Below, in pieces: positions 1 through 64,000 of a stretch of 64,000 nucleotides of DNA (the stretch's first letter is position 1; each line of letters opens with the position of its first letter). Below the pieces are notes generated by a model. That model was not told where the DNA came from and did not search any database. It was given only the letters and a program-made list of their open reading frames with translations. The DNA lies in NCBI GenBank assembly GCA_025677835.1, contig JAIXMR010000052.1, positions 98,501 through 162,500 of the forward strand. Direction: 5' to 3'. The position numbers and the translations under genes were made by a program. The stretch comes from Sporodiniella umbellata (taxonomy: Eukaryota > Mucoromycota > Mucoromycetes > Mucorales > Rhizopodaceae).

Positions 1-1311
1 AGGAATTTACGTTACTTTATGGAACAGATATGTGTTAAAGCACTAGTCTATATTAAATAGTATCACCTTGATTGTAAGCCTATATCCATTTCATAGATCA
101 AAAACGGCTGGAAAACCAAAGCCGGATTATAGCCATAAAATTATCACAGACAGTATCTTGTTAACCAAACAAAAACTGTACTTTAATACTGTATTATGTC
201 AAAGAAGCTTTTTCATTTGACGGGTTTGAAAAGAACCCTAAGTTTTGAAAAGATGTCCACAAGACTTCAAGTAAAAGATGACAAAAGGAAACACAAAAAC
301 ACATGCATGTATATTACATTTTGTTTTTCTAACAACTGCTTTACTAAGAGAAGGGCACTCTAACAATACGGACTTTTTTAAACGTAACAAATTTGTATCA
401 CATATCAAGATGTCTGTGTATTACGCCACAACCACCAAATCTAATACATCAGCACAGTGAAGTTGGAAAATGTTGAGCGCTTTTAAAAGTAGCGGTTGTT
501 TTTCAAAATTTGATTTTATCATTATAATTGACAACCTGACGTTTTGAGTAACAAAAAAAAATACGTGACTTGCACGTTACCAGGAGCTTCAGAATTTCTT
601 TGAGGTAAAGCTCATCGAATCGTCACGCTTCATTTTCTTTTTGACAAAAGACTTGAATTGTTCGGCTGGATTTAATTCTGGGAGACAAATACTTGGCATC
701 TACCTTCTCTTTTACTTAGCATTGATTGCGACTTTTGAATAGCTTTGCTATTCGTTACAAAACGGCTATCTTTTAGATCTTTGTCGATGCCAGACGCTTC
801 GATTCATAGTATATTGCTGTTGGAAAGAAAGCCTCAATTCTGAGAAAGGCTGCCTTTCGTAAGCTTTTCCTTCAAAAATGAAAATAACGCTCACGATCTT
901 CGAGTATATAGAGATTACACTAAAAAGAACTTTCTCCTTAAGTTCAACCCCTTTCATCTCAGTATCGGCTGAAGATCTTACTTCAGCCTGAATGCTCTAA
1001 TTTTAATATACTTTTAAAGATCTGTCAAACCCGTTGAAGCAAATGGTTTATACTCAAAGTAACTCGGTACTTCCTTAACTTGCTCATCAGAAATGCTATC
1101 CGTATCGTTTTCATAAAAAAAGTTTGTGTTCGCTCTATGACTAACTGTAAAAGTAAAATGAAAAAGTGGCCAATTCAGTCTCCAACTGGTTTCTAAACGC
1201 GGAAGCGCTGTAAACTGCTCTCTTTATATATATTTTTTCCCACTCGGAGTTGATTCCATTACTTTCTGGCCAGAAAAAAAAAAAAAAAAGAAAAAGAAGG
1301 AATCAGCCGAG
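1..1311. other. AT-rich stretch, no gene recognised
   Basis: I see only short open frames in poor context here. There is no convincing ATG with good splice signals and no RNA gene. An A-rich run at about 1275-1300 lies just before the small open frame at 1312. Confidence 0.5.
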
Positions 1312-1572
1312 ATGGTAGTACTTGAGACGAGAACTAAAACTCATTGCCATAATAAACCTAAAACACAGAGCCAGCGTTTCGATTCTGAGCGAAGCGCAAA
1401 AGATAGTAAAAGCATAGTGAAAGAACGGTCTCCAAAATTAAAAATGCTTTACATGGCTTTGCACTCAAAAATGGATAGTAAAGCACTTTCGGTTTTCAAG
1501 CAATATACGCGGCAGGATGCTCCATCGATACCCATTTTTTGTGTAGTTGAAGAAGTCGATCGTTTTCTCTAA
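1312..1572 (+). CDS. Hypothetical 86-residue protein (doubtful)
   Basis: A complete ATG-to-TAA frame of 86 codons starts shortly after a purine-rich tract (A-run then AAGAAAAAGAAGG), a context also seen before real genes in this window. The product is basic and hydrophilic (many Lys, Arg, Ser, Thr), with no signal peptide, membrane helix or recognised motif. I do not recognise it. The frame could be chance, or one exon of a longer gene, because a good GT donor could overlap its end. It is kept because it begins with ATG and has balanced codon use, but the support is weak. Confidence 0.22.
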   Translation: MVVLETRTKTHCHNKPKTQSQRFDSERSAKDSKSIVKERSPKLKMLYMALHSKMDSKALSVFKQYTRQDAPSIPIFCVVEEVDRFL

Positions 1573-2735
1573 GGTGTCTTCCGGCGGGTTTCCCAACTCC
1601 GTTAGCACAATAGGCCAATACAGTTATTCCTATCAAGAGAATTGTAGAGAAATACCATGCAAGGGCTTTTGTTGCCCTGGTTTTTCTCTGTTATACAACA
1701 AAACCGAAAACGTATTGCTCCGGTGTACTTTGATCTTCTTTAGTCGGATAAAAAGATTGAGACTAAAAAGTTTACTTTAAGCACCTTCACCTAAGAAAAC
1801 ATATACACACTTCTGCGCTTTAACCAAAAACCTTACAAAAAATCCAAGCTAAAAGTCGCCACCTTTCGTTTAGTCTTTGTAACTGCTAAAAATAAAAGCA
1901 GCTTCATGAAACCCTATTAAGCTATGCGCGTTCAGACTGTTGAGAGACTATGATAGACTTTATTCTCGTTTAGCTAAACTCAGTGCGTGTAAACATCGGT
2001 AAATTTTCTAGTTTACCTCCCTTTCTTTTTATGAAACGACACTGCTTTTCGTAGATTTCTGACAGCAGCAATGTCCAGTATCAACAGTTCACAATAAGTC
2101 CCATACAGCTAGTTTCAAACACGAAACGATTGTTGAACAGCCCATATTGTGAACTTGAAATAGAAGGATCCGCATAAACGGTGTACGACTTGAAAGAAGT
2201 TCTGGACTTGAAAAGTAGGCTATTAGTTCTCCTTGCCATACACGAAAACTAGTATATCGTTCTTTGAAACGTAAAGGCATCAAGGAACGACATCAAGTAG
2301 GGTTCACGTTAAAGAAGAGCAAAAGATAAGCGGTAAAGTTTGTTTCAAACAAGAACACAAGATAGTGTGCTATGCCTAATAAAGTTTGGATTACTGCATG
2401 AAAACGATATTTTTATTCCAATTAAAGTTCGCACACACATACACACAGACAGGAAGACACGTATTTATATTTCAATTTTTTTTTTTTTTTTTTTTCGGCT
2501 TGCTAGTCATGTACTACACTTCCTTAGTATCTGAAAAATAAAGTTTTGTGCTAAGTTTATCATTTGGATGGTATAAAAGAGCGTTTAAAGGATCATTTAT
2601 AAATTTAGCCGTTTCTGTAAGTGAATCAAAGGGAAATCAAGACCTGGCAGTTCATAACGGCTTTTATTTCGCGTTTTTTCCCCTGATTTTTCTTTCTGGT
2701 GCCTGCGGCGTAAAGCATAAAATAATAATAATAAT
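1573..2735. other. Intergenic, no gene recognised
   Basis: Short frames only. Holds a (CA)-rich patch near 2430 and a T-run near 2478-2497. Nothing is supportable as a gene. Confidence 0.5.
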
Positions 2736-2850
2736 GGCGGCGCTCATTTTCATTCCGGGGAGGTGATTTTTTAAGGAAATAAATGGCTCCATTATTAAAA
2801 AAAGGGCGCCGCCAGTTTCACTTCCGGGGCCTGTTTCTTTAAGGAAATAA
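2736..2850 (+). repeat. Imperfect direct duplication in the promoter of the C2/CBM gene
   Basis: Two related units of about 46 bp lie at 2736-2782 and 2805-2850, offset by about 69 bp. Each has a GC-rich head (GGCGGCGC / GGCGCCGCC), then a TTCCGGGG core, then TTTAAGGAAATAA at the end. The pair sits 90-200 bp upstream of the ATG at 2941 and just upstream of a TATA-like box, so it is a candidate duplicated upstream activating element. The function is inferred; the duplication is visible. Confidence 0.6.
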
Positions 2851-2879
2851 TAGATGACTGAATCAAAAAAAAAAAGGAC

Positions 2880-2886
2880 TATAAAA
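2880..2886 (+). promoter_or_regulatory. TATA-like box of the C2/CBM gene
   Basis: TATAAAA lies 55-61 bp upstream of the ATG at 2941, downstream of the duplicated GC-rich element. Spacing and sequence fit a fungal core promoter. Confidence 0.5.
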
Positions 2887-2940
2887 GAAAGCGAAAAGAA
2901 AACAAGCTAATATTAAAAAACACAAGTTTTTCTTTTGAAA

Positions 2941-4218
2941 ATGGACCGCTACGAATCTAACACTACTACTACCACTTATACCTCCACTTACTCTTCTGAC
3001 GGTCAATCGTACACTAACGTGTCCTCTGAGTCCACCCATAGCTCTACTACTCTCTACATCAACGTTGTCTCTGCTAGCAACTTGATCGCCTCTCAACGTT
3101 TTGGAAAGCAAGACCCTTACCTCCAATTTACTTTGGACGTTAACAAGAAGGACTCTTTCACCCGTACCTTCACCCACAAGGATGGCGGTGACAAGGCCTC
3201 ATGGAACCAGAGCTTTACCATCAACTTGAACGGTGAATCCGATCTGTTCATAGAAGTTTTGAACGAAGAAACCACAACAGATGAAGCCATCGGTTTTGCT
3301 GCTATTCCCATTAACCAGGTCGTTCACTCTCACGGTGCTTTTATGAACGGTCTTTTTGACGTCTACGATATCAAGGGCCAACGTGCCGGTGTTTTGAACT
3401 TGCAGTTGGCTGCCCAAGGTTTCCCCAACTCTCAAAAGCCTGACTTTACCAGTGAACCCGTCCGTGGTCAATCCTATGTAAACGAAACACACAAGGAACG
3501 TATGAATGCTTCTAAGACAAAGAAGACAGGTATTGCTGTGGGCTCTGCTATTTTGGGTGGTGCTTTAGCTGTCGGTGCCGGTTTCCTTGGAAAGAAGGTA
3601 TACGATGACCATAAGGAAAAGGAAGAGGAAGAACACAGACAAGAAGAGGAGAAAGCTCGTCTTCAAAAGGAGTCTGAAGAGAAGCAAAGCGCTTTCGACT
3701 CTGAACGCCAACGTTTCGAAGCTGAAAAGGCTGAATTTGAAAACCAAAGAAGAACTGAGCAAGAAAACCAGAAACACGCTGAAGAAGAAAGACAAAAGCG
3801 CTCTGAGGAAGAAAGCCACAAGCGCGCTGAAGAAGAAAGCCACAAGGCCAAGAAGGAATGTGAGCCCAAGAAGAAGGAGTGCGAACCCAAGAAGAAGGAC
3901 TGCAAGCCCAAGAAGAAAAACTGTGACGATAGCGGTTCCGATAGCGATTCATCCGATTCTGGATCTGACTCTGACGATGACAAGAAGAAGAAGAAGAAGG
4001 ATTGCAAGCCCAAGAAGAAGAGCTGTGATTCTGATGACGAAAAGAAGAAGAAAAAGAAGGATTGTCACTCTGACGGTAAGAACTGGGACCCCGTCGGTAC
4101 CTATTCTGCTGGCGACCGTGTAAAGTATCATGGTAAAACCTATGTCTGCCTCCAAGGCCACACCTCCAACCCCACCTGGACTCCTGATGCTGCTCATTCC
4201 CTCTGGCAAACCGCCTAA
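2941..4218 (+). CDS. C2 domain, Gly-rich hydrophobic segment and chitin-binding (CBM5/12-like) protein
   Basis: Single exon, 425 residues. Residues about 1-36 are a Ser/Thr-rich leader. Residues about 37-160 form a C2 domain, normally a calcium/phospholipid-binding module, with the FGKQDPYLQF and WNQSF hallmarks. Near residue 200 a Gly/Ala-rich stretch (GSAILGGALAVGAGFLG) could insert in a membrane. A Glu/Lys-rich coiled-coil-like region and Lys/Cys/Asp/Ser repeats (KKKECEP, KKKDCKP, SDSDD) follow. The last 45 residues are a CBM5/12-type chitin-binding module (NWDPVGTYSAGDRVKYHG, then a Trp-rich end). There is no N-terminal signal peptide. An AATAAA lies at 4255-4260, 37 nt past the stop. Inference: it may link membrane or vesicle surfaces to chitin; with no secretion signal, its location is unclear. 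The domains are secure, the role is not. Confidence 0.85.
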   Translation: MDRYESNTTTTTYTSTYSSDGQSYTNVSSESTHSSTTLYINVVSASNLIASQRFGKQDPYLQFTLDVNKKDSFTRTFTHKDGGDKASWNQSFTINLNGESDLFIEVLNEETTTDEAIGFAAIPINQVVHSHGAFMNGLFDVYDIKGQRAGVLNLQLAAQGFPNSQKPDFTSEPVRGQSYVNETHKERMNASKTKKTGIAVGSAILGGALAVGAGFLGKKVYDDHKEKEEEEHRQEEEKARLQKESEEKQSAFDSERQRFEAEKAEFENQRRTEQENQKHAEEERQKRSEEESHKRAEEESHKAKKECEPKKKECEPKKKDCKPKKKNCDDSGSDSDSSDSGSDSDDDKKKKKKDCKPKKKSCDSDDEKKKKKKDCHSDGKNWDPVGTYSAGDRVKYHGKTYVCLQGHTSNPTWTPDAAHSLWQTA

Positions 4219-4823
4219 ATTTTTTTTTAAAGAAAAAGAAAAAATCTGTACCATAATAAATTAAGAGCAATGCTTTTGTAAAAACTTTAGAACCTCTTTT
4301 TTGAATTTGTATCCAAATCCAAACCGACTTATCGACTTTAATGATAGCCCCAGAGAGATTTTTCAAACTACAGTCTAGCAATATAGCTTGTTTCTACCTG
4401 TACTTTGCTCGTAACCGTAGCCTACAACGTCATCGTGGATCACAACTAAGAGGAATGACAAAGACTTGACGTTGGGTTTGCTGGACATTTGGCGGCAAGC
4501 GTGAAAAATCAACGCAACATAGTCATCGACGTCAAAGAATGTCTTGGATCTCACTAAGGAAATCTTTAATAATAATATACGTGTTCAAAGTTTTTATTTC
4601 ATGTTTTGGGAGAGCGTCGATCGTTAATATTTGGATAGCTTATTCACTTTTTTATTTTTTAGGGATGTGAGTATATCTAGTTATAAAAGCAAGATGCAAC
4701 CTACAATGTAATACAATCTCACACTAAAACGCTACTAAATGTACTATCGGACTAAGCTTTCTTTGTTTGCAACCGAGTGTTTTGGAAATAAAAAAAAAGA
4801 GCTCTTATGTTTATTATAAAAAT
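4219..4823. other. Intergenic region between two convergent genes
   Basis: Holds the 3' ends of the C2/CBM gene (AATAAA at 4255-4260) and of LEU1 (AATAAA on the minus strand at 4815-4810). No gene seen between them. Confidence 0.6.
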
Positions 4824-7073
4824 CTACCAATCGAGTTTTTGTTTTGTTTGTTTTTCAGCACCGATAGCAATCTTTGTAGCTTTTCCTTTGTAACCTTTTC
4901 CATCTAACCAAGGCCAAACCGCTGTACGCTTAGCCTCGAATTGCGCAATTGCTTCACCTTTTTGCATGGTTAAGCCGATATCGTCCAAGCCGTTTACAAG
5001 GCAATGTTTACGGAACGCTTCAACCTCAAAGGACACTTCTCCGCCAGGGTAATGTACCAACTGATTGACTAGATCAATTTGGACTTCAGCGCCTTTCTTT
5101 GCCTCAGCAGCGATTGCTTCCAAAGCTTGTTGAGGAAGGACAATAGGAAGCATGCCATTCTTGAAACAGTTGTTGAAAAAGATATCTGCAAAACTGGGTG
5201 CAAGAATACAACGAATGCCAAAGTCGTTGAATGCCCAGGGAGCATGTTCACGACTACTGCCACAACCAAAGTTAGGTCCAGTACAGACCAAGATGCGAGC
5301 ATTACGGAAAGGTTCTTGATTGAGCACAAACTCTGGGTTTTCCACGTTTCCTTCCCTATAGCGGAGAGCATAAAACAAGGCGCTGCCAAGGCCGGTACGT
5401 TTGATAGTCTTTAAGAACTGCTTGGGAATAATCATATCCGTATCGACGTTGGAGATATCCAGGGGGGCAGCGTAGCCTTTCAATGTGTCGAAGCGAGGCA
5501 TACCACCAGAAGAGGGACTGGAAGAGCCAGCGACATGGGGCGGACGAACGACCGGGCTTGTATCTTCAGGAATTTCCGAGTCTTGAGCGGCCCCATCGTA
5601 ATCAGAAACGACCTCCTGGCGAGGACTGTGATTGCCAACGAATGTGACTTCAGATACATCCATATGGCGTACGTCGGTCAAACAGCCCTGGATGCCAGCA
5701 GCAGCGGCCATAGCAGGACTCAAGAGATGGGTACGACCTCCTGCGCCCTGTCGACCTTCGAAGTTGCGGTTGGAAGTGGACGCACAGCGTTCGCCTGGCT
5801 TCAATTGATCCGGGTTCATACCAAGACACATGGAACAGCCAGCCTCTCGCCAGTCGAAGCCAGCGTCTTTAAAGATCCTGTCGAGCCCTTCCCGCTCAGC
5901 TTGAATTTTCACTAAGCCCGAACCAGGCACTACCATCGCGTCGACCCATTCCGCCACACGCTTCCCCTTCACGACCGACGCGGCCGCGCGAAGATCTTCG
6001 ATACGAGAGTTTGTACAACTTCCGATGAAGACCTTATCAATCTTGACGCCTTCGAGAGGGGTATTGGGTGCAATGCCGATGTATTCCAAAGCGCGTTGTA
6101 CGGCCAGACGACGCGAGGGATCCTGAATAGCGTCCACATCTGGTGTTTTTCCAGTGATAGGAGCCACATCCTGTGGGCTCGTACCCCAAGTGACGGTGGG
6201 TGCAATATGGGCTGCATCAATGTCGACGTTGATATCGTAAACGGCTTCTGGGTCGGACACCAAGGTTTTCCAATAAGCAACGGCACGATCCCACGCTTGA
6301 CCTTTGGGCGCCAGGGGTTTATCGCGAAGATAGTCAAAGGTGATTTGATCCGGGGCTACCATGCCCGCCCGCGCACCTGCCTCAATCGACATATTACAGA
6401 TCGACATACGAGATTCCATCGAAAGTGCCTCAATCGCTTCACCGCAGAATTCAATGACGCATCCCGTGCCCCCAGCAGTGCCAATGACACCAATCACGTG
6501 GAGCGCAATGTCTTTCGAGGTTACACCCGCCGAGAGCTTACCTTGGACACGAATCCGCATGTTTTTGGATTTCTTTTGCAAAAGCGTCTGTGTGGCCAAA
6601 ACATGCTCTACTTCAGATGTGCCAATACCAAAGGCAAGAGCCCCAAAAGCGCCATGGGTCGATGTATGGGAATCGCCACAGACAACGGTGGTGGCGGGCA
6701 ACGTGAAACCTTGCTCAGGGCCAATAACATGGACAATGCCCTGTCGTTTGTCATCCATACCAAAGTATGTCAAGCCAAAAGCCTGGATGTTCTGTTCGAG
6801 AGTCTCGCATTGTGTTCTTGAATCGGCTTCTTCGATAAAAGTCGTAATACTCTTAAAGTTTTTTCGAGTTGTAGTGGGAATATTGTGATCGACCGTGGCC
6901 AGTGTACAGTCAGGACGACGTACAGGACGCTTGGTATTTCGGAGGCCTTCAAAAGCTTGGGGACTTGTCACCTCATGAACGAGATGCCTGTCAATATAAA
7001 TAAGACATGTTCCGTCTTCCTGTTGATCAATGACATGATCTTCCCAGACTTTGTCGTAGAGTGTGCGAGCCAT
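4824..7073 (-). CDS. LEU1: 3-isopropylmalate dehydratase (isopropylmalate isomerase), fused large and small subunits
   Basis: Uninterrupted 749-residue frame. It catalyses the isomerisation of 2- to 3-isopropylmalate in leucine synthesis. The N-terminal LeuC-like part (to about residue 475) holds the [4Fe-4S] ligands: Cys in GSCTNS, and the two Cys in [10 protein letters not shown] Pro/Ser-rich linker of about 50 residues joins it to the LeuD-like swivel domain, with [13 protein letters not shown]. Bacteria encode these as two proteins; the fusion is the fungal form (yeast Leu1; leuA in Mucor). The ATG at 7073 gives the expected start ([13 protein letters not shown]). The coding region is GC-richer than its surroundings. 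Two TGACTCA sites lie 130-175 bp upstream. On the coding strand AAAG|GTGAGT near 7208 could instead be a 5'-UTR intron donor, with an AG near 7103. Confidence 0.97.
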
Positions 7074-7201
7074 AGTGTATAGAATAAATGTAAGTAAAAC
7101 CCTTGATTTTTTTTATTAAAAAAAAAAAAGAAATGCAAGAGAGAAAAAAAAGAAAAAAGGAGGGGGTGTTGAATTTAAAGAAAACAGACATTTGTTTATT
7201 T

Positions 7202-7248
7202 TGACTCACCTTTGTTTGCTTCAATACTATAGCTCGTAGGGTGAGTCA
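7202..7248. promoter_or_regulatory. Inverted pair of Gcn4/bZIP-type TGACTCA sites upstream of LEU1
   Basis: TGACTCACC at 7202-7210 and its exact reverse complement GGTGAGTCA at 7240-7248 form a 9-bp inverted repeat with a 29-bp spacer. The core TGA(C/G)TCA is the binding site of Gcn4/CPC-1 bZIP activators of amino-acid biosynthesis. The location 130-175 bp before the start of a leucine-pathway gene fits this role. The inner site also reads as a splice donor on the minus strand, so one copy could have another job. Confidence 0.65.
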
Positions 7249-7638
7249 GTCTTACCCTGTTTTTTTATTGGTCGGACGTACGTATGGGCTTAAATTTTCC
7301 CGTAGTAAGAAAAGAGTAGATTCATGCACCTATCTTAATGGTTTTTATTACGTAATAAAGACAGCGCGCTGTAACACCCTTTGGCTGTTTTCAAAGGCAT
7401 AACCTGATTTGCATCAAGTCACCAAGTGCTGGCAAACGATTGCCTTTTTTAAGGCTTCGTACGTTTCGTTAATTAAATAGCTTACGATTTATTTTTTCGC
7501 TTCCTTATTTAGAACAGACAGAAATCCTCGGTATTTCTTGGTGGCAGAGGCATTGGAGTAAACAAATGATCGCTTCAGGTCTGTGCTTTTGGTTGCCTTC
7601 TTTTTTGGTCTTCATTTACTTATATACGACTTGATTTC

Positions 7639-7669
<31 letters not shown>

Positions 7670-7769
7670 ATAAAGGCTTTTTGCTTTTTATCGCTTTTTT
7701 TTTTTTCTTTCATTCCATTACCTTTTTTTAAAAAAAAAAAAAAGATAAAAATAACAGTAAATCGTTGAC
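7249..7769. other. Intergenic, with a T28 run
   Basis: No gene seen. A T28 homopolymer at 7639-7666 and further T-rich and A-rich tracts lead up to the small candidate gene at 7770. Confidence 0.5.
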
Positions 7770-7957
7770 ATGAAGCTCATCCCATCTACTTCTTCTCTTC
7801 TATCTTTTGGTCGCGGCAAGAGCTACTGTCTTATTCATAAAAGATACTTTGAAACAAGCTGGTGTCCTGAGTGTAGCAGATCATACAGTATGTTATTGCT
7901 TAAAGGTTTATATTTAGCTAATTGTCTTGTGTGTTTTGTTTTAATATAGACCACTAA
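7770..7957 (+). CDS. Candidate 41-residue Cys/His protein, two exons
   Basis: Exons 7770-7887 and 7950-7957, joined across a 62-nt GTATGT...TAATATAG intron whose phase (1) keeps the frame. The product starts MKLIPSTSSLLSFG and contains CLIHKRYFETSWCPEC, that is CxxH, nine residues, then CxxC. This spacing could hold one zinc ion, but a single site in so short a peptide is not proof. T-rich and A-rich tracts stand before the ATG as in other genes here. I do not recognise a family. The frame is short and could be chance; transcript data would decide. Confidence 0.33.
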
Positions 7958-10846
7958 AAACACCAGAGAAGAGCTTTAAACAAGTCATCTTTTTTCTTAA
8001 AAAAAAGAAGCTTGGTTTATTTTTTTCAAGCCTTTCCCCTTTTTTTATTGTTTCTTCATTAAACTATGTATAATATTGTTTCCCAAAAGACTATCTTATC
8101 CTCAGCTCAAGTATTGTGAATAGAGCGTGTTACTTGCTGTTTATTAAAAAGATGATATTATTTCCTCTTATTTTTTAAGACACAAGTTTTTATTGTTTTT
8201 GAACTAGCAAGACGGTCTTGTGGAGTATCGATAGATACATCGTATAATGCGTCTACCTCATTTCTGCATGCAAAGCAATATTACTAAATATAACACTATG
8301 CGCGCTTTTTCCATGTACGTTTATACTTTTCTTTTGTCTTTTGGAAGCTAAGCATATAAGCACGCACACATAGATTTTAGTCTGATCTCTTCGCCCTTGA
8401 CGCTCAGAAAAGCAAAGTGTTCTAACAAATGTGAAGCACCTGTAAGAAGGCATTTTTTTTTGTTCAGATAATCATCTAGAAAGTACACAAGATCTGATAG
8501 TGCACCTCCTGCGCTTCGCTTTTTATTGTTTTCTATTGTTTTGGCCTTCAAAAAAAAAAAAAAGACAGTGCACAGCCTTTTTGTATAGAACAATAACAAA
8601 AAGGGTTTCAGTTGGAAAGAATAGCGTGGATGACTCTTTGGATCATGGTTGAAAAAGAAGCTTCTGGATATCATGTGTTTCAGCTAGCCGTTTTGAAACT
8701 TTATTCATTGTTTTACCGGTAGTGTCTTGAATATGCCTTTGATCTATGCTAAGGATTGGGTCGTACAAACACACATTTTTTTTCCTCATTCTATACATGT
8801 CAGTGGCACCTATATCAAGAAACAGTGTGACTTGATATGATTATGGAAAGCTCAAGACAACCGTCGGTCTTTCCTTATATACCTTAAACACCACTCGTGC
8901 ATCTTGTTTTTTTTCTTTTCCCTTTTTTAATTCCTCTTCCCTGCTTATTATTGAAAGAAAGCTCTGTCTACTAATATGAGGTCATGATAAAGAATCAGTA
9001 GAGAGGTGGGGACCATGCGCTGTTAATTAATATGTTCCGTAGGACAAATTTGACCCCATTTCGGTTTTCCTTTGTGTTTCCAATAGTTCACACTGGAAAA
9101 TTACCTGTAACCATCCAAAGCTAGATGACAGCATATCTCGGGTTGCTACGATATGTAAGATGGCAAGTGAATGATGTGAAAACTATAACAATAACAGTTT
9201 TTTTTTTCTAATTCGGATCAAGGTACCAACTAAGTAGAAAAGGCTGCATGTAGACCTAGCATAAATCAGGAAAACTTTGTCTAGAAAAGAATCATCTAGT
9301 TTGAACTCTAATAAGAGTCAAGGCAAAGACCTGTGTTTGTTTGCTTTGTCCTAAACATCCTACTTTTTTTTTATTGGACAAGAAAACCCAAAAGCCGAGT
9401 GTCGAGACCAAATGGGTAGCTCTGCTCTTAATCAACTTCTTGAGCTCCGGATTATCCTTTGGTTTTAGTATTTCAAAAAGTGGCTTATTTAAACGGTTCT
9501 GTTACTGCTTGCCCTTTTTTTATTGTTTGCACCAACCAAAGGCTTTTTTTGGCCATAAAAAAAAAACTTTGTGTTCAGAAGCGTCCAAAGAGGCTAAACG
9601 TATCAAAAGACGGAGTTTTTTTTTTTGGGAAAGTGCCTTCTCAATACCATGGGGAAGAGTTTTTTCTTTTTTCTATTGTTTGGAACCACGTGTGTTTCCC
9701 TAATGACTTTTGGTGATCGATCCGGTTTTGCTATAGAGTCGTTTGCTGGAATATAAATCGAAACTTGTACTATTCAGAAAACCATTGTACTCACGGCTCT
9801 GAAAATAGTATTGCTTGACGTCAGTCAATCCAAAAATCTCTGCTGAATTTGAAATACGCATCTATTGAGGCCCGTCTACCGCATTGACTATTTTCAGAAA
9901 TCGACAAGCTTATATGTTAGAGCAAACGACCTCGAGAACTGAGGCAGTTACAAGTAGTACTATATCAAGTGGAGGACAGGACAGTTTTTTGGGATAGGCC
10001 AAGACATATATTTTCCGCTACAGATACATTTTTGCTTCTAGGCTCAACTTTTTAGTTCTTTGAACAAGTCTGTCTATGTCAGAGTTATCCATATCTGATC
10101 TTTGATGATCGTTGACTATCCACAGTACTAAAAAAAAAAAAAAAAAAGAAGCTTGATGTCAGGTTTCGGTAAAGCTATTAAGGCAACTTTTTTTTTTTTT
10201 TTGAGCTAGGTGTTTTTCAACAATGTGTCAGCTATCCTAGCTCTAGTCTATATTCATGATCATTTGCTTGGCCAAAATAAAAATCTGTTTTTTCAAAGAG
10301 CTTTTGAATGCTCTTATAAATGTCATACTTTTATTATTCCGTCAGATGTAGCCACTACGAAACCAGAGAAAATTACGGTGTTGTTACTACCCCAATCACC
10401 TAAACATTTATCAAGCGCTATGATTAAACGTTTAGCATCGTACATGCAGAAGAAAAGCAGGTTTTATAGAAACTATGATTGACTTTGTTTATTGTTATCA
10501 AGTAACGAAACAGCGCTAAATAAAATAAAATAAAGAAAAAACACCTTTCGTTTCCTGCTTCTTTTTATGCATTACACAGTGCAATTGCTGAGCTTGGCTG
10601 AACGCTTATACTATTTTGTAGTTTCTGCGAATGTAAGAATGTAGGAAAAAGACGCGATATGAGTGAGCATTGACCCAGTACGGAAATCGCATACTATAGT
10701 ACGGTTTCTTTTTATTAGAATACAGCTTTTTTTTTCTTAAAGTAGCAAACCGTTATCCTTGCGCCTTCTTTAGTAAGGTGTCGTTCTCTCTGATACCAAC
10801 AGCACCTATAACTGCCTTATCGTCAAAAGGCTCTCCTTTTTATTTT
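7958..10846. other. 2.9-kb gene-poor stretch
   Basis: Only chance-like frames with no ATG start (for example 9341-9703 and 10210-10482, which begin at TTG or GTG). Many T/A runs. No RNA gene recognised. Confidence 0.45.
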
Positions 10847-11047
10847 TTAAAAAACGCGTTTTTTGTTTATCCCACAGTTTGCTTTCGCGCGCAAAGTTGA
10901 TTTTAAATCAAGTGCTTGAAGCATTGGCATACGACTGTGGAATGACTGAAGGCCAGGGAGGCCTTTCTTTCGGATGGGATGTGAATCGCCATTGTAATTG
11001 TTAGAGTAGACGTTGTTTTCTCTAAAAATTGATGCAACAGCAGCCAT
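10847..11047 (-). CDS. Hypothetical 66-residue basic protein (doubtful)
   Basis: ATG at 11047 to TAA at 10847. The sequence begins MAAVASIFRENNVYSNNYNG and is rich in Lys, Arg, Asn and Ser, with a basic C-terminus. The frame is also open upstream of the ATG, so this could be the last exon of a longer gene. No domain recognised. Codon use is more balanced than in neighbouring AT-rich frames, which is the only reason it is listed. Confidence 0.25.
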   Translation of the reverse strand: MAAVASIFRENNVYSNNYNGDSHPIRKKGLPGLQSFHSRMPMLQALDLKSTLRAKANCGINKKRVF

Positions 11048-11882
11048 TGAAGTGTGAGTGCAGGGCTGATGGTAGACACTAAAAAGGGATCTTTTGGTAA
11101 CTGACAAATAGCAGACGGAGATCAAAACAAGTTCTGTTTTTGGGTTTTACCAAAATTGGTACAATTCAGAGAACGGCTGACATCTAGAGTCAACCACCGA
11201 TTGTTTTGTGAAGAGATTGGACTGCGCTTACTCAAGTAATGTCGTACAAATCACACTCAAAGCTGTTGGTTGTTTCCAAGCAAATAGAAGGCGGCTCAGT
11301 GTATTCGGTTTAAAAGCCCTACCAGCTTTCTTGTTTGCACCCTTTGGATTAACACTATCGATCCTTCTCTGTTTAAATCAACTACAGCGTTTTTTTCTTG
11401 AAAGAAAAACGAACAAAAGAGTGTGTCTTTGAAAACGTGTTTATATAAAGATTTCGTAATAGAAAAAAGTATTATGTTGCTTTGTGTTCTTTCCACAAAC
11501 TCTGTATACGTTATATTTTGTGACGAACGATGAAATCATTCCAAAAGACCTGTCACTTCGAATATGCTAGACGCCCTCCTATTAGTCAACAGTCAATTAA
11601 ATGTTACAAACACAATGGATTTCCCTCACCTCCTTCTTTAAAGTGCCGTGTATGATCTTTTCTTGGCAGCAGGCGTTCAGAGAAAAGTATTTATAGGAGT
11701 CTGGTTAGTTATTTTTAGGCAACGTTCCCTCCCTCGGTAGTAGATTGGCTATCCATTTTCTATAGTTTTTTGATATTCCGATTAGTTTTCCAAAAAAAAA
11801 AAAAAAAAAGAAAAAAGAAAAGAAAAACCTTTTTACTATTATTTTTTCCATTTGAGTCTTCCCCCTTTTCTTATTTTTGACA
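11048..11882. other. Intergenic, no gene recognised
   Basis: Contains an A-rich run at about 11792-11825. No supported gene. Confidence 0.45.
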
Positions 11883-13114
11883 ATGAGCGAAGAAAGTAAT
11901 GACATGCACCCTTTTTTTTTTTCATATTAAATACTTAGTGTTTTCTTTTTGTTTCTAGGCTTTAACGATTCAGTTTATGCTTGTGCTAGAAGTGACAATA
12001 GTATTTCGTTTTGTTCACCTCAACCAGGGGATGTTTGGGCAAATGGTACAGAACATTCCTTCATATGGAAAAAAAAGTAAAGTCAAGAACAAAAAAAAAA
12101 AAGAAAAGAAAAGCACCTCTCGTGATTTTCCTTTTTTCAAGTTTTCTAACAATTATCTAAAACAGTAACCCGTTTTATGTTTCTCATGTAAATACTAGTA
12201 CCAAAAGAAAAAAAGAAGCTCATTTTTGATGTAGGAATACATAAGCATCTATCTGTATTATATTATCAACTATGCATATGTCAACGTTAAAACCCTTGAA
12301 AACCTTCCAACAGATTCAGGAGGTGTCAATGTAACTGTTGACGACTCGTGGTTTATAAAACCAAGTTCGACAGCTCAAAATTTAACCGCCTACGCCTATT
12401 TATTGCCGTCTACTTTCAATGCAACAAACGAATTACTCGATACAAACAGCCTATATCCTTTACCGCTTAACTTTACTGTTACTCGTAAGTATAAGAAAGG
12501 GGATAAAGTTGTGTGTGTTTTGGAGTATTTGGTCTCTCATGTTTGTATAAGAAAGTGCGACACCCGCCAATCGTCCATTCCCATCGTCTACCAAAAGCTC
12601 GCTAGATCCAAACGCCACTCATGATACCAATACAAATGCCAATAGCAATAATAACAGCAGCGGCAACAGCCATAACCAACTACCAGCATGGGCTATTGCT
12701 GTCATTGTTCTTGCCTCTATAGCCATTCTATGCGGCATAGCTGTCTTGATCTGGGCCATTATATTTTTATTTTTTAGAAACAAAAAGAAGAAGCAGCCGC
12801 CTGTTGTAAAAGATGACAAACCAGCCAAGGTGATGCTGGACACCACCTCGATGAACTCACAAACACCCATGGCCACTTACCGTTCTACCGATAGCGCCAC
12901 AGCCCGGCCTGTGCCTCCCTTAGACCCTATTCATTCCTTGTCGATAAAAGAAGAAGACGAAGACCCCGAGTCGCACCGAAGAAGGCTGGGTGAAGCCCTG
13001 CTACAGAAACAATTAGAAGAAGACGGCACTTTTGTAAAACACGCAGGTCGGTTCACTCATGTGAAAAGTTTGGCCGATATTCAAAAGAGTGCTGTTGCTG
13101 ATCATCAGTCATAA
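11883..13114 (+). CDS. Single-pass membrane protein with Kre9/Knh1-like ectodomain
   Basis: Exons: 11883-11895 (uncertain), 11959-12076, 12246-12484, 12552-13114, about 310 residues. The phases agree at every junction. The ectodomain has PQPGDVWANGTEHSFIWK, then IYLYYI, GGVNVTVDDSWF and YAYLLPS, a pattern like the Kre9/Knh1-type fungal cell-wall domain, with several N-glycosylation sequons. An Asn/Ser-rich stalk precedes one hydrophobic helix (AIAVIVLASIAILCGIAVLI), followed by a Lys-rich stop-transfer and a cytosolic tail of about 110 residues ending near KSLADIQKS. The proposed first exon encodes only MSEE plus one nucleotide and gives no signal peptide, so the true 5' end may lie elsewhere. 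The acceptor before 12246 is AAG. Family assignment is by resemblance. Confidence 0.65.
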
Positions 13115-16100
13115 ATCTGTATATTTTTTATTTTTATTTGTTTTGCGCCTATTTACCTAACCTTTATCTAATTACAATTCCACTATCACTTCCTTATATG
13201 TATGTATATATATATACGCACACTCACGTACATCACTCTCTTTTTTTTTTATGCTACTTTGTTGTAAGCTTTTTCAATGCCACACAGGACAGATATGTTT
13301 TCGAATTTTTCTTTTTTTTCTGAGAAAAAGTCAACATAGGTGACACAAGCATCGAGCGCAGTAAACGATCAATACAAAAGCCCCTGGCAGTCAAGGAGGC
13401 GGGGCCTTGTTGTATAAGCGCTTGAAAAAGAAGACAGAACCAGTGTATAAGTTGGACAATTGAAATATCCTCTTAAAAAAACCACTGGATTTAGCTTTCT
13501 GTAGAAAAAAGACCATGCTTTTTGTTTCTATTTTATGTTCGTAAAGTGAAACCAAGAAAAAAAAATGTGCACTAAGAAAATTAAGAACACCCCAATATTA
13601 TAATGATAGACAACGTGTTTAAAACTGCCATTCTTAAAAAAGTATGCTCAGTACCTCTTTCTCTCCCTTCTAGGCTACAAACTGTAAGCGCCAGATGTAC
13701 ACTTATATGTGGTGGCTGGCAACTACATAAATATATATGAAACATGGATGCTGTTTAAGGAACTGAGAAGATAAGTGGATTCATATATTGTATTGTACCA
13801 CTATTTAAAAAAGTATTTTTACATTGTCGCACTTAGCCAAATAAAAGCTCTCTAAGAATTACACCACACCTATCTTTTCAGCCTTTTCCCCTATTGTAAT
13901 TACTTTAAATACGTAGGCAGAGTGTATACAAGTGCCTAGACCTAGACAATGGCTGCCTTTTGTTATTTAAATGAAATATTTGTTTCTGTTGCTCCGCGTA
14001 AACTGTAATAACCTGTATTATTGGACAGAATATATATTTTTATTCTTGTACACGCAAAAAACTTTGGCACATGGCTCATTTTGTAGTCTATTTAACTACA
14101 AAAGAAAAACGTTACGCTCTTTCTCTCCAGCCACTCTTCAAGTGCTACTATAGCATTTGATTAGTCCAGTCGTTTTGGTTACATCAAGAATAGCTGAATT
14201 TGTAGCATTTTGATGTTTTTTTTTTTTTTTTTTTTTTTTTGGAAAAGATTTTCTAGATATCCATATTCTATTTTGGAGATTACGCCATAAAGTTAAATTG
14301 ATCGTTGTAAGTATAACTCTGAAACTGATTCCTTAATTTAAGTATGAAAGAAGCCATTAATATTAGGCTTAACACATGTTTTTCAGCGAAATAACTTGGT
14401 GCTCAATCGACTTTGAAAACAAATACATTCATACCTGTAAAATTCGTCAGTAGTTGAAAAAGGTCTCGGTTACTAAAAAAGCAACTATCGGTTATAAAAA
14501 AGGTAATTGTCAAAAAATGAAATGTAATGGCGGCTGCTTAGAAATTAAATTGCCAACAACTGAAATAAAAATGTCGATAGCCAGAATACCCTTTGCTATC
14601 AACCAGCAAATAGCTATATTGATATTAATGTTAGATAAAAAGACTTTCTTAAAAGACAACTGGAAACGAAAATATTGATTAAAGTGCTTTTCGTATACCC
14701 TATGTTCCTTTTCCATGTTTTTTTGTTAAGGAAAAAACGGTTATATAAATTTGTTCAAATTATCAAAGGAGTCCTTAATCTTCTTTGGACCATCTTCCGT
14801 TTCTATCATATTATTTATCATAACACTTTTAACGAACTCATATAGTTATCTAAAACAATCGTTTTTTGAATATAACCTCTACTGTATATCTAAAGACCAG
14901 ATCTGCTCTTTTCTACTTTCCTTAGATCAGGGAATCTATAGAGTTACAGTTTCATGCTCCCTATAAAAATAGACTCTTTGATAACCGTTTTTTTTTTAAA
15001 AAAAAAACTCAGTTTAGTGGGAAAAAGAGAAGGAGACTCGCAAAGAGCTTTGATTTATTATTCATGAGTATCGTTTACATGAAACGCATAATATACAGTA
15101 TATGAAATTTCAGTTGAATCGTGCGATAGATGTATCACTAGAGATTTCCTTGGAACTAATTTTTTTGCTATAGCAATGAAAATTAGCTTGTTTGGTAGGA
15201 TTTATTGCCACTACTATATTTGAAACAAATCTTACGAGGTTGCTCTCCTTTTTTGAAATAAGCTTCTAAATGCATGTATCTGTGCTCTTTTAACTTATAT
15301 TCCTTTTAGCAATGTACTCTAAGGAATCACTGTATGCACCAAAATTGAGATTACTGATGTATTTCTACCATATTTGAGGCAATAAAGAGGTTATACAAGA
15401 ATTGATTTCGGTAAATAAACGACCAAACAAAAAAAGCCTTTCTGATGAACATGTCTATTAAAACAACAAAATATTGAAATCACAGGGTTACTTTGAGTAA
15501 GCTAAATAACAATGATCAGTAGAGATAAACAGTAACAATCAATCAAGCTGATGCGTCAACTTCTAAAGACAAACCAGCGAATTAAGATCATTCGTCTTAC
15601 TTAATCTAAAATGACAGACCCTTTATGCTTTAACAGTTTCGCTATACTTGCGAGTATGTATTTGCTTTTCAATGTTTAAATCAATAAGCTAAAAGAGGGT
15701 CATTGCTTTTTTTTTTTTGGCATCCTTAAGCAAAGTGTTAAGACTTCGATTTAAGGATAATGACTAATTATAAGAGTACTAAAAAGGCTTTTTGAAAATT
15801 ATAGGTTTTCTATATAATTCTACTTCAAAATAAAGCTCTACTTTGGGATTGTATTTACATTAATCAGTTTAGCTTTTTAAATTTTAGTTTAGAAAAGTTG
15901 AATTTGTTGACTGCTCAATATATAGGTTAACTGGGCTTATGTTCATGTCGCCAGCTTGTCTTGTTTTGGTCCATACATATATTAGGTGTCTAGGTCTAAA
16001 TAAATAGGTATCTAGCCCAATGGAGATATTTTAACATTTTCAATATACATATATTGTTCTGTTAGGTATGCTTGTCAAAATATGAGTAAAACTTTACATT

Positions 16101-18524
16101 TTTTAAGCCATTTCTTTATCGAAATGTATCTTTTGTTCTATCCTGAAATTTTAAAAAATAATAAAAGTAAAGCCCTTCTTGTTCGCTATCCGCTTTAGTA
16201 CCTACATGTATAGCAAAAATTTTAGGCGTGAATATGAATGACTGCCGCTTTTATTGCTCAGATTATAATACACAAGAGATTAAAAAAAAAGGAGGGGATG
16301 GAGAAGGACAGTTTATAGCAAATTGGCTCTCTTTCAAAATCGATTATCACTTGGTACACATATATGCATGTAAACGCACTTTGCATTAAATGTTATACAA
16401 CATCTAACAGTAAGACCTTCTGTATTGTCTGTACTACAAACGACCAATCTTTACGGATCTGTCCTTTTTTTCTTCTAAAAAACAGCACAAATCGTACTTT
16501 GATAAAGTTCTGATCAAACAATTGTGAGTAAAATGCTTCTTCTTTCTGTTATAGAGTAAAGCGTTAATCTACACAATCCGGGGCCTTATCTTTCTAACAC
16601 ACAGAGTTTTTCTTTTTTCAGCTTCGACAATGTTTGCATCCAAGTGTATGAATTGTGCTAAATAAGCCCCTCCTACAAAAAGGAGGAGAGGAAAGATGTA
16701 CACCCCAGTTACCTATCAAAAGAAAAAACAGAATACATATTGTTCACCTGAACCACTTGTGTATGCATGTACCACTTGATGTCTTTGCGCTTTTTTCAGA
16801 ACTCTCCAAACAGAATACTGAGCTAAAACACTTAAATAAAATCGAAATTCTAAAAATTGACCCACGCATAAACATATATGCATACAATAGAGATATATTT
16901 CTATAAGCATATACCAGGGATGTTTATAGACTAATTTTTACCTAACTTGTAAAAAACCAAGTTTAAATGAGATCAATTCTCATGAATCAAAGCAATTGTT
17001 TAAATAAAGCCCAAAACAGTGTCTATACAAAAAAAAAAAAAATTGAGCGGCCACTATTCTCGGATCGCTCTGTTTTATTTTTACTATTGCTTTATGGTTT
17101 TTTGTTTAATTCAAGGTTCAGAATCATAGAATTTAGCAGTTTTTTCAACGTAGAAACTGTTTTGGAAAACTGAATCGTGTAGAAAGAGCAAAGATAAAAT
17201 TAAACACACTTTAAAATAAGAGTACGGCAAGGGTGAGGAAGTGTCAATATTTGCTATCCATGATATTTTAAGCATATCCACTAAAATAGCTATATAAAAA
17301 ACTGTTAAAAAGAAATTTAGCCTCGTAAGAAAAAGAAACTTCAGGAGCTGGAAACGAATGCTACTTGAAAAACCCGTTGTAGCATATTTTGTGTAATTTC
17401 AAGTTTTGCTTTTTTTCTCTTTAAAATCGCATTAGCTTTTTGAAAGCTACTACAAAAAGAAAACAGATATATCTAGTGTATTGCTCCCTTTTTGGTACTG
17501 TTTTATGCTTGGAACTATCTATCAGCAGTCTTTTGTACATAACGTTTGGAGCAAAGAGGGAGCTATATAAACGTGTCTGCATAATACAAACTTCAATAAA
17601 GCTTCTAACTATGTACTCCAAAAAAAGATAAAAGCGTTGGCAGGTCATTTGAAACCTAAATTAACACACACCAAAACAAAAAGCTTAAAAACCCAAGATG
17701 TTTTCTTTGAAAAAGATGGAAATACTAACTCTATGCCAACAAATGTGGCCTCACTCAACATCGCTTTGGTACTCCATCTGTATACGCTCAGTGGTTTGGA
17801 ACACTTTTATGGAAATAAGATCTTAGTTTGATCAAACCGAGGGATTATGTGAACAGACTCGCGGTCAGCACAAGTATTAAAGTGAAATTTTTAAAATAGT
17901 ATCAATGCAAATTCCAGAAATACATTAAAAGGGCACTATAGAAACAAATAGAACTATTAAAGAACAAAAACAAAAGCAGTTTTTCTAAAAGATCATTTCT
18001 GGATTTATCTGCTTTGTAAGGATTTTACTTTTTCTTCAATGAAAAGCTTGTTATTAATTCAATAAGACCGTAGTAAAAAAAAAAATATGGTATAAGGGTA
18101 ATCAGCGTCAAATAGGACAAACATATCTCCGTTCCAGAAGATTAGCGGTTTTTGAGTAAAAGCTGATTAATCAAGGATGATGGTTCACTTCTCCGCTTTA
18201 TGACAGTTAGTAGCTATAAGGATGAAATCATAGTTCACTGGATGACAATCTCTTGAGGCAAAGGCAAAATCTGAGAGTATGAGCCATATGTAAACTGCCC
18301 GTTTTTAAACACGCTGTTTCTCTCTATTCCCTTTTTGTTTGAATACAAAAAAAAGTTAGAAATGGAAAAAACGTCTGCTTTCTTTGTTTGCACACCAGCG
18401 AGATTACCTCATCACTCTTGAAAAGGCAACTTTTCCTAGACTTTTCATTATCAGAATGTCGATCCGACACGAACAAAACGAGCGCCGAATTAAAACTGCA
18501 TGTAGAGTTTAAAGGTATCAAAAG
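13115..18524. other. 5.4-kb gene-poor AT-rich region
   Basis: No coding region with an ATG, a sensible composition and splice support was found on either strand. Contains a T25 run at 14216-14240. The short frames at 14454-14678, 16655-16906 and 17421-17648 look like chance. No tRNA, rRNA or CRISPR structure seen. Confidence 0.5.
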
Positions 18525-18532
18525 TATATAAA
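18525..18532 (+). promoter_or_regulatory. TATA box of the alcohol dehydrogenase gene
   Basis: TATATAAA, 78-85 bp upstream of the ATG at 18610, followed by a CT-rich leader. Confidence 0.5.
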
Positions 18533-18609
18533 GCTCTTCTGATTGCTCTCTTCGATTTACAGCTTTTATTTTTGTCTTTAAACAATCAAGAAAAAATATA
18601 ATAACAAAC

Positions 18610-19684
18610 ATGCCCACTAAAATTACCCAATTTGCTTGTACTGGTGACCGTGGAGAATTTAAGGAGACCACAGTTGATGCCCCTACTCTTAAATCAAATG
18701 AAATCTTGATCAAAATCATTGCTTCTGGTGTTTGCCACACAGACTGTGCATTTATGGGTCCTAATGGCCTCGTTCTTGGCCACGAGCCCATTGGGCGTAT
18801 TGTCGAAGCTGGTAACGAAGTCAAGCATTTCAAAGTAGGCGATGTTGTTGGTACATCTTACCTGAAAGAAGCTTGCTTGAGTTGCTCCGCTTGTAACTCT
18901 GGTAATGATGTCTTGTGTAGTGAAAGAAAGATGTTCCCAGAGGGAAACAGCAACGGTTTCGCTTCTCATCAAATCGCTGATAGCCGGTTGGTCTTAAAAA
19001 AAAAAAAAAAAAATTCCCTTTTTGCTCATACTTCTATCCTCGTTTAGCTTTGTCTATCGCATTCCCGATCACTTAGAGCCCAAATATGCCGGGCCTTTGA
19101 TGTGTGCTGGTGCCACTGTTTTCAACTCTTTGTTCACAAATGATGTTAGCCCCACTGCTCGTGTAGCTGTTGTTGGTATTGGTGGATTGGGTCACTTGGC
19201 CCTTCAATTTGCTCGTGGATGGGGCTGCCACGTTACAGCCATCTCTACCTCTGATGACAAGAAGCAAGAAGCAACTTCTTTTGGTGCCCATGACTTTTTG
19301 AACTCCAAGACAATTGATGCCGACTCGGTTTCTGAATGTCCCAAGTTTGATTACATCTTGAACACTGTGTCCGCCAATATCGACTCAGATCTTTACATGT
19401 CCCTGCTCAAGCCAAATGGCAAACTTATCCTGATTGGTCTTCCCAATGGTGCTGTTGAATTTAAAAACCCTATAGAATTCGTTAGTGGGCAAAAATCATA
19501 CCGCGGTGCTATCGTAGGCGGTCGTCACGCACTCCAACAAATGCTGGAATTTGCTGACCGTCACCAGATCAAACCTACTATTGAAGAATATTCTTTAGAT
19601 TTGGATGGCTTAAGCAAGGCTATCAAGCGCTGTGATATCGGCAAAGCTCGTTACAGAGCTGTCCTTCTTGCCAAGGACGAATAA
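18610..19684 (+). CDS. Zinc-dependent alcohol dehydrogenase, CAD/YahK-like
   Basis: Exons 18610-18986 and 19048-19684, 337 residues. It should oxidise alcohols or reduce aldehydes with NAD(P). Catalytic zinc ligands are Cys in SGVCHTD, His in GHEPIG and Cys in PLMCAG. The structural zinc site is CLSCSACNSGNDVLC, the usual C-x2-C-x2-C-x7-C. The dinucleotide fold has GIGGLGHLALQFA. The later part (NTVSANIDSD, LLKPNGKLILIG) resembles the CAD/YahK branch more than yeast Adh1. The 61-nt intron has a weak donor (GTTGGT), holds an A17-18 run and ends in TTTAG; splicing restores DSRFVYRIPDHLEP. A TATA box lies at 18525. An AATAAA at 19696-19701 follows the stop. The gene converges on the coiled-coil gene, 59 bp between stops. 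Substrate unknown. Confidence 0.93.
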
Positions 19685-19743
19685 ATTATGTACATAATAA
19701 ACCGCAACTATTAATTCTCGAAAAAAGAAACGGTTTTACCACT

Positions 19744-20280
19744 TTATTGTTGCTCTTGTAACTCAAATATTTTATATTTGGTTTCTGAAAGTTCATTTAA
19801 TAGCTCATTGATTTTTTCGTCCTTCTTTTTCATCTCCCTCATAAACTGAATGCCTTGCCGTTCTTTTTCTCCCAACAAAGCAGACAGTTCTTGATCGTAC
19901 TCTTCATGCTCGTCTATTTCTTGATGAAGACTATGTATGTTATCTCTGAGCGTTTCCAAACTCTGTTCAGAGAGGCTGGTTTTGAAGTGGCCAATTTGTA
20001 TACCCAACATACTGTTCTCTTCCTTCAGTACTTTGCCTTCATTTCTCAACCTGTATAGTTCATCTCGTAAATCCTCTAGCTCATGATTCGTATTTATTGA
20101 GTGATAGATTTTTTCTGTTTTATGCTCTATTTTTAACGGTTGATTCTCTTGCACATCTAAAGGATCGGACTGATCTGAGTTGTCATTTCTCTTCTTTTCT
20201 GTTGATTTGAATGTAGAGTGTAAGTAGTGGGTATCGTTCATAAAAAGTTCTTCTGATTGAACAGTCTTTATGTTGTGCAT
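19744..20280 (-). CDS. Coiled-coil protein, 178 residues, unknown function
   Basis: One open frame from ATG at 20280. Residues 1-60 are hydrophilic and Asp/Ser/Lys-rich. From about residue 65 to the end the sequence is a nearly continuous heptad-type coiled coil (Leu at regular spacing in ELEDLRDELYRLRNEGKVL and later KINELLNELSETKYKIFEL). No signal peptide or membrane segment. Just upstream, AAAACAG|GAGG on the coding strand could be a splice acceptor, so an earlier exon cannot be excluded. It converges with the alcohol dehydrogenase and diverges from the cyclin gene. I do not recognise the family. Confidence 0.6.
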   Translation of the reverse strand: MHNIKTVQSEELFMNDTHYLHSTFKSTEKKRNDNSDQSDPLDVQENQPLKIEHKTEKIYHSINTNHELEDLRDELYRLRNEGKVLKEENSMLGIQIGHFKTSLSEQSLETLRDNIHSLHQEIDEHEEYDQELSALLGEKERQGIQFMREMKKKDEKINELLNELSETKYKIFELQEQQ

Positions 20281-20884
20281 TTCATCCTCCTGTTTTGGTA
20301 TTCAATGAATTAGTATAAATGCTTGACTTATTCTGACGTTCGCAAAGAGTCAATTCAATGCTTGCCTTTAAAAAGTTTTCTTGCAAAACTACCGGATTCT
20401 ATTGGAAAATTCGTAAGTGTGTGCACTTTTATTTTTCAAATTAAAGAGAGCTTACACGTTCGCGTCTTGGTAGCTCTACAGTACTTGGATTCTCTTGATC
20501 GCTCATTGTTGTCAAGTATAAACAAAGGAGCAAAAAAAAAAAAAATCCACTTAAAAAAAGTGACTGTGGACACGCTTTTTGTTCTGTTTTTATTATTTGA
20601 TAATTTTATAACGAACTTTGCACCTTTGTCTCTCTTAAAGATGTACAGAACCAATAAAGTACAAAGTATCTAAAACAAAAAAAAGCCCACCCCCCTGAAG
20701 TAGAAGCAACACGGAAAATGAGGGAGAAAAAATAAAGTCCCAATTACTATTGAACGAATTGTTGAAGGGGTTTCGATTTCAAACGCCGTGTAACCGCGGT
20801 GACGTTAAACAAGAAGTTTTTTAGGGAATAAACTTCAATTTTTTTTTTCTGCAGCTTTTTTTTTTTTTTTTTTTTTTTTCATCA
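20281..20884. other. Divergent intergenic region (coiled-coil gene / cyclin gene)
   Basis: 604 bp between two divergent starts. Contains a GC-rich patch near 20785-20805 with CCGCGG followed by TGACGTTA, a CRE-like element, and a T24 run ending 5 nt before the cyclin ATG. No gene inside. Confidence 0.5.
20856..20879 (+). promoter_or_regulatory. T24 tract directly before the cyclin ATG
   Basis: Coding-strand T24 ending five bases before the ATG at 20885. Similar tracts precede RCC1, ARB1 and ERV46 in this window. A promoter or leader role is inferred. Confidence 0.35.
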
Positions 20885-22162
20885 ATGACATTAACCAACA
20901 ATGTTCAGGTAAGTTTTTTTGTTTATTTACTCTGATCTTTTTGTTTATTATCAATCAATAAATTCTTTCTTTCTGTTATTGTCATTATTACTGTTATTGA
21001 ATTTTACTGTTCAGTGGTCGTTCACAAAAGAGGATTTATACGATACGCCCAGTATTTTAGACGGTGTTTCTTTTCAACAAGAACAATTAGATAGAGTAAA
21101 GGGCTGTCATTACCTTTTGGCGGTGGGGGCCAAACTGAATCTGTTAGTTAAAAAAAAATAGACATTTCTAGCGCTAATTGCTTTATCTTTTCACTACACC
21201 GCTTTGTTTACATCCAGTCCTCAGCTTGTTGTTGTCACAGCCGTTACATTCTTTCACCGATTCTTTATGAGACAGTCTGTTAAGCGTTATCATGTCTACG
21301 TAAATACACTCGACTTTCTTGACTTTTTCTGTTTTTGCTTCTCAACACAAAGACAACATTTTTTTAGGATATAGCTGCGACCTGTTTGTTTGTAGCGACC
21401 AAAGTAGAGGAGTGTACCCGACGTATAAAGGATATTGTACTTGTTTGTGCTCAAAAAGCGCAAAAAAACGATAAACTAAGTTTGGCAGAAGACTCCAAGG
21501 TATCCAACCATACTTGTGTATCTTTGTTTGGGAAAAACTCATATTGTCAAATAAGGATTTTATGAAGTGGAAAGAAACCCTACTGCGCTACGAAGTGACA
21601 CTATTAGAAACCTTATGCTTTGACTTAACAGTACAACAAGCCCATGCGAGTTTATGTGAGTTAGAAACATTATTACAAGGTAGGCAGGTTATGTACATCT
21701 AGGCAGGTTATTAATAGTTTTTTTAAAATATCCTCAAATCAAAATCGTTATAGTATCCCCCTCAGCTATACGTAAAGCGTGGATGTTGCTGTATCAATGG
21801 TATTCCGATTTTTTCATTGAAATCTTTTTATTTATCTTAGTTTCCTTAAAAAAAAAAGCCTAGGATCCCCTCTGTGTGTACTATACAGACCGAACATTGT
21901 AGCAGCAGCAGCTTTGTTGCTAGCTACTCATTTTTCTTCAACAGACAAATTAAACGAATCTTGGTATGAAGTATTAGAGGATATGGATGCTAGCGAAATA
22001 CACGGTACAAAAGAAAGTAAGAAAGAATAAGTCCTACTTAACTATGTCTATTTAGAATTAGCGTCAGATATGCTAGAGCATTATATGGAGCATTATCTGA
22101 TCAAATCATCGCATTCATCTTCACAAAGCAACTCACCTTATCCCCTCCATTCTAGACAGTAA
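20885..22162 (+). CDS. Cyclin, K/Ctk2 type (partner of a transcriptional CDK)
   Basis: Eight exons: 20885-20908, 21015-21142, 21218-21299, 21368-21499, 21556-21679, 21754-21799, 21859-22016, 22056-22162; 266 residues, all phases consistent. The cyclin box is clear: W-FTKEDLYDTPSILDG, then LNLPQLVVVTAVTFFHRFFM, then DIAATCLFVATKVEECTRR. The second repeat ends with PLCVLYRPNIVAAAALLLA. This WxFTKExLxxTPS start and the LPQ...FFHRF and AATCLF(V/L)ATKVEE pattern is typical of the transcriptional cyclins (K, L, T, C, Ctk2), not of mitotic cyclins. It is likely the cyclin of a CTD kinase acting on RNA polymerase II. Introns are 39-106 nt. The acceptor before 21859 is AAG. Short for the family, with no long C-terminal tail. 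K versus Ctk2 versus L is not settled. Confidence 0.88.
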
Positions 22163-23363
22163 TTATAATACTACTCTTCTCAACATCGTAAATAGTTTCA
22201 AAGAAAAAAATATATAAAAAAAGAAAAATTGTCCAAAAAAAAAAAGACAAAACGAAAAATAAAACTCCAGATAAACAGCAAATTCCTCATGTTTACCTTT
22301 CTTTAATATTATCTTTGACTGTTTGGTTACACTGCATTTACTGTTGTTAACACTCCAAGTAATTTGACGTGTCAAAAAAAAAAAAAAGTCGAGAAGAAAT
22401 TCATATTTGACGGTTTCTGCTTTGCTTTGAAAAACCCAGTTGGTTCCCCCCAAAAAAAAAGAAGCGAGCATTCAGTCAAAGAAAGTTGATTGTTTCTATT
22501 TTATTACAATCTAAAGAAAAAAAAGTACTTTGGTGGCTTTTTCGTTTTTTTTTTTCCAGCAGTTCAATTATACCATTTCAAGCACTGTAAAAACACCAAC
22601 AAAAAAAATGCCTCAATTTCTTTATAGGCTCAAAGCCAAATAGAGTTTAGACTAAAGGCGGATTTAGTCATTCGAAAGAAAGAGGAATTTCGATTTTTCG
22701 CTCTATGAGCAATGTTTTGTATTTATTTCTCTTACTTCAAAAGTCGGCTTTTAATCAGAAAAACCACAAGTTGATTATACACTTGATTCAAGTTTAATAT
22801 TTAATTCGGAGCCGTAGCTCTAAGTACTTTATAGACCTGTTAGGTTTAGGAAAATGTTTTAAGCGGACATTATAGTTCGTGAGTTACCGCAACCCGTCGT
22901 TTCTTACGCGTTCCCGTCTGCAAGATCCCTTCTGACACATAAATCCTCATCAAATGAAAATATATCAAATGACCATAAAGATGTTTGTCGAGAAACTTTG
23001 TTCAAATATACCCAATTGAACAAACAAACTTTTTGATATGCAATTATCTGTACGGACGTTCTCAACTTATTTTCTATTTTAGGAAGTAATGCGTTATTTA
23101 GTACCTTAAGGTCTAACCAAGTTATGACGTTCTACGCATATACTTGTTAATACATCAGGTGAGACATATACTGTAACTTGGTACACTGTTCTAGATACAC
23201 TATTTAGATGTAATAACTGATATAAAAAATTAATGGCGGAAAAACTAAAAGTCCATTTCTTTTTTTTTTCTTAATTTTCTCTTGTGGAAAAAAAAACCAG
23301 CTTTTAAAAGAAAAAAGGGGACAATTTATAGGTTAAGAGAAGAGAACGAAAAGAAAAGGACAA
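22163..23363. other. Intergenic, no gene recognised
   Basis: AT-rich with several A and T runs. Nothing supportable on either strand. Confidence 0.5.
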
Positions 23364-24208
23364 ATGGCCTTAGCTTCCTTCCCGCTCATTGTCGAACGTT
23401 GGAAAATATCCAAATTGTATCATTTAGACTATGTTCGATACAGGCACTTAAGGGACTATGTAAGGAAATAAAATATAAAGGAGAAATACAACAAGAGCTT
23501 CACTTGACATTTGACAAGCTGACACCATTAGATTAGCTACCAGAGGAATTGTTCAGGGTGAGATTAGTAGCTATTGAACAACATATTTCAGCACAGTACC
23601 CACAGGTTTGGATGGATACCTATTTATTCGCGATTGCTATTTCAATGGTGGGGGTTGCAGCTGCTATATCCATTATGGCTCGAGCCTCAAATCTATCTGT
23701 TTGGTATCCACTATTGATTCTTATTATACCAGCAGCCATTGCGATATTCAATACACGTAGACGAAACACCTATCGTCGTCGACTAGCACGGGTAAATAGA
23801 GGTCATATACACAAAGTAGAATGACGCCATTTTATTTAAAACAAGTATTATGACTCGCTACAAGGCTTACTTAAAGAGCTCAATTCGCAAGATGTAAACC
23901 GACATATTAAATGGAGCCTTAGACGACTTCGGGAAACGGATAATGCAGAGGATATGGTTCTCAAACCGCCCTTGGCGCTCTACAATATCAACTTCATCAT
24001 CGTTGTTTCTCAAATTGATACAGTAACTGAATTTGCTGGTGAAAACTTGCCGGCATATAATACATCAATGATGGACGTCGTGTTGGATATAGGGCCTAGG
24101 GATGGCCAGACATCCAACTATTCATCCCATCCACTACCGCCTGCCTATCATGCCTCTATCGAAATGAGTGCTGTTAGGCAACCTCCTCCAGCTTATCCTG
24201 CTCCTTGA
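23364..24208 (+). CDS. Two-helix membrane protein with two C-terminal PPAY motifs
   Basis: Exons 23364-23459, 23537-23791, 23846-24208; 237 residues, both introns phase 0 (77 and 54 nt). Residues 1-60 are a soluble N-terminal region (MALASFPLIVERWKISKLYH). Two hydrophobic helices lie at about 62-80 and 87-103, joined by a short loop, and an Arg-rich stretch follows (NTRRRNTYRRRLAR), suggesting both ends face the cytosol. The tail is Pro/Tyr-rich and carries PPAY at 215-218 and 231-234, with a related LPAY upstream. PPxY motifs bind WW domains of Nedd4/Rsp5 ubiquitin ligases, so an adaptor or substrate role is a reasonable inference. No known family recognised. Confidence 0.7.
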
Positions 24209-26350
24209 GTACTATTTCTGTTATTATTATTATTTTTTGTAGAAATAATCCTGCTTTTAATCCTGCCAATATAGCACTTTTTGAGTTCAGTGTAAAAGCA
24301 ACATGTTTTTATATATCCATTAAAGTCTCGTAGTTGTTTCCCGTTAATATTACTGAGCTTTTTGTATTTATACATTATTTCATCGGTACTTCTACTTTGT
24401 TAGTTTATATGCTGCCTCATCATATAACTATTAAAGTGAAAGGGTTGCTGTGACAATTGCCTCGTTAGGCAAAAAAGGGGGCTTTTTTTGGCATATAAAT
24501 TGCCTATAGATTCTCCAGATGTAAAAGGTGGTATAGGCTAATGCCTGGTGAGGATACCTATCATCTTGAGAGAACTTTGGTTTCTAACACTACTGATCTG
24601 TAGTATTAGATAAAAAGCCGCTGCGTCAGAGTAAACATCTCATTTTCTCTTGATACTCCAAATGTACAATAGGTCTATCATGGGTGTCATAATCGATATA
24701 TCCGACGAATCCTAAGGGGATTTTTTGAGCCTTTCAATTCATAAAAACGACACTTAATTGGATTATTGTCCAGAAGAGATCACCTAAAACAGGTAATTTT
24801 GATTTTATTAGTTAAAAAGGTAAAATGAACATTCAATGACAGACCCTATACTACTTTTTTAACCTCTATTTTTATGAATTTCGCTACAGTAGAAGATGAC
24901 TAAGGGCTCTTAACTACAGCAACAAAAAATCTTAAATACGTGAACGATGAAAACTTATATATCAGAAGTTTTTGTCTTTAGATGTATTATACAGCAAAGA
25001 ACAAAGAAAAAGTACACGTGTTTTGATATATATACTTTAGTCTAAGATCAACGACTGATTGTAAATAATTGTAAGGATGACTATCAATGTAAAATCGATT
25101 GAGAGTAGTAGTTTGTAGAAAAGCGCATTGATCTCAACCTTATCGAATATACAAAGGGCTTATGCTTTAGCGAATGTTGTAAAGACAAAGTGAAGTCAGT
25201 GCTATTACCGGCAAATAACTTCAGAGGTTACCAAAAAAAAAAAAAAATAGACACGTAAGATCTGTATTGTCAATGTTGATAAAAGACAGGTTGTTGATTT
25301 ATTGCAAAACTCATTAAAACTAGCTTGTTAAAAAATTGAATGTAAATACTCTATAAAATGCAAGAAATCAGAAAGGGCCCTATCAGGCATTTGTAGAGTC
25401 ATTAAAATATTTAAAGGTAACAAACAATTACAAAAAATTGAATCATGTAATAAACGTTTATTTGGAGGTCCTAATATCCTTCACAAGAGAATAAAAACGT
25501 GGCTCTTGAGGTCTTTCTTGACTTTACTTCGTCAGTAGTTGATTTCGTCACATTTTTTTTTTACTAGTTGGTTTTCCAGGCCCAAATAGTGATCCTTCGA
25601 GCATTATAATTCACAGTGAGATAACTGGGAGGTTTAGGAGGGATTCAAAGTCCAAAGTATTTTATAAAGGAGTCATATGATGCAATAAATAAAATAGAAA
25701 AGCAAAAACGCCCTTATATAGAAGCATTCTGTTAAAACGTTCAACCGATAGTGTTCACTTTACTATAACTAGGGTTAGTAGACATAGTCTGATGCCACGA
25801 CAATCTTTGTTAGTAAACTTGAAGAGTAACATGGCCAAAAAGAGACACTCCGACTGCTAACAAGAAATGTGTTACACCCGCTCTAGTATCAAATTATAGG
25901 CATTTGATCAAGAGACTGTTTTTTGCAGCCATTTTTAATTAGCCTACATGTATGTACAAAATACGTCAGAAAGCATAGCCTCCATATAATTAACATAAAT
26001 TTAACGTTTAAATCAATGTAACCCAAAACAAAAAATAAGTATGCATAAATGTATATAAACGTGTGTGTGTGTTTATTTGGATTTTAGATTTTTGCAAAGC
26101 CTTTTTTTTTTAACTTTTTTTTTTTGTTTTTCTACATAGTGTTTATACATAAAGATTACAAGGAATTTGATTCTTTTTTCTTAAAACATAACTTGAACAG
26201 GGGGCATGGAATAGACGAATGAGTGGTGAAATGATTGTATGGAATAATTGAACAAAAAGAAATGAAGGAATGAGAGCTGTTGGATTGTTGAGTTACAAAT
26301 ACTGGTTGATGCTGACCAGTGTTTTCTGGCGCTTTTACTAATTACGTCAA
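24209..26350. other. 2.1-kb intergenic region
   Basis: No coding exon recognised. A short perfect inverted repeat (TTGCCT, 4-nt loop, AGGCAA) lies at 24457-24472. Otherwise AT-rich. Confidence 0.5.
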
Positions 26351-28811
26351 CTACTTTATACCTTCGTCTATTCCTGCCTGAATGTCCAGTAGGTTTTTCA
26401 GTCGAACACTATAGCGCTGTTCATAGCTGAACCAAACCACAAGATTGATGTATTGAATCACTCCTGGTTTGAAAGGCTGATCGGATACTGGATTTGTCTC
26501 ATCTTCTACGTAACTGAGAACACCTTTCAGAGGACCATTTTTACAGGCTTCGTGAATCGTCATTTCCACTTCTTTAAAGGAAACAGACTATAGAAAAAAT
26601 GTTATGTTAGCACTTGAAAGATATTAATGAGCGTCTTTCTGTGTTACCTTTTCAACCCGTATTGTTAGATCTACGGTAGATACATCCTCTTCTGATATGT
26701 CAATATCAATTCCTTTTATCTTTCCATCAAGCTCAGGTATAAATGGAGTCATTTCTGATGCAAGTTGATCAAAAAACGAAGCCGTAGATGGGTTGCTACT
26801 GTCAGCGAGTTTTTTTTCCTGGATAGAATTGATTTCGAGTCCTTTGGTAGAGACATCTGTTGACAATAATTGGTTAGCAATGGCTTGGGCCCATGCTAAG
26901 GTTGGATCGATAGGCTCTTCAGCCGTTGAAGCTGTTGACGTCTTTTCTTTTGCCCCTATCTTTTTAATAGCCCCTGAAGGAGATATGTTGATATCTGGCT
27001 GAAGAGTAGTACTGGTATCTATAGTAGAGGATTGACATGTTGTTCCGCTTGCTGTACTTTCAGAGTCTGATAGTCCCTTAGTGGATTCCTTTGAAGATTC
27101 GTGATCCACAGAACGGTTCTGTAATTCTCTCTCAAAAGAAGATGATGCGGCTTTATCAATAGGGCTATTATGAACATTCTTGGATGTAAAGTTGGTACAT
27201 TTGTTGTCTCCAATAGGAGGGGTAGGGACATGACCAGCCGAAGGGCTGTATTCAGGCCATAACATCCTTTCGGAGTCTTGAATTGGGCCAACAAGCTCGT
27301 CCAAAGCTAACTCAATCACCACAGGTTCATTTTGACTACCTTCATGACCGTCGATCGCAGCGTGGGCTTTGTTGTCAGGAGTATCTTTCTCGTCTACTCC
27401 AAACTCTTTGGAAACTAGGTCCATAAGGTCTTCACTAATGGGTACATTTTTGAACCATATGGCCTCGTCTGAAGTATTAAAATAGTCGACATCCTCAGAG
27501 GCAAGATCGCTAGCTTTGCCTTCCGAGGGTTTGGTAGGCGACTGAATAGGGCTCTCTGAAGTCGGCGTGGCTTTTTTCTCCAAAAGGTTGTTACGAACGC
27601 TTGGCAATTGCGAATCTGATTCAACTGGCTTCTCCTGAACCTGTCGAGACTTACTATTGGCTGTGGGCGTATCCGTACCTAAAAGGGGGTCTTTTCTGTC
27701 TATAGCCAATGAAGGGAGTACAAAGTCAGGCAAGTCCAAGTCTATGCTCTGTTCTAAGATTTCTTGAGTAGGCTTGGCTTGAGTACTAGGACTTTTTGAC
27801 TGCAAACGAGGGTGAATCTCCGGACTTGATACAGCAGACAAGCTTGAAGAGTCTGAATGTATACTATGGGAATGAACAGGTGTTGAGATCAAGACAAGTT
27901 TGGCCATCAGCAGGGTATCAATACATTTGATAAGAGGCACCAGTAGTAGGCCATTGTTAAAGGGTTTGGTGCGACTCTCTGGCTGGTCCTTAGTAGGCTT
28001 AGTAGATACACGGGCAGTCTTCTTTTTGGCAGGCTCAGATTTGGCTACTGCTTTTTTCTTGGTAGAGGTAGTGGATGTACGGAGGGTATTCTTATTGACA
28101 TCCGCGGTTTTGGTCGAAGCCTTTCTTTTATTTTTGGCAGGTGCAGTGGATACGCTGGGTGTATCCTTATCGTTAGATACTAACTTGACTTTACTCTTTT
28201 TCTCGGCGGGTACAGTGGATACACAAGGCGCATCCTTTTCACTAGGTTCCGGCTTGGTTGGACTTTTACTTTCAGAAGTGGCGGGACGGTTAGTTAGCGA
28301 CTCCATTAACTCAACTCTGGTGGCTCCAGCATGGATATGGCCTTCGATCGTTTTTTGACTGGCATTTTTGCCGGACGCCTCCATGACATATTCAACAGCA
28401 CATTGATCCCAAGGGATACTAGATGTTGATTTTTCGTGGTAAACTTCTATGCGCTGTCTGTCGATATATAGCTCACTTATGCCTTTTCCTACTGAAATAC
28501 CAGAGTTGCGTAAAATTTTATTTCGGCAGAGAGCATCAAACTTGAAGACGAAAAAAAAAAGTAAGTGAACATGATTAAACATAACAAGAAAGGAATTAAT
28601 TCAATTCACTCACAATTTTTTCGAGGCTTCTTGAGTGATCATTGATAGCTACTACATTTATTTCTGGATTCACCAATGATTCTATTAAAACTCTAACACC
28701 TATAAGGCCAAGGCTATTGATACCAGCCCTTGTAGCGTATCTGACATCTTTGTTTCTCATGTCTTCAAGACTGATGGTGGTAAGTGGAGAGTTCTTTGTG
28801 TTGGATGACAT
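26351..28811 (-). CDS. GAPDH-like protein with catalytic-domain insertions, probably not a dehydrogenase
   Basis: Exons (minus strand) 28811-28614, 28540-26648, 26587-26351; 775 residues, both introns phase 0. The N-terminal part (to about 148) follows the GAPDH Rossmann fold: AGINSLGLIGVRVLIES, VVAIND, IEVYHEK, IPWDQCAVEYVMEASGK, HIHAGATRVEL. A Lys/Thr/Ser-rich repeat block of about 110 residues follows. Then FNNGLLLVPLIKCIDTLLM aligns with the helix after the GAPDH active site, and at the position of the catalytic Cys it has Asn. A second acidic/Ser/Pro-rich block of about 360 residues follows. From 655 GAPDH resumes: FIPELDGKIKGIDI, DVSTVDLTIRVEK, CKNGPLKGVLSYVEDE, VVWFSYEQRYSV. Normal GAPDH has about 335 residues. 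Homology is clear by eye; loss of catalysis and any new role (possibly nuclear, given the H1-like block) are inferred. Confidence 0.88.
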
Positions 28812-30363
28812 TATTGGTATTTTCGTGTTAAAAAAAAGCTTGCTAGAATAGAAGGGAGTAAAAAAGAGTGGATACAGAAAAAAAGTTTTTTGGGAGCTTT
28901 ATAGGATGATAAAAGGGAGTAAAAATAGCAAGAGAAACGAAAATAAATAGAATGTGAAATAAAGTTACAAATGGTTTTGAAGCGAAGGAAAAAAAAACAC
29001 AAAATAAAAAGCCCTAAAAAAAGAGGGATTATCAACTGCTTTTATATAAATTGACTTGCACTGTATTACTTTATAATTTTTTTTTTTTTTTTTTTTTTTG
29101 ATATTCAGCTACAACCACAGTTGTCCTTAAAAAAGAATGTCATTTGTTCAAACGAACAATAAAAAGCAGCAGAGAGAGGCACAATCGCATGACATTACTT
29201 TTTTAGGTATTAGGATTATAGCGTGATTCGCAAATCGACGAAATACCTTACACGTTTATTTTTAAAGACAAGTGACGCCTAAACAATGTGCATTAGAGGA
29301 GATCTAAGCTGGCGTGGAGGTTAAATGAAATAGTTTCAAAAAAGACTTTGTTTCGCGATTTTAATTTGGTCTTTATTTCATTTTCATTTTAGTGGTGAGG
29401 GCAGTGATATACACCCTTTCGCTTTGTATAGCAAGGTAGAGCGGGTCTTTTTAATCTATAACCCCAAGCTTTACAATCTGAGGACAAACTATATAAATCC
29501 CTTTCAATACTAAATAGATATGCTTTTTACGTTCTTCGTTTCTCAGCACTCATCTCACACAAAATTCATAAACTGGGCCTCCTCTCCCTACCCCTCCCTT
29601 CTATTTTTATTTACCCTCCTTTCTTTTTTCCTAAATTGGTACTTCCAAAAAGAAAATGTAACCTCTTTTTGTACTGTTGATTTATTTGGTAATTGGTTAC
29701 ACCTTGCTTCGTGTTCGCTAGACTACGTTGTCAAAGCAAAACAAAAATAAAAATAGAAAGGCTCCTCTTTTTTAGAAGCTCAAAAAAAAGTTTGTAAGGT
29801 TTAAAGCTAATATTTAGCTTGTTTTTACGGGTAACCGTTTAGAAAAATAATGCTTGGCTTAGAGTTTGGTGAATATGTTTATTATTGCGTTAAGTACAGA
29901 GTTTGGGATGTATCGGTTGTGTTTCAAAGCAGATGAACCATAATAAAGACACTTTGTAATCGATTGGAGCGCGTTTAGATTGGAAAGAAAAAAAGAGTAT
30001 AAACAAACAATCTCGTACAACATAAACATTGATTGGCTCTAGAATCAAACTACGCAGATTTTAAGTAAACAAATAAAACAGTTATCGATTCCGTCTATTG
30101 ACTTGAAGTACGACTTTGCTCTTTAATCTCAACCTGTAATAGTAAGAGATGCACAACCTTTCAATCTCAAACAGAAAAAGAATGTGTGATAAAAATAAAA
30201 CCTTATGAGTGACAGTAAGAAAAGGTCAGGCTGTATTAAAGATAATAGAAAGTAAACTCAAAGGCAAGTGAGGTATGTATGGTGTGGTACAAGTCAAAAT
30301 CAGAATGTTTCATGCTACCATTTTATTAGTCATCCGGTGTTAAGACGCTCACTTGAGCAAGAC
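28812..30363. other. Intergenic, no gene recognised
   Basis: Promoter region of the GAPDH-like gene at its left end, with a T-run at about 29079-29099. The rest is AT-rich without a supported gene. Confidence 0.5.
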
Positions 30364-32302
<1,939 letters not shown>

Positions 32303-33151
32303 GATTTAAAAAGTAAGTATATGTGCGCTTATTTATATACACTAAAAAATGTAAAAGAAAAGGGCCTTATTTAAACGAAAACATCAATTAGCTTTAGTTG
32401 ATGCTAAATTAAGACCGAAAATTGAAAAGCATAGAAAAATCATGCGTTATGGTAGTTATATGATCCAAAGTGGTTTATATTGGTGCATCAAATACTACAT
32501 TAAATTTCAGTCATTTTTAGAAAAGGAAATCTTGTAATTTTTTTGTATCACATACATACATTGTAGACCATTGCACTATCAGAACATGGAATTTTACTAC
32601 AGCATTCATACAAAATATGCTATCAGAAGGTTTTTACTTTAAGAGTACTGTATTTCGAAACTCTTCTAAAATAGTACAAAAGTATAGTTTTACAAAGGCA
32701 TACATCAAAATAAAATTAATAATTGCTTTGTACAGCATTCTGAGAGAATAGTAACAGTCTAGGCTTACATACACATAATTTGATAAATAAAAAACCTATT
32801 TGCACTTAAAAATATAGTATAATAGGTTGTTTTTTATGGTATTATTATCCGTCGGTAATCAGAACAGTATTTTCAATTTTAATGTAGTAGTAAGGCCGTG
32901 GTATTTATATACTATATAAATACTAAAATACTAAAACAAGACTTGTATAAAGCGAAGTTCAATGAATAAATGAGAGGAAAGGTATAGGCTACTTGTGCAA
33001 AACCGTAGCAATCACACTAGAGGTATAATGTCTGTAATATAGGCCACATTTTGGGAAATTATGGCCATCAACACTGATAGTATATTATTATGCTTATAAA
33101 TTTTGAGGGTTGTTTGAACATCTTTTTGGAATGCAAGTGTATTTTTCTTTT
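32303..33151. other. Intergenic, no gene recognised
   Basis: Very AT-rich stretch between two minus-strand genes. It must hold the aldehyde dehydrogenase promoter; no motif stands out. Confidence 0.5.
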
Positions 33152-34248
33152 TCAATCCTCTTCATGTACGTGATATATTATGTAACTCGGTAAACCGTAA
33201 ACCCCAAAGCCCATTGATTTGGCGACTTTAGCAAAACCTTCTGTTTCTACTTGATGCTGGTACGTAAAAGCGGGGAATATAGCACCTTCCCGGTGAACAT
33301 GTGACTTGACCAATGTGAAAGTAGCGCCAACACCATCCAGTGGCACTTTATAGTCTTTTGGTAAATGAGTAGGCATATCTACCATCTATTTTCCCAAGTA
33401 TGCGTTAATACGTTGTTCACTCCTTTTTTTTGTCCTTCTCCTCCCTTTACCCCGTCCGCCTCCTTTGTTTTTTTTCTTATTATTACCAAGTAACGATAGG
33501 TTGGAAACTCAAAATATCCTTCTAATAACACAAAATTCTCATCAAGATTTAGTTGTATTTCTCTTGAACGCTCTGTTTCCTGCCAGTTGTTTCTATCATA
33601 AGCCCAAAACAGATTATCTTTTCGCTTTAATAGACAGTTGGGAACGATAATATCCACATCCGCACGTATCAAATCCTCAAAAATACTAACAGGATAATCG
33701 ACCACATCAACATCCACCCATGCAACCCATTGTGTATCTGACTGTAAAGCTGCTGAAAGTAACCAGTTACGTGAACGAGCCATGATACTACGCCGGTAAG
33801 GCTGGGTTTCGTAAGCGTGCCGTTTATCGCTGGGTAAATCAAAATCAAAATCCTTTTGGAAAATACGGACTGATTCGAATCGGTCACTCCACCGGCTTTG
33901 GACACGCTCTGTTTCTTTCTTTACTTGTTCTAGAGTTCCGTCATCGGAATCAGACACTAAGAAGGCAATAGAAATTAAGCGGTTTGGGTAGCTCGTGCGG
34001 TCAATTAGTTCAAAATAGCGTTCAATGTAGCCTGCTGCATTCTTGAGTGGTGTTAGAACTAATATCTTGCCTTGTGGTTTTTGTTGATTGAAGTTAACCA
34101 AGCCCGGTAGAGTATTCAAGGTCATTGAGACCGGTAAAAGGACCTTTTTATCAGATACGCTAAAGTAAAGGTTGGAAAGTAATGACAAGAAGAGCAATAG
34201 TGCAATCAGCATTGTAGCAACCAAGCTCCTTTTGGAATGATTCATCAT
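33152..34248 (-). CDS. Anp1/Mnn9/Van1-family mannosyltransferase (GT62)
   Basis: Exons 34248-33487 and 33385-33152, joined across a 101-nt intron (phase 0); 331 residues. Type II Golgi topology is suggested by a short basic N-terminus and one hydrophobic anchor (LVATMLIALLLFLSLLSNLY). The catalytic region has ILVLTPLKNAAGYIERYF, ISIAFLVSDSDDGTLE, WVAWVDVDVVDYP (DxD-type metal site) and later VPLDGVGATFTLVKSHVHRE with ETEGFAKVAKSMGF, all typical of Anp1-family alpha-mannosyltransferases that extend N-glycan mannan. Two ATGs stand together at the start (34248 and 34245). The length is near the family's usual 330-450. Which paralogue it is cannot be told from the sequence alone. Confidence 0.92.
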
Positions 34249-35078
34249 ACGTTAAATTTTTGTATGTAGATTCTTTTGGTAACTAGATAAATAATAATGA
34301 TAGTGGTTAAAAAATTATATAATGAGAAAAAGTAAAATAAAAGAAACGACAGAAGAGAAAACCAAAATGTGAAAAGAAAATTTCTTTAATTCTTTTTACC
34401 CCTTCTTTTTTCTCTTTTGTGCGTGTATATCTTTTTTATACAAAACAAAAGAAATTAAGGGACACTTTGCAGCCAATAAAAAAAACATAAAAAAGATGTT
34501 TTTTGTAAGCAGCCGATTCATCATTCAAAATGATTGACAAACAAACATAGTGTAACCCAAACCTTAGTTTTTTTTTTTTTTTGGAGCCAAAAGCCTTGCA
34601 ACACCAAGCTCTTTCCTTCCTATAGTGGCCTCTTTCTTTTTTCCAAAAAAAAAAAAAAAATCAGGCATATGTTAGTTTATCGGCAAAAAAAGAAAGAAAA
34701 AAAGAGGCTTTTTATGTAAATTTCAGAAACAACTGTGTAAAAAGGAAAAACAACAATAAAGATTTTTCGAAAAGATAAAGTTAAAAGCTGTTGATTGCTG
34801 CCATAAAGAAAAGGCTATAAAGGAATTCTTGTATTTTAATATATAAATTCTTACTGCCTCTTCGCCCCTTTGTGATAAAAGTATGAACCAAAAAAAAAAA
34901 TACAGTATGAAGTGAAGTTGTTTGTTATTCTGTTATTTACATTAAAAATTTATTTATATACAAACATAAGTACGTATATATACCTATATGTGTATATATA
35001 TAGCTACATTTAGCTACATGTACATATAGATGCGTACGGAAAAAGTATTAGAGTAGTAGCAATATCGGTGTTAGTAGG
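34249..35078. other. Intergenic, no gene recognised
   Basis: Holds the promoter of the mannosyltransferase, A/T runs and a (TA)-rich patch near 34970-35030. No gene seen. Confidence 0.5.
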
Positions 35079-36785
35079 TTATTGTATTTGGTCCAAGAGA
35101 GGCAGTAGCCTTTCCCAAGTGGATATGCTCTTTTTGTAAAAATCAATATGGGAGTCAGCATAGACTGCCAAGCTATGTTTAAGCTCCATCTGTCTGGCTT
35201 GTTGAAACAGGTCAAATTCCTTAGTCATTTGTGCTGAGTAATGATTGTTATCATCATTGGCTTTGGCTACGCACTCTTCAAGTTGTTTGATCTTGAACTC
35301 TAGTCGCATAACCTTTTCGCTTCTTGTTCTGTCTGAGTCTGTCATCTTATCTGTCATAAACTCAGTAATATTCATGCCTGAACTATGGCCAAAAAATTTT
35401 CCAGGTTGGAGGATTCTTTCCCTTTCAAATACAATACTTTGTAGGTCAGATGACATATCTTCAAAGGCGATTTGTTTATAGTCCCTTGTGTTCAGTTGGC
35501 TCTTTGTTGTTATTGTTGTTTTTTAATATACAAAACAGTTTCTATAAGCACAATTTAAGTATAAAAAGGGAAAAGCTTTACCTTGATTGCATGACAATAA
35601 TTCAGCAATTCATGCATATCGTTCAGAAAGTAAAGTTCTTGTTTTTCTCTCTAATAAATGAAGTTTTTAGTAATGATAAAAAGAGAACCAAAGCCTCAAA
35701 GCCCCACCTGTTCTTTAGAAGTACTCGCATAGTTTTCCACACATTCGGCAAACTGCCTCAGTGGCTGGTCGATATGTGTCTCAAGCCCTGAGAGTCCTCT
35801 TATACTTAACGCAAATTGCTGATAGTTTCCTTCCAAGAGCTGTTCTCTTTTACCGATTCTCAAATAAAGTCGTTCAATTACTTCTAGGTTGTCTTGAAAC
35901 TTATCAACTATTTCTTTCATTTGTTCAAATCTTTCCTCTGGCTTTTTCACTTTGCCAACGGTCTTAAAAAAATGCGAAAATGCGGTGGTTGGTTTTGTCA
36001 CAGTAGTTTTATCCGATATCTATTTTGTTTTTTAGTTTCCCTCTTTCATTCGGTGCTTTGCTTACAAAATCACTAGATTCTAAAAACAAGCAAGTAGAGT
36101 CGGAAGCTTGTAAATAAGGGTGTCGTGCTATACGGTCCATAAACCATTGAAGTCTAAATAAACGTTTTTTTTTTAGAACAAATGTAAATTTGGTTTGCTG
36201 AAGTTACCCCAGCCGTCTTTGCTCAATAAACATTGCATCAAACCGATCCCCTTTGATAAATTCTAAGCAGCGTAGATAGATATGCGTATATTAGAGGCGA
36301 ACTTTTCTAAAACAAAAATAAGGTTCTTACTAATGCGATATTTTTCCGGTAATGGTGGAATAACACATGTTGGAAATTCCATCGACAGAGCATCATGTAA
36401 CCAAACAAAGTCACTATATCTTCTTTTGACAGGTCGGCGACTGGTATACTTTTCTAAGCTAGTCTATTTTTTTTTTAATTGAAGAAAAATCCTTCCAGTA
36501 CTCCTACCATAACAAATAGCTCAAAAACGACAAATGAGCCAGTTTTTTGTGGATTATAAACTCGAACAGTCATTGGCTCTGGTTGGAAATCTGCTGTAGT
36601 CATTAAGGACTGAAATGGATCCACTCTACTTGATGAAGCCGTGTTCTTTCGGTTAGAAATAAGAAATTAGAACAATGTTGACAATCCACAGGTTGTCACT
36701 TTTTTTTTTTTCATACTCTTGCTTGAGCTTTATATTCATTCTCTTCTAAAGACCATGGCGTTGTTCCATATTCGGTATCTGACAT
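35079..36785 (-). CDS. Sorting nexin, SNX4/Atg24 type (PX + BAR)
   Basis: Eight exons: 36785-36717, 36645-36508, 36463-36331, 36262-36208, 36153-36066, 36019-35708, 35650-35582, 35501-35079; 428 residues, phases consistent throughout. The PX domain (about 45-165), which binds phosphatidylinositol 3-phosphate, contains RRYSDFVWLHDALSMEFPT, IPPLPEKYR, FIKGDRFDAMFIEQRRL and LQWFMDRIARHPYL. The BAR region follows from about 180 (FFKTVGKVKKPEERFEQMK, then ERLYLRIGKREQLL) and ends in a coiled helix bundle. This order and the PX core match SNX4/Atg24 and its relatives, which recycle membrane proteins from endosomes and serve selective autophagy. Introns are 44-79 nt. SNX4 versus Snx41/Atg20 is judged from length and the short N-terminus. 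Confidence 0.93.
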
Positions 36786-37084
36786 AAGAAATAATTTTAA
36801 AATAACAAAAAAGATTTGAAATTTCTTTCTACAAAAAAAAAAAAAGAAGGTAATACAAAAAACTATTGTTCTCGAAAAAAAATTATTTGGCGATATGTTT
36901 TTACATATTTTGCCTATCTCTGCTGCCTAGGCTGTTTTATTTCTAGCTAGATCGACTACGATTTGCTTTGAAATAACATCAATATCATGCGAAGTCGCTA
37001 ACTCTTTGAGTAAACTAGAGAATGGTACGAAAACAAAAAGAATGCCTGCTTGTTTTTAGCGACAATAGTAGCTGAATAGTAGAG
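36786..37084. other. Promoter region of the sorting nexin gene
   Basis: AT-rich, with an A-run at about 36833-36844. No gene seen. Confidence 0.4.
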
Positions 37085-37438
37085 TTATCGATCATTTCTT
37101 TTTTTGTCTACTATTTCTATACAGTAGTGATCGACGATGCTAACATAGGTGTGTAAAGGTTTACTCAAATGGGTAACAACTAGCACTTTTTGTAGGACAA
37201 AAAAGTAGTTGTGGTCAACTGGAATTTTACCTTTACCTTTTTTTAAAAGTACTGTATATCTTGAACCCAAAATCGAACTATTAGCCGCTGTATAAAAGCT
37301 TGACTTGTTTATAGAAGGAGTTGAGATAAATTTAGCGCACTGATCGATTCCCAACGGAGAACCAACTTGCTGGATCATATACGCCTCCGCTCTGTCAGCC
37401 TTACTACTATTGTAGAGCGCTATTTTAAGCACTGCCAG
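37085..37438 (-). pseudogene. Exon-like open frame of unknown origin
   Basis: About 118 open codons preceded on the coding strand by AACAAG|G, which could be a splice acceptor. There is no ATG at the start; the first Met is well inside. The translated text (YNSSKADRAEAYMIQQVGSP, later KKGKGKIPVDHNYFFVLQKV) has coding-like composition. I find no partner exons. It stands back to back with a small plus-strand frame at 37454. It may be a remnant of a mobile or decayed gene; no family recognised. Confidence 0.25.
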
Positions 37439-37453
37439 CCTTGTTTTTAATTA

Positions 37454-37648
37454 ATGATTCACGTCATTCAAGACTATCTACATTTCGGACTACCAAAAAT
37501 TAATTTACTTCGTCAAAAGAAAACCGTTACCATCGACTGTAAGCGATTCGAGTTATTTGAATATCTCACCGATAAGCGTCAAGCTTTCTCTTTGGACACT
37601 CATGAAGAGCTTTGCTTTGAACAGAGTAGCCTGGTTGAACACTACTGA
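37454..37648 (+). CDS. Hypothetical 64-residue protein (doubtful)
   Basis: Complete ATG-to-TGA frame with balanced codon use, unlike the AT-rich surroundings. It begins MIHVIQDYLHFGLPKINLL; charged and polar, without signal peptide or membrane helix. It lies about 15 bp from an oppositely oriented exon-like frame. Either a small gene or part of a decayed element. Confidence 0.28.
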   Translation: MIHVIQDYLHFGLPKINLLRQKKTVTIDCKRFELFEYLTDKRQAFSLDTHEELCFEQSSLVEHY

Positions 37649-38103
37649 TTAAATTTAATTAAATTACAAAACTCCGGAAAAACTTTCAAAGTTTTGCAAT
37701 CCTGCTGAATAATGAATACAAAATTTTGAAAGTTTTTTCCATTTTAGAAACATAAAGGATCGGATCTAGTGCAAACTTTTCAAGCGAAATTTGGTAATCG
37801 TATATAACACTGATAGCACAATGTAATCACATACGCAAATATCTGGTATTGCCATTCTGCTCGCAATTTAAAAGAGACATAGTTGTTTATTTTTTAAAAC
37901 TACTGTAAAGAATACCGCTAAAAAAGCTCATCAACAATACAAATAAGCTCAGCTCTAGTTAGCTAGCTAACTGAGAACTAAGAAAGTTATACTTCCCCCC
38001 ATTCATGGTATTCATTCAATTAGTTCTTTTTGAGAAATATTGACTAATTTGGTTAATTTTTTTAAAAAAAAAAAGCCTTTCTGTCAAAGATTTTCGACAC
38101 TAC
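37649..38103. other. Intergenic upstream of the CoA ligase
   Basis: AT-rich; no gene seen. Confidence 0.45.
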
Positions 38104-38123
38104 CCCGCTTTCAAAAGAGCGGG
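38104..38123. promoter_or_regulatory. GC dyad in the CoA ligase promoter
   Basis: CCCGCT at 38104-38109 and AGCGGG at 38118-38123 are exact reverse complements around an 8-nt spacer, 80-100 bp upstream of the ATG at 38203. Spaced CCG/CGG half-sites are the usual target of Zn2Cys6 regulators. Role inferred. Confidence 0.4.
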
Positions 38124-38154
38124 AAAACCATTCACCAATATTTCCCCGAAGGAA

Positions 38155-38162
38155 TATATATA
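38155..38162 (+). promoter_or_regulatory. TATA box of the CoA ligase gene
   Basis: TATATATA, 41-48 bp before the ATG at 38203, in GGAATATATATAG. Confidence 0.45.
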
Positions 38163-38202
38163 GTGAGATGAAACTTTTCTCGTTTTTTTTCGCTATTCAA
38201 AC

Positions 38203-40063
38203 ATGGTTTATACATCACAGTTTCCTCAAGTCGATATTCCCAAGACAGACCTATATTCTTTTCTAACCACACCAAACAATATTGCGAAAACCAAAGACTT
38301 GGATGCGCCTGTTGTTATTAATTGTGAGAATGATGCAAGCTACTCTTGGAACCAAGTCAAAAAAGAGTCCAATCTTTTGGCTGCTGGCTGGAAAGAGAAC
38401 ATAGGAATAACGAAGGGAGATACGGTTGCTATATTTGCTCCTAATCAATACGACCATATCATTCTTTATCTTTCTCTCTTGGCTACCGATTGTATTATCA
38501 CACCAGGGTATGACACTCTTCATATATAACTAGCTTTATTCAAATTACGTACTCTAATACTCTACAATTAAAGTAATCCTGCTTATACAGAGTCTGAGTT
38601 CAGGCACCAAATTGTAAGCTCAGGATCTAACTATCTTATCACTGTGCCTGCTCTCCTACCTGTCTTGTTAAAAATCTGGGACAAGCTGGGATATTCACGC
38701 GAAAATGTATTACTGTTTGGAAAAGAAACTGTGGAGGGATGCCGCCCTTTCAATAGTATCAAGGCCAGAAAAATGATAGATATCCCAGTACGCGATCGAA
38801 GCCAAGATGTCGCTTTTGTATGTTATTCTAGTGGTACCACTGGTCTTGCAAAAGGTGTAATGCTCACTCATCAGAACTTTATTGCCCAAACCGCGTTTTT
38901 TATCGCAGCAAGTGAGACTCTAGCAGTTGAAAGAACCTGCGTCTTGGGTTTCTTACCCTTTTTTCATATCTATGGCCTCAATACCCTGGTTCTCACCGCT
39001 TACCATATGGCGAATCCAGTGGTCGTTATGACTCGCTTCGATCTTGACCTGATGTGCCGATCAATTGAAAAATATCAAATCACGACCGCTGCTATTGTGC
39101 CTCCCATTGCTGTCTTGATGACAAAGTCTCCTATAGTTTCTAAATACAACTTGAGTTCTATCCGCAGCATGTTCTGCGGCGCTGCTCCTTTGGGTAAAGA
39201 GCATATCGAAGCACTTCAAAAACGTATACCAAGTGAAGTTAAGCAAGGGTAAAAAAAAAACTCTTATTTTCTTTTTAAAAAAAACTGTCTATTTAACTCG
39301 TGTCTTTTTTTAGTTTTGGTATGACAGAGACTACGTCTGCTGTCATGATTCAAACTCCCGAAAGAAATGCTCCAGGTAAAAAAATTCTTTGGCTGTTGAT
39401 TATATACTCAAACGCTGTTATAGGATCTATCGGCGTCTTGGTACCTAACACAGAGTGCAAAATTGTAAATGAAGAGGGAAAAGGTAAAGTTTGTTTTGTA
39501 TAAAAATATAGAGTTCTTACAAAAATGCTTTAACAGAGCTGGGTCCTGATAAAGAAGGAGAGTTGCTGTTCCGAGGACCTACAATTATGAAAGGCTATAT
39601 GAACAACGACAAGGCAAATGCCGAATCGTTTACATCAGACGGTTGGATGCGTACAGGAGATGTAGCAAAATACGACTCATCGACAGAGCAATTCTACATC
39701 GTGGACCGTATCAAAGAGCTCATAAAATACAAAGGATTCCAAGTAGCTCCTGCAGAATTGGAAGCACTTTTAATGGAAATGGATATCGTTACAGATTGCT
39801 GTGTAATTGGCATATATGATGAAAACCAAGCAACCGAAATCCCTCGTGCTTATATTGTAGTCCGCGAAGGTGTTGAAAAGGCTAACAAGACAGCTCAGTT
39901 TATTCAAAACCATGTAGCCAAACGAGTAGCAAACCACAAAAAACTTCGGGGAGGTGTCCGCTTTATCAATGAGGTACCCAAATCAAACAGTGGCAAAATA
40001 TTGAGAAAAAAGGTGAAGGAATGGGCCAAACAAGAACATACACCAGCTAGAGCTCGTTTGTAA
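38203..40063 (+). CDS. Acyl-CoA / 4-coumarate-CoA ligase-like enzyme (ANL family), peroxisomal
   Basis: Exons 38203-38507, 38574-39248, 39314-39375, 39424-39483, 39537-40063; 542 residues, phases consistent. It activates a carboxylic acid to its CoA ester through an acyl-AMP. Visible motifs: CYSSGTTGLAKGVMLTHQN (AMP binding), FFHIYGLN, GFGMTETTSA, DGWMRTGDVA, DRIKELIKYKGFQVAPAELE and the catalytic Lys in NSGKILRKK. The C-terminus ends ARL, a good peroxisomal PTS1 tripeptide. The motifs and length place it with 4-coumarate-CoA ligase-like and luciferase-like peroxisomal ligases; the true substrate could be a fatty acid, an aromatic acid or an intermediate. A GC dyad and a TATA box lie upstream. 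Introns are 48-66 nt. Confidence 0.94.
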
Positions 40064-41801
40064 AGGGCTACGGCACAAAAAGTTTTTACCTTCAAAGACG
40101 ATATATATATATTTATTAAATAAAAAAACTAGAGATTTTTAAAAGTATCAATTCATATTGAGCTTTTTTTAGTTTCGATAAAGCTTTCTTTAACTACGAC
40201 TAGAAATTCTTCCACAAAGGACCTTTTAAAAGTATTGATAGTAATCCATATCGACACTGTGTCTAAAAGACTTCGGTTTACCGAGAACTAAAGTTTGGGG
40301 TACATAAAGCAACTTAGTGCTGTGAAATCAAACAATGTTTGTGCTGGTAGTGTATTAAACCCTTAAAAAAAGCAGCCAAAATAGGGCCAGTCCTATAGCC
40401 AAACAGAATATTCAGACATCAATCAGACCGTTTAAATTGTAAGGCGTATTTAAAGAACCAACGACATTTAAAAGAAATGGAATTTATAGCATCAATCAGT
40501 CTAGAAAGTCGTTATAAACCAAAATATTAAATAAACAATTTAACAAATAAGACAATTATATAACTTTACATATTCATTTTAATTTTGACAACAATATTAT
40601 TTTTAGATTCAATACGTTATAATGAAACAATTAGAGAAGACTATTCCATATAGTTTACGTAAATGTTCTCTGTTTTTTCCGCAACGTTTCTCTCATATCT
40701 CAGTATCTTATATAGATGGTGGAAACGCTGAAACGTTTTGAAAGATTTATCAAAACAAACACCAAGTAGGCTTTCTAAATAATTGCGAGACAGTATATTA
40801 GAAACAAAAATAAAGATATTTACTACAAAAAGAGAACAATTCTGATAAACAGTTTGCGTCGTTTCTCTGTCAAAAAGGGACACTGATAATACTTCGCCAA
40901 ACTAAACTATTGAATCTCCGTTGAATGCATATACTGCAGCTGACATAACCAAAAAAATATCTTTTTCAGGTTGAATGCCTCCTCAGTATTACCTTTGCTC
41001 TGTCATTTTTTTCAACAAGGTTGTGGCGGAGACTGAACGCACACAAAAATGAATGCCTAATTGGCTCCACTTGCATAGATATCTATAACGTAAATAGTGG
41101 CTAGGGACAAAGAAGGAAAAGTGCTTCTAAACGATAACCAAAACGTCGCTACTTTACGGGCAATGAATCCCAGTGCTAATGGTAAATTAGCTATATCTCT
41201 TTTTTTTTTTGCGAAAGTAACACAATATCTATGAAGACTGAGAACGATACAACACAACCTAAAGCTTTCAACAAAGCGTCAATGTTTACCAACAATATCT
41301 TACAAGTATCTGCTTATAGCAAGTTAAATATTGTGGGATAATTTTTCGTAACTGTCTTTTATTTTTAAAATGTAATATATGTAAAAAAAAAAAAAAAAAA
41401 AAAAAAGACATCTATATGGTCTCGAATAGGCAAAAAAAAGACTTTTTCAGTCATTGATTTGTTAAAACAAAAACTAACAGTTACATTGTTTTACAACTTG
41501 CGTACAAAATAGTGGTTAGTCTATAAGAAAAAATTAGCGCGACCGGGCACAACATCTAGCCTATTGTTTTTCCATATTGTTAACATCCTTGAGTTGTCAA
41601 GTCACTTCAATTACTGCTTTATGTTCATAATTGCTTAACAATATGACAAATAAAGTGTATAATGTATCGAGTGCCTCTCTTTTGCAATGGTTAAGGCTAG
41701 TTTTTTTCTCCAGTCATACGGGTATACTTATGAGTCAAATAAAAATATAAGGCGCTACTTTTCTGTAAAAATAAAGGTTTTCCTGCTGTTTGCCAACCCA
41801 T
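40064..41801. other. Intergenic, no gene recognised
   Basis: AT-rich, with an A24-type run at about 41382-41405. Short frames at 40641-40883 and 41057-41257 lack an ATG and look like chance. Confidence 0.5.
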
Positions 41802-42829
41802 TTATTGAAAGGAGGGGGGTTGAGACTGAGAAAGTGTATGGTTTTTATAGTTTTCATAGAGCGCGTCATGAAAAAGGGGATCTCTCTATATTTTTGTTAT
41901 TTTTTAAAAAAAAGTCAAATACGATGTGTTTTACCTTGATCATATCAAGTAGCTGGTGCATAAATTCAGGCTTTGATAATAGCGGTCGACCACTGAATCT
42001 CATTGCTACCTCGGGTTGCATAAATCCCATCATCTGCTGTTGTGGTAAAAAGTGCTGTAGCTGTGGAGGTATAGGTGGAGGAACTGGGGGTGAGATACCG
42101 TTCTGAAGGACTTGTAGCAAAGACATATTTCTTGCATTTGGAAGAGCAGGGAGTGCTACAGGTTGCATTGGGCTGTTATGCATTATAGGCTCAGGACCAT
42201 ATTTCATTTGTCTCGCATCTTCTTGAGGGTCTTTCCTCATTAGCATGTTCATAAGATCATTTCCTTGTTTTGGTGAATTCTGTTGTAGCTTTTCAGGAAT
42301 AGGTGTATTTTTGTCTGATGCTTTTTTGAGCATACTTATTATATCCACTTTAGGCTCTGCTGGAGCTGCTCTTGGTTGTTTTTGAGTAGGAGGTAAAGCT
42401 TTAACGCCCTCATGTAATCTATTTGTTCATTAGAATCGCAACGATTGAATGCAATAATACGTACTTTTGAACCTTTGCTAAAATCCTCTCTCTATCTTTT
42501 TTTTCAAATAACCATAAAGCACATGCCTCGCCTATAAATGCGTTTTAAAAAAAAGCTGATGAGAGGTGTCGCCTAACCTTCAGTTGTTTGGTAAATAATA
42601 AATTCGTCTGTTAAATTTATTTCTTCGAAATCTGTTAGATGTAAACAATAGTTCTCTATAGACAATCTATTCAGGACGTATAGACTAAAGTAAGGGTGGC
42701 ATTTTCTATTCAGAAAAAAACAAATCAATTTCGATTCTATTTGTAGAAACTACTCATTCTCCTTCCTTTCTCTTTTATATTTTTACCCTTTTGTTAAAAA
42801 CATAACGCCCTCATAGCCCAGTTTTTCCT

Positions 42830-42860
<31 letters not shown>

Positions 42861-43049
42861 CAAAGTAAACGACAAGACTAAATGTAGACTTTTTCTAGTG
42901 ATTGTTTTTCTATGCTTTACCCAACTCTTTTTTTCGATGTCAAATTTATATACGACTGCATGGGCTGACTGGTCTAATATATCTGTAATGTTTGCATCAT
43001 GTCTTCGTAGCACTTCCAAATTAAGCCTTTTGCGTGCAACAGGTTCCAT
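41802..43049 (-). CDS. DCP1: mRNA-decapping protein Dcp1
   Basis: Six exons: 43049-42921, 42827-42787, 42705-42578, 42531-42465, 42418-41935, 41885-41802; 310 residues. Dcp1 activates the Dcp2 decapping enzyme in P-bodies. The EVH1-like domain is clear: LNLEVLRRHDANITDILDQS, VVYKFDIEKKSWEKLGYEG, YFSLYVLNRLSIENYCLHLT and ACALWLFEKKDRERILAKV. A Pro/Met/Gln-rich linker follows, and the end PLLSKPEFMHQLLDMIKRDP with FHDALYENY matches the C-terminal trimerisation helix. Phases agree at all five introns. Intron 1 contains T29 on the coding strand as its pyrimidine tract. MPP6 lies 127 bp upstream on the same strand. Confidence 0.94.
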
Positions 43050-43176
43050 AATGTATATTATTTATTAAAGGGAAAAGAAAAAGCAAAAAGATGGAAGAAA
43101 AAAATGCGTGAGGACAACCAAAGACCCGTTGATCACGTGACTCTATATTATGTACACATTTTACTGTCTTTATTTA

Positions 43177-43833
43177 CTACTCAGGTTTTATAAAGTCAAC
43201 TTGTTTGGGCTGTTTTCGAGAACCGTTTGATTCATGTGGTGCCTTTCTCTTTTTTGGTTTCTTCTGAACTGATCGGACTGTTACCATTTCTCTCGCGAAA
43301 GAATCTTCGTATGCTTTCTGTGATCTTTCTTTCTCCTGCTCTCGTACTTGTCTTTCTGCATTCTCAATGTTCTCGTTACTTTCCTACAACAAAATGTAAA
43401 TATCAGGAAGTTCGAAGACTTTTTTAGTTATATTGCTTTTATTTTTGCTTTATTTTACCTCTGTTGATTTGTTGAAACTTTTGAAAGATCTTCTTCCTAC
43501 AGTTGAATCGGATGTGAATGCTAAAAAACTAGGCTCATACTCTATTTGGATTTTGCTATGTAAAAAAAAGTCAATGACCTTATTTGGTGTGAAGCCTGAT
43601 GTATCCTACGGTTTCTGTATTTCGGTGTCCTTTGTGTCCAAAACCCACTCAGCTTCTGAAATTACACGCTTTCGTTCTTTCTCAATCTGCTCTTGTGCTT
43701 CTTTTTCTAAAGATCTTTGCATGAACTACTATAAGTTAAGTAAGCCAGAAATTTATTAAGAGACTGTTATCTTTAGCTTTACCTTCATGCTTAGAAGTCT
43801 GTTAGATGCTTTTTTGTTGCCCTTTTTTTCCAT
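43177..43833 (-). CDS. MPP6: M-phase phosphoprotein 6 / Mpp6, nuclear exosome cofactor
   Basis: Exons 43833-43783, 43725-43610, 43555-43459, 43383-43177; 156 residues, close to human MPHOSPH6 (160). Mpp6 is an RNA-binding cofactor of the nuclear RNA exosome in rRNA processing and surveillance. The signature near the N-terminus is NRLLSMKFMQRSLEKEAQEQ followed by ISEAEWVLD, and GRRSFKSFN in the middle matches the conserved exosome-binding stretch. The tail is Lys-rich (KKPKKRKAP). The first intron's acceptor reads TAGTAG, either of which could be used; the second keeps the frame. DCP1 follows in the same direction. Confidence 0.92.
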
Positions 43834-45209
43834 GTTTGATAAAGAAAAGTATTAGAAAATTTGCTTCTTCCTTATAATAAAAAAAAGAGTCACACACCTC
43901 AGCTCGGTTCTGAGTAAATGCAGGCGTGGACAAGCTGGTAGGCAATTTAAACTTTTCTGGCCAAAAGAAAAAATAATATCGGATTTAGCAAATGAATACT
44001 ACATTAAACTGGTTTCTTATTCGAGTGCTACACTGGCAGTCGGTAACGGCTAATAGCTAAATGCATCCTATTAAAACAGAACGGGTCATGTATAAAAAGG
44101 ATCAAATACGGCGTGCCAAAAAAGCGAAGCGCGTGTGCTTTTGACATAAATATATAGCTCTATAGCTAGCAAGCTGTTTTCGTTTTGCTTTTCTTTTTTT
44201 TTTTCTTAAAAAAAAAGAGAGGATTCAAGGTTATGACGCTGGTTTGGAACCATGCAGGTACAATTATAGAATCAATAGCAAAAGAAGAGAGAAACAGTTA
44301 CAAAAGCATAAAAACATCCGGGTATTGGAACAATCTTAACTTGGCTACGTAATCTTTTTTGAAGGGCTTAGAAACAGAGTAAAAGGAGACATGAGTGTCT
44401 TACACGGTACTATACTTATAAAAAGGACATCAGGTTTTCTGTCGTTGTTCGTAACAAGACTTAGAACAGAACCATAACTACCCAACATGAGTATTCATTT
44501 ATCTTAACATAACAGACTGCCAGCTTTGTTTTGGACTTTACTAGCTTTAGTAAATTTTTTTAAAAAAAAAAAAAAAAAAAAACTGTAAAAACGGTGTTTT
44601 GTATCCTTAAGGCTGTAACAACGTTGTTGCTGTTTTATTTTTTGTGAAGCTCGTTTAGATTACGCGTATATTTGTTATTAATAACTGAAAACAAAAACAT
44701 TTGAAAAAACATTATGTGTTAGGATTCACTTGTGCTTTATTTGAGGACCTAAATAAGGTTGCCAGAAGTTTAATGTATGTTATATTAGCTGTATAATTTG
44801 AAATTGTCAGCGTTCGTTTCAGCGTTCGTTTCAGCGTTCGTTTTTGCGTTTTGAATTGTGCTCACTATACCTACCGCTATATTCAAAAGAGCCTTCTGCA
44901 AAAATACCTGTTACTAGTTTTAGGAAAATAAAGTACAGATGTTTATATGGGGCTTCTCTGGTTTCTCTATAGAGCCACTTTAAAATCTTAAATATAGAAG
45001 CACCATAGGAGTCCTACTGTTGTTTCTAATATGACAAAAAGGAGAAAGTAGATGAAGGGAAATGTGAGATTCAAACAAAAGTTGTGATAAAAGATAGTGG
45101 TCCATTCACATTATTATTAATATTTATTTTCGATACGTGTAATGTACAATAAAAAAAAAAGGAAGAAGGCGCAGGTGTGTGTTGGTGTGAGTGTAAGTGT
45201 ACGGGAAGG
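43834..45209. other. Intergenic, no gene recognised
   Basis: Includes the MPP6 promoter, an A20-type run near 44563-44582 and a small tandem repeat (listed separately). No gene seen. Confidence 0.5.
44808..44843 (+). repeat. Three tandem copies of a 12-bp unit
   Basis: CAGCGTTCGTTT repeated three times without change, then a decayed TTGCGTTT. It lies 2 kb from HOG1's start and about 370 bp beyond its stop; no function evident. Confidence 0.85.
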
Positions 45210-46800
<1,591 letters not shown>

Positions 46801-48925
46801 TTTACAATATAGAAGGAAAAAGAAAGAAAAAACAGACGAGGGAGTTCAAAAGAAATTTTTTTCTAAAAAAAAGGGTCTGGACCACGACCTAATTTTATTT
46901 TTAAGATACTGTGTACTTACATAAGGTCTCTTACTGCTCCAGCAAGCGCCTTCAAAAGCAAACGGCTCCTATATCTTTATTTTTGCTCACCTTTCTAGGC
47001 TTTTTGAAATGAGGAGTTTTATTTTTTTACTTCCATGTTTATTTTCCCGTTGAAGCACAGTAAAAACGGTGGATTTTGTTACTTGGAAAAAATTGAACAT
47101 CCGTAACCAAAAAAAAAAAGGACACTAAGCCAAAAGTAATTGCCCTTATTTGTTACAAGTTTTGCCTCTCTAAGATATAGGAGGGTATCATAGTAAACTG
47201 TAGAAACGTGCCCGAATGGCGTTTTGTGTTTGTCTTGAATTGTTTAGAGCTACTTTCTTTATGACACCTAATTATCTGTCGTTTGGAGTGACTAGGCTGG
47301 GTTTACGAGTATTTCAGTCATGACTCTACAAATACAAAAGTTTGGCCTCCCTTTTCATACCGTTTAGAGGTATTCAATCAGCCTGTGGCATAGAGGCAGA
47401 GTATCAGTGTGTGACTGCAAATTTTATTTCTCCTCACTATCGGCTTTGGTATATGCATAGTGCAGTTCTCAATAACCAGATAGCTTTTTTCTAGATTTTC
47501 ATTTATATTTACGGTATCAAGCAGGATATTAGTAAACATATATAATGCCTTAATTACTATTTATAACTCGTTTCGAACTGGTATAAAGAAAAGCTGTGAG
47601 TTACTTCTATGTCGCAAAAGAAAAGGTAGAAGTATTAAAACAAAACATAGCTGCGTTTGGCTTGCTTCAACTATACATAATATGAAGGTTAACCAAAAGC
47701 AAACTACAGCGATTTGTTTCGCTCGACTCTTTAGTGTCAAATTATTTCTCGCAAGGCTTTCTGATACTGGTATAGATTTCCAGTATAGCATTAAAAAGTC
47801 TTAAAGTTTATAAAAGACATCAAAACGCGATTTTCCTTGTTAGTCGTAACTCTTAGTATTGAACAAAATGTTCTTTAGCCATAGTATAGTTTATACCGAA
47901 ATTCAAAAAGCCTCGTCAATAAACAAACATTTAGAAAATCACCAAATTACAGAGACCCCATTGTCTTTATTTTATATATCGAAATATTCAGGGACTGCAA
48001 ATACATAGTTTGACGTAGGGAGTAAACTGTCAGCAGGGTGATAATAACATTAAATCGAATAAACACTCTAGGAAATTTAACTAGTGCTTTTAGATAAAAG
48101 TAGCATCAGCGGTACATTACTAAACCTAAACGAAGATGCCAAGTATAATCTCTCTACCATCTGTACTACTATGTATCATTATTAGACAACTCGGAACCTT
48201 CCTTCTTACCAACTATTCATTTCAGGACAAGAGCATTTAAAGCCTTTCTAAAAACAACAACAACAACAACAATAGCAGGCTAATTTATGCTTGGATCATA
48301 GATCTTTTCTTAAAGAGATAAATCAGAGAACAGTAATGATACAAACTATGATTAAAACAATAAAAATACACCAGAGTATGATGTTGAAAAATATACACAA
48401 TGAATCCCCAAAAAATTGAACAGACAAACGATATGATTAAATAAAATCTAGTTATAGAACACAGAAAGACGTACAGACTGGGATGTTTAAAACAATGAAT
48501 CCTCTTTCTACGAAATATGAAGAAAAAAAATGCAAGCAGGGCAAGCAGTAAAAAAAAAAAAAAAAAAAACAAACACATAACAGCATTTAATAATAGCAAG
48601 CCCGTACACTTGGGTTTTTATAAATGAGTATATTCATATGTTTATCACTAGATGTAAAGAAAGACCTCTTGGGCGTCTTTGAAGCTATCTTACGGACATT
48701 TAATTTCCTCAAAACCTACTGTTTCCATTGTACACCTTTTTTTTTTATTATGTCAGTATGTATATGTAGGACAGAACAGATTTTATATTTCATCATAGCC
48801 ACCGTCTTTCCCCTTCCCCTTTTTTTTTTCTTTTTTTTTTTGCTTTTCTTTAGCTTTATATAAATACACACACATATATCATCACCTTTGTTTTTTTTTT
48901 TTTTTTTTTTCGTTTTTACTAAACT
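46801..48925. other. 2.1-kb divergent intergenic region (HOG1 / RCC1)
   Basis: No gene recognised. It holds a (CAA)-type microsatellite near 48253-48272, A/T runs near 48550 and 48828-48841, and the T20 tract before RCC1. Confidence 0.5.
48891..48910 (+). promoter_or_regulatory. T20 tract before the RCC1 start
   Basis: Coding-strand T20 ending 15 nt before the ATG at 48926, comparable to tracts before the cyclin, ARB1 and ERV46 genes. Confidence 0.3.
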
Positions 48926-50283
48926 ATGCGTAAGTGTTCTCCAGCCTGGGCAGTGTAGTACTAACCCATACAATAGCTCCTAAAAGACAGACTAAATCTG
49001 AACCCGAAAGCCTTCGAAAGCGTTCACGTACAGACAAACCAACAAAATGGAAAACCCGCCATGTTTTAAATAAAGTGGCCACACGTCCTTCAATAGCTGG
49101 TCAACTCTTTGTCTGTGGCACCAATGACTTTGGCCAACTTGGAATGGATGGCGATGAAAAAAATAGACCGGTACCGATTAAATCGGTTTCAAATATTGAA
49201 TTTGTGGACATAGTGGCTGGAGGCTTACACTCATTAGCGCTTACCAAGAAAGGAGATGTAGGTTTTTGATATTTTGTTTTTCCAAAGTTGACTGTCTGAT
49301 AGCTGTACTCTTGGGGATGTACAGATGAAGGTGTATTAGGAAGAGAGGGTGCAAACGATACTCCCATTAAATTAGGGACTACGGAAAAGTTTGTAAAGAT
49401 AACTTCTGGAGACTGTATTAACATGGCATTGACTGCAAGTGGTGACTTGTATACCTGGGGCACCTATCGTGGAGCAGAGGGAAAGTTTGGTTTTAGCCAG
49501 AGTGTGATGCAACAAAATTTGCCTTTATTATATGACTCGCTAGTGAAAGAAACAATAGTAGATATAGCTGTGGGAACAAATCACTCGCTTGCTTTAAACG
49601 CTGGTGGCCGTTTGTTTTCTTGGGGCTATGGCGAACAAGGCCAGCTCGGTCGTAGAATCTCCCCTCGCTATCCCAAGGATTCTCTTCGCTGCGAGCTAGT
49701 AGGACTAAAGAATGTCAAATTGATTGGCGCTGGGTCCTATCACTCCTTGGCCGTTACCCATGACAATCAACTGTTTGCTTGGGGCTTAAACAATTTTAGA
49801 CAGTGTGCAGACACAGATGATAATGTCATCATTCAGCCTACCCGAATTGACATTTCGGTAGGCAACATTGCTTATGTCTCTGGAGGTGAGCACTTTTCTA
49901 TCGTAGTCAACGAAGAAGGGCAGGTGTATACTTTTGGTCGTGGTGATGCAAACCAACTAGGATTATCACAAAACATTATGGCCCCTCTCAAACTTAGTTC
50001 AAGCGAATCAGCTTTCAAGTTTGTTATACCTATGCCAACATTAGTGGACGGCCTTCCGCCTGTCTCACAAGTCTCAGTAGGCTCTGAATTTGTTTTGACC
50101 TCATGTACGAACGGCCAGGGCTATTCTTGGGGCTTTAATTCAAGCAATGCCATTGGGAATGGAAGTGACGAGGATGAGCCAGTTCCTTACCTCTTGAAAG
50201 GAAAAAACTTGGGCACAAATCATATTGTACGAGTTGCCGCTGGTGGCCAGCACTCGGTTTTTTTGACTAAACCATCAGAATAA
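48926..50283 (+). CDS. RCC1: RCC1/Pim1-type Ran guanine-nucleotide exchange factor
   Basis: Exons 48926-48929, 48977-49257, 49303-50283; 421 residues. Exchange factor for Ran on chromatin, needed for nuclear transport. The first exon is only ATG plus C; intron 1 (47 nt) has a perfect TACTAAC branch site just before its AATAG acceptor, and the join gives MPPKR. A basic N-terminal tail (RKRSRTDKPTKWKTRH) precedes a seven-blade propeller with the usual repeats: LFVCGTNDFGQLGMDG, GLHSLALTKKGD, YSWGCTDEGVLGREG, NHSLALNAGGRLFSWGYGEQ, GSYHSLAVTHDNQLFAWG and QHSVFL at the end. The length is near human RCC1 (421). It converges with RagC, 77 bp between stops. Confidence 0.95.
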
Positions 50284-50327
50284 ATAAATGGAAATAAAAG
50301 TATAGTGAAAAAAAAAAAAAAAAAATA

Positions 50328-50346
50328 GAGAGGGAGAGGGAGAGGG
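50328..50346 (+). repeat. GA-rich microsatellite
   Basis: A (GGGAGA)-type run between the convergent stops of RCC1 and RagC, directly after an A-run. Confidence 0.8.
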
Positions 50347-50360
50347 TTTCATCTTATGTT

Positions 50361-51987
50361 TTATTGCTGTATGTTTCTTTTTCTTGAAAATTCAAACACT
50401 TCTGTTACTGCATCCTTAAAGCACTGAAAGTTATAGTCAATCAACCCATGCTTTTCAAAATTATCTTGTCTCAAAAGACATATTAACACCAAAAGTCTAT
50501 CGTATTTCTATTATTAGCACTTGATTGAAAACTTTTGGACCTACCTATTCACTTCTCTCATATAAAGCACATCGCCGTTATCTAGTTTTATTAGACTAGA
50601 GGCTTCTGCCTCTTGTTGTTTGTGGATTGTAGGTTGTGGTTGTGGTTGCTGTGGCTGCTGTTCTATTAAATTCTCTGAGTCTACGTCGTTTCCATATCTT
50701 TCTGTGCTGTCCATAAGAGACAAATTCATTGGGCTTCCTCCTTGTACGCTATATTGATATGAGCTTCTTTTTCTTTCAAGGGAAAAAAAAAACAAAACAA
50801 AACGAAGCTGAATTACCCATAGATACATTCAACATCTATACAAACATCAATCATATCTGAACACAGTTCGTAGGATTGCATGTCTACTGGTGAACTGTCA
50901 GTAGCGATGTAAATCTTGGTCAATGTATCAAAAAGATATGCCTTGTCGATCCCCGAGTTCTATATGGTATGAGTGACCGATGTTTTTCAATTTACACTTA
51001 CTGAGCATAAAACGTTCAAGAGATTTTCCAAAGCAGGCAACTCACGAATAAGCTTTTGGATAATTTTACTGAATGCTTCGTAGATTGAATTGTCATAAAT
51101 ACTGGTAAGATAATAGGTTAAATGGATATATTCTAATTGTGCATCAGCCAAAGCGTCGCTCATTCTTTGTTGAACATCACGCTGCGTGTCTTTTTTTTTT
51201 TTTTTTAAATTGATATATAAAGTAAAAAAGTGAGTATGTGTTGATAGGTTGAGACAAAGCCTTGGCTTACTATGGGTTTTTACCAATTTTGTAATCATCA
51301 GATAACCCATCCACTTTATGGATCAAGACTTCAAATGTAATCGTTTGGTTGACGTTATAGGCACTGGTAACTGTGGAAAACAAACGGTGTAGCGCTTCAC
51401 TATAGTCATCCTGAGCATCAATCACAAAAATCAATGCTCCCACAGTCCCGAATATATCTTGAGGGTCGTAGGCCATCTCGTCAAAAAAATCAATTTGTCC
51501 AGGAAAGTCCCATATTTGAAAATCAATAAAAGACCGTCTAACAATGTATTGTTTTTAGACAAGAGCTTGTAGCTAAAAGTTATTTCTCTTTACGCAATAT
51601 CTTCCTTTTGTATCTTTGTTGTACTTTCTAGATACAGTGTATCGTTGGGTGGCATTTTTCCAAACACAACTCGTTGAATACTAGACTTCCCACTCCTACA
51701 AAAAAAAATAAAAAATAAAAATAAAAAATCAGTCTGTAGTACAGCTAGAAACGACGTGCCTTTGAAGACCCATTAGCAAAATGCGAGGTTTGTCTGATAG
51801 TACTTGATCTTCTATAACGGTATCTCTATAAAATTTTCTTAAGCTTTCATTTTATACCCTTTACATCTCTACTTGTCATCGTATAGGATGTTTTACGTTG
51901 CAAAATCAGATTCATTGTTGGTTGGCTGATAGTCAAGCTAGAAATTTGGTCAAACGAAGTAACGACATTGGTTCTTCTTACATCCAT
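50361..51987 (-). CDS. GTR2: Rag GTPase, RagC/D (Gtr2) type
   Basis: Eight exons: 51987-51873, 51823-51760, 51695-51594, 51537-51284, 51189-51002, 50959-50817, 50772-50545, 50496-50361; 409 residues. Partner of RagA/Gtr1 in amino-acid signalling to TORC1 at the vacuole. G-domain motifs: GLQRSGKSS (P-loop), [28 protein letters not shown]. The C-terminal roadblock part has [39 protein letters not shown] and [20 protein letters not shown] Gln/Pro-rich insert ([10 protein letters not shown]) stands in exon 7. Intron 2 must start with GC (AAAG|GCACGT) to keep the frame. The first donor choice (ACAA|GTAGAG) is less sure. Tandem with the PROPPIN gene, about 97 bp apart. Confidence 0.94.
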
Positions 51988-52084
51988 AAATCGTTTTTTT
52001 TTTTTTTTTTTGTAAAGAAACAAAAAAAAAAAAAAAAAAAAAAAAAAAGGGTACAACAATTGAAAAGGCGCATGGATATATACT

Positions 52085-53280
52085 TTATTTTAAAAACCTT
52101 TCAAAGGATACTCTTTTACAATCACCCCCTTCCAGAGGGTCAAACTCAAACCTGTAACAATTTCCATCTGCACATATAGCGTCTATTGTATTCTCTCTGC
52201 ATCGCACCAGACATCGGCTCTCTGTTGTCAATTTTGCATTGGCAATGCTCCACTGCGAACTAAAGTACTTTGGTAGTACTTGTTTCATGAAACTCAACGA
52301 GCTTTCTCGATTGTTGACAACCAAGTTAAATAGATGAATCGTGCCTTTATCTGAAGCGACGCACAGCCGGGTAGAGGTTGGGTTGAAAGCAATGGAGTAT
52401 ATTTCAGCTGGATCCACGCCTCGTCGGAGTTCATGCAATAAAGTGCAGGACAAGGTATCAAAGACTCGGATAAGTGTGCCTTTTTGACTGCTAGTAGCAC
52501 ACCGTGATCCGTCTAGGTTTAGAGATATACAGCTTACTTGACTTGAATGGGCATGTATGATGCTCACATTGACGGCTGTCTGATGGATAGGATGTAGGGT
52601 ATTTAGGTTGACGATTTGTACATAGCCTGTCTGTTTACCAGGAAAGGCCAGTATAGCATGATCAGGGTCACTTGAGATGGCAACAAGCCCTAGATATTAC
52701 AGTCAGCGACTTTCAGATTATCTAAAGTACGTTACCTGAGTCATTATCGTTTGTTTCAAACGTACTTAGTAGCTGAGGTGGCATGCCAAACTTGTATACA
52801 TACACTTTATTGGATAATACAACTGTCAATCTTTTTTTCATTATTATTCTGTCAATCGCTTTACAAATCACTCGGATACCATTTACCTGTCTTTCCTGAG
52901 CTTGACATTTCTCACTTCTGTTTTGTACTCTAATTCAATTACCGGTATCAAGTTCATACTGTCATAGACTATCACTTTGTTCGGCGCATATCTTGGGTTT
53001 TTACCGCCCCCGACAAGAGCCAGGTAGTTTGTTCGATAAAGCATTTCGACAATACCAATACCACCCTCATTGGATTCTGTTTTGGAACATTAGTCGAAAT
53101 GAGCTCAAAAAAAAAAAAAACTTGTTTACCATGACGGGAATGCTCTACGAAGGGGTCGCAGTTGTAGATCCGAAAGCCGTTATAAAGCCCAATAGCAAAA
53201 CAGTCTTGACACTGATTGAAGCCTGCGTAGAGTAGCCCTGGTGCATCATGTAACCCAGACGACACTTTAGATAGGTTCAT
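52085..53280 (-). CDS. PROPPIN WD-repeat protein, WIPI3/WIPI4/Hsv2 type
   Basis: Exons 53280-53130, 53076-52887, 52830-52736, 52689-52085; 346 residues, phases consistent. PROPPINs bind phosphatidylinositol 3-phosphate and act in autophagy. The seven-bladed propeller carries the LRRG lipid-binding motif in [17 protein letters not shown] (FRRG in Atg18; LRRG in WIPI3/4). Other family marks: [50 protein letters not shown] and [16 protein letters not shown]. The last one and the short length point to WIPI3/WDR45B or Hsv2, not to Atg18 itself. RagC lies directly downstream in the same direction. Confidence 0.94.
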
Positions 53281-54294
53281 GATTGTAAAGAAAGAAATAT
53301 TTTAAAATGGAGATGGGAGGGGAAATAAAAGAACATTCTATATTTGGAAATTCTATCATGCAGCCTCCACTCAAAGGGTCATACTTGCTACGTATCACAT
53401 CATCATACCCCTTTCCCCATCCAAGCGCTCGCTTCTGTCAGTGAGAGTATGCACTATTTAATTAAATGGAGTATGTAAAGCCCATGCATCTAACGAAACT
53501 TGATAGCCGAGCAGGCCTATCCTTGACTCAACCATAGCCAGGTCTGTTCCTAAAAGAAATCAAGTCTGCTTTTTTTTTTTCTTCTTATCGATTGCCAAAT
53601 GCGATTCAAAGTTAAAGTAATAAATTTAGATGCATAAAAAAGGGCTCTTGTCAAGATAAATGTTGAACATAATAGTGTAGACTGAGCTCTTTTTACATAC
53701 AGGCTCAATTCGTGAACTGTGTTGTTTTCTTTTAAAAAGCCCCGGTGTGTCTAAACTGATACAGTCTTAGTTCTATGATCAAAAACACACTATTCAGTAT
53801 TTTTGATAAAATGATGTGTAGCAAATCATTCATAGTCGAGAGGTTATATAAACGAGAAGGTCTATCTCATTTGGTCTGTAGCTTTATTTTCGAGTAGCCT
53901 TTGACTTGTTACTACGGAAAAAACCCAAAGCCAAATAGAAAGGCGTACATGCCAATTAATAGCAGCTGCGTCAAGCGCTGAAACTTGAACTTTTAACTGC
54001 GGTACAGACAGAGATAAATAGCTAAAAGCTACGCCCAATTGCTCAAAACGTGGCTGGTTTACATTGACTCAGGTGTTCAAAACTTTCAATTGAACTGGTA
54101 TTTAAGACTTTTTAGATCAATCCAAATGCTAAAAACTGCTCTAAAAACAAACGATCAAGTTCAACTGCCTTTTGCTTTGACTCAAAAAGTCGTTGTGTTC
54201 ATCAGCTATTCTTTTTTTTTTTTTTTTTTGGTGAGATTGTATCCAGGCTGACCTTCTCCTACACTTTGGTATGACTTGAAATAGATTTTTTTAG
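53281..54294. other. Intergenic, no gene recognised
   Basis: Promoter of the PROPPIN gene at its left end. A frame at 54039-54251 lacks an ATG and looks like chance. T-run at 54210-54228. Confidence 0.45.
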
Positions 54295-54529
54295 ACAGAA
54301 GTTTACCAAGCCTCTTCTTTATTCTTTAAACCCTGGTATCTTAAGCTCATATAGAAATTGTGCATATTGGCAGCTTGCTGAACACGTCAACAAATGGCTG
54401 TACAAGTTTCCCTCGATTCAAAAATATAAGCCATCTTACCTTGTCAGAGAGCGCTTCATCTCATTGGATGCTTTACTCGAATTCAAGTACAGATACGTGT
54501 CTGAGATTGGAATAGTCAAAGGCCATTAG
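54295..54529 (+). pseudogene. Orphan exon-like open frame, 77 codons
   Basis: An open frame with coding-like composition follows a good acceptor (TTTTTTTAG) and ends at TAG 54527-54529. It has no ATG. The translation includes KPLLYSLNPGILSSYRNC and ends near EFKYRYVSEIGIVKGH. No matching upstream exon was found in the 1 kb before it. It may be the last exon of a decayed gene or a mobile-element remnant. I do not recognise a family. Confidence 0.3.
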
Positions 54530-55841
54530 CAAAAAGCAGACTCTATGATTTCAGAGTACTAGTAGTAACGTTTTTGGAGAGAAATGGCAAAAAGAACAGT
54601 AACGATAGATACGCTTTTTTTTTTTTTTTTACTATATGGAACAACGACGTAAAGCTAATAAATTGTCGGAACAGCCCCGTGACGACTTGTGTGCCCAAAC
54701 ACGGTCTTACATACTAATGGTCAGATGAATATGTAACATTCAAAGATCTTTGAACAGTTTATCAGCACAAAACATGACCAAAGAATAACAAAAAAAAGGG
54801 GGGGGATGTGAGGGGAAAAGATTCTATGAAACATCTTCTAAAACAATTACTGGCTATAACAAGAAGAGATAGTGAAAAACCGAGAACTATCTTTAGACGC
54901 TAAAAAGATTTTGCAGTGAGCAATACTGACAGAGACAGCGGATATTGAGTGACAATATGTACCCTTCTCACTGTCGCTTCAAAATTGACAGACCGCCATT
55001 TCATTAACAGTGGGCTCCACGTCAATATAAAAATCGACTAAGAAATCCACTATCAAGTCCTGTATCAACCAGAGTGTACGTAATCCAATCTGTTTTCAAA
55101 GAACATACGATTTTCAAATATTGTTTTCTTCATCTATAAATCCTTGCTCTGCTATCTATCTATAGTATTGAGAATGTACGACGAAAGTCGCTTGAAAAAA
55201 AAAAAAAAAAGTGTATGTTTGCTCCAGTATACTCAGTATTGTAGATTTTACTGATAAGCCCATCTTTTTTTCTCAGATAGTTCGCGTTCCTACGTTTGGT
55301 TGTCTAGTGTTATTTGTGTTGTGTTGGGTTTGGTCGATGGACCGTCTACTCTAACCGCAGCGCGTAATGAGCGTAACACAAGTCAAGTTGTTCGTGATGT
55401 AGGGCATTGAATAGCCAGTGGTATTCAAAAGGCTTGTTTCGATACCAGCCTTGACTTTTGAAAAGCAACATGGAGACTAGTTGATGTGGTAATCCCATTA
55501 TAGCTGTATAGTTTCCATTCTAATTTAAGGGTAATACCCTATTTGTATTTAGTGCAGTTTTTTCCTTTTTTTTTTTTTTCTTACGGCCTCTTAGGAGACA
55601 AGTATGTGTCAATGGCTCTATTTTGCTTTGAAATTTTTTTTGTGATCTTCCATAGCAACGAATTTTGCCCAATAAAAATCTGTAAATGTCTCACCGAGTT
55701 GAAGCGCTGTACCAACAAGAAAAAAGGAGGCGTTGTGACATCATGTCGGAGTGATAAACACATCTTGATCCTAAAAAAATTGAACTAAAAAAACTTTTTT
55801 TTTTTTTTTTCTTTTTACGATCCTATATTATAATTTTCACA
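54530..55841. other. Intergenic, no gene recognised
   Basis: AT-rich with T/A runs. A 81-codon frame at 55543-55788 lacks support. Ends in the ARB1 promoter. Confidence 0.5.
55795..55810 (+). promoter_or_regulatory. T16 tract upstream of ARB1
   Basis: Coding-strand T16 ending 31 nt before the ATG at 55842; part of the recurring pattern before several genes here. Confidence 0.3.
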
Positions 55842-57734
55842 ATGAATGGAGGTGTATCTGCATCAAAAGCCAAGCGTCTCGCGGCCAGAGCTGCTAAAGG
55901 TGAAAAGAAAGCAGCCAAGTCTGGAAAGTCTACACCTGCTGAATCCGGCAACAACTCTGGTGATGAAGCAGCCGCCGTTATAAGCAATCTCAAGCTTCAT
56001 ACCGATCGTACCGCTACCGGTGTATACACCTCTCAAGAAAGAAGTAGAGATATTAAGATTGACTCTTTCTCTCTCAACTTCCACGGCCGTATTTTGATTG
56101 ATAACGCCTCTATCGAACTTAACTTTGGTAGACGTTATGGTCTTGTTGGTTCTAATGGTTCTGGTAAGTCTACTTTCTTGGAATCATTGGCCGGTCGTGA
56201 TATCGAGATCCCTGATCATATCGATGTAAGTAACATAAAAAGAAGGGGAGGGAGGAGGAGGAAGAAAGAGTTGAATGTACGTACGAGTTCAGTGGCTAAT
56301 TTATTGATTTAGATTTACTTGTTGAACCAAGAAGCTGAGCCTTCGGATCGCAATGCTATTCAATCTGTGATCGACTCTGCCCAAGCTGAAGTAGCTCGTT
56401 TGGAAAGACAAGTCGAAGAGCTTTTGGGTGAAGAAGATGGCGGTGACAACCCTTTGTTGGACGATATATATGAGCGTATTGAACAAATGGACCCTGCTAC
56501 CTTTGAAACCAGAGCCTGTACTCTCTTGTCTGGTTTGGGTTTCTCTACCACCCAAATGGCCAAGGCTACCAAGGACATGTCTGGTGGTTGGAGAATGAGA
56601 GTTGCCTTAGCCCGTGCTCTTTTCATCAAGCCTACCCTTTTGCTTTTGGATGAACCCACCAACCACTTGGATATGGAGGCTACTGTCTGGCTTGAAGAAT
56701 ACTTGAAGACCTATGACCGTATTCTTATCATTGTGTCTCACTCTGAAGATTTCTTGAACGGTGTCTGTAGCAATATGATGCACTTGACTCACAAGTGTAA
56801 GCTTAACTACTATGGTGGTAACTACGATATGTTTGTCAAGACCAAGGCTGAAAACGAAGTCAATCAAGCCAAGGCCTATGCCAAGCAACAAGAAGAAATT
56901 GCTCATATCAAGAAGTTCATTGCCTCTGCTGGTACTTATGCCAACTTGGTCAGACAGGCCAAGTCCAAGCAAAAGATCATTGACAAGATGGAGGCTGCTG
57001 GTTTGATTGAAAAAGTTGAACAAGAAGCTCCCTTCAAGTTCTCGTTCACTGATGTACAAAAGCTTCCCCCTCCCGTCATGGCTTTCCAAGACGTTGCATT
57101 TGCTTACAACGGTAAGCCTGAAAACTACCTTTACAAGGGGCTTGAATTAGCCATTGATATGGACTCCCGTATTGCCCTTGTCGGTCCCAACGGTGCTGGT
57201 AAGTCTACTTTGCTCAAGTTGATGGACAGCGAATTGGTTCCTAGTGAAGGCCGTATTCAAAAGCATACTTCTCTGAAGCTTGGTAAATACTCTCAACACT
57301 CTAACGACCAATTGGATCCCAAGGTCTCCCCTATTGACTACATGCGCAACAAGTTCCCTGAAGAAGGTACTGATGTTGAACACTGGCGTCGCCAACTCGG
57401 CCGTTACGGTTTGACCGGTGCCCATCAAACCTCTTTGATTGAAACATTATCAGACGGTCTCAAGTCCCGCCTTGTGTTTGCCGAACTGGCTGTTCTTCGC
57501 CCTCACATCATCTTGCTTGATGAACCTACCAATCACTTGGATATGGAATCTATCGACTCTCTTGCCGACGCCATCAATCGCTTCACCGGCGGTGTAGTCC
57601 TTGTTTCTCACGATTTCCGTTTGATTTCTCAAGTGGCCAAGCAGATTTGGATTTGTGACAAGGGACGTGTTGAAAACTTTGAAGGCTCTATCAAAGAATA
57701 CAAGGAAAACCTCAGAAAGAACGTTAAATTGTAA
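55842..57734 (+). CDS. ARB1: ABC-F ATPase, Arb1/ABCF2 type (ribosome biogenesis)
   Basis: Exons 55842-56225 and 56313-57734; 601 residues, intron 87 nt, phase 0. A soluble twin-ATPase without membrane domains, involved in 40S/60S ribosome maturation and export. After a Lys/Ala/Ser-rich N-terminal tail, NBD1 has GSNGSGKST, MSGGWRMRVALARAL and LLLLDEPTNHLD. The ABC-F linker follows (KAYAKQQEEIAHIKKFI, then RQAKSKQKIIDKM). NBD2 has GPNGAGKST and IILLDEPTNHLD. The second signature reads LSDGLKSR instead of LSGGQ, a variant form. Codon use is strongly C-ending (GGT, AAG, GCC), as for a highly expressed gene. It converges on ERV46, about 200 bp between stops. Confidence 0.96.
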
Positions 57735-57935
57735 ATTCCCTCTACCTTCCAACACATCCTTTTTTCTACTCTTTTCATCTACAACAAACAAATACATGCT
57801 TTTACATTATTCCATTATTATTTTCTTTTTTGTTTTTTCTGGGTCTTTATAGAATACACAAAGCTACAGAAATAAAAATAAAATAAAAAAAAAAGCAAAA
57901 AAGGGAGTTTTTTTAACTAGACGAAAACATTGTTC

Positions 57936-59400
57936 TTATTGTGTTTTTCCCATTTCCATCTTTTTCTTATAGGCTCTTTCTGCCTTGTAAAGCACACGGT
58001 CGACCAAGCCAGCCACGGTGAAAATGCCTCCGATGATGGCCAACAGGCCTGTAAGGAAGCTACTGAAGGCAGGTCTTGTCTCTTGGTAGATGACCAACAT
58101 GGGAGAGATTTCCATATTGAAGAAAACGCCGGGCAGACCGCCAGAACCCTGAGTGATATCTACTTGATGGTTGATGAAGGAATATTGGTTGGTATGGGTC
58201 GCAACGCTTTTTAGATGACGAAGCTCAGTCGAAACGATTTTGAGAAAGTACTGGTGAATTGTTCGAGCTATTTGGAAAACAAGTCAGACGCTATGAAAAA
58301 AAAAAAAAAAAAAAACAGTGATTACCGTTTGGTGATGGTTTGTTGGTGGCTGCTAATGGGTCTGTCATTGCCAAAGCAGCTTCGTTTTCATCCTGGGTAT
58401 CTGGTCCAAACTTGAGCTTATGTATGGTATGTGTCATATCAAATGAGTGGCCGTTTGAGCCCTGAGCATACTCCTGAAGGTCGTGAACGTGCATAGAGCC
58501 TGCTTGGAAGGCACCACCTGGAGCGAAATGAAAGTTACCACGCACCTTGTTGACCAGAAGGTGACCAAATACGTTACATCCTTCATTGGCTTGGCTCTCC
58601 ATCTTATTTGCCCAGTTTTCACGAACACATTGATCTATCTTTTTAGGATCGACCAAGCCCCAGCCTTGTTTTACGTAAGCCTCTCGTACATCTTGACAAG
58701 TATGACAGCAGCCGTCTTCACGAATAGGTGTGGCTCCATAACATTCTCCACAAGTAGGTGCATCGACTCTTATTTTGTCCATATCAGGCGTATGATCTCC
58801 CAATTCTTTCGTTACCCAGAAAAAAAAAAACTTAGGGAATCGAATCCAATCTTATATCAAACATTTACTTACTGACAGTGTGGCCAGTTTCAATGATTTT
58901 CCCTGTTCGGTCAAGTCTTACTTTTGTAACATCCTGTGTATATCCCGAAGATTGTTCTCCTGTTTCATCCATAATATCGATACTGAGCACTAACAGATAG
59001 ATAAAAGTCAGCGTTTTTTTTTTTTTTTTTTTTTTAATGGCTGCTATGACTCTTTTGATAGTTTACTATGACAAGGCATATTGGGAAAAGTGATGTTGAA
59101 ATTAATAGGCATCTTTTCTTTTCGGCTGCCATCCACTACCAAACTAGGTTTCCATACAGATGTTCTATAGACAATCAACTCTGAAAACACAAGGTAAAGA
59201 ACGATCATGGCGCTAATCAAAGTGACTTTTTTTTTTTTAACAGACGTAGATGTTCAGGTAAGATTACTAGTTGAGGTTGTTGCTATTGCTGTTTATTTAC
59301 CAGATGCACCAGAAGTTGTCTTTATTCGAAACTCATCTAACGTTTTTGCATAACCGTCAAATTGGCGTAAATTTCGAAATAAAGATCCTTTTTTCGCCAT
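57936..59400 (-). CDS. ERV46: COPII vesicle protein Erv46/ERGIC3
   Basis: Exons 59400-59301, 59225-59067, 58989-58873, 58805-58326, 58267-57936; 395 residues, phases consistent. Works with Erv41 in ER-Golgi vesicles and in retrieval of ER proteins. The start MAKKGSLFRNLRQFDGYAKT is cytosolic. TM1 is VTLISAMIVLYLVFSELIVY. The large luminal domain has the family's Cys motifs (CGECYGATP, CCHTCQDVREAY), GCNVFGHLLVNKVRGNFHFA and GLPGVFFNMEISPMLVIYQE. TM2 is near LTGLLAIIGGIFTVAGLV, then a basic tail. The acceptor of intron 1 is AAAG right after an A-run. Intron 4 contains a T-run and an unused TAG before its true acceptor. An uninterrupted T25 (coding strand) precedes the ATG by 9 nt. Confidence 0.95.
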
Positions 59401-59929
59401 CTTTTCGTGAAAAAAAAAAAAAAAAAAAAAAAAACAAATAATAACAATCAAAAAAGAAAATAAAAGTAATCTCGGTTTGAAATAAGAATTAAGCTTGCTT
59501 TCGCCTCATAGTGTCCTGAGTTTTTTATTTATTTATTTGTAGTGTATAAAGAAACGCAAAGATTTTTAATAATGCTGATGACTCTAGCAACTTGGACATG
59601 TACAGTTGCTCACTTGAGCTGTGCCTGCCAAGACATCTGTTTGTAGCGGTTATCCTCACAAGTCAGGTTGTGTTACTACGGTAGCACTTTTTCAGGAACC
59701 AAAGATAAGGTACAGCTGTTCATAGAGCAGGTATCTTGAGAGTCTTTGGATCTATCCCAGAACATGCACACATGCACATATACAAATCGACCTGTGCGTT
59801 TGTATGCTACTGGGCGGGATGCTAATAGGTCAAAGGGAAGCTTTTGATCAAAAAAAAAAAAAAAGTTTCTAAATTTAAGTAACTGGTCATAATCATCAAG
59901 CCAAATAGAGATGAATCAAGAGGCCCATA
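59401..59929. other. Promoter side of ERV46 and gene-free flank
   Basis: Starts with the A25 run at 59410-59434. No gene seen. Confidence 0.45.
59410..59434 (-). promoter_or_regulatory. T25 tract (coding strand) before ERV46
   Basis: Reads T25 on the minus strand, ending nine bases before the ATG at 59400. Confidence 0.35.
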
Positions 59930-60110
59930 GAACAAAAAAAGAAGGTCAGTCTGTACAACACGGATTTTATTGTCTTCTCCTTTTTTTCTCTACTTGTCCG
60001 ATGTTATAGCATTGAAAGCGATCACCATCTTGATCAAAAAACAAAGAAGAAAATAGGAAAGAGACACATATAGCCTAAATAATGGTGTCATTTGCACACA
60101 TGACAAGCCC
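59930..60110 (+). repeat. Dispersed repeat, copy 1
   Basis: Three blocks shared with copies at 62.9 and 63.9 kb. Block A is GGTCAGTCTGTAC at 59944-59956. Block B is at 59998-60028 and ends GAAAGCGATCACCAT. Block C is TGGTGTCATTTGCACACATG at 60083-60102. The DNA between the blocks is not conserved. Confidence 0.7.
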
Positions 60111-62586
60111 TTGTTTTTTTTTTTGGTTGCCGTAACACACGTAGGCAAACCAAGTGTTGGTTACTCACAGTAGCCTCTATGCTCCCAAAAATTTTATTCC
60201 CATACAGTGTTCCGAGTACAAGGATAAGAAATTCAGCTGCACTCTTAAAATATATATATGTATATATATTTAATGACATCAAAAAGAAAATTAATCAAAC
60301 CACTTCTTGTTAGGGTTGTACATATGCATAAAGAACTTTATGTAGATTGGCAAAAATTAAGCCATAACAAGGCTTACCAGAGACATAAGCCACTTGAGAC
60401 CCTTTACTTTCTTTTTATTCAACGTCTGTTTTCTTCAGGCTCTGCAAACCTTGGAGCTCTCTTGTGAAGCGACTTGAGTTTATACAAGAGTGAAAGCGGT
60501 GCTGTTGTTTATGCACAGTGTTTTCAAACTCAATGCTGGCTATTGACAGACTAAAGGTTTCATGTTTTTAGTTTAGATTATAAACAAGTTTTTTTTTTTT
60601 TTTTTTTCTAATAGAGAATAGCCCAACAAACTCTATAGTTTATATGAAATAGAGGTGAACTCTAAAGTGATGTACAATAACAAATCACGTTGAATTACCA
60701 AAAGCCATCTGCCAGTGTACTGGTTCTATTTTTGTACAAACGCTTACTCAACCCTGATGACCACTTGGCAAACAGCCCATTACTCTAACCTGCTATAGCC
60801 GTATTTGTGATGTATCTGTAAAAGGAATATACTCAAGAAAAAGCTTATTGTTTCTAATATTAAGCATATTAGAATCTAAACCCAAAAAGAAAACAAGCTT
60901 GCATCTCAACGGTTTATTTGCATGGCATGAGTAAAATGCAGTACAAACAGACCTGCACTAGAAACTGGTAATTTTTTGATCTTTTGTATAGAATGCTATA
61001 GAAACTGAAAAGCTTGGTTCAAGGTAAAAATGATCAAGGTCATTTAAATCCTATCTTTGATCCAATCAACAAGCTTTTCTTGAGAAACACAGAACAGTCG
61101 ACAGCCTCTTTTGCTTATTATTTCCCCTCTCTGTTTGCCTTTTGAACAGAGTTGCTCGGTTTGGGTTGATCTCACAGTTTCTTTTTTTTTTTTTTTTTTT
61201 TTTCAAAACAATTCTCTCTCTGCAGGTAAACGTCCTGCGAAAAGATACTGAAACAGTACGATGCTTACAGTTTATGTGCATTTTGAACTTGCTTCACAAA
61301 ATAGACCCGGTGACTTTAAAGTTGAAACATAAAGCAAATAAATAAGCATGCATGCAAAAATCAAGCCAAAAAAGAAGCTTTGATTGATAAGCTACAACCT
61401 ACACATGTTTCATATGTTAGAGTTGCCGTTTACACTATCAAATAGAAACTATTTTTGGGCAATGGATAATATTTCGGATCTGATTGCGTAGTTACCTGTG
61501 AATCCAAAAAGGAGAGAAACCAAGTAAATTTAGAAAGACTTTTTACCGTTGGATTTATTCTCTCTTTCAAAAAAAAAAAAAAAAAAGAGGGGGATGAGGG
61601 AAACAATAAAGCAAAAAGCGTTTGATAATAACAAATGTTGTTCAGAGTAAACAATCATGTTAGTATATGTGTTTGTGGATACAAGCTCAAAAACGACAAA
61701 AAAAAAAAAAAAACGCTTCAAAGCAGATAGAAAGTGATTTTAAAGCATCGTTATTGTAACCAGAGTATTATGCAATCTTTTCATAGCGTTTATTAACAGA
61801 GAATTATTGCCTTAAAGTATCAGCTCGGTATACTTGCTGTGATTGACAAACAGTTTTGTCTAAACTTATCCAAGGCTTATTCTTTTTGACACCAAATTTT
61901 TCCGTTTCCTCTATTTCTCAGCATTACACCGCTTTTTTTTTTTTTTTTTTTTTTAGAAAGGCAATCAAAGCCAAATTGGAAAAGAAAAGAAGAAAAAAAA
62001 AAAAAAAAAAAAAAAAAAAAGGTACGTGTAGCATATATCGAATCATTCTGTTATGAGTATTTTTTTTTTTTTTTTTTTTTGTAATAGCGAATAAATATTC
62101 TCTATGTTGATAAATCTACAATCGTGCGTCTGACGTGCAAGTAAGTTTTTAGCGTGATTTCTTTACCCATTTAGTTTCGATTTTGTTGAGTAAAACCAAG
62201 ACAGATAGGATTAAACGTTACTTGTTCTTTGTATAGCCCCATTGTGTCATTTATAAATGAAAGGGAGATTGATTACTACTACCACTGTTACTTGTTAGTA
62301 TAGCGAACGTTTCAGATCATTGTTCTGTGTCGAGTTTTTCATACCCAACCTTCCATTTTGTTTTCACTATGATGATGATGATACAAATAGCGGACAGAGA
62401 GTCCCTTAGATGTTATAGAGCAGGCAATCCATAGGCTCTAAAATAAACAAGAAATCATTCTACGCTGTCAGAAACTTTGCTTTTACTTCATATAACTTAA
62501 CCAGTGGCTTTAAATGATTTCTTTTTTGTTACAGGCTGTTCTCGAATTAAGGTGCTTCAGTATTTTCTTAAACTCACCAGGCCAAA

Positions 62587-62617
<31 letters not shown>

Positions 62618-62910
62618 ATTGTTTTTGAAGTTCACTTTTAAAGAACTTTCAGTTTTTGCTATTTTTCAATAAGGGTATGGGATGAGTTGCTTTATGAGTA
62701 CACCCCCTCATAGAAAGGCAACATATACCTTAAAAGGATAATAAGCGGGGTTACTATTTTTGTATTTTATATTTTTTTTTTTTTTTGGATTGCTGATCTG
62801 CTTCTAAAATAAATATGCCATACAAAAAAAAAGAACCAAGAGAGAGCACAACAAGTAAAAGAATAAGAGGTCATTTTCACAGAGTCATTTAAAAAAGAAT
62901 CAAAAGGTCT
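60111..62910. other. 2.8-kb gene-free stretch
   Basis: No supported gene on either strand. Many long homopolymers: A28 at 61993-62020, A27 at 62584-62610, T runs near 61175-61203 and 62060-62080. Confidence 0.5.
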
Positions 62911-63109
62911 GTATAGAACAATTCATGGTCAGTCTGTACCACATTCGCTTCTCTTTTTTTTTTTTTTTTTTTTTGCAATCCGACGTTAGGTAGCATTGTA
63001 TAGAAGCGATCACCATGTCTAGGGTCGAATAAAAAAAAAAAAGAGAGAAACAAAATCAGTTTTTGCTACAATCACTGACTGTGTCACTTGCACACATGGC
63101 GGGTCGGTG
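62911..63109 (+). repeat. Dispersed repeat, copy 2
   Basis: Block A is GGTCAGTCTGTAC at 62927-62939. Block B is at 62980-63017 and includes GAAGCGATCACCATG. Block C is GTGTCACTTGCACACATGGC at 63081-63100. A T22 run separates A and B. Same strand as copies 1 and 3. Confidence 0.7.
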
Positions 63110-63851
63110 TATATTCTGTTAATTACATCATTTATATAATGAAGAAAAAAAACCAAGCCTGAACAATAGAAAAAGTCGGCGGACTTGATGGACACAATAC
63201 CGCGTCTAAAGTCATCTTTTTATAACGAGTATACGCAAAAAATTGAAGGCTACTCTTTCTCGTTTTTTGAAGGGGGGGGTGTATTTGTTTATGTACTTGC
63301 TATTAGCAAATTACCCTTTCCTTCCACGGATTCAACCAGGTCTAGAGAGGCTCAAAAATTATAGACTCAGCCATTCAACAGTAACTGGTTTGACAACAAC
63401 AATAGAATACCAAAGCATGGTGTTACCTGCGTTTTGTTTGTATAATTGACTTTCAAAACGACCATGGCTTGTATGGATGGCTCTTGTTTTGTATAAACTA
63501 GAGCCATCCATACAGAAAACACGCGTCTTTGGAATAATAAACAGGCACATCCAGACGTGAAGACATTGTCGCTCTTTTTAAAGCAGACTTTCACAGTTCT
63601 TTTCTATGTTTTTGACAAGCGTATAGATAGAGAAACTGAATGAATGGATCTCGATAGTATAGCTCACGACAGAAACTTTTTCGTTGGTTTTTTTTTTTTT
63701 TTTTTTTTTTTTTTCAATCTGTATTCTATTGTATTTTAAACAGTATTTTCTAAAGTACGTTATTCAGATTCATGATGATAAGAATCGAATTAGAGTAATG
63801 TCAATGGCATGCCTGTTTCAATGGGGGAAAAAGTCATCTTTACTGAACTTT
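63110..63851. other. Intergenic, no gene recognised
   Basis: Overlapping short frames on both strands (63243-63449, 63359-63594) without support. T27 run at 63688-63714. An inverted repeat of AGCCATCCATAC-type sequence lies around 63470-63512. Confidence 0.45.
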
Positions 63852-63980
63852 ATACAGAAGAGGCCATGGTCAGCCTGTACGACAGCCTCCCTACTATTGA
63901 AAGCGGATAGGGGGGGGAAACAATAAAAGAAAAGGTTCCTATTGGCTTATGGTGTCATTTGCACACATGGCAAAATCGGT
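63852..63980 (+). repeat. Dispersed repeat, copy 3 (shortened)
   Basis: Block A is GGTCAGCCTGTAC at 63868-63880. Only a remnant of block B remains (ATTGAAAGCG, 63896-63905). Block C is complete, ATGGTGTCATTTGCACACATG from 63949. It ends close to the window edge. Confidence 0.65.
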
Positions 63981-64000
63981 TGTGAATACCCATTGCATCA

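Follow-up and report, generated by a model that had tools for sequence, protein, structure and literature searches.

The genome of Sporodiniella umbellata, a fungus of the order Mucorales, family Rhizopodaceae, encompasses a GAPDH-like gene (positions 28811-26351, minus strand, of the 64,000-nucleotide stretch of DNA analyzed here, hereafter the window) that consists of 3 exons and encodes a 775-residue protein in which both ends are genuine GAPDH and the catalytic middle is replaced. Judged by its sequence, the protein is well supported as a GAPDH-derived pseudoenzyme. The explanation that we favor, with moderate confidence, is that a GAPDH gene was duplicated and that about 515 residues, most of them predicted to be disordered, took the place of its catalytic middle, yielding a non-catalytic scaffold with the GAPDH fold and a long charged arm. 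This anatomy is unusual and is seen in one species.

Few proteins are as conserved as GAPDH or "moonlight" as often, and its side roles are normally studied in the active enzyme. If the explanation outlined above is correct, this gene would represent a case in which a side role of the GAPDH fold is separable from glycolysis, and would show that an enzyme can turn into a regulator by internal replacement rather than by terminal fusion. The name under which the protein has been deposited, glyceraldehyde 3-phosphate dehydrogenase, is likely misleading for a gene with a replaced middle.

Gene structure and the two GAPDH ends

S. umbellata is an insect parasite that, in the available text of PMC6958464, is placed among Rhizopus species. 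In the GAPDH-like gene (all coordinates on the minus strand), exon 1 (28614..28811; residues 1-66) encodes a 26-residue N-terminal tail and the first strands of the GAPDH Rossmann half, the Pfam Gp_dh_N match starting at residue 28. It is followed, after residue 66, by intron 1 (28541..28613), a GT-AG intron of 73 bases in phase 0. Exon 2 (28540-26648; residues 67-697) comprises 1893 nt and, in agreement with the original prediction, forms a single open exon of 631 codons. Intron 2 (26588..26647; GT-AG, 60 bases, phase 0) comes after residue 697 and precedes exon 3 (26351..26587), which encodes residues 698-775 and the stop codon, that is, the remainder of the GAPDH C-terminal region with the C-terminal helix. 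The spliced 775-residue model is 100% identical, over its whole length, to the NCBI protein "glyceraldehyde 3-phosphate dehydrogenase [Sporodiniella umbellata]", so that the gene coordinates and strand read initially from the sequence are borne out.

The Rossmann half (residues 27-142; 28313..28733, with intron 1 inside) matches Gp_dh_N (PF00044) over residues 28-126, with an E-value of 2.6e-12 and 47.3 bits compared with the curated cut-off of 31.7. The C-terminal homologous region, which starts within exon 2 (residues 660-697; 26648..26761), matches Gp_dh_C (PF02800) over residues 660-727, with an E-value of 1.8e-10 and 41.1 bits compared with the curated cut-off of 24.4, this match spanning only positions 58-124 of the 158 positions of the profile. 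With a profile constructed from 82 normal GAPDHs, the protein scores 100.6 bits; only residues 27-143 and 664-728 are matched, with nothing between them, and the Rossmann half contributes 52.2 bits. The GAPDH chains in the PDB match both ends, with the best E-value of 2.4e-25, the upstream match extending, in the two alignments shown, as far as residue 145 or 152, and the downstream one ending at residues 766-768. Thus, by both Pfam domains and by the PDB chains, the two ends score significantly as GAPDH, in line with the original prediction, which the lack of such a score at either end would have refuted.

In the same genome (the assembly used for the comparisons comprises 26 Mb in 198 contigs, the window lying on contig C147), we found two normal GAPDH genes, denoted C191 and C101, with products of 338 residues each. 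The replaced-middle protein is 37% identical to C191 GAPDH (218 aligned columns) and 34% identical to C101 GAPDH (217 columns). As a separate matter, C101 and C191 GAPDH are 80% identical to each other when the two ends are compared (217 columns) and have no intron position in common.

When AlphaFold2 (AF2) was run with an alignment of bacterial GAPDHs, pLDDT was at least 90 in every ten-residue block of residues 31-140; the Rossmann half is predicted to fold, the C-terminal helix to pack back onto it, and most of the middle to be flexible. This folded model depends on bacterial GAPDHs of the normal kind, and part of their catalytic block was also set onto the middle by MAFFT in the alignment; the single-sequence model has a mean pLDDT of 37.6 and no confident fold. 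A search of a viral structure library yielded 76 matches at an E-value of 10 and 0 at 0.001.

Replacement of the catalytic middle

A segment of 94 residues of C191 GAPDH (residues 119-212), which we take to carry the catalytic Cys151, His178 and the S-loop, is replaced as a single block by about 515 residues (residues 143-659; 26762..28312), the block being delimited by profile, pairwise comparison, alignment and pLDDT, with the upstream edge uncertain by about 10 residues. In the original prediction, the active-site helix survived in this region, with the catalytic Cys changed to Asn, and was flanked by two inserts. We failed to recognize such a helix. A profile of the GAPDH middle scores -0.8 bits against the real middle, and of 2000 shuffles, 208 equaled or exceeded this value and 657 were unreported. 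When compared pairwise with C191 GAPDH, the real middle attains a local score of at best 28, which is below the shuffle mean of 31.3 and is reached in 2430 of 3000 shuffles. The stretch proposed as the helix, LVPLIKCI, scores 22 against C191 GAPDH, compared with 23 for sliding windows elsewhere in the middle; when residues 258-302 were shuffled 5000 times, 1657 of the shuffles did as well. Given that the profile and pairwise scores lie within the shuffle range, we reject the survival of an active-site helix with Cys changed to Asn, a claim that has no support in the sequence. Because the GAPDH middle is recognizable neither by profile nor by pairwise score, we describe one replaced block, not two inserts. 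For the same reason, the pieces of the GAPDH middle that MAFFT put onto scattered residues of the replacement block are taken as chance placements. It is possible that a true remnant of the helix persists, diverged past recognition: the stretch lies in the correct order, and the models show a low-confidence helix at this place.

The catalytic Cys, the catalytic His and the S-loop are thus left without a recognizable counterpart, and the protein scores 71.4 bits with the GAPDH-I equivalog model TIGR01534, far below the cut-off of 367.2, which C191 (440 bits) and C101 (443.5 bits) pass. Within the two ends, 67 positions are conserved in at least 95% of the 82 normal GAPDHs; 32 of these are kept and 35 are changed. 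Among the changes are R12 as well as R233 of C191, the phosphate-site Arg, which is D680 in the replaced-middle protein, and N316, the nicotinamide-site Asn, which is Y752. Because the catalytic block is gone, GAPDH activity appears very unlikely. The original prediction of a non-catalytic GAPDH-derived protein therefore stands, supported by the unrecognizable catalytic segment, the changed phosphate Arg and nicotinamide Asn and the failed GAPDH-I cut-off, and not by the Cys-to-Asn change from which it had been argued. In the NAD fingerprint, which comprises a Gly-rich loop and an Asp at the end of strand 2 (C191 numbering), G11, G14, N33, D34 and G99 are kept, and R12 is changed to L, F101 to N, and G9, the first Gly of the dinucleotide loop, to S (S33), the last of these changes having been read correctly at the outset. 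D34 is the residue that contacts the adenosine ribose. Partial binding of NAD may be possible.

The replacement block, in which pLDDT is mostly below 50 in both AF2 models (with the alignment and single-sequence), begins with a lysine-rich tract (residues 151-262; 27953..28288) that contains 23 Lys among its 112 residues, has a net charge of +17 and shows a degenerate 23-residue period, the score of which was reached by none of 1000 shuffles. At the DNA level, no tandem repeat was found, the only direct repeats being three two-copy families of 14-19 bases. On the plus strand, antisense to this tract, there is an open frame of 152 codons (27900-28358) with a codon score of 0.14 over the tract, compared with 0.27 for the frame of the gene; the positive antisense score is probably a mirror of the repeat composition.

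The lysine-rich tract is followed by a hydrophobic, helix-like segment (residues 264-284; 27887..27949), the same stretch that was first taken for the active-site helix. Its best 19-residue Kyte-Doolittle mean is 1.96, which is above the customary cut-off of 1.6, whereas neither normal GAPDH exceeds 1.36, and both AF2 models draw a helix at this place. It is conceivable on these grounds that the protein is a membrane-tethered relative of GAPDH, with residues 264-284 forming a membrane helix between the basic and the acidic tracts, but given the two Lys, one Asp and one Pro inside the segment and the pLDDT below 50 of the helix, we consider this highly improbable.

The remainder of the block is an acidic tract rich in Ser, Pro and Thr (residues 291-655; 26774..27868), with a net charge of -26 and with hydrophobic islands. 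By charge and hydropathy, this tract as a whole falls on the disordered side; the exceptions, on the folded side, are windows centered on residues 576-651 and a few near 321-351. Low-confidence AF2 helices are drawn at residues 614-625, 629-643 and 650-666. An activation domain was considered and rejected by composition windows: windows resembling such a domain occur in the acidic tract no more than its composition would lead one to expect, 434 of 1000 shuffles having one as well, and the hydrophobic acidic islands are likewise within chance for the composition. The description of the middle as low-complexity, as in the original prediction, fits residues 151-262 best; in residues 291-655, most windows are higher in entropy.

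By its codons, the long middle appears to be coding. There are no stops throughout the frame of the gene, which is the best of the six frames in five of six segments under a codon score for which nine other frames in the window served as the training set. The 511 codons of the middle are free of stops, compared with an average of 27.0 and a minimum of 14 in 500 base shuffles. In the remaining segment, the 28 codons of residues 263-290, another frame scores higher (0.13 vs 0.05 for the frame of the gene), as might be the case if the gene model or an assembly join were wrong and the middle were absent from the mature protein. We regard such an error as very unlikely, given that the frame passes both junctions of the middle within the single exon, that codon use favors this frame in the other segments, and that the middle occurs nowhere else in the genome at an E-value of 1, among the best candidates scored. 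The 7 matches obtained in that search were 2 self-matches and 5 pieces of normal GAPDH. With no second copy at that threshold among those candidates, we also rejected the possibility that some other gene or repeat in the same genome gave rise to the middle.

Origin of the gene and its relatives

The two introns of the replaced-middle gene correspond in site and phase to introns of the C191 GAPDH gene: intron 1 to the C191 intron after residue 42, phase 0, and intron 2 to the C191 intron after residue 250, phase 0. The third intron of the C191 gene is missing from the replaced-middle gene, and the two introns of C101 are at other positions. Phylogenetically (23 sequences in the tree), the replaced-middle gene groups on the C191 side, with support of 74 and with a branch of 2.42 substitutions per site compared with 0.17 for C101. 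Because this branch is so long, the tree alone is weak, and it is the introns that carry the argument for descent. Given that both match a normal GAPDH gene in site and phase, a diverged duplicate is likely, rather than a retrocopy: the gene likely originated when a C191-like gene was duplicated at the DNA level, the copy subsequently changing very fast. A retrocopy or a broken pseudogene was rejected on the basis of the two introns at C191 sites and the 775 open codons. With regard to the normal gene, the highest identity to the fungal C191 GAPDH among the 80 matches listed, 76%, is that of a GAPDH on a contig in a bin labeled "uncultured Clostridia bacterium" (L011, 601-1602); this could possibly reflect a transfer or a mis-binned contig.

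No second protein of the same build was found in three protein searches of limited reach, which need exact 5-residue words and so could miss a moderately diverged Rhizopus orthologue. The full-length search gave 2 matches among the best 7988 candidates scored, the protein itself and a GAPDH-TPI fusion; the second gave only the protein itself among 167 candidates, and in the third, none of 63 candidates matched at an E-value of 10, these two smaller searches having recovered no normal GAPDH either. The fusion (P0002, 606 aa), the only non-self match, is likewise a long GAPDH-containing protein but differs in that the active-site motif SNASCTTNC is present and a second enzyme domain (PF00121, presumably TPI) is fused to it, with no internal replacement.

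The very long branch, the loss of about half of the strongly conserved residues and the lack of a relative of the same build in these searches are all compatible with the gene being a relic, that is, a once-duplicated GAPDH that drifts without function and has kept its frame open by chance. We nevertheless consider a relic quite unlikely. The splice signals of both introns are intact along with all 775 codons, and codon use favors the frame of the gene as described above. In a neutral simulation that started from C191 and took 118 codons to 37% identity, stops accumulated to a mean of 3.4, and only 9 of 300 runs were free of them, indels being uncounted. Set against this mean, the 775 open codons speak for selection on the frame.

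Possible roles and known systems

We place a nuclear scaffold or regulator first among the conceivable roles because the lysine-rich repeats of the middle, as we see them, recall histone H1 tails. Under this scheme, the folded GAPDH part would bind either the adenosine half of NAD or a partner, whereas the arm, in which repeats resembling a histone H1 tail come first and the acidic Ser/Thr/Pro-rich stretch second, would tether the protein to nucleic acid or chromatin and recruit partners. The basic tract by itself is no proof of a nuclear location. The more specific proposal that the two GAPDH ends close as one metabolite-binding domain which, in the nucleus, carries a disordered, basic-then-acidic, chromatin-binding arm is put forward only tentatively.

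A non-catalytic protein with an NAD(P)-binding fold that acts as a regulator would work in the same way as Gal80 and NmrA, dehydrogenase-fold regulators of fungi that belong to other families. The closest known system by descent is the phosphorylating GAPDH (GAPDH-I), C191 being the nearest: both ends are homologous and two introns share site and phase, but C191 has the catalytic block, R233 and N316 and qualifies as a GAPDH-I. Among the papers listed by literature searches, as judged from titles and the starts of abstracts, none deals with a GAPDH in which an internal segment is replaced in this manner.

It might alternatively be proposed that the protein is a regulatory subunit that joins normal GAPDH, the C-terminal strands pairing with normal subunits and the arm tethering or restraining the mixed oligomer, similarly to the extensions of GapB and GAPDS. 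We hold this to be unlikely, given that the S-loop, a contributor to the subunit contacts in normal GAPDH, is lost and that 21 of the 38 strongly conserved C-terminal columns are changed. In its favor, the C-terminal strands and helix are kept in the sequence and in the model, the genome has normal GAPDHs, and there are precedents for mixed GAPDH tetramers, such as the one composed of E. coli and rat sperm GAPDH that is named in the title of the PDB entry 2vyn. Added tethering or regulatory segments are known on GAPDH as well, namely, the C-terminal extension of GapB (PMC3838966) and the N-terminal domain of GAPDS (PMC10499166), both as described in the available portions of these sources. Mammalian sperm-specific GAPDS is, like the Sporodiniella protein, a GAPDH paralogue with a long non-enzymatic segment that serves as a tether. 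Going by the accessible text, it is enzymatically active and has an addition of 72-105 residues at the N terminus (PMC10499166), whereas in the Sporodiniella protein the addition is internal, in place of the active site, and the N-terminal tail has only 26 residues. Plant GapB, also a GAPDH with a grafted regulatory segment, is reported in the available text to have a CP12-like C-terminal extension on the enzyme subunit, about 30 residues long (PMC3838966); the Sporodiniella protein, in contrast, ends at the GAPDH C-terminal helix and has no CP12-like C-terminal extension.

Elsewhere in the window, a 427-aa frame on the plus strand (2935-4218) combines a C2 domain, a stretch rich in lysine, serine and aspartate and a C-terminal CBM_5_12 carbohydrate-binding module, which is an odd pairing of domains.
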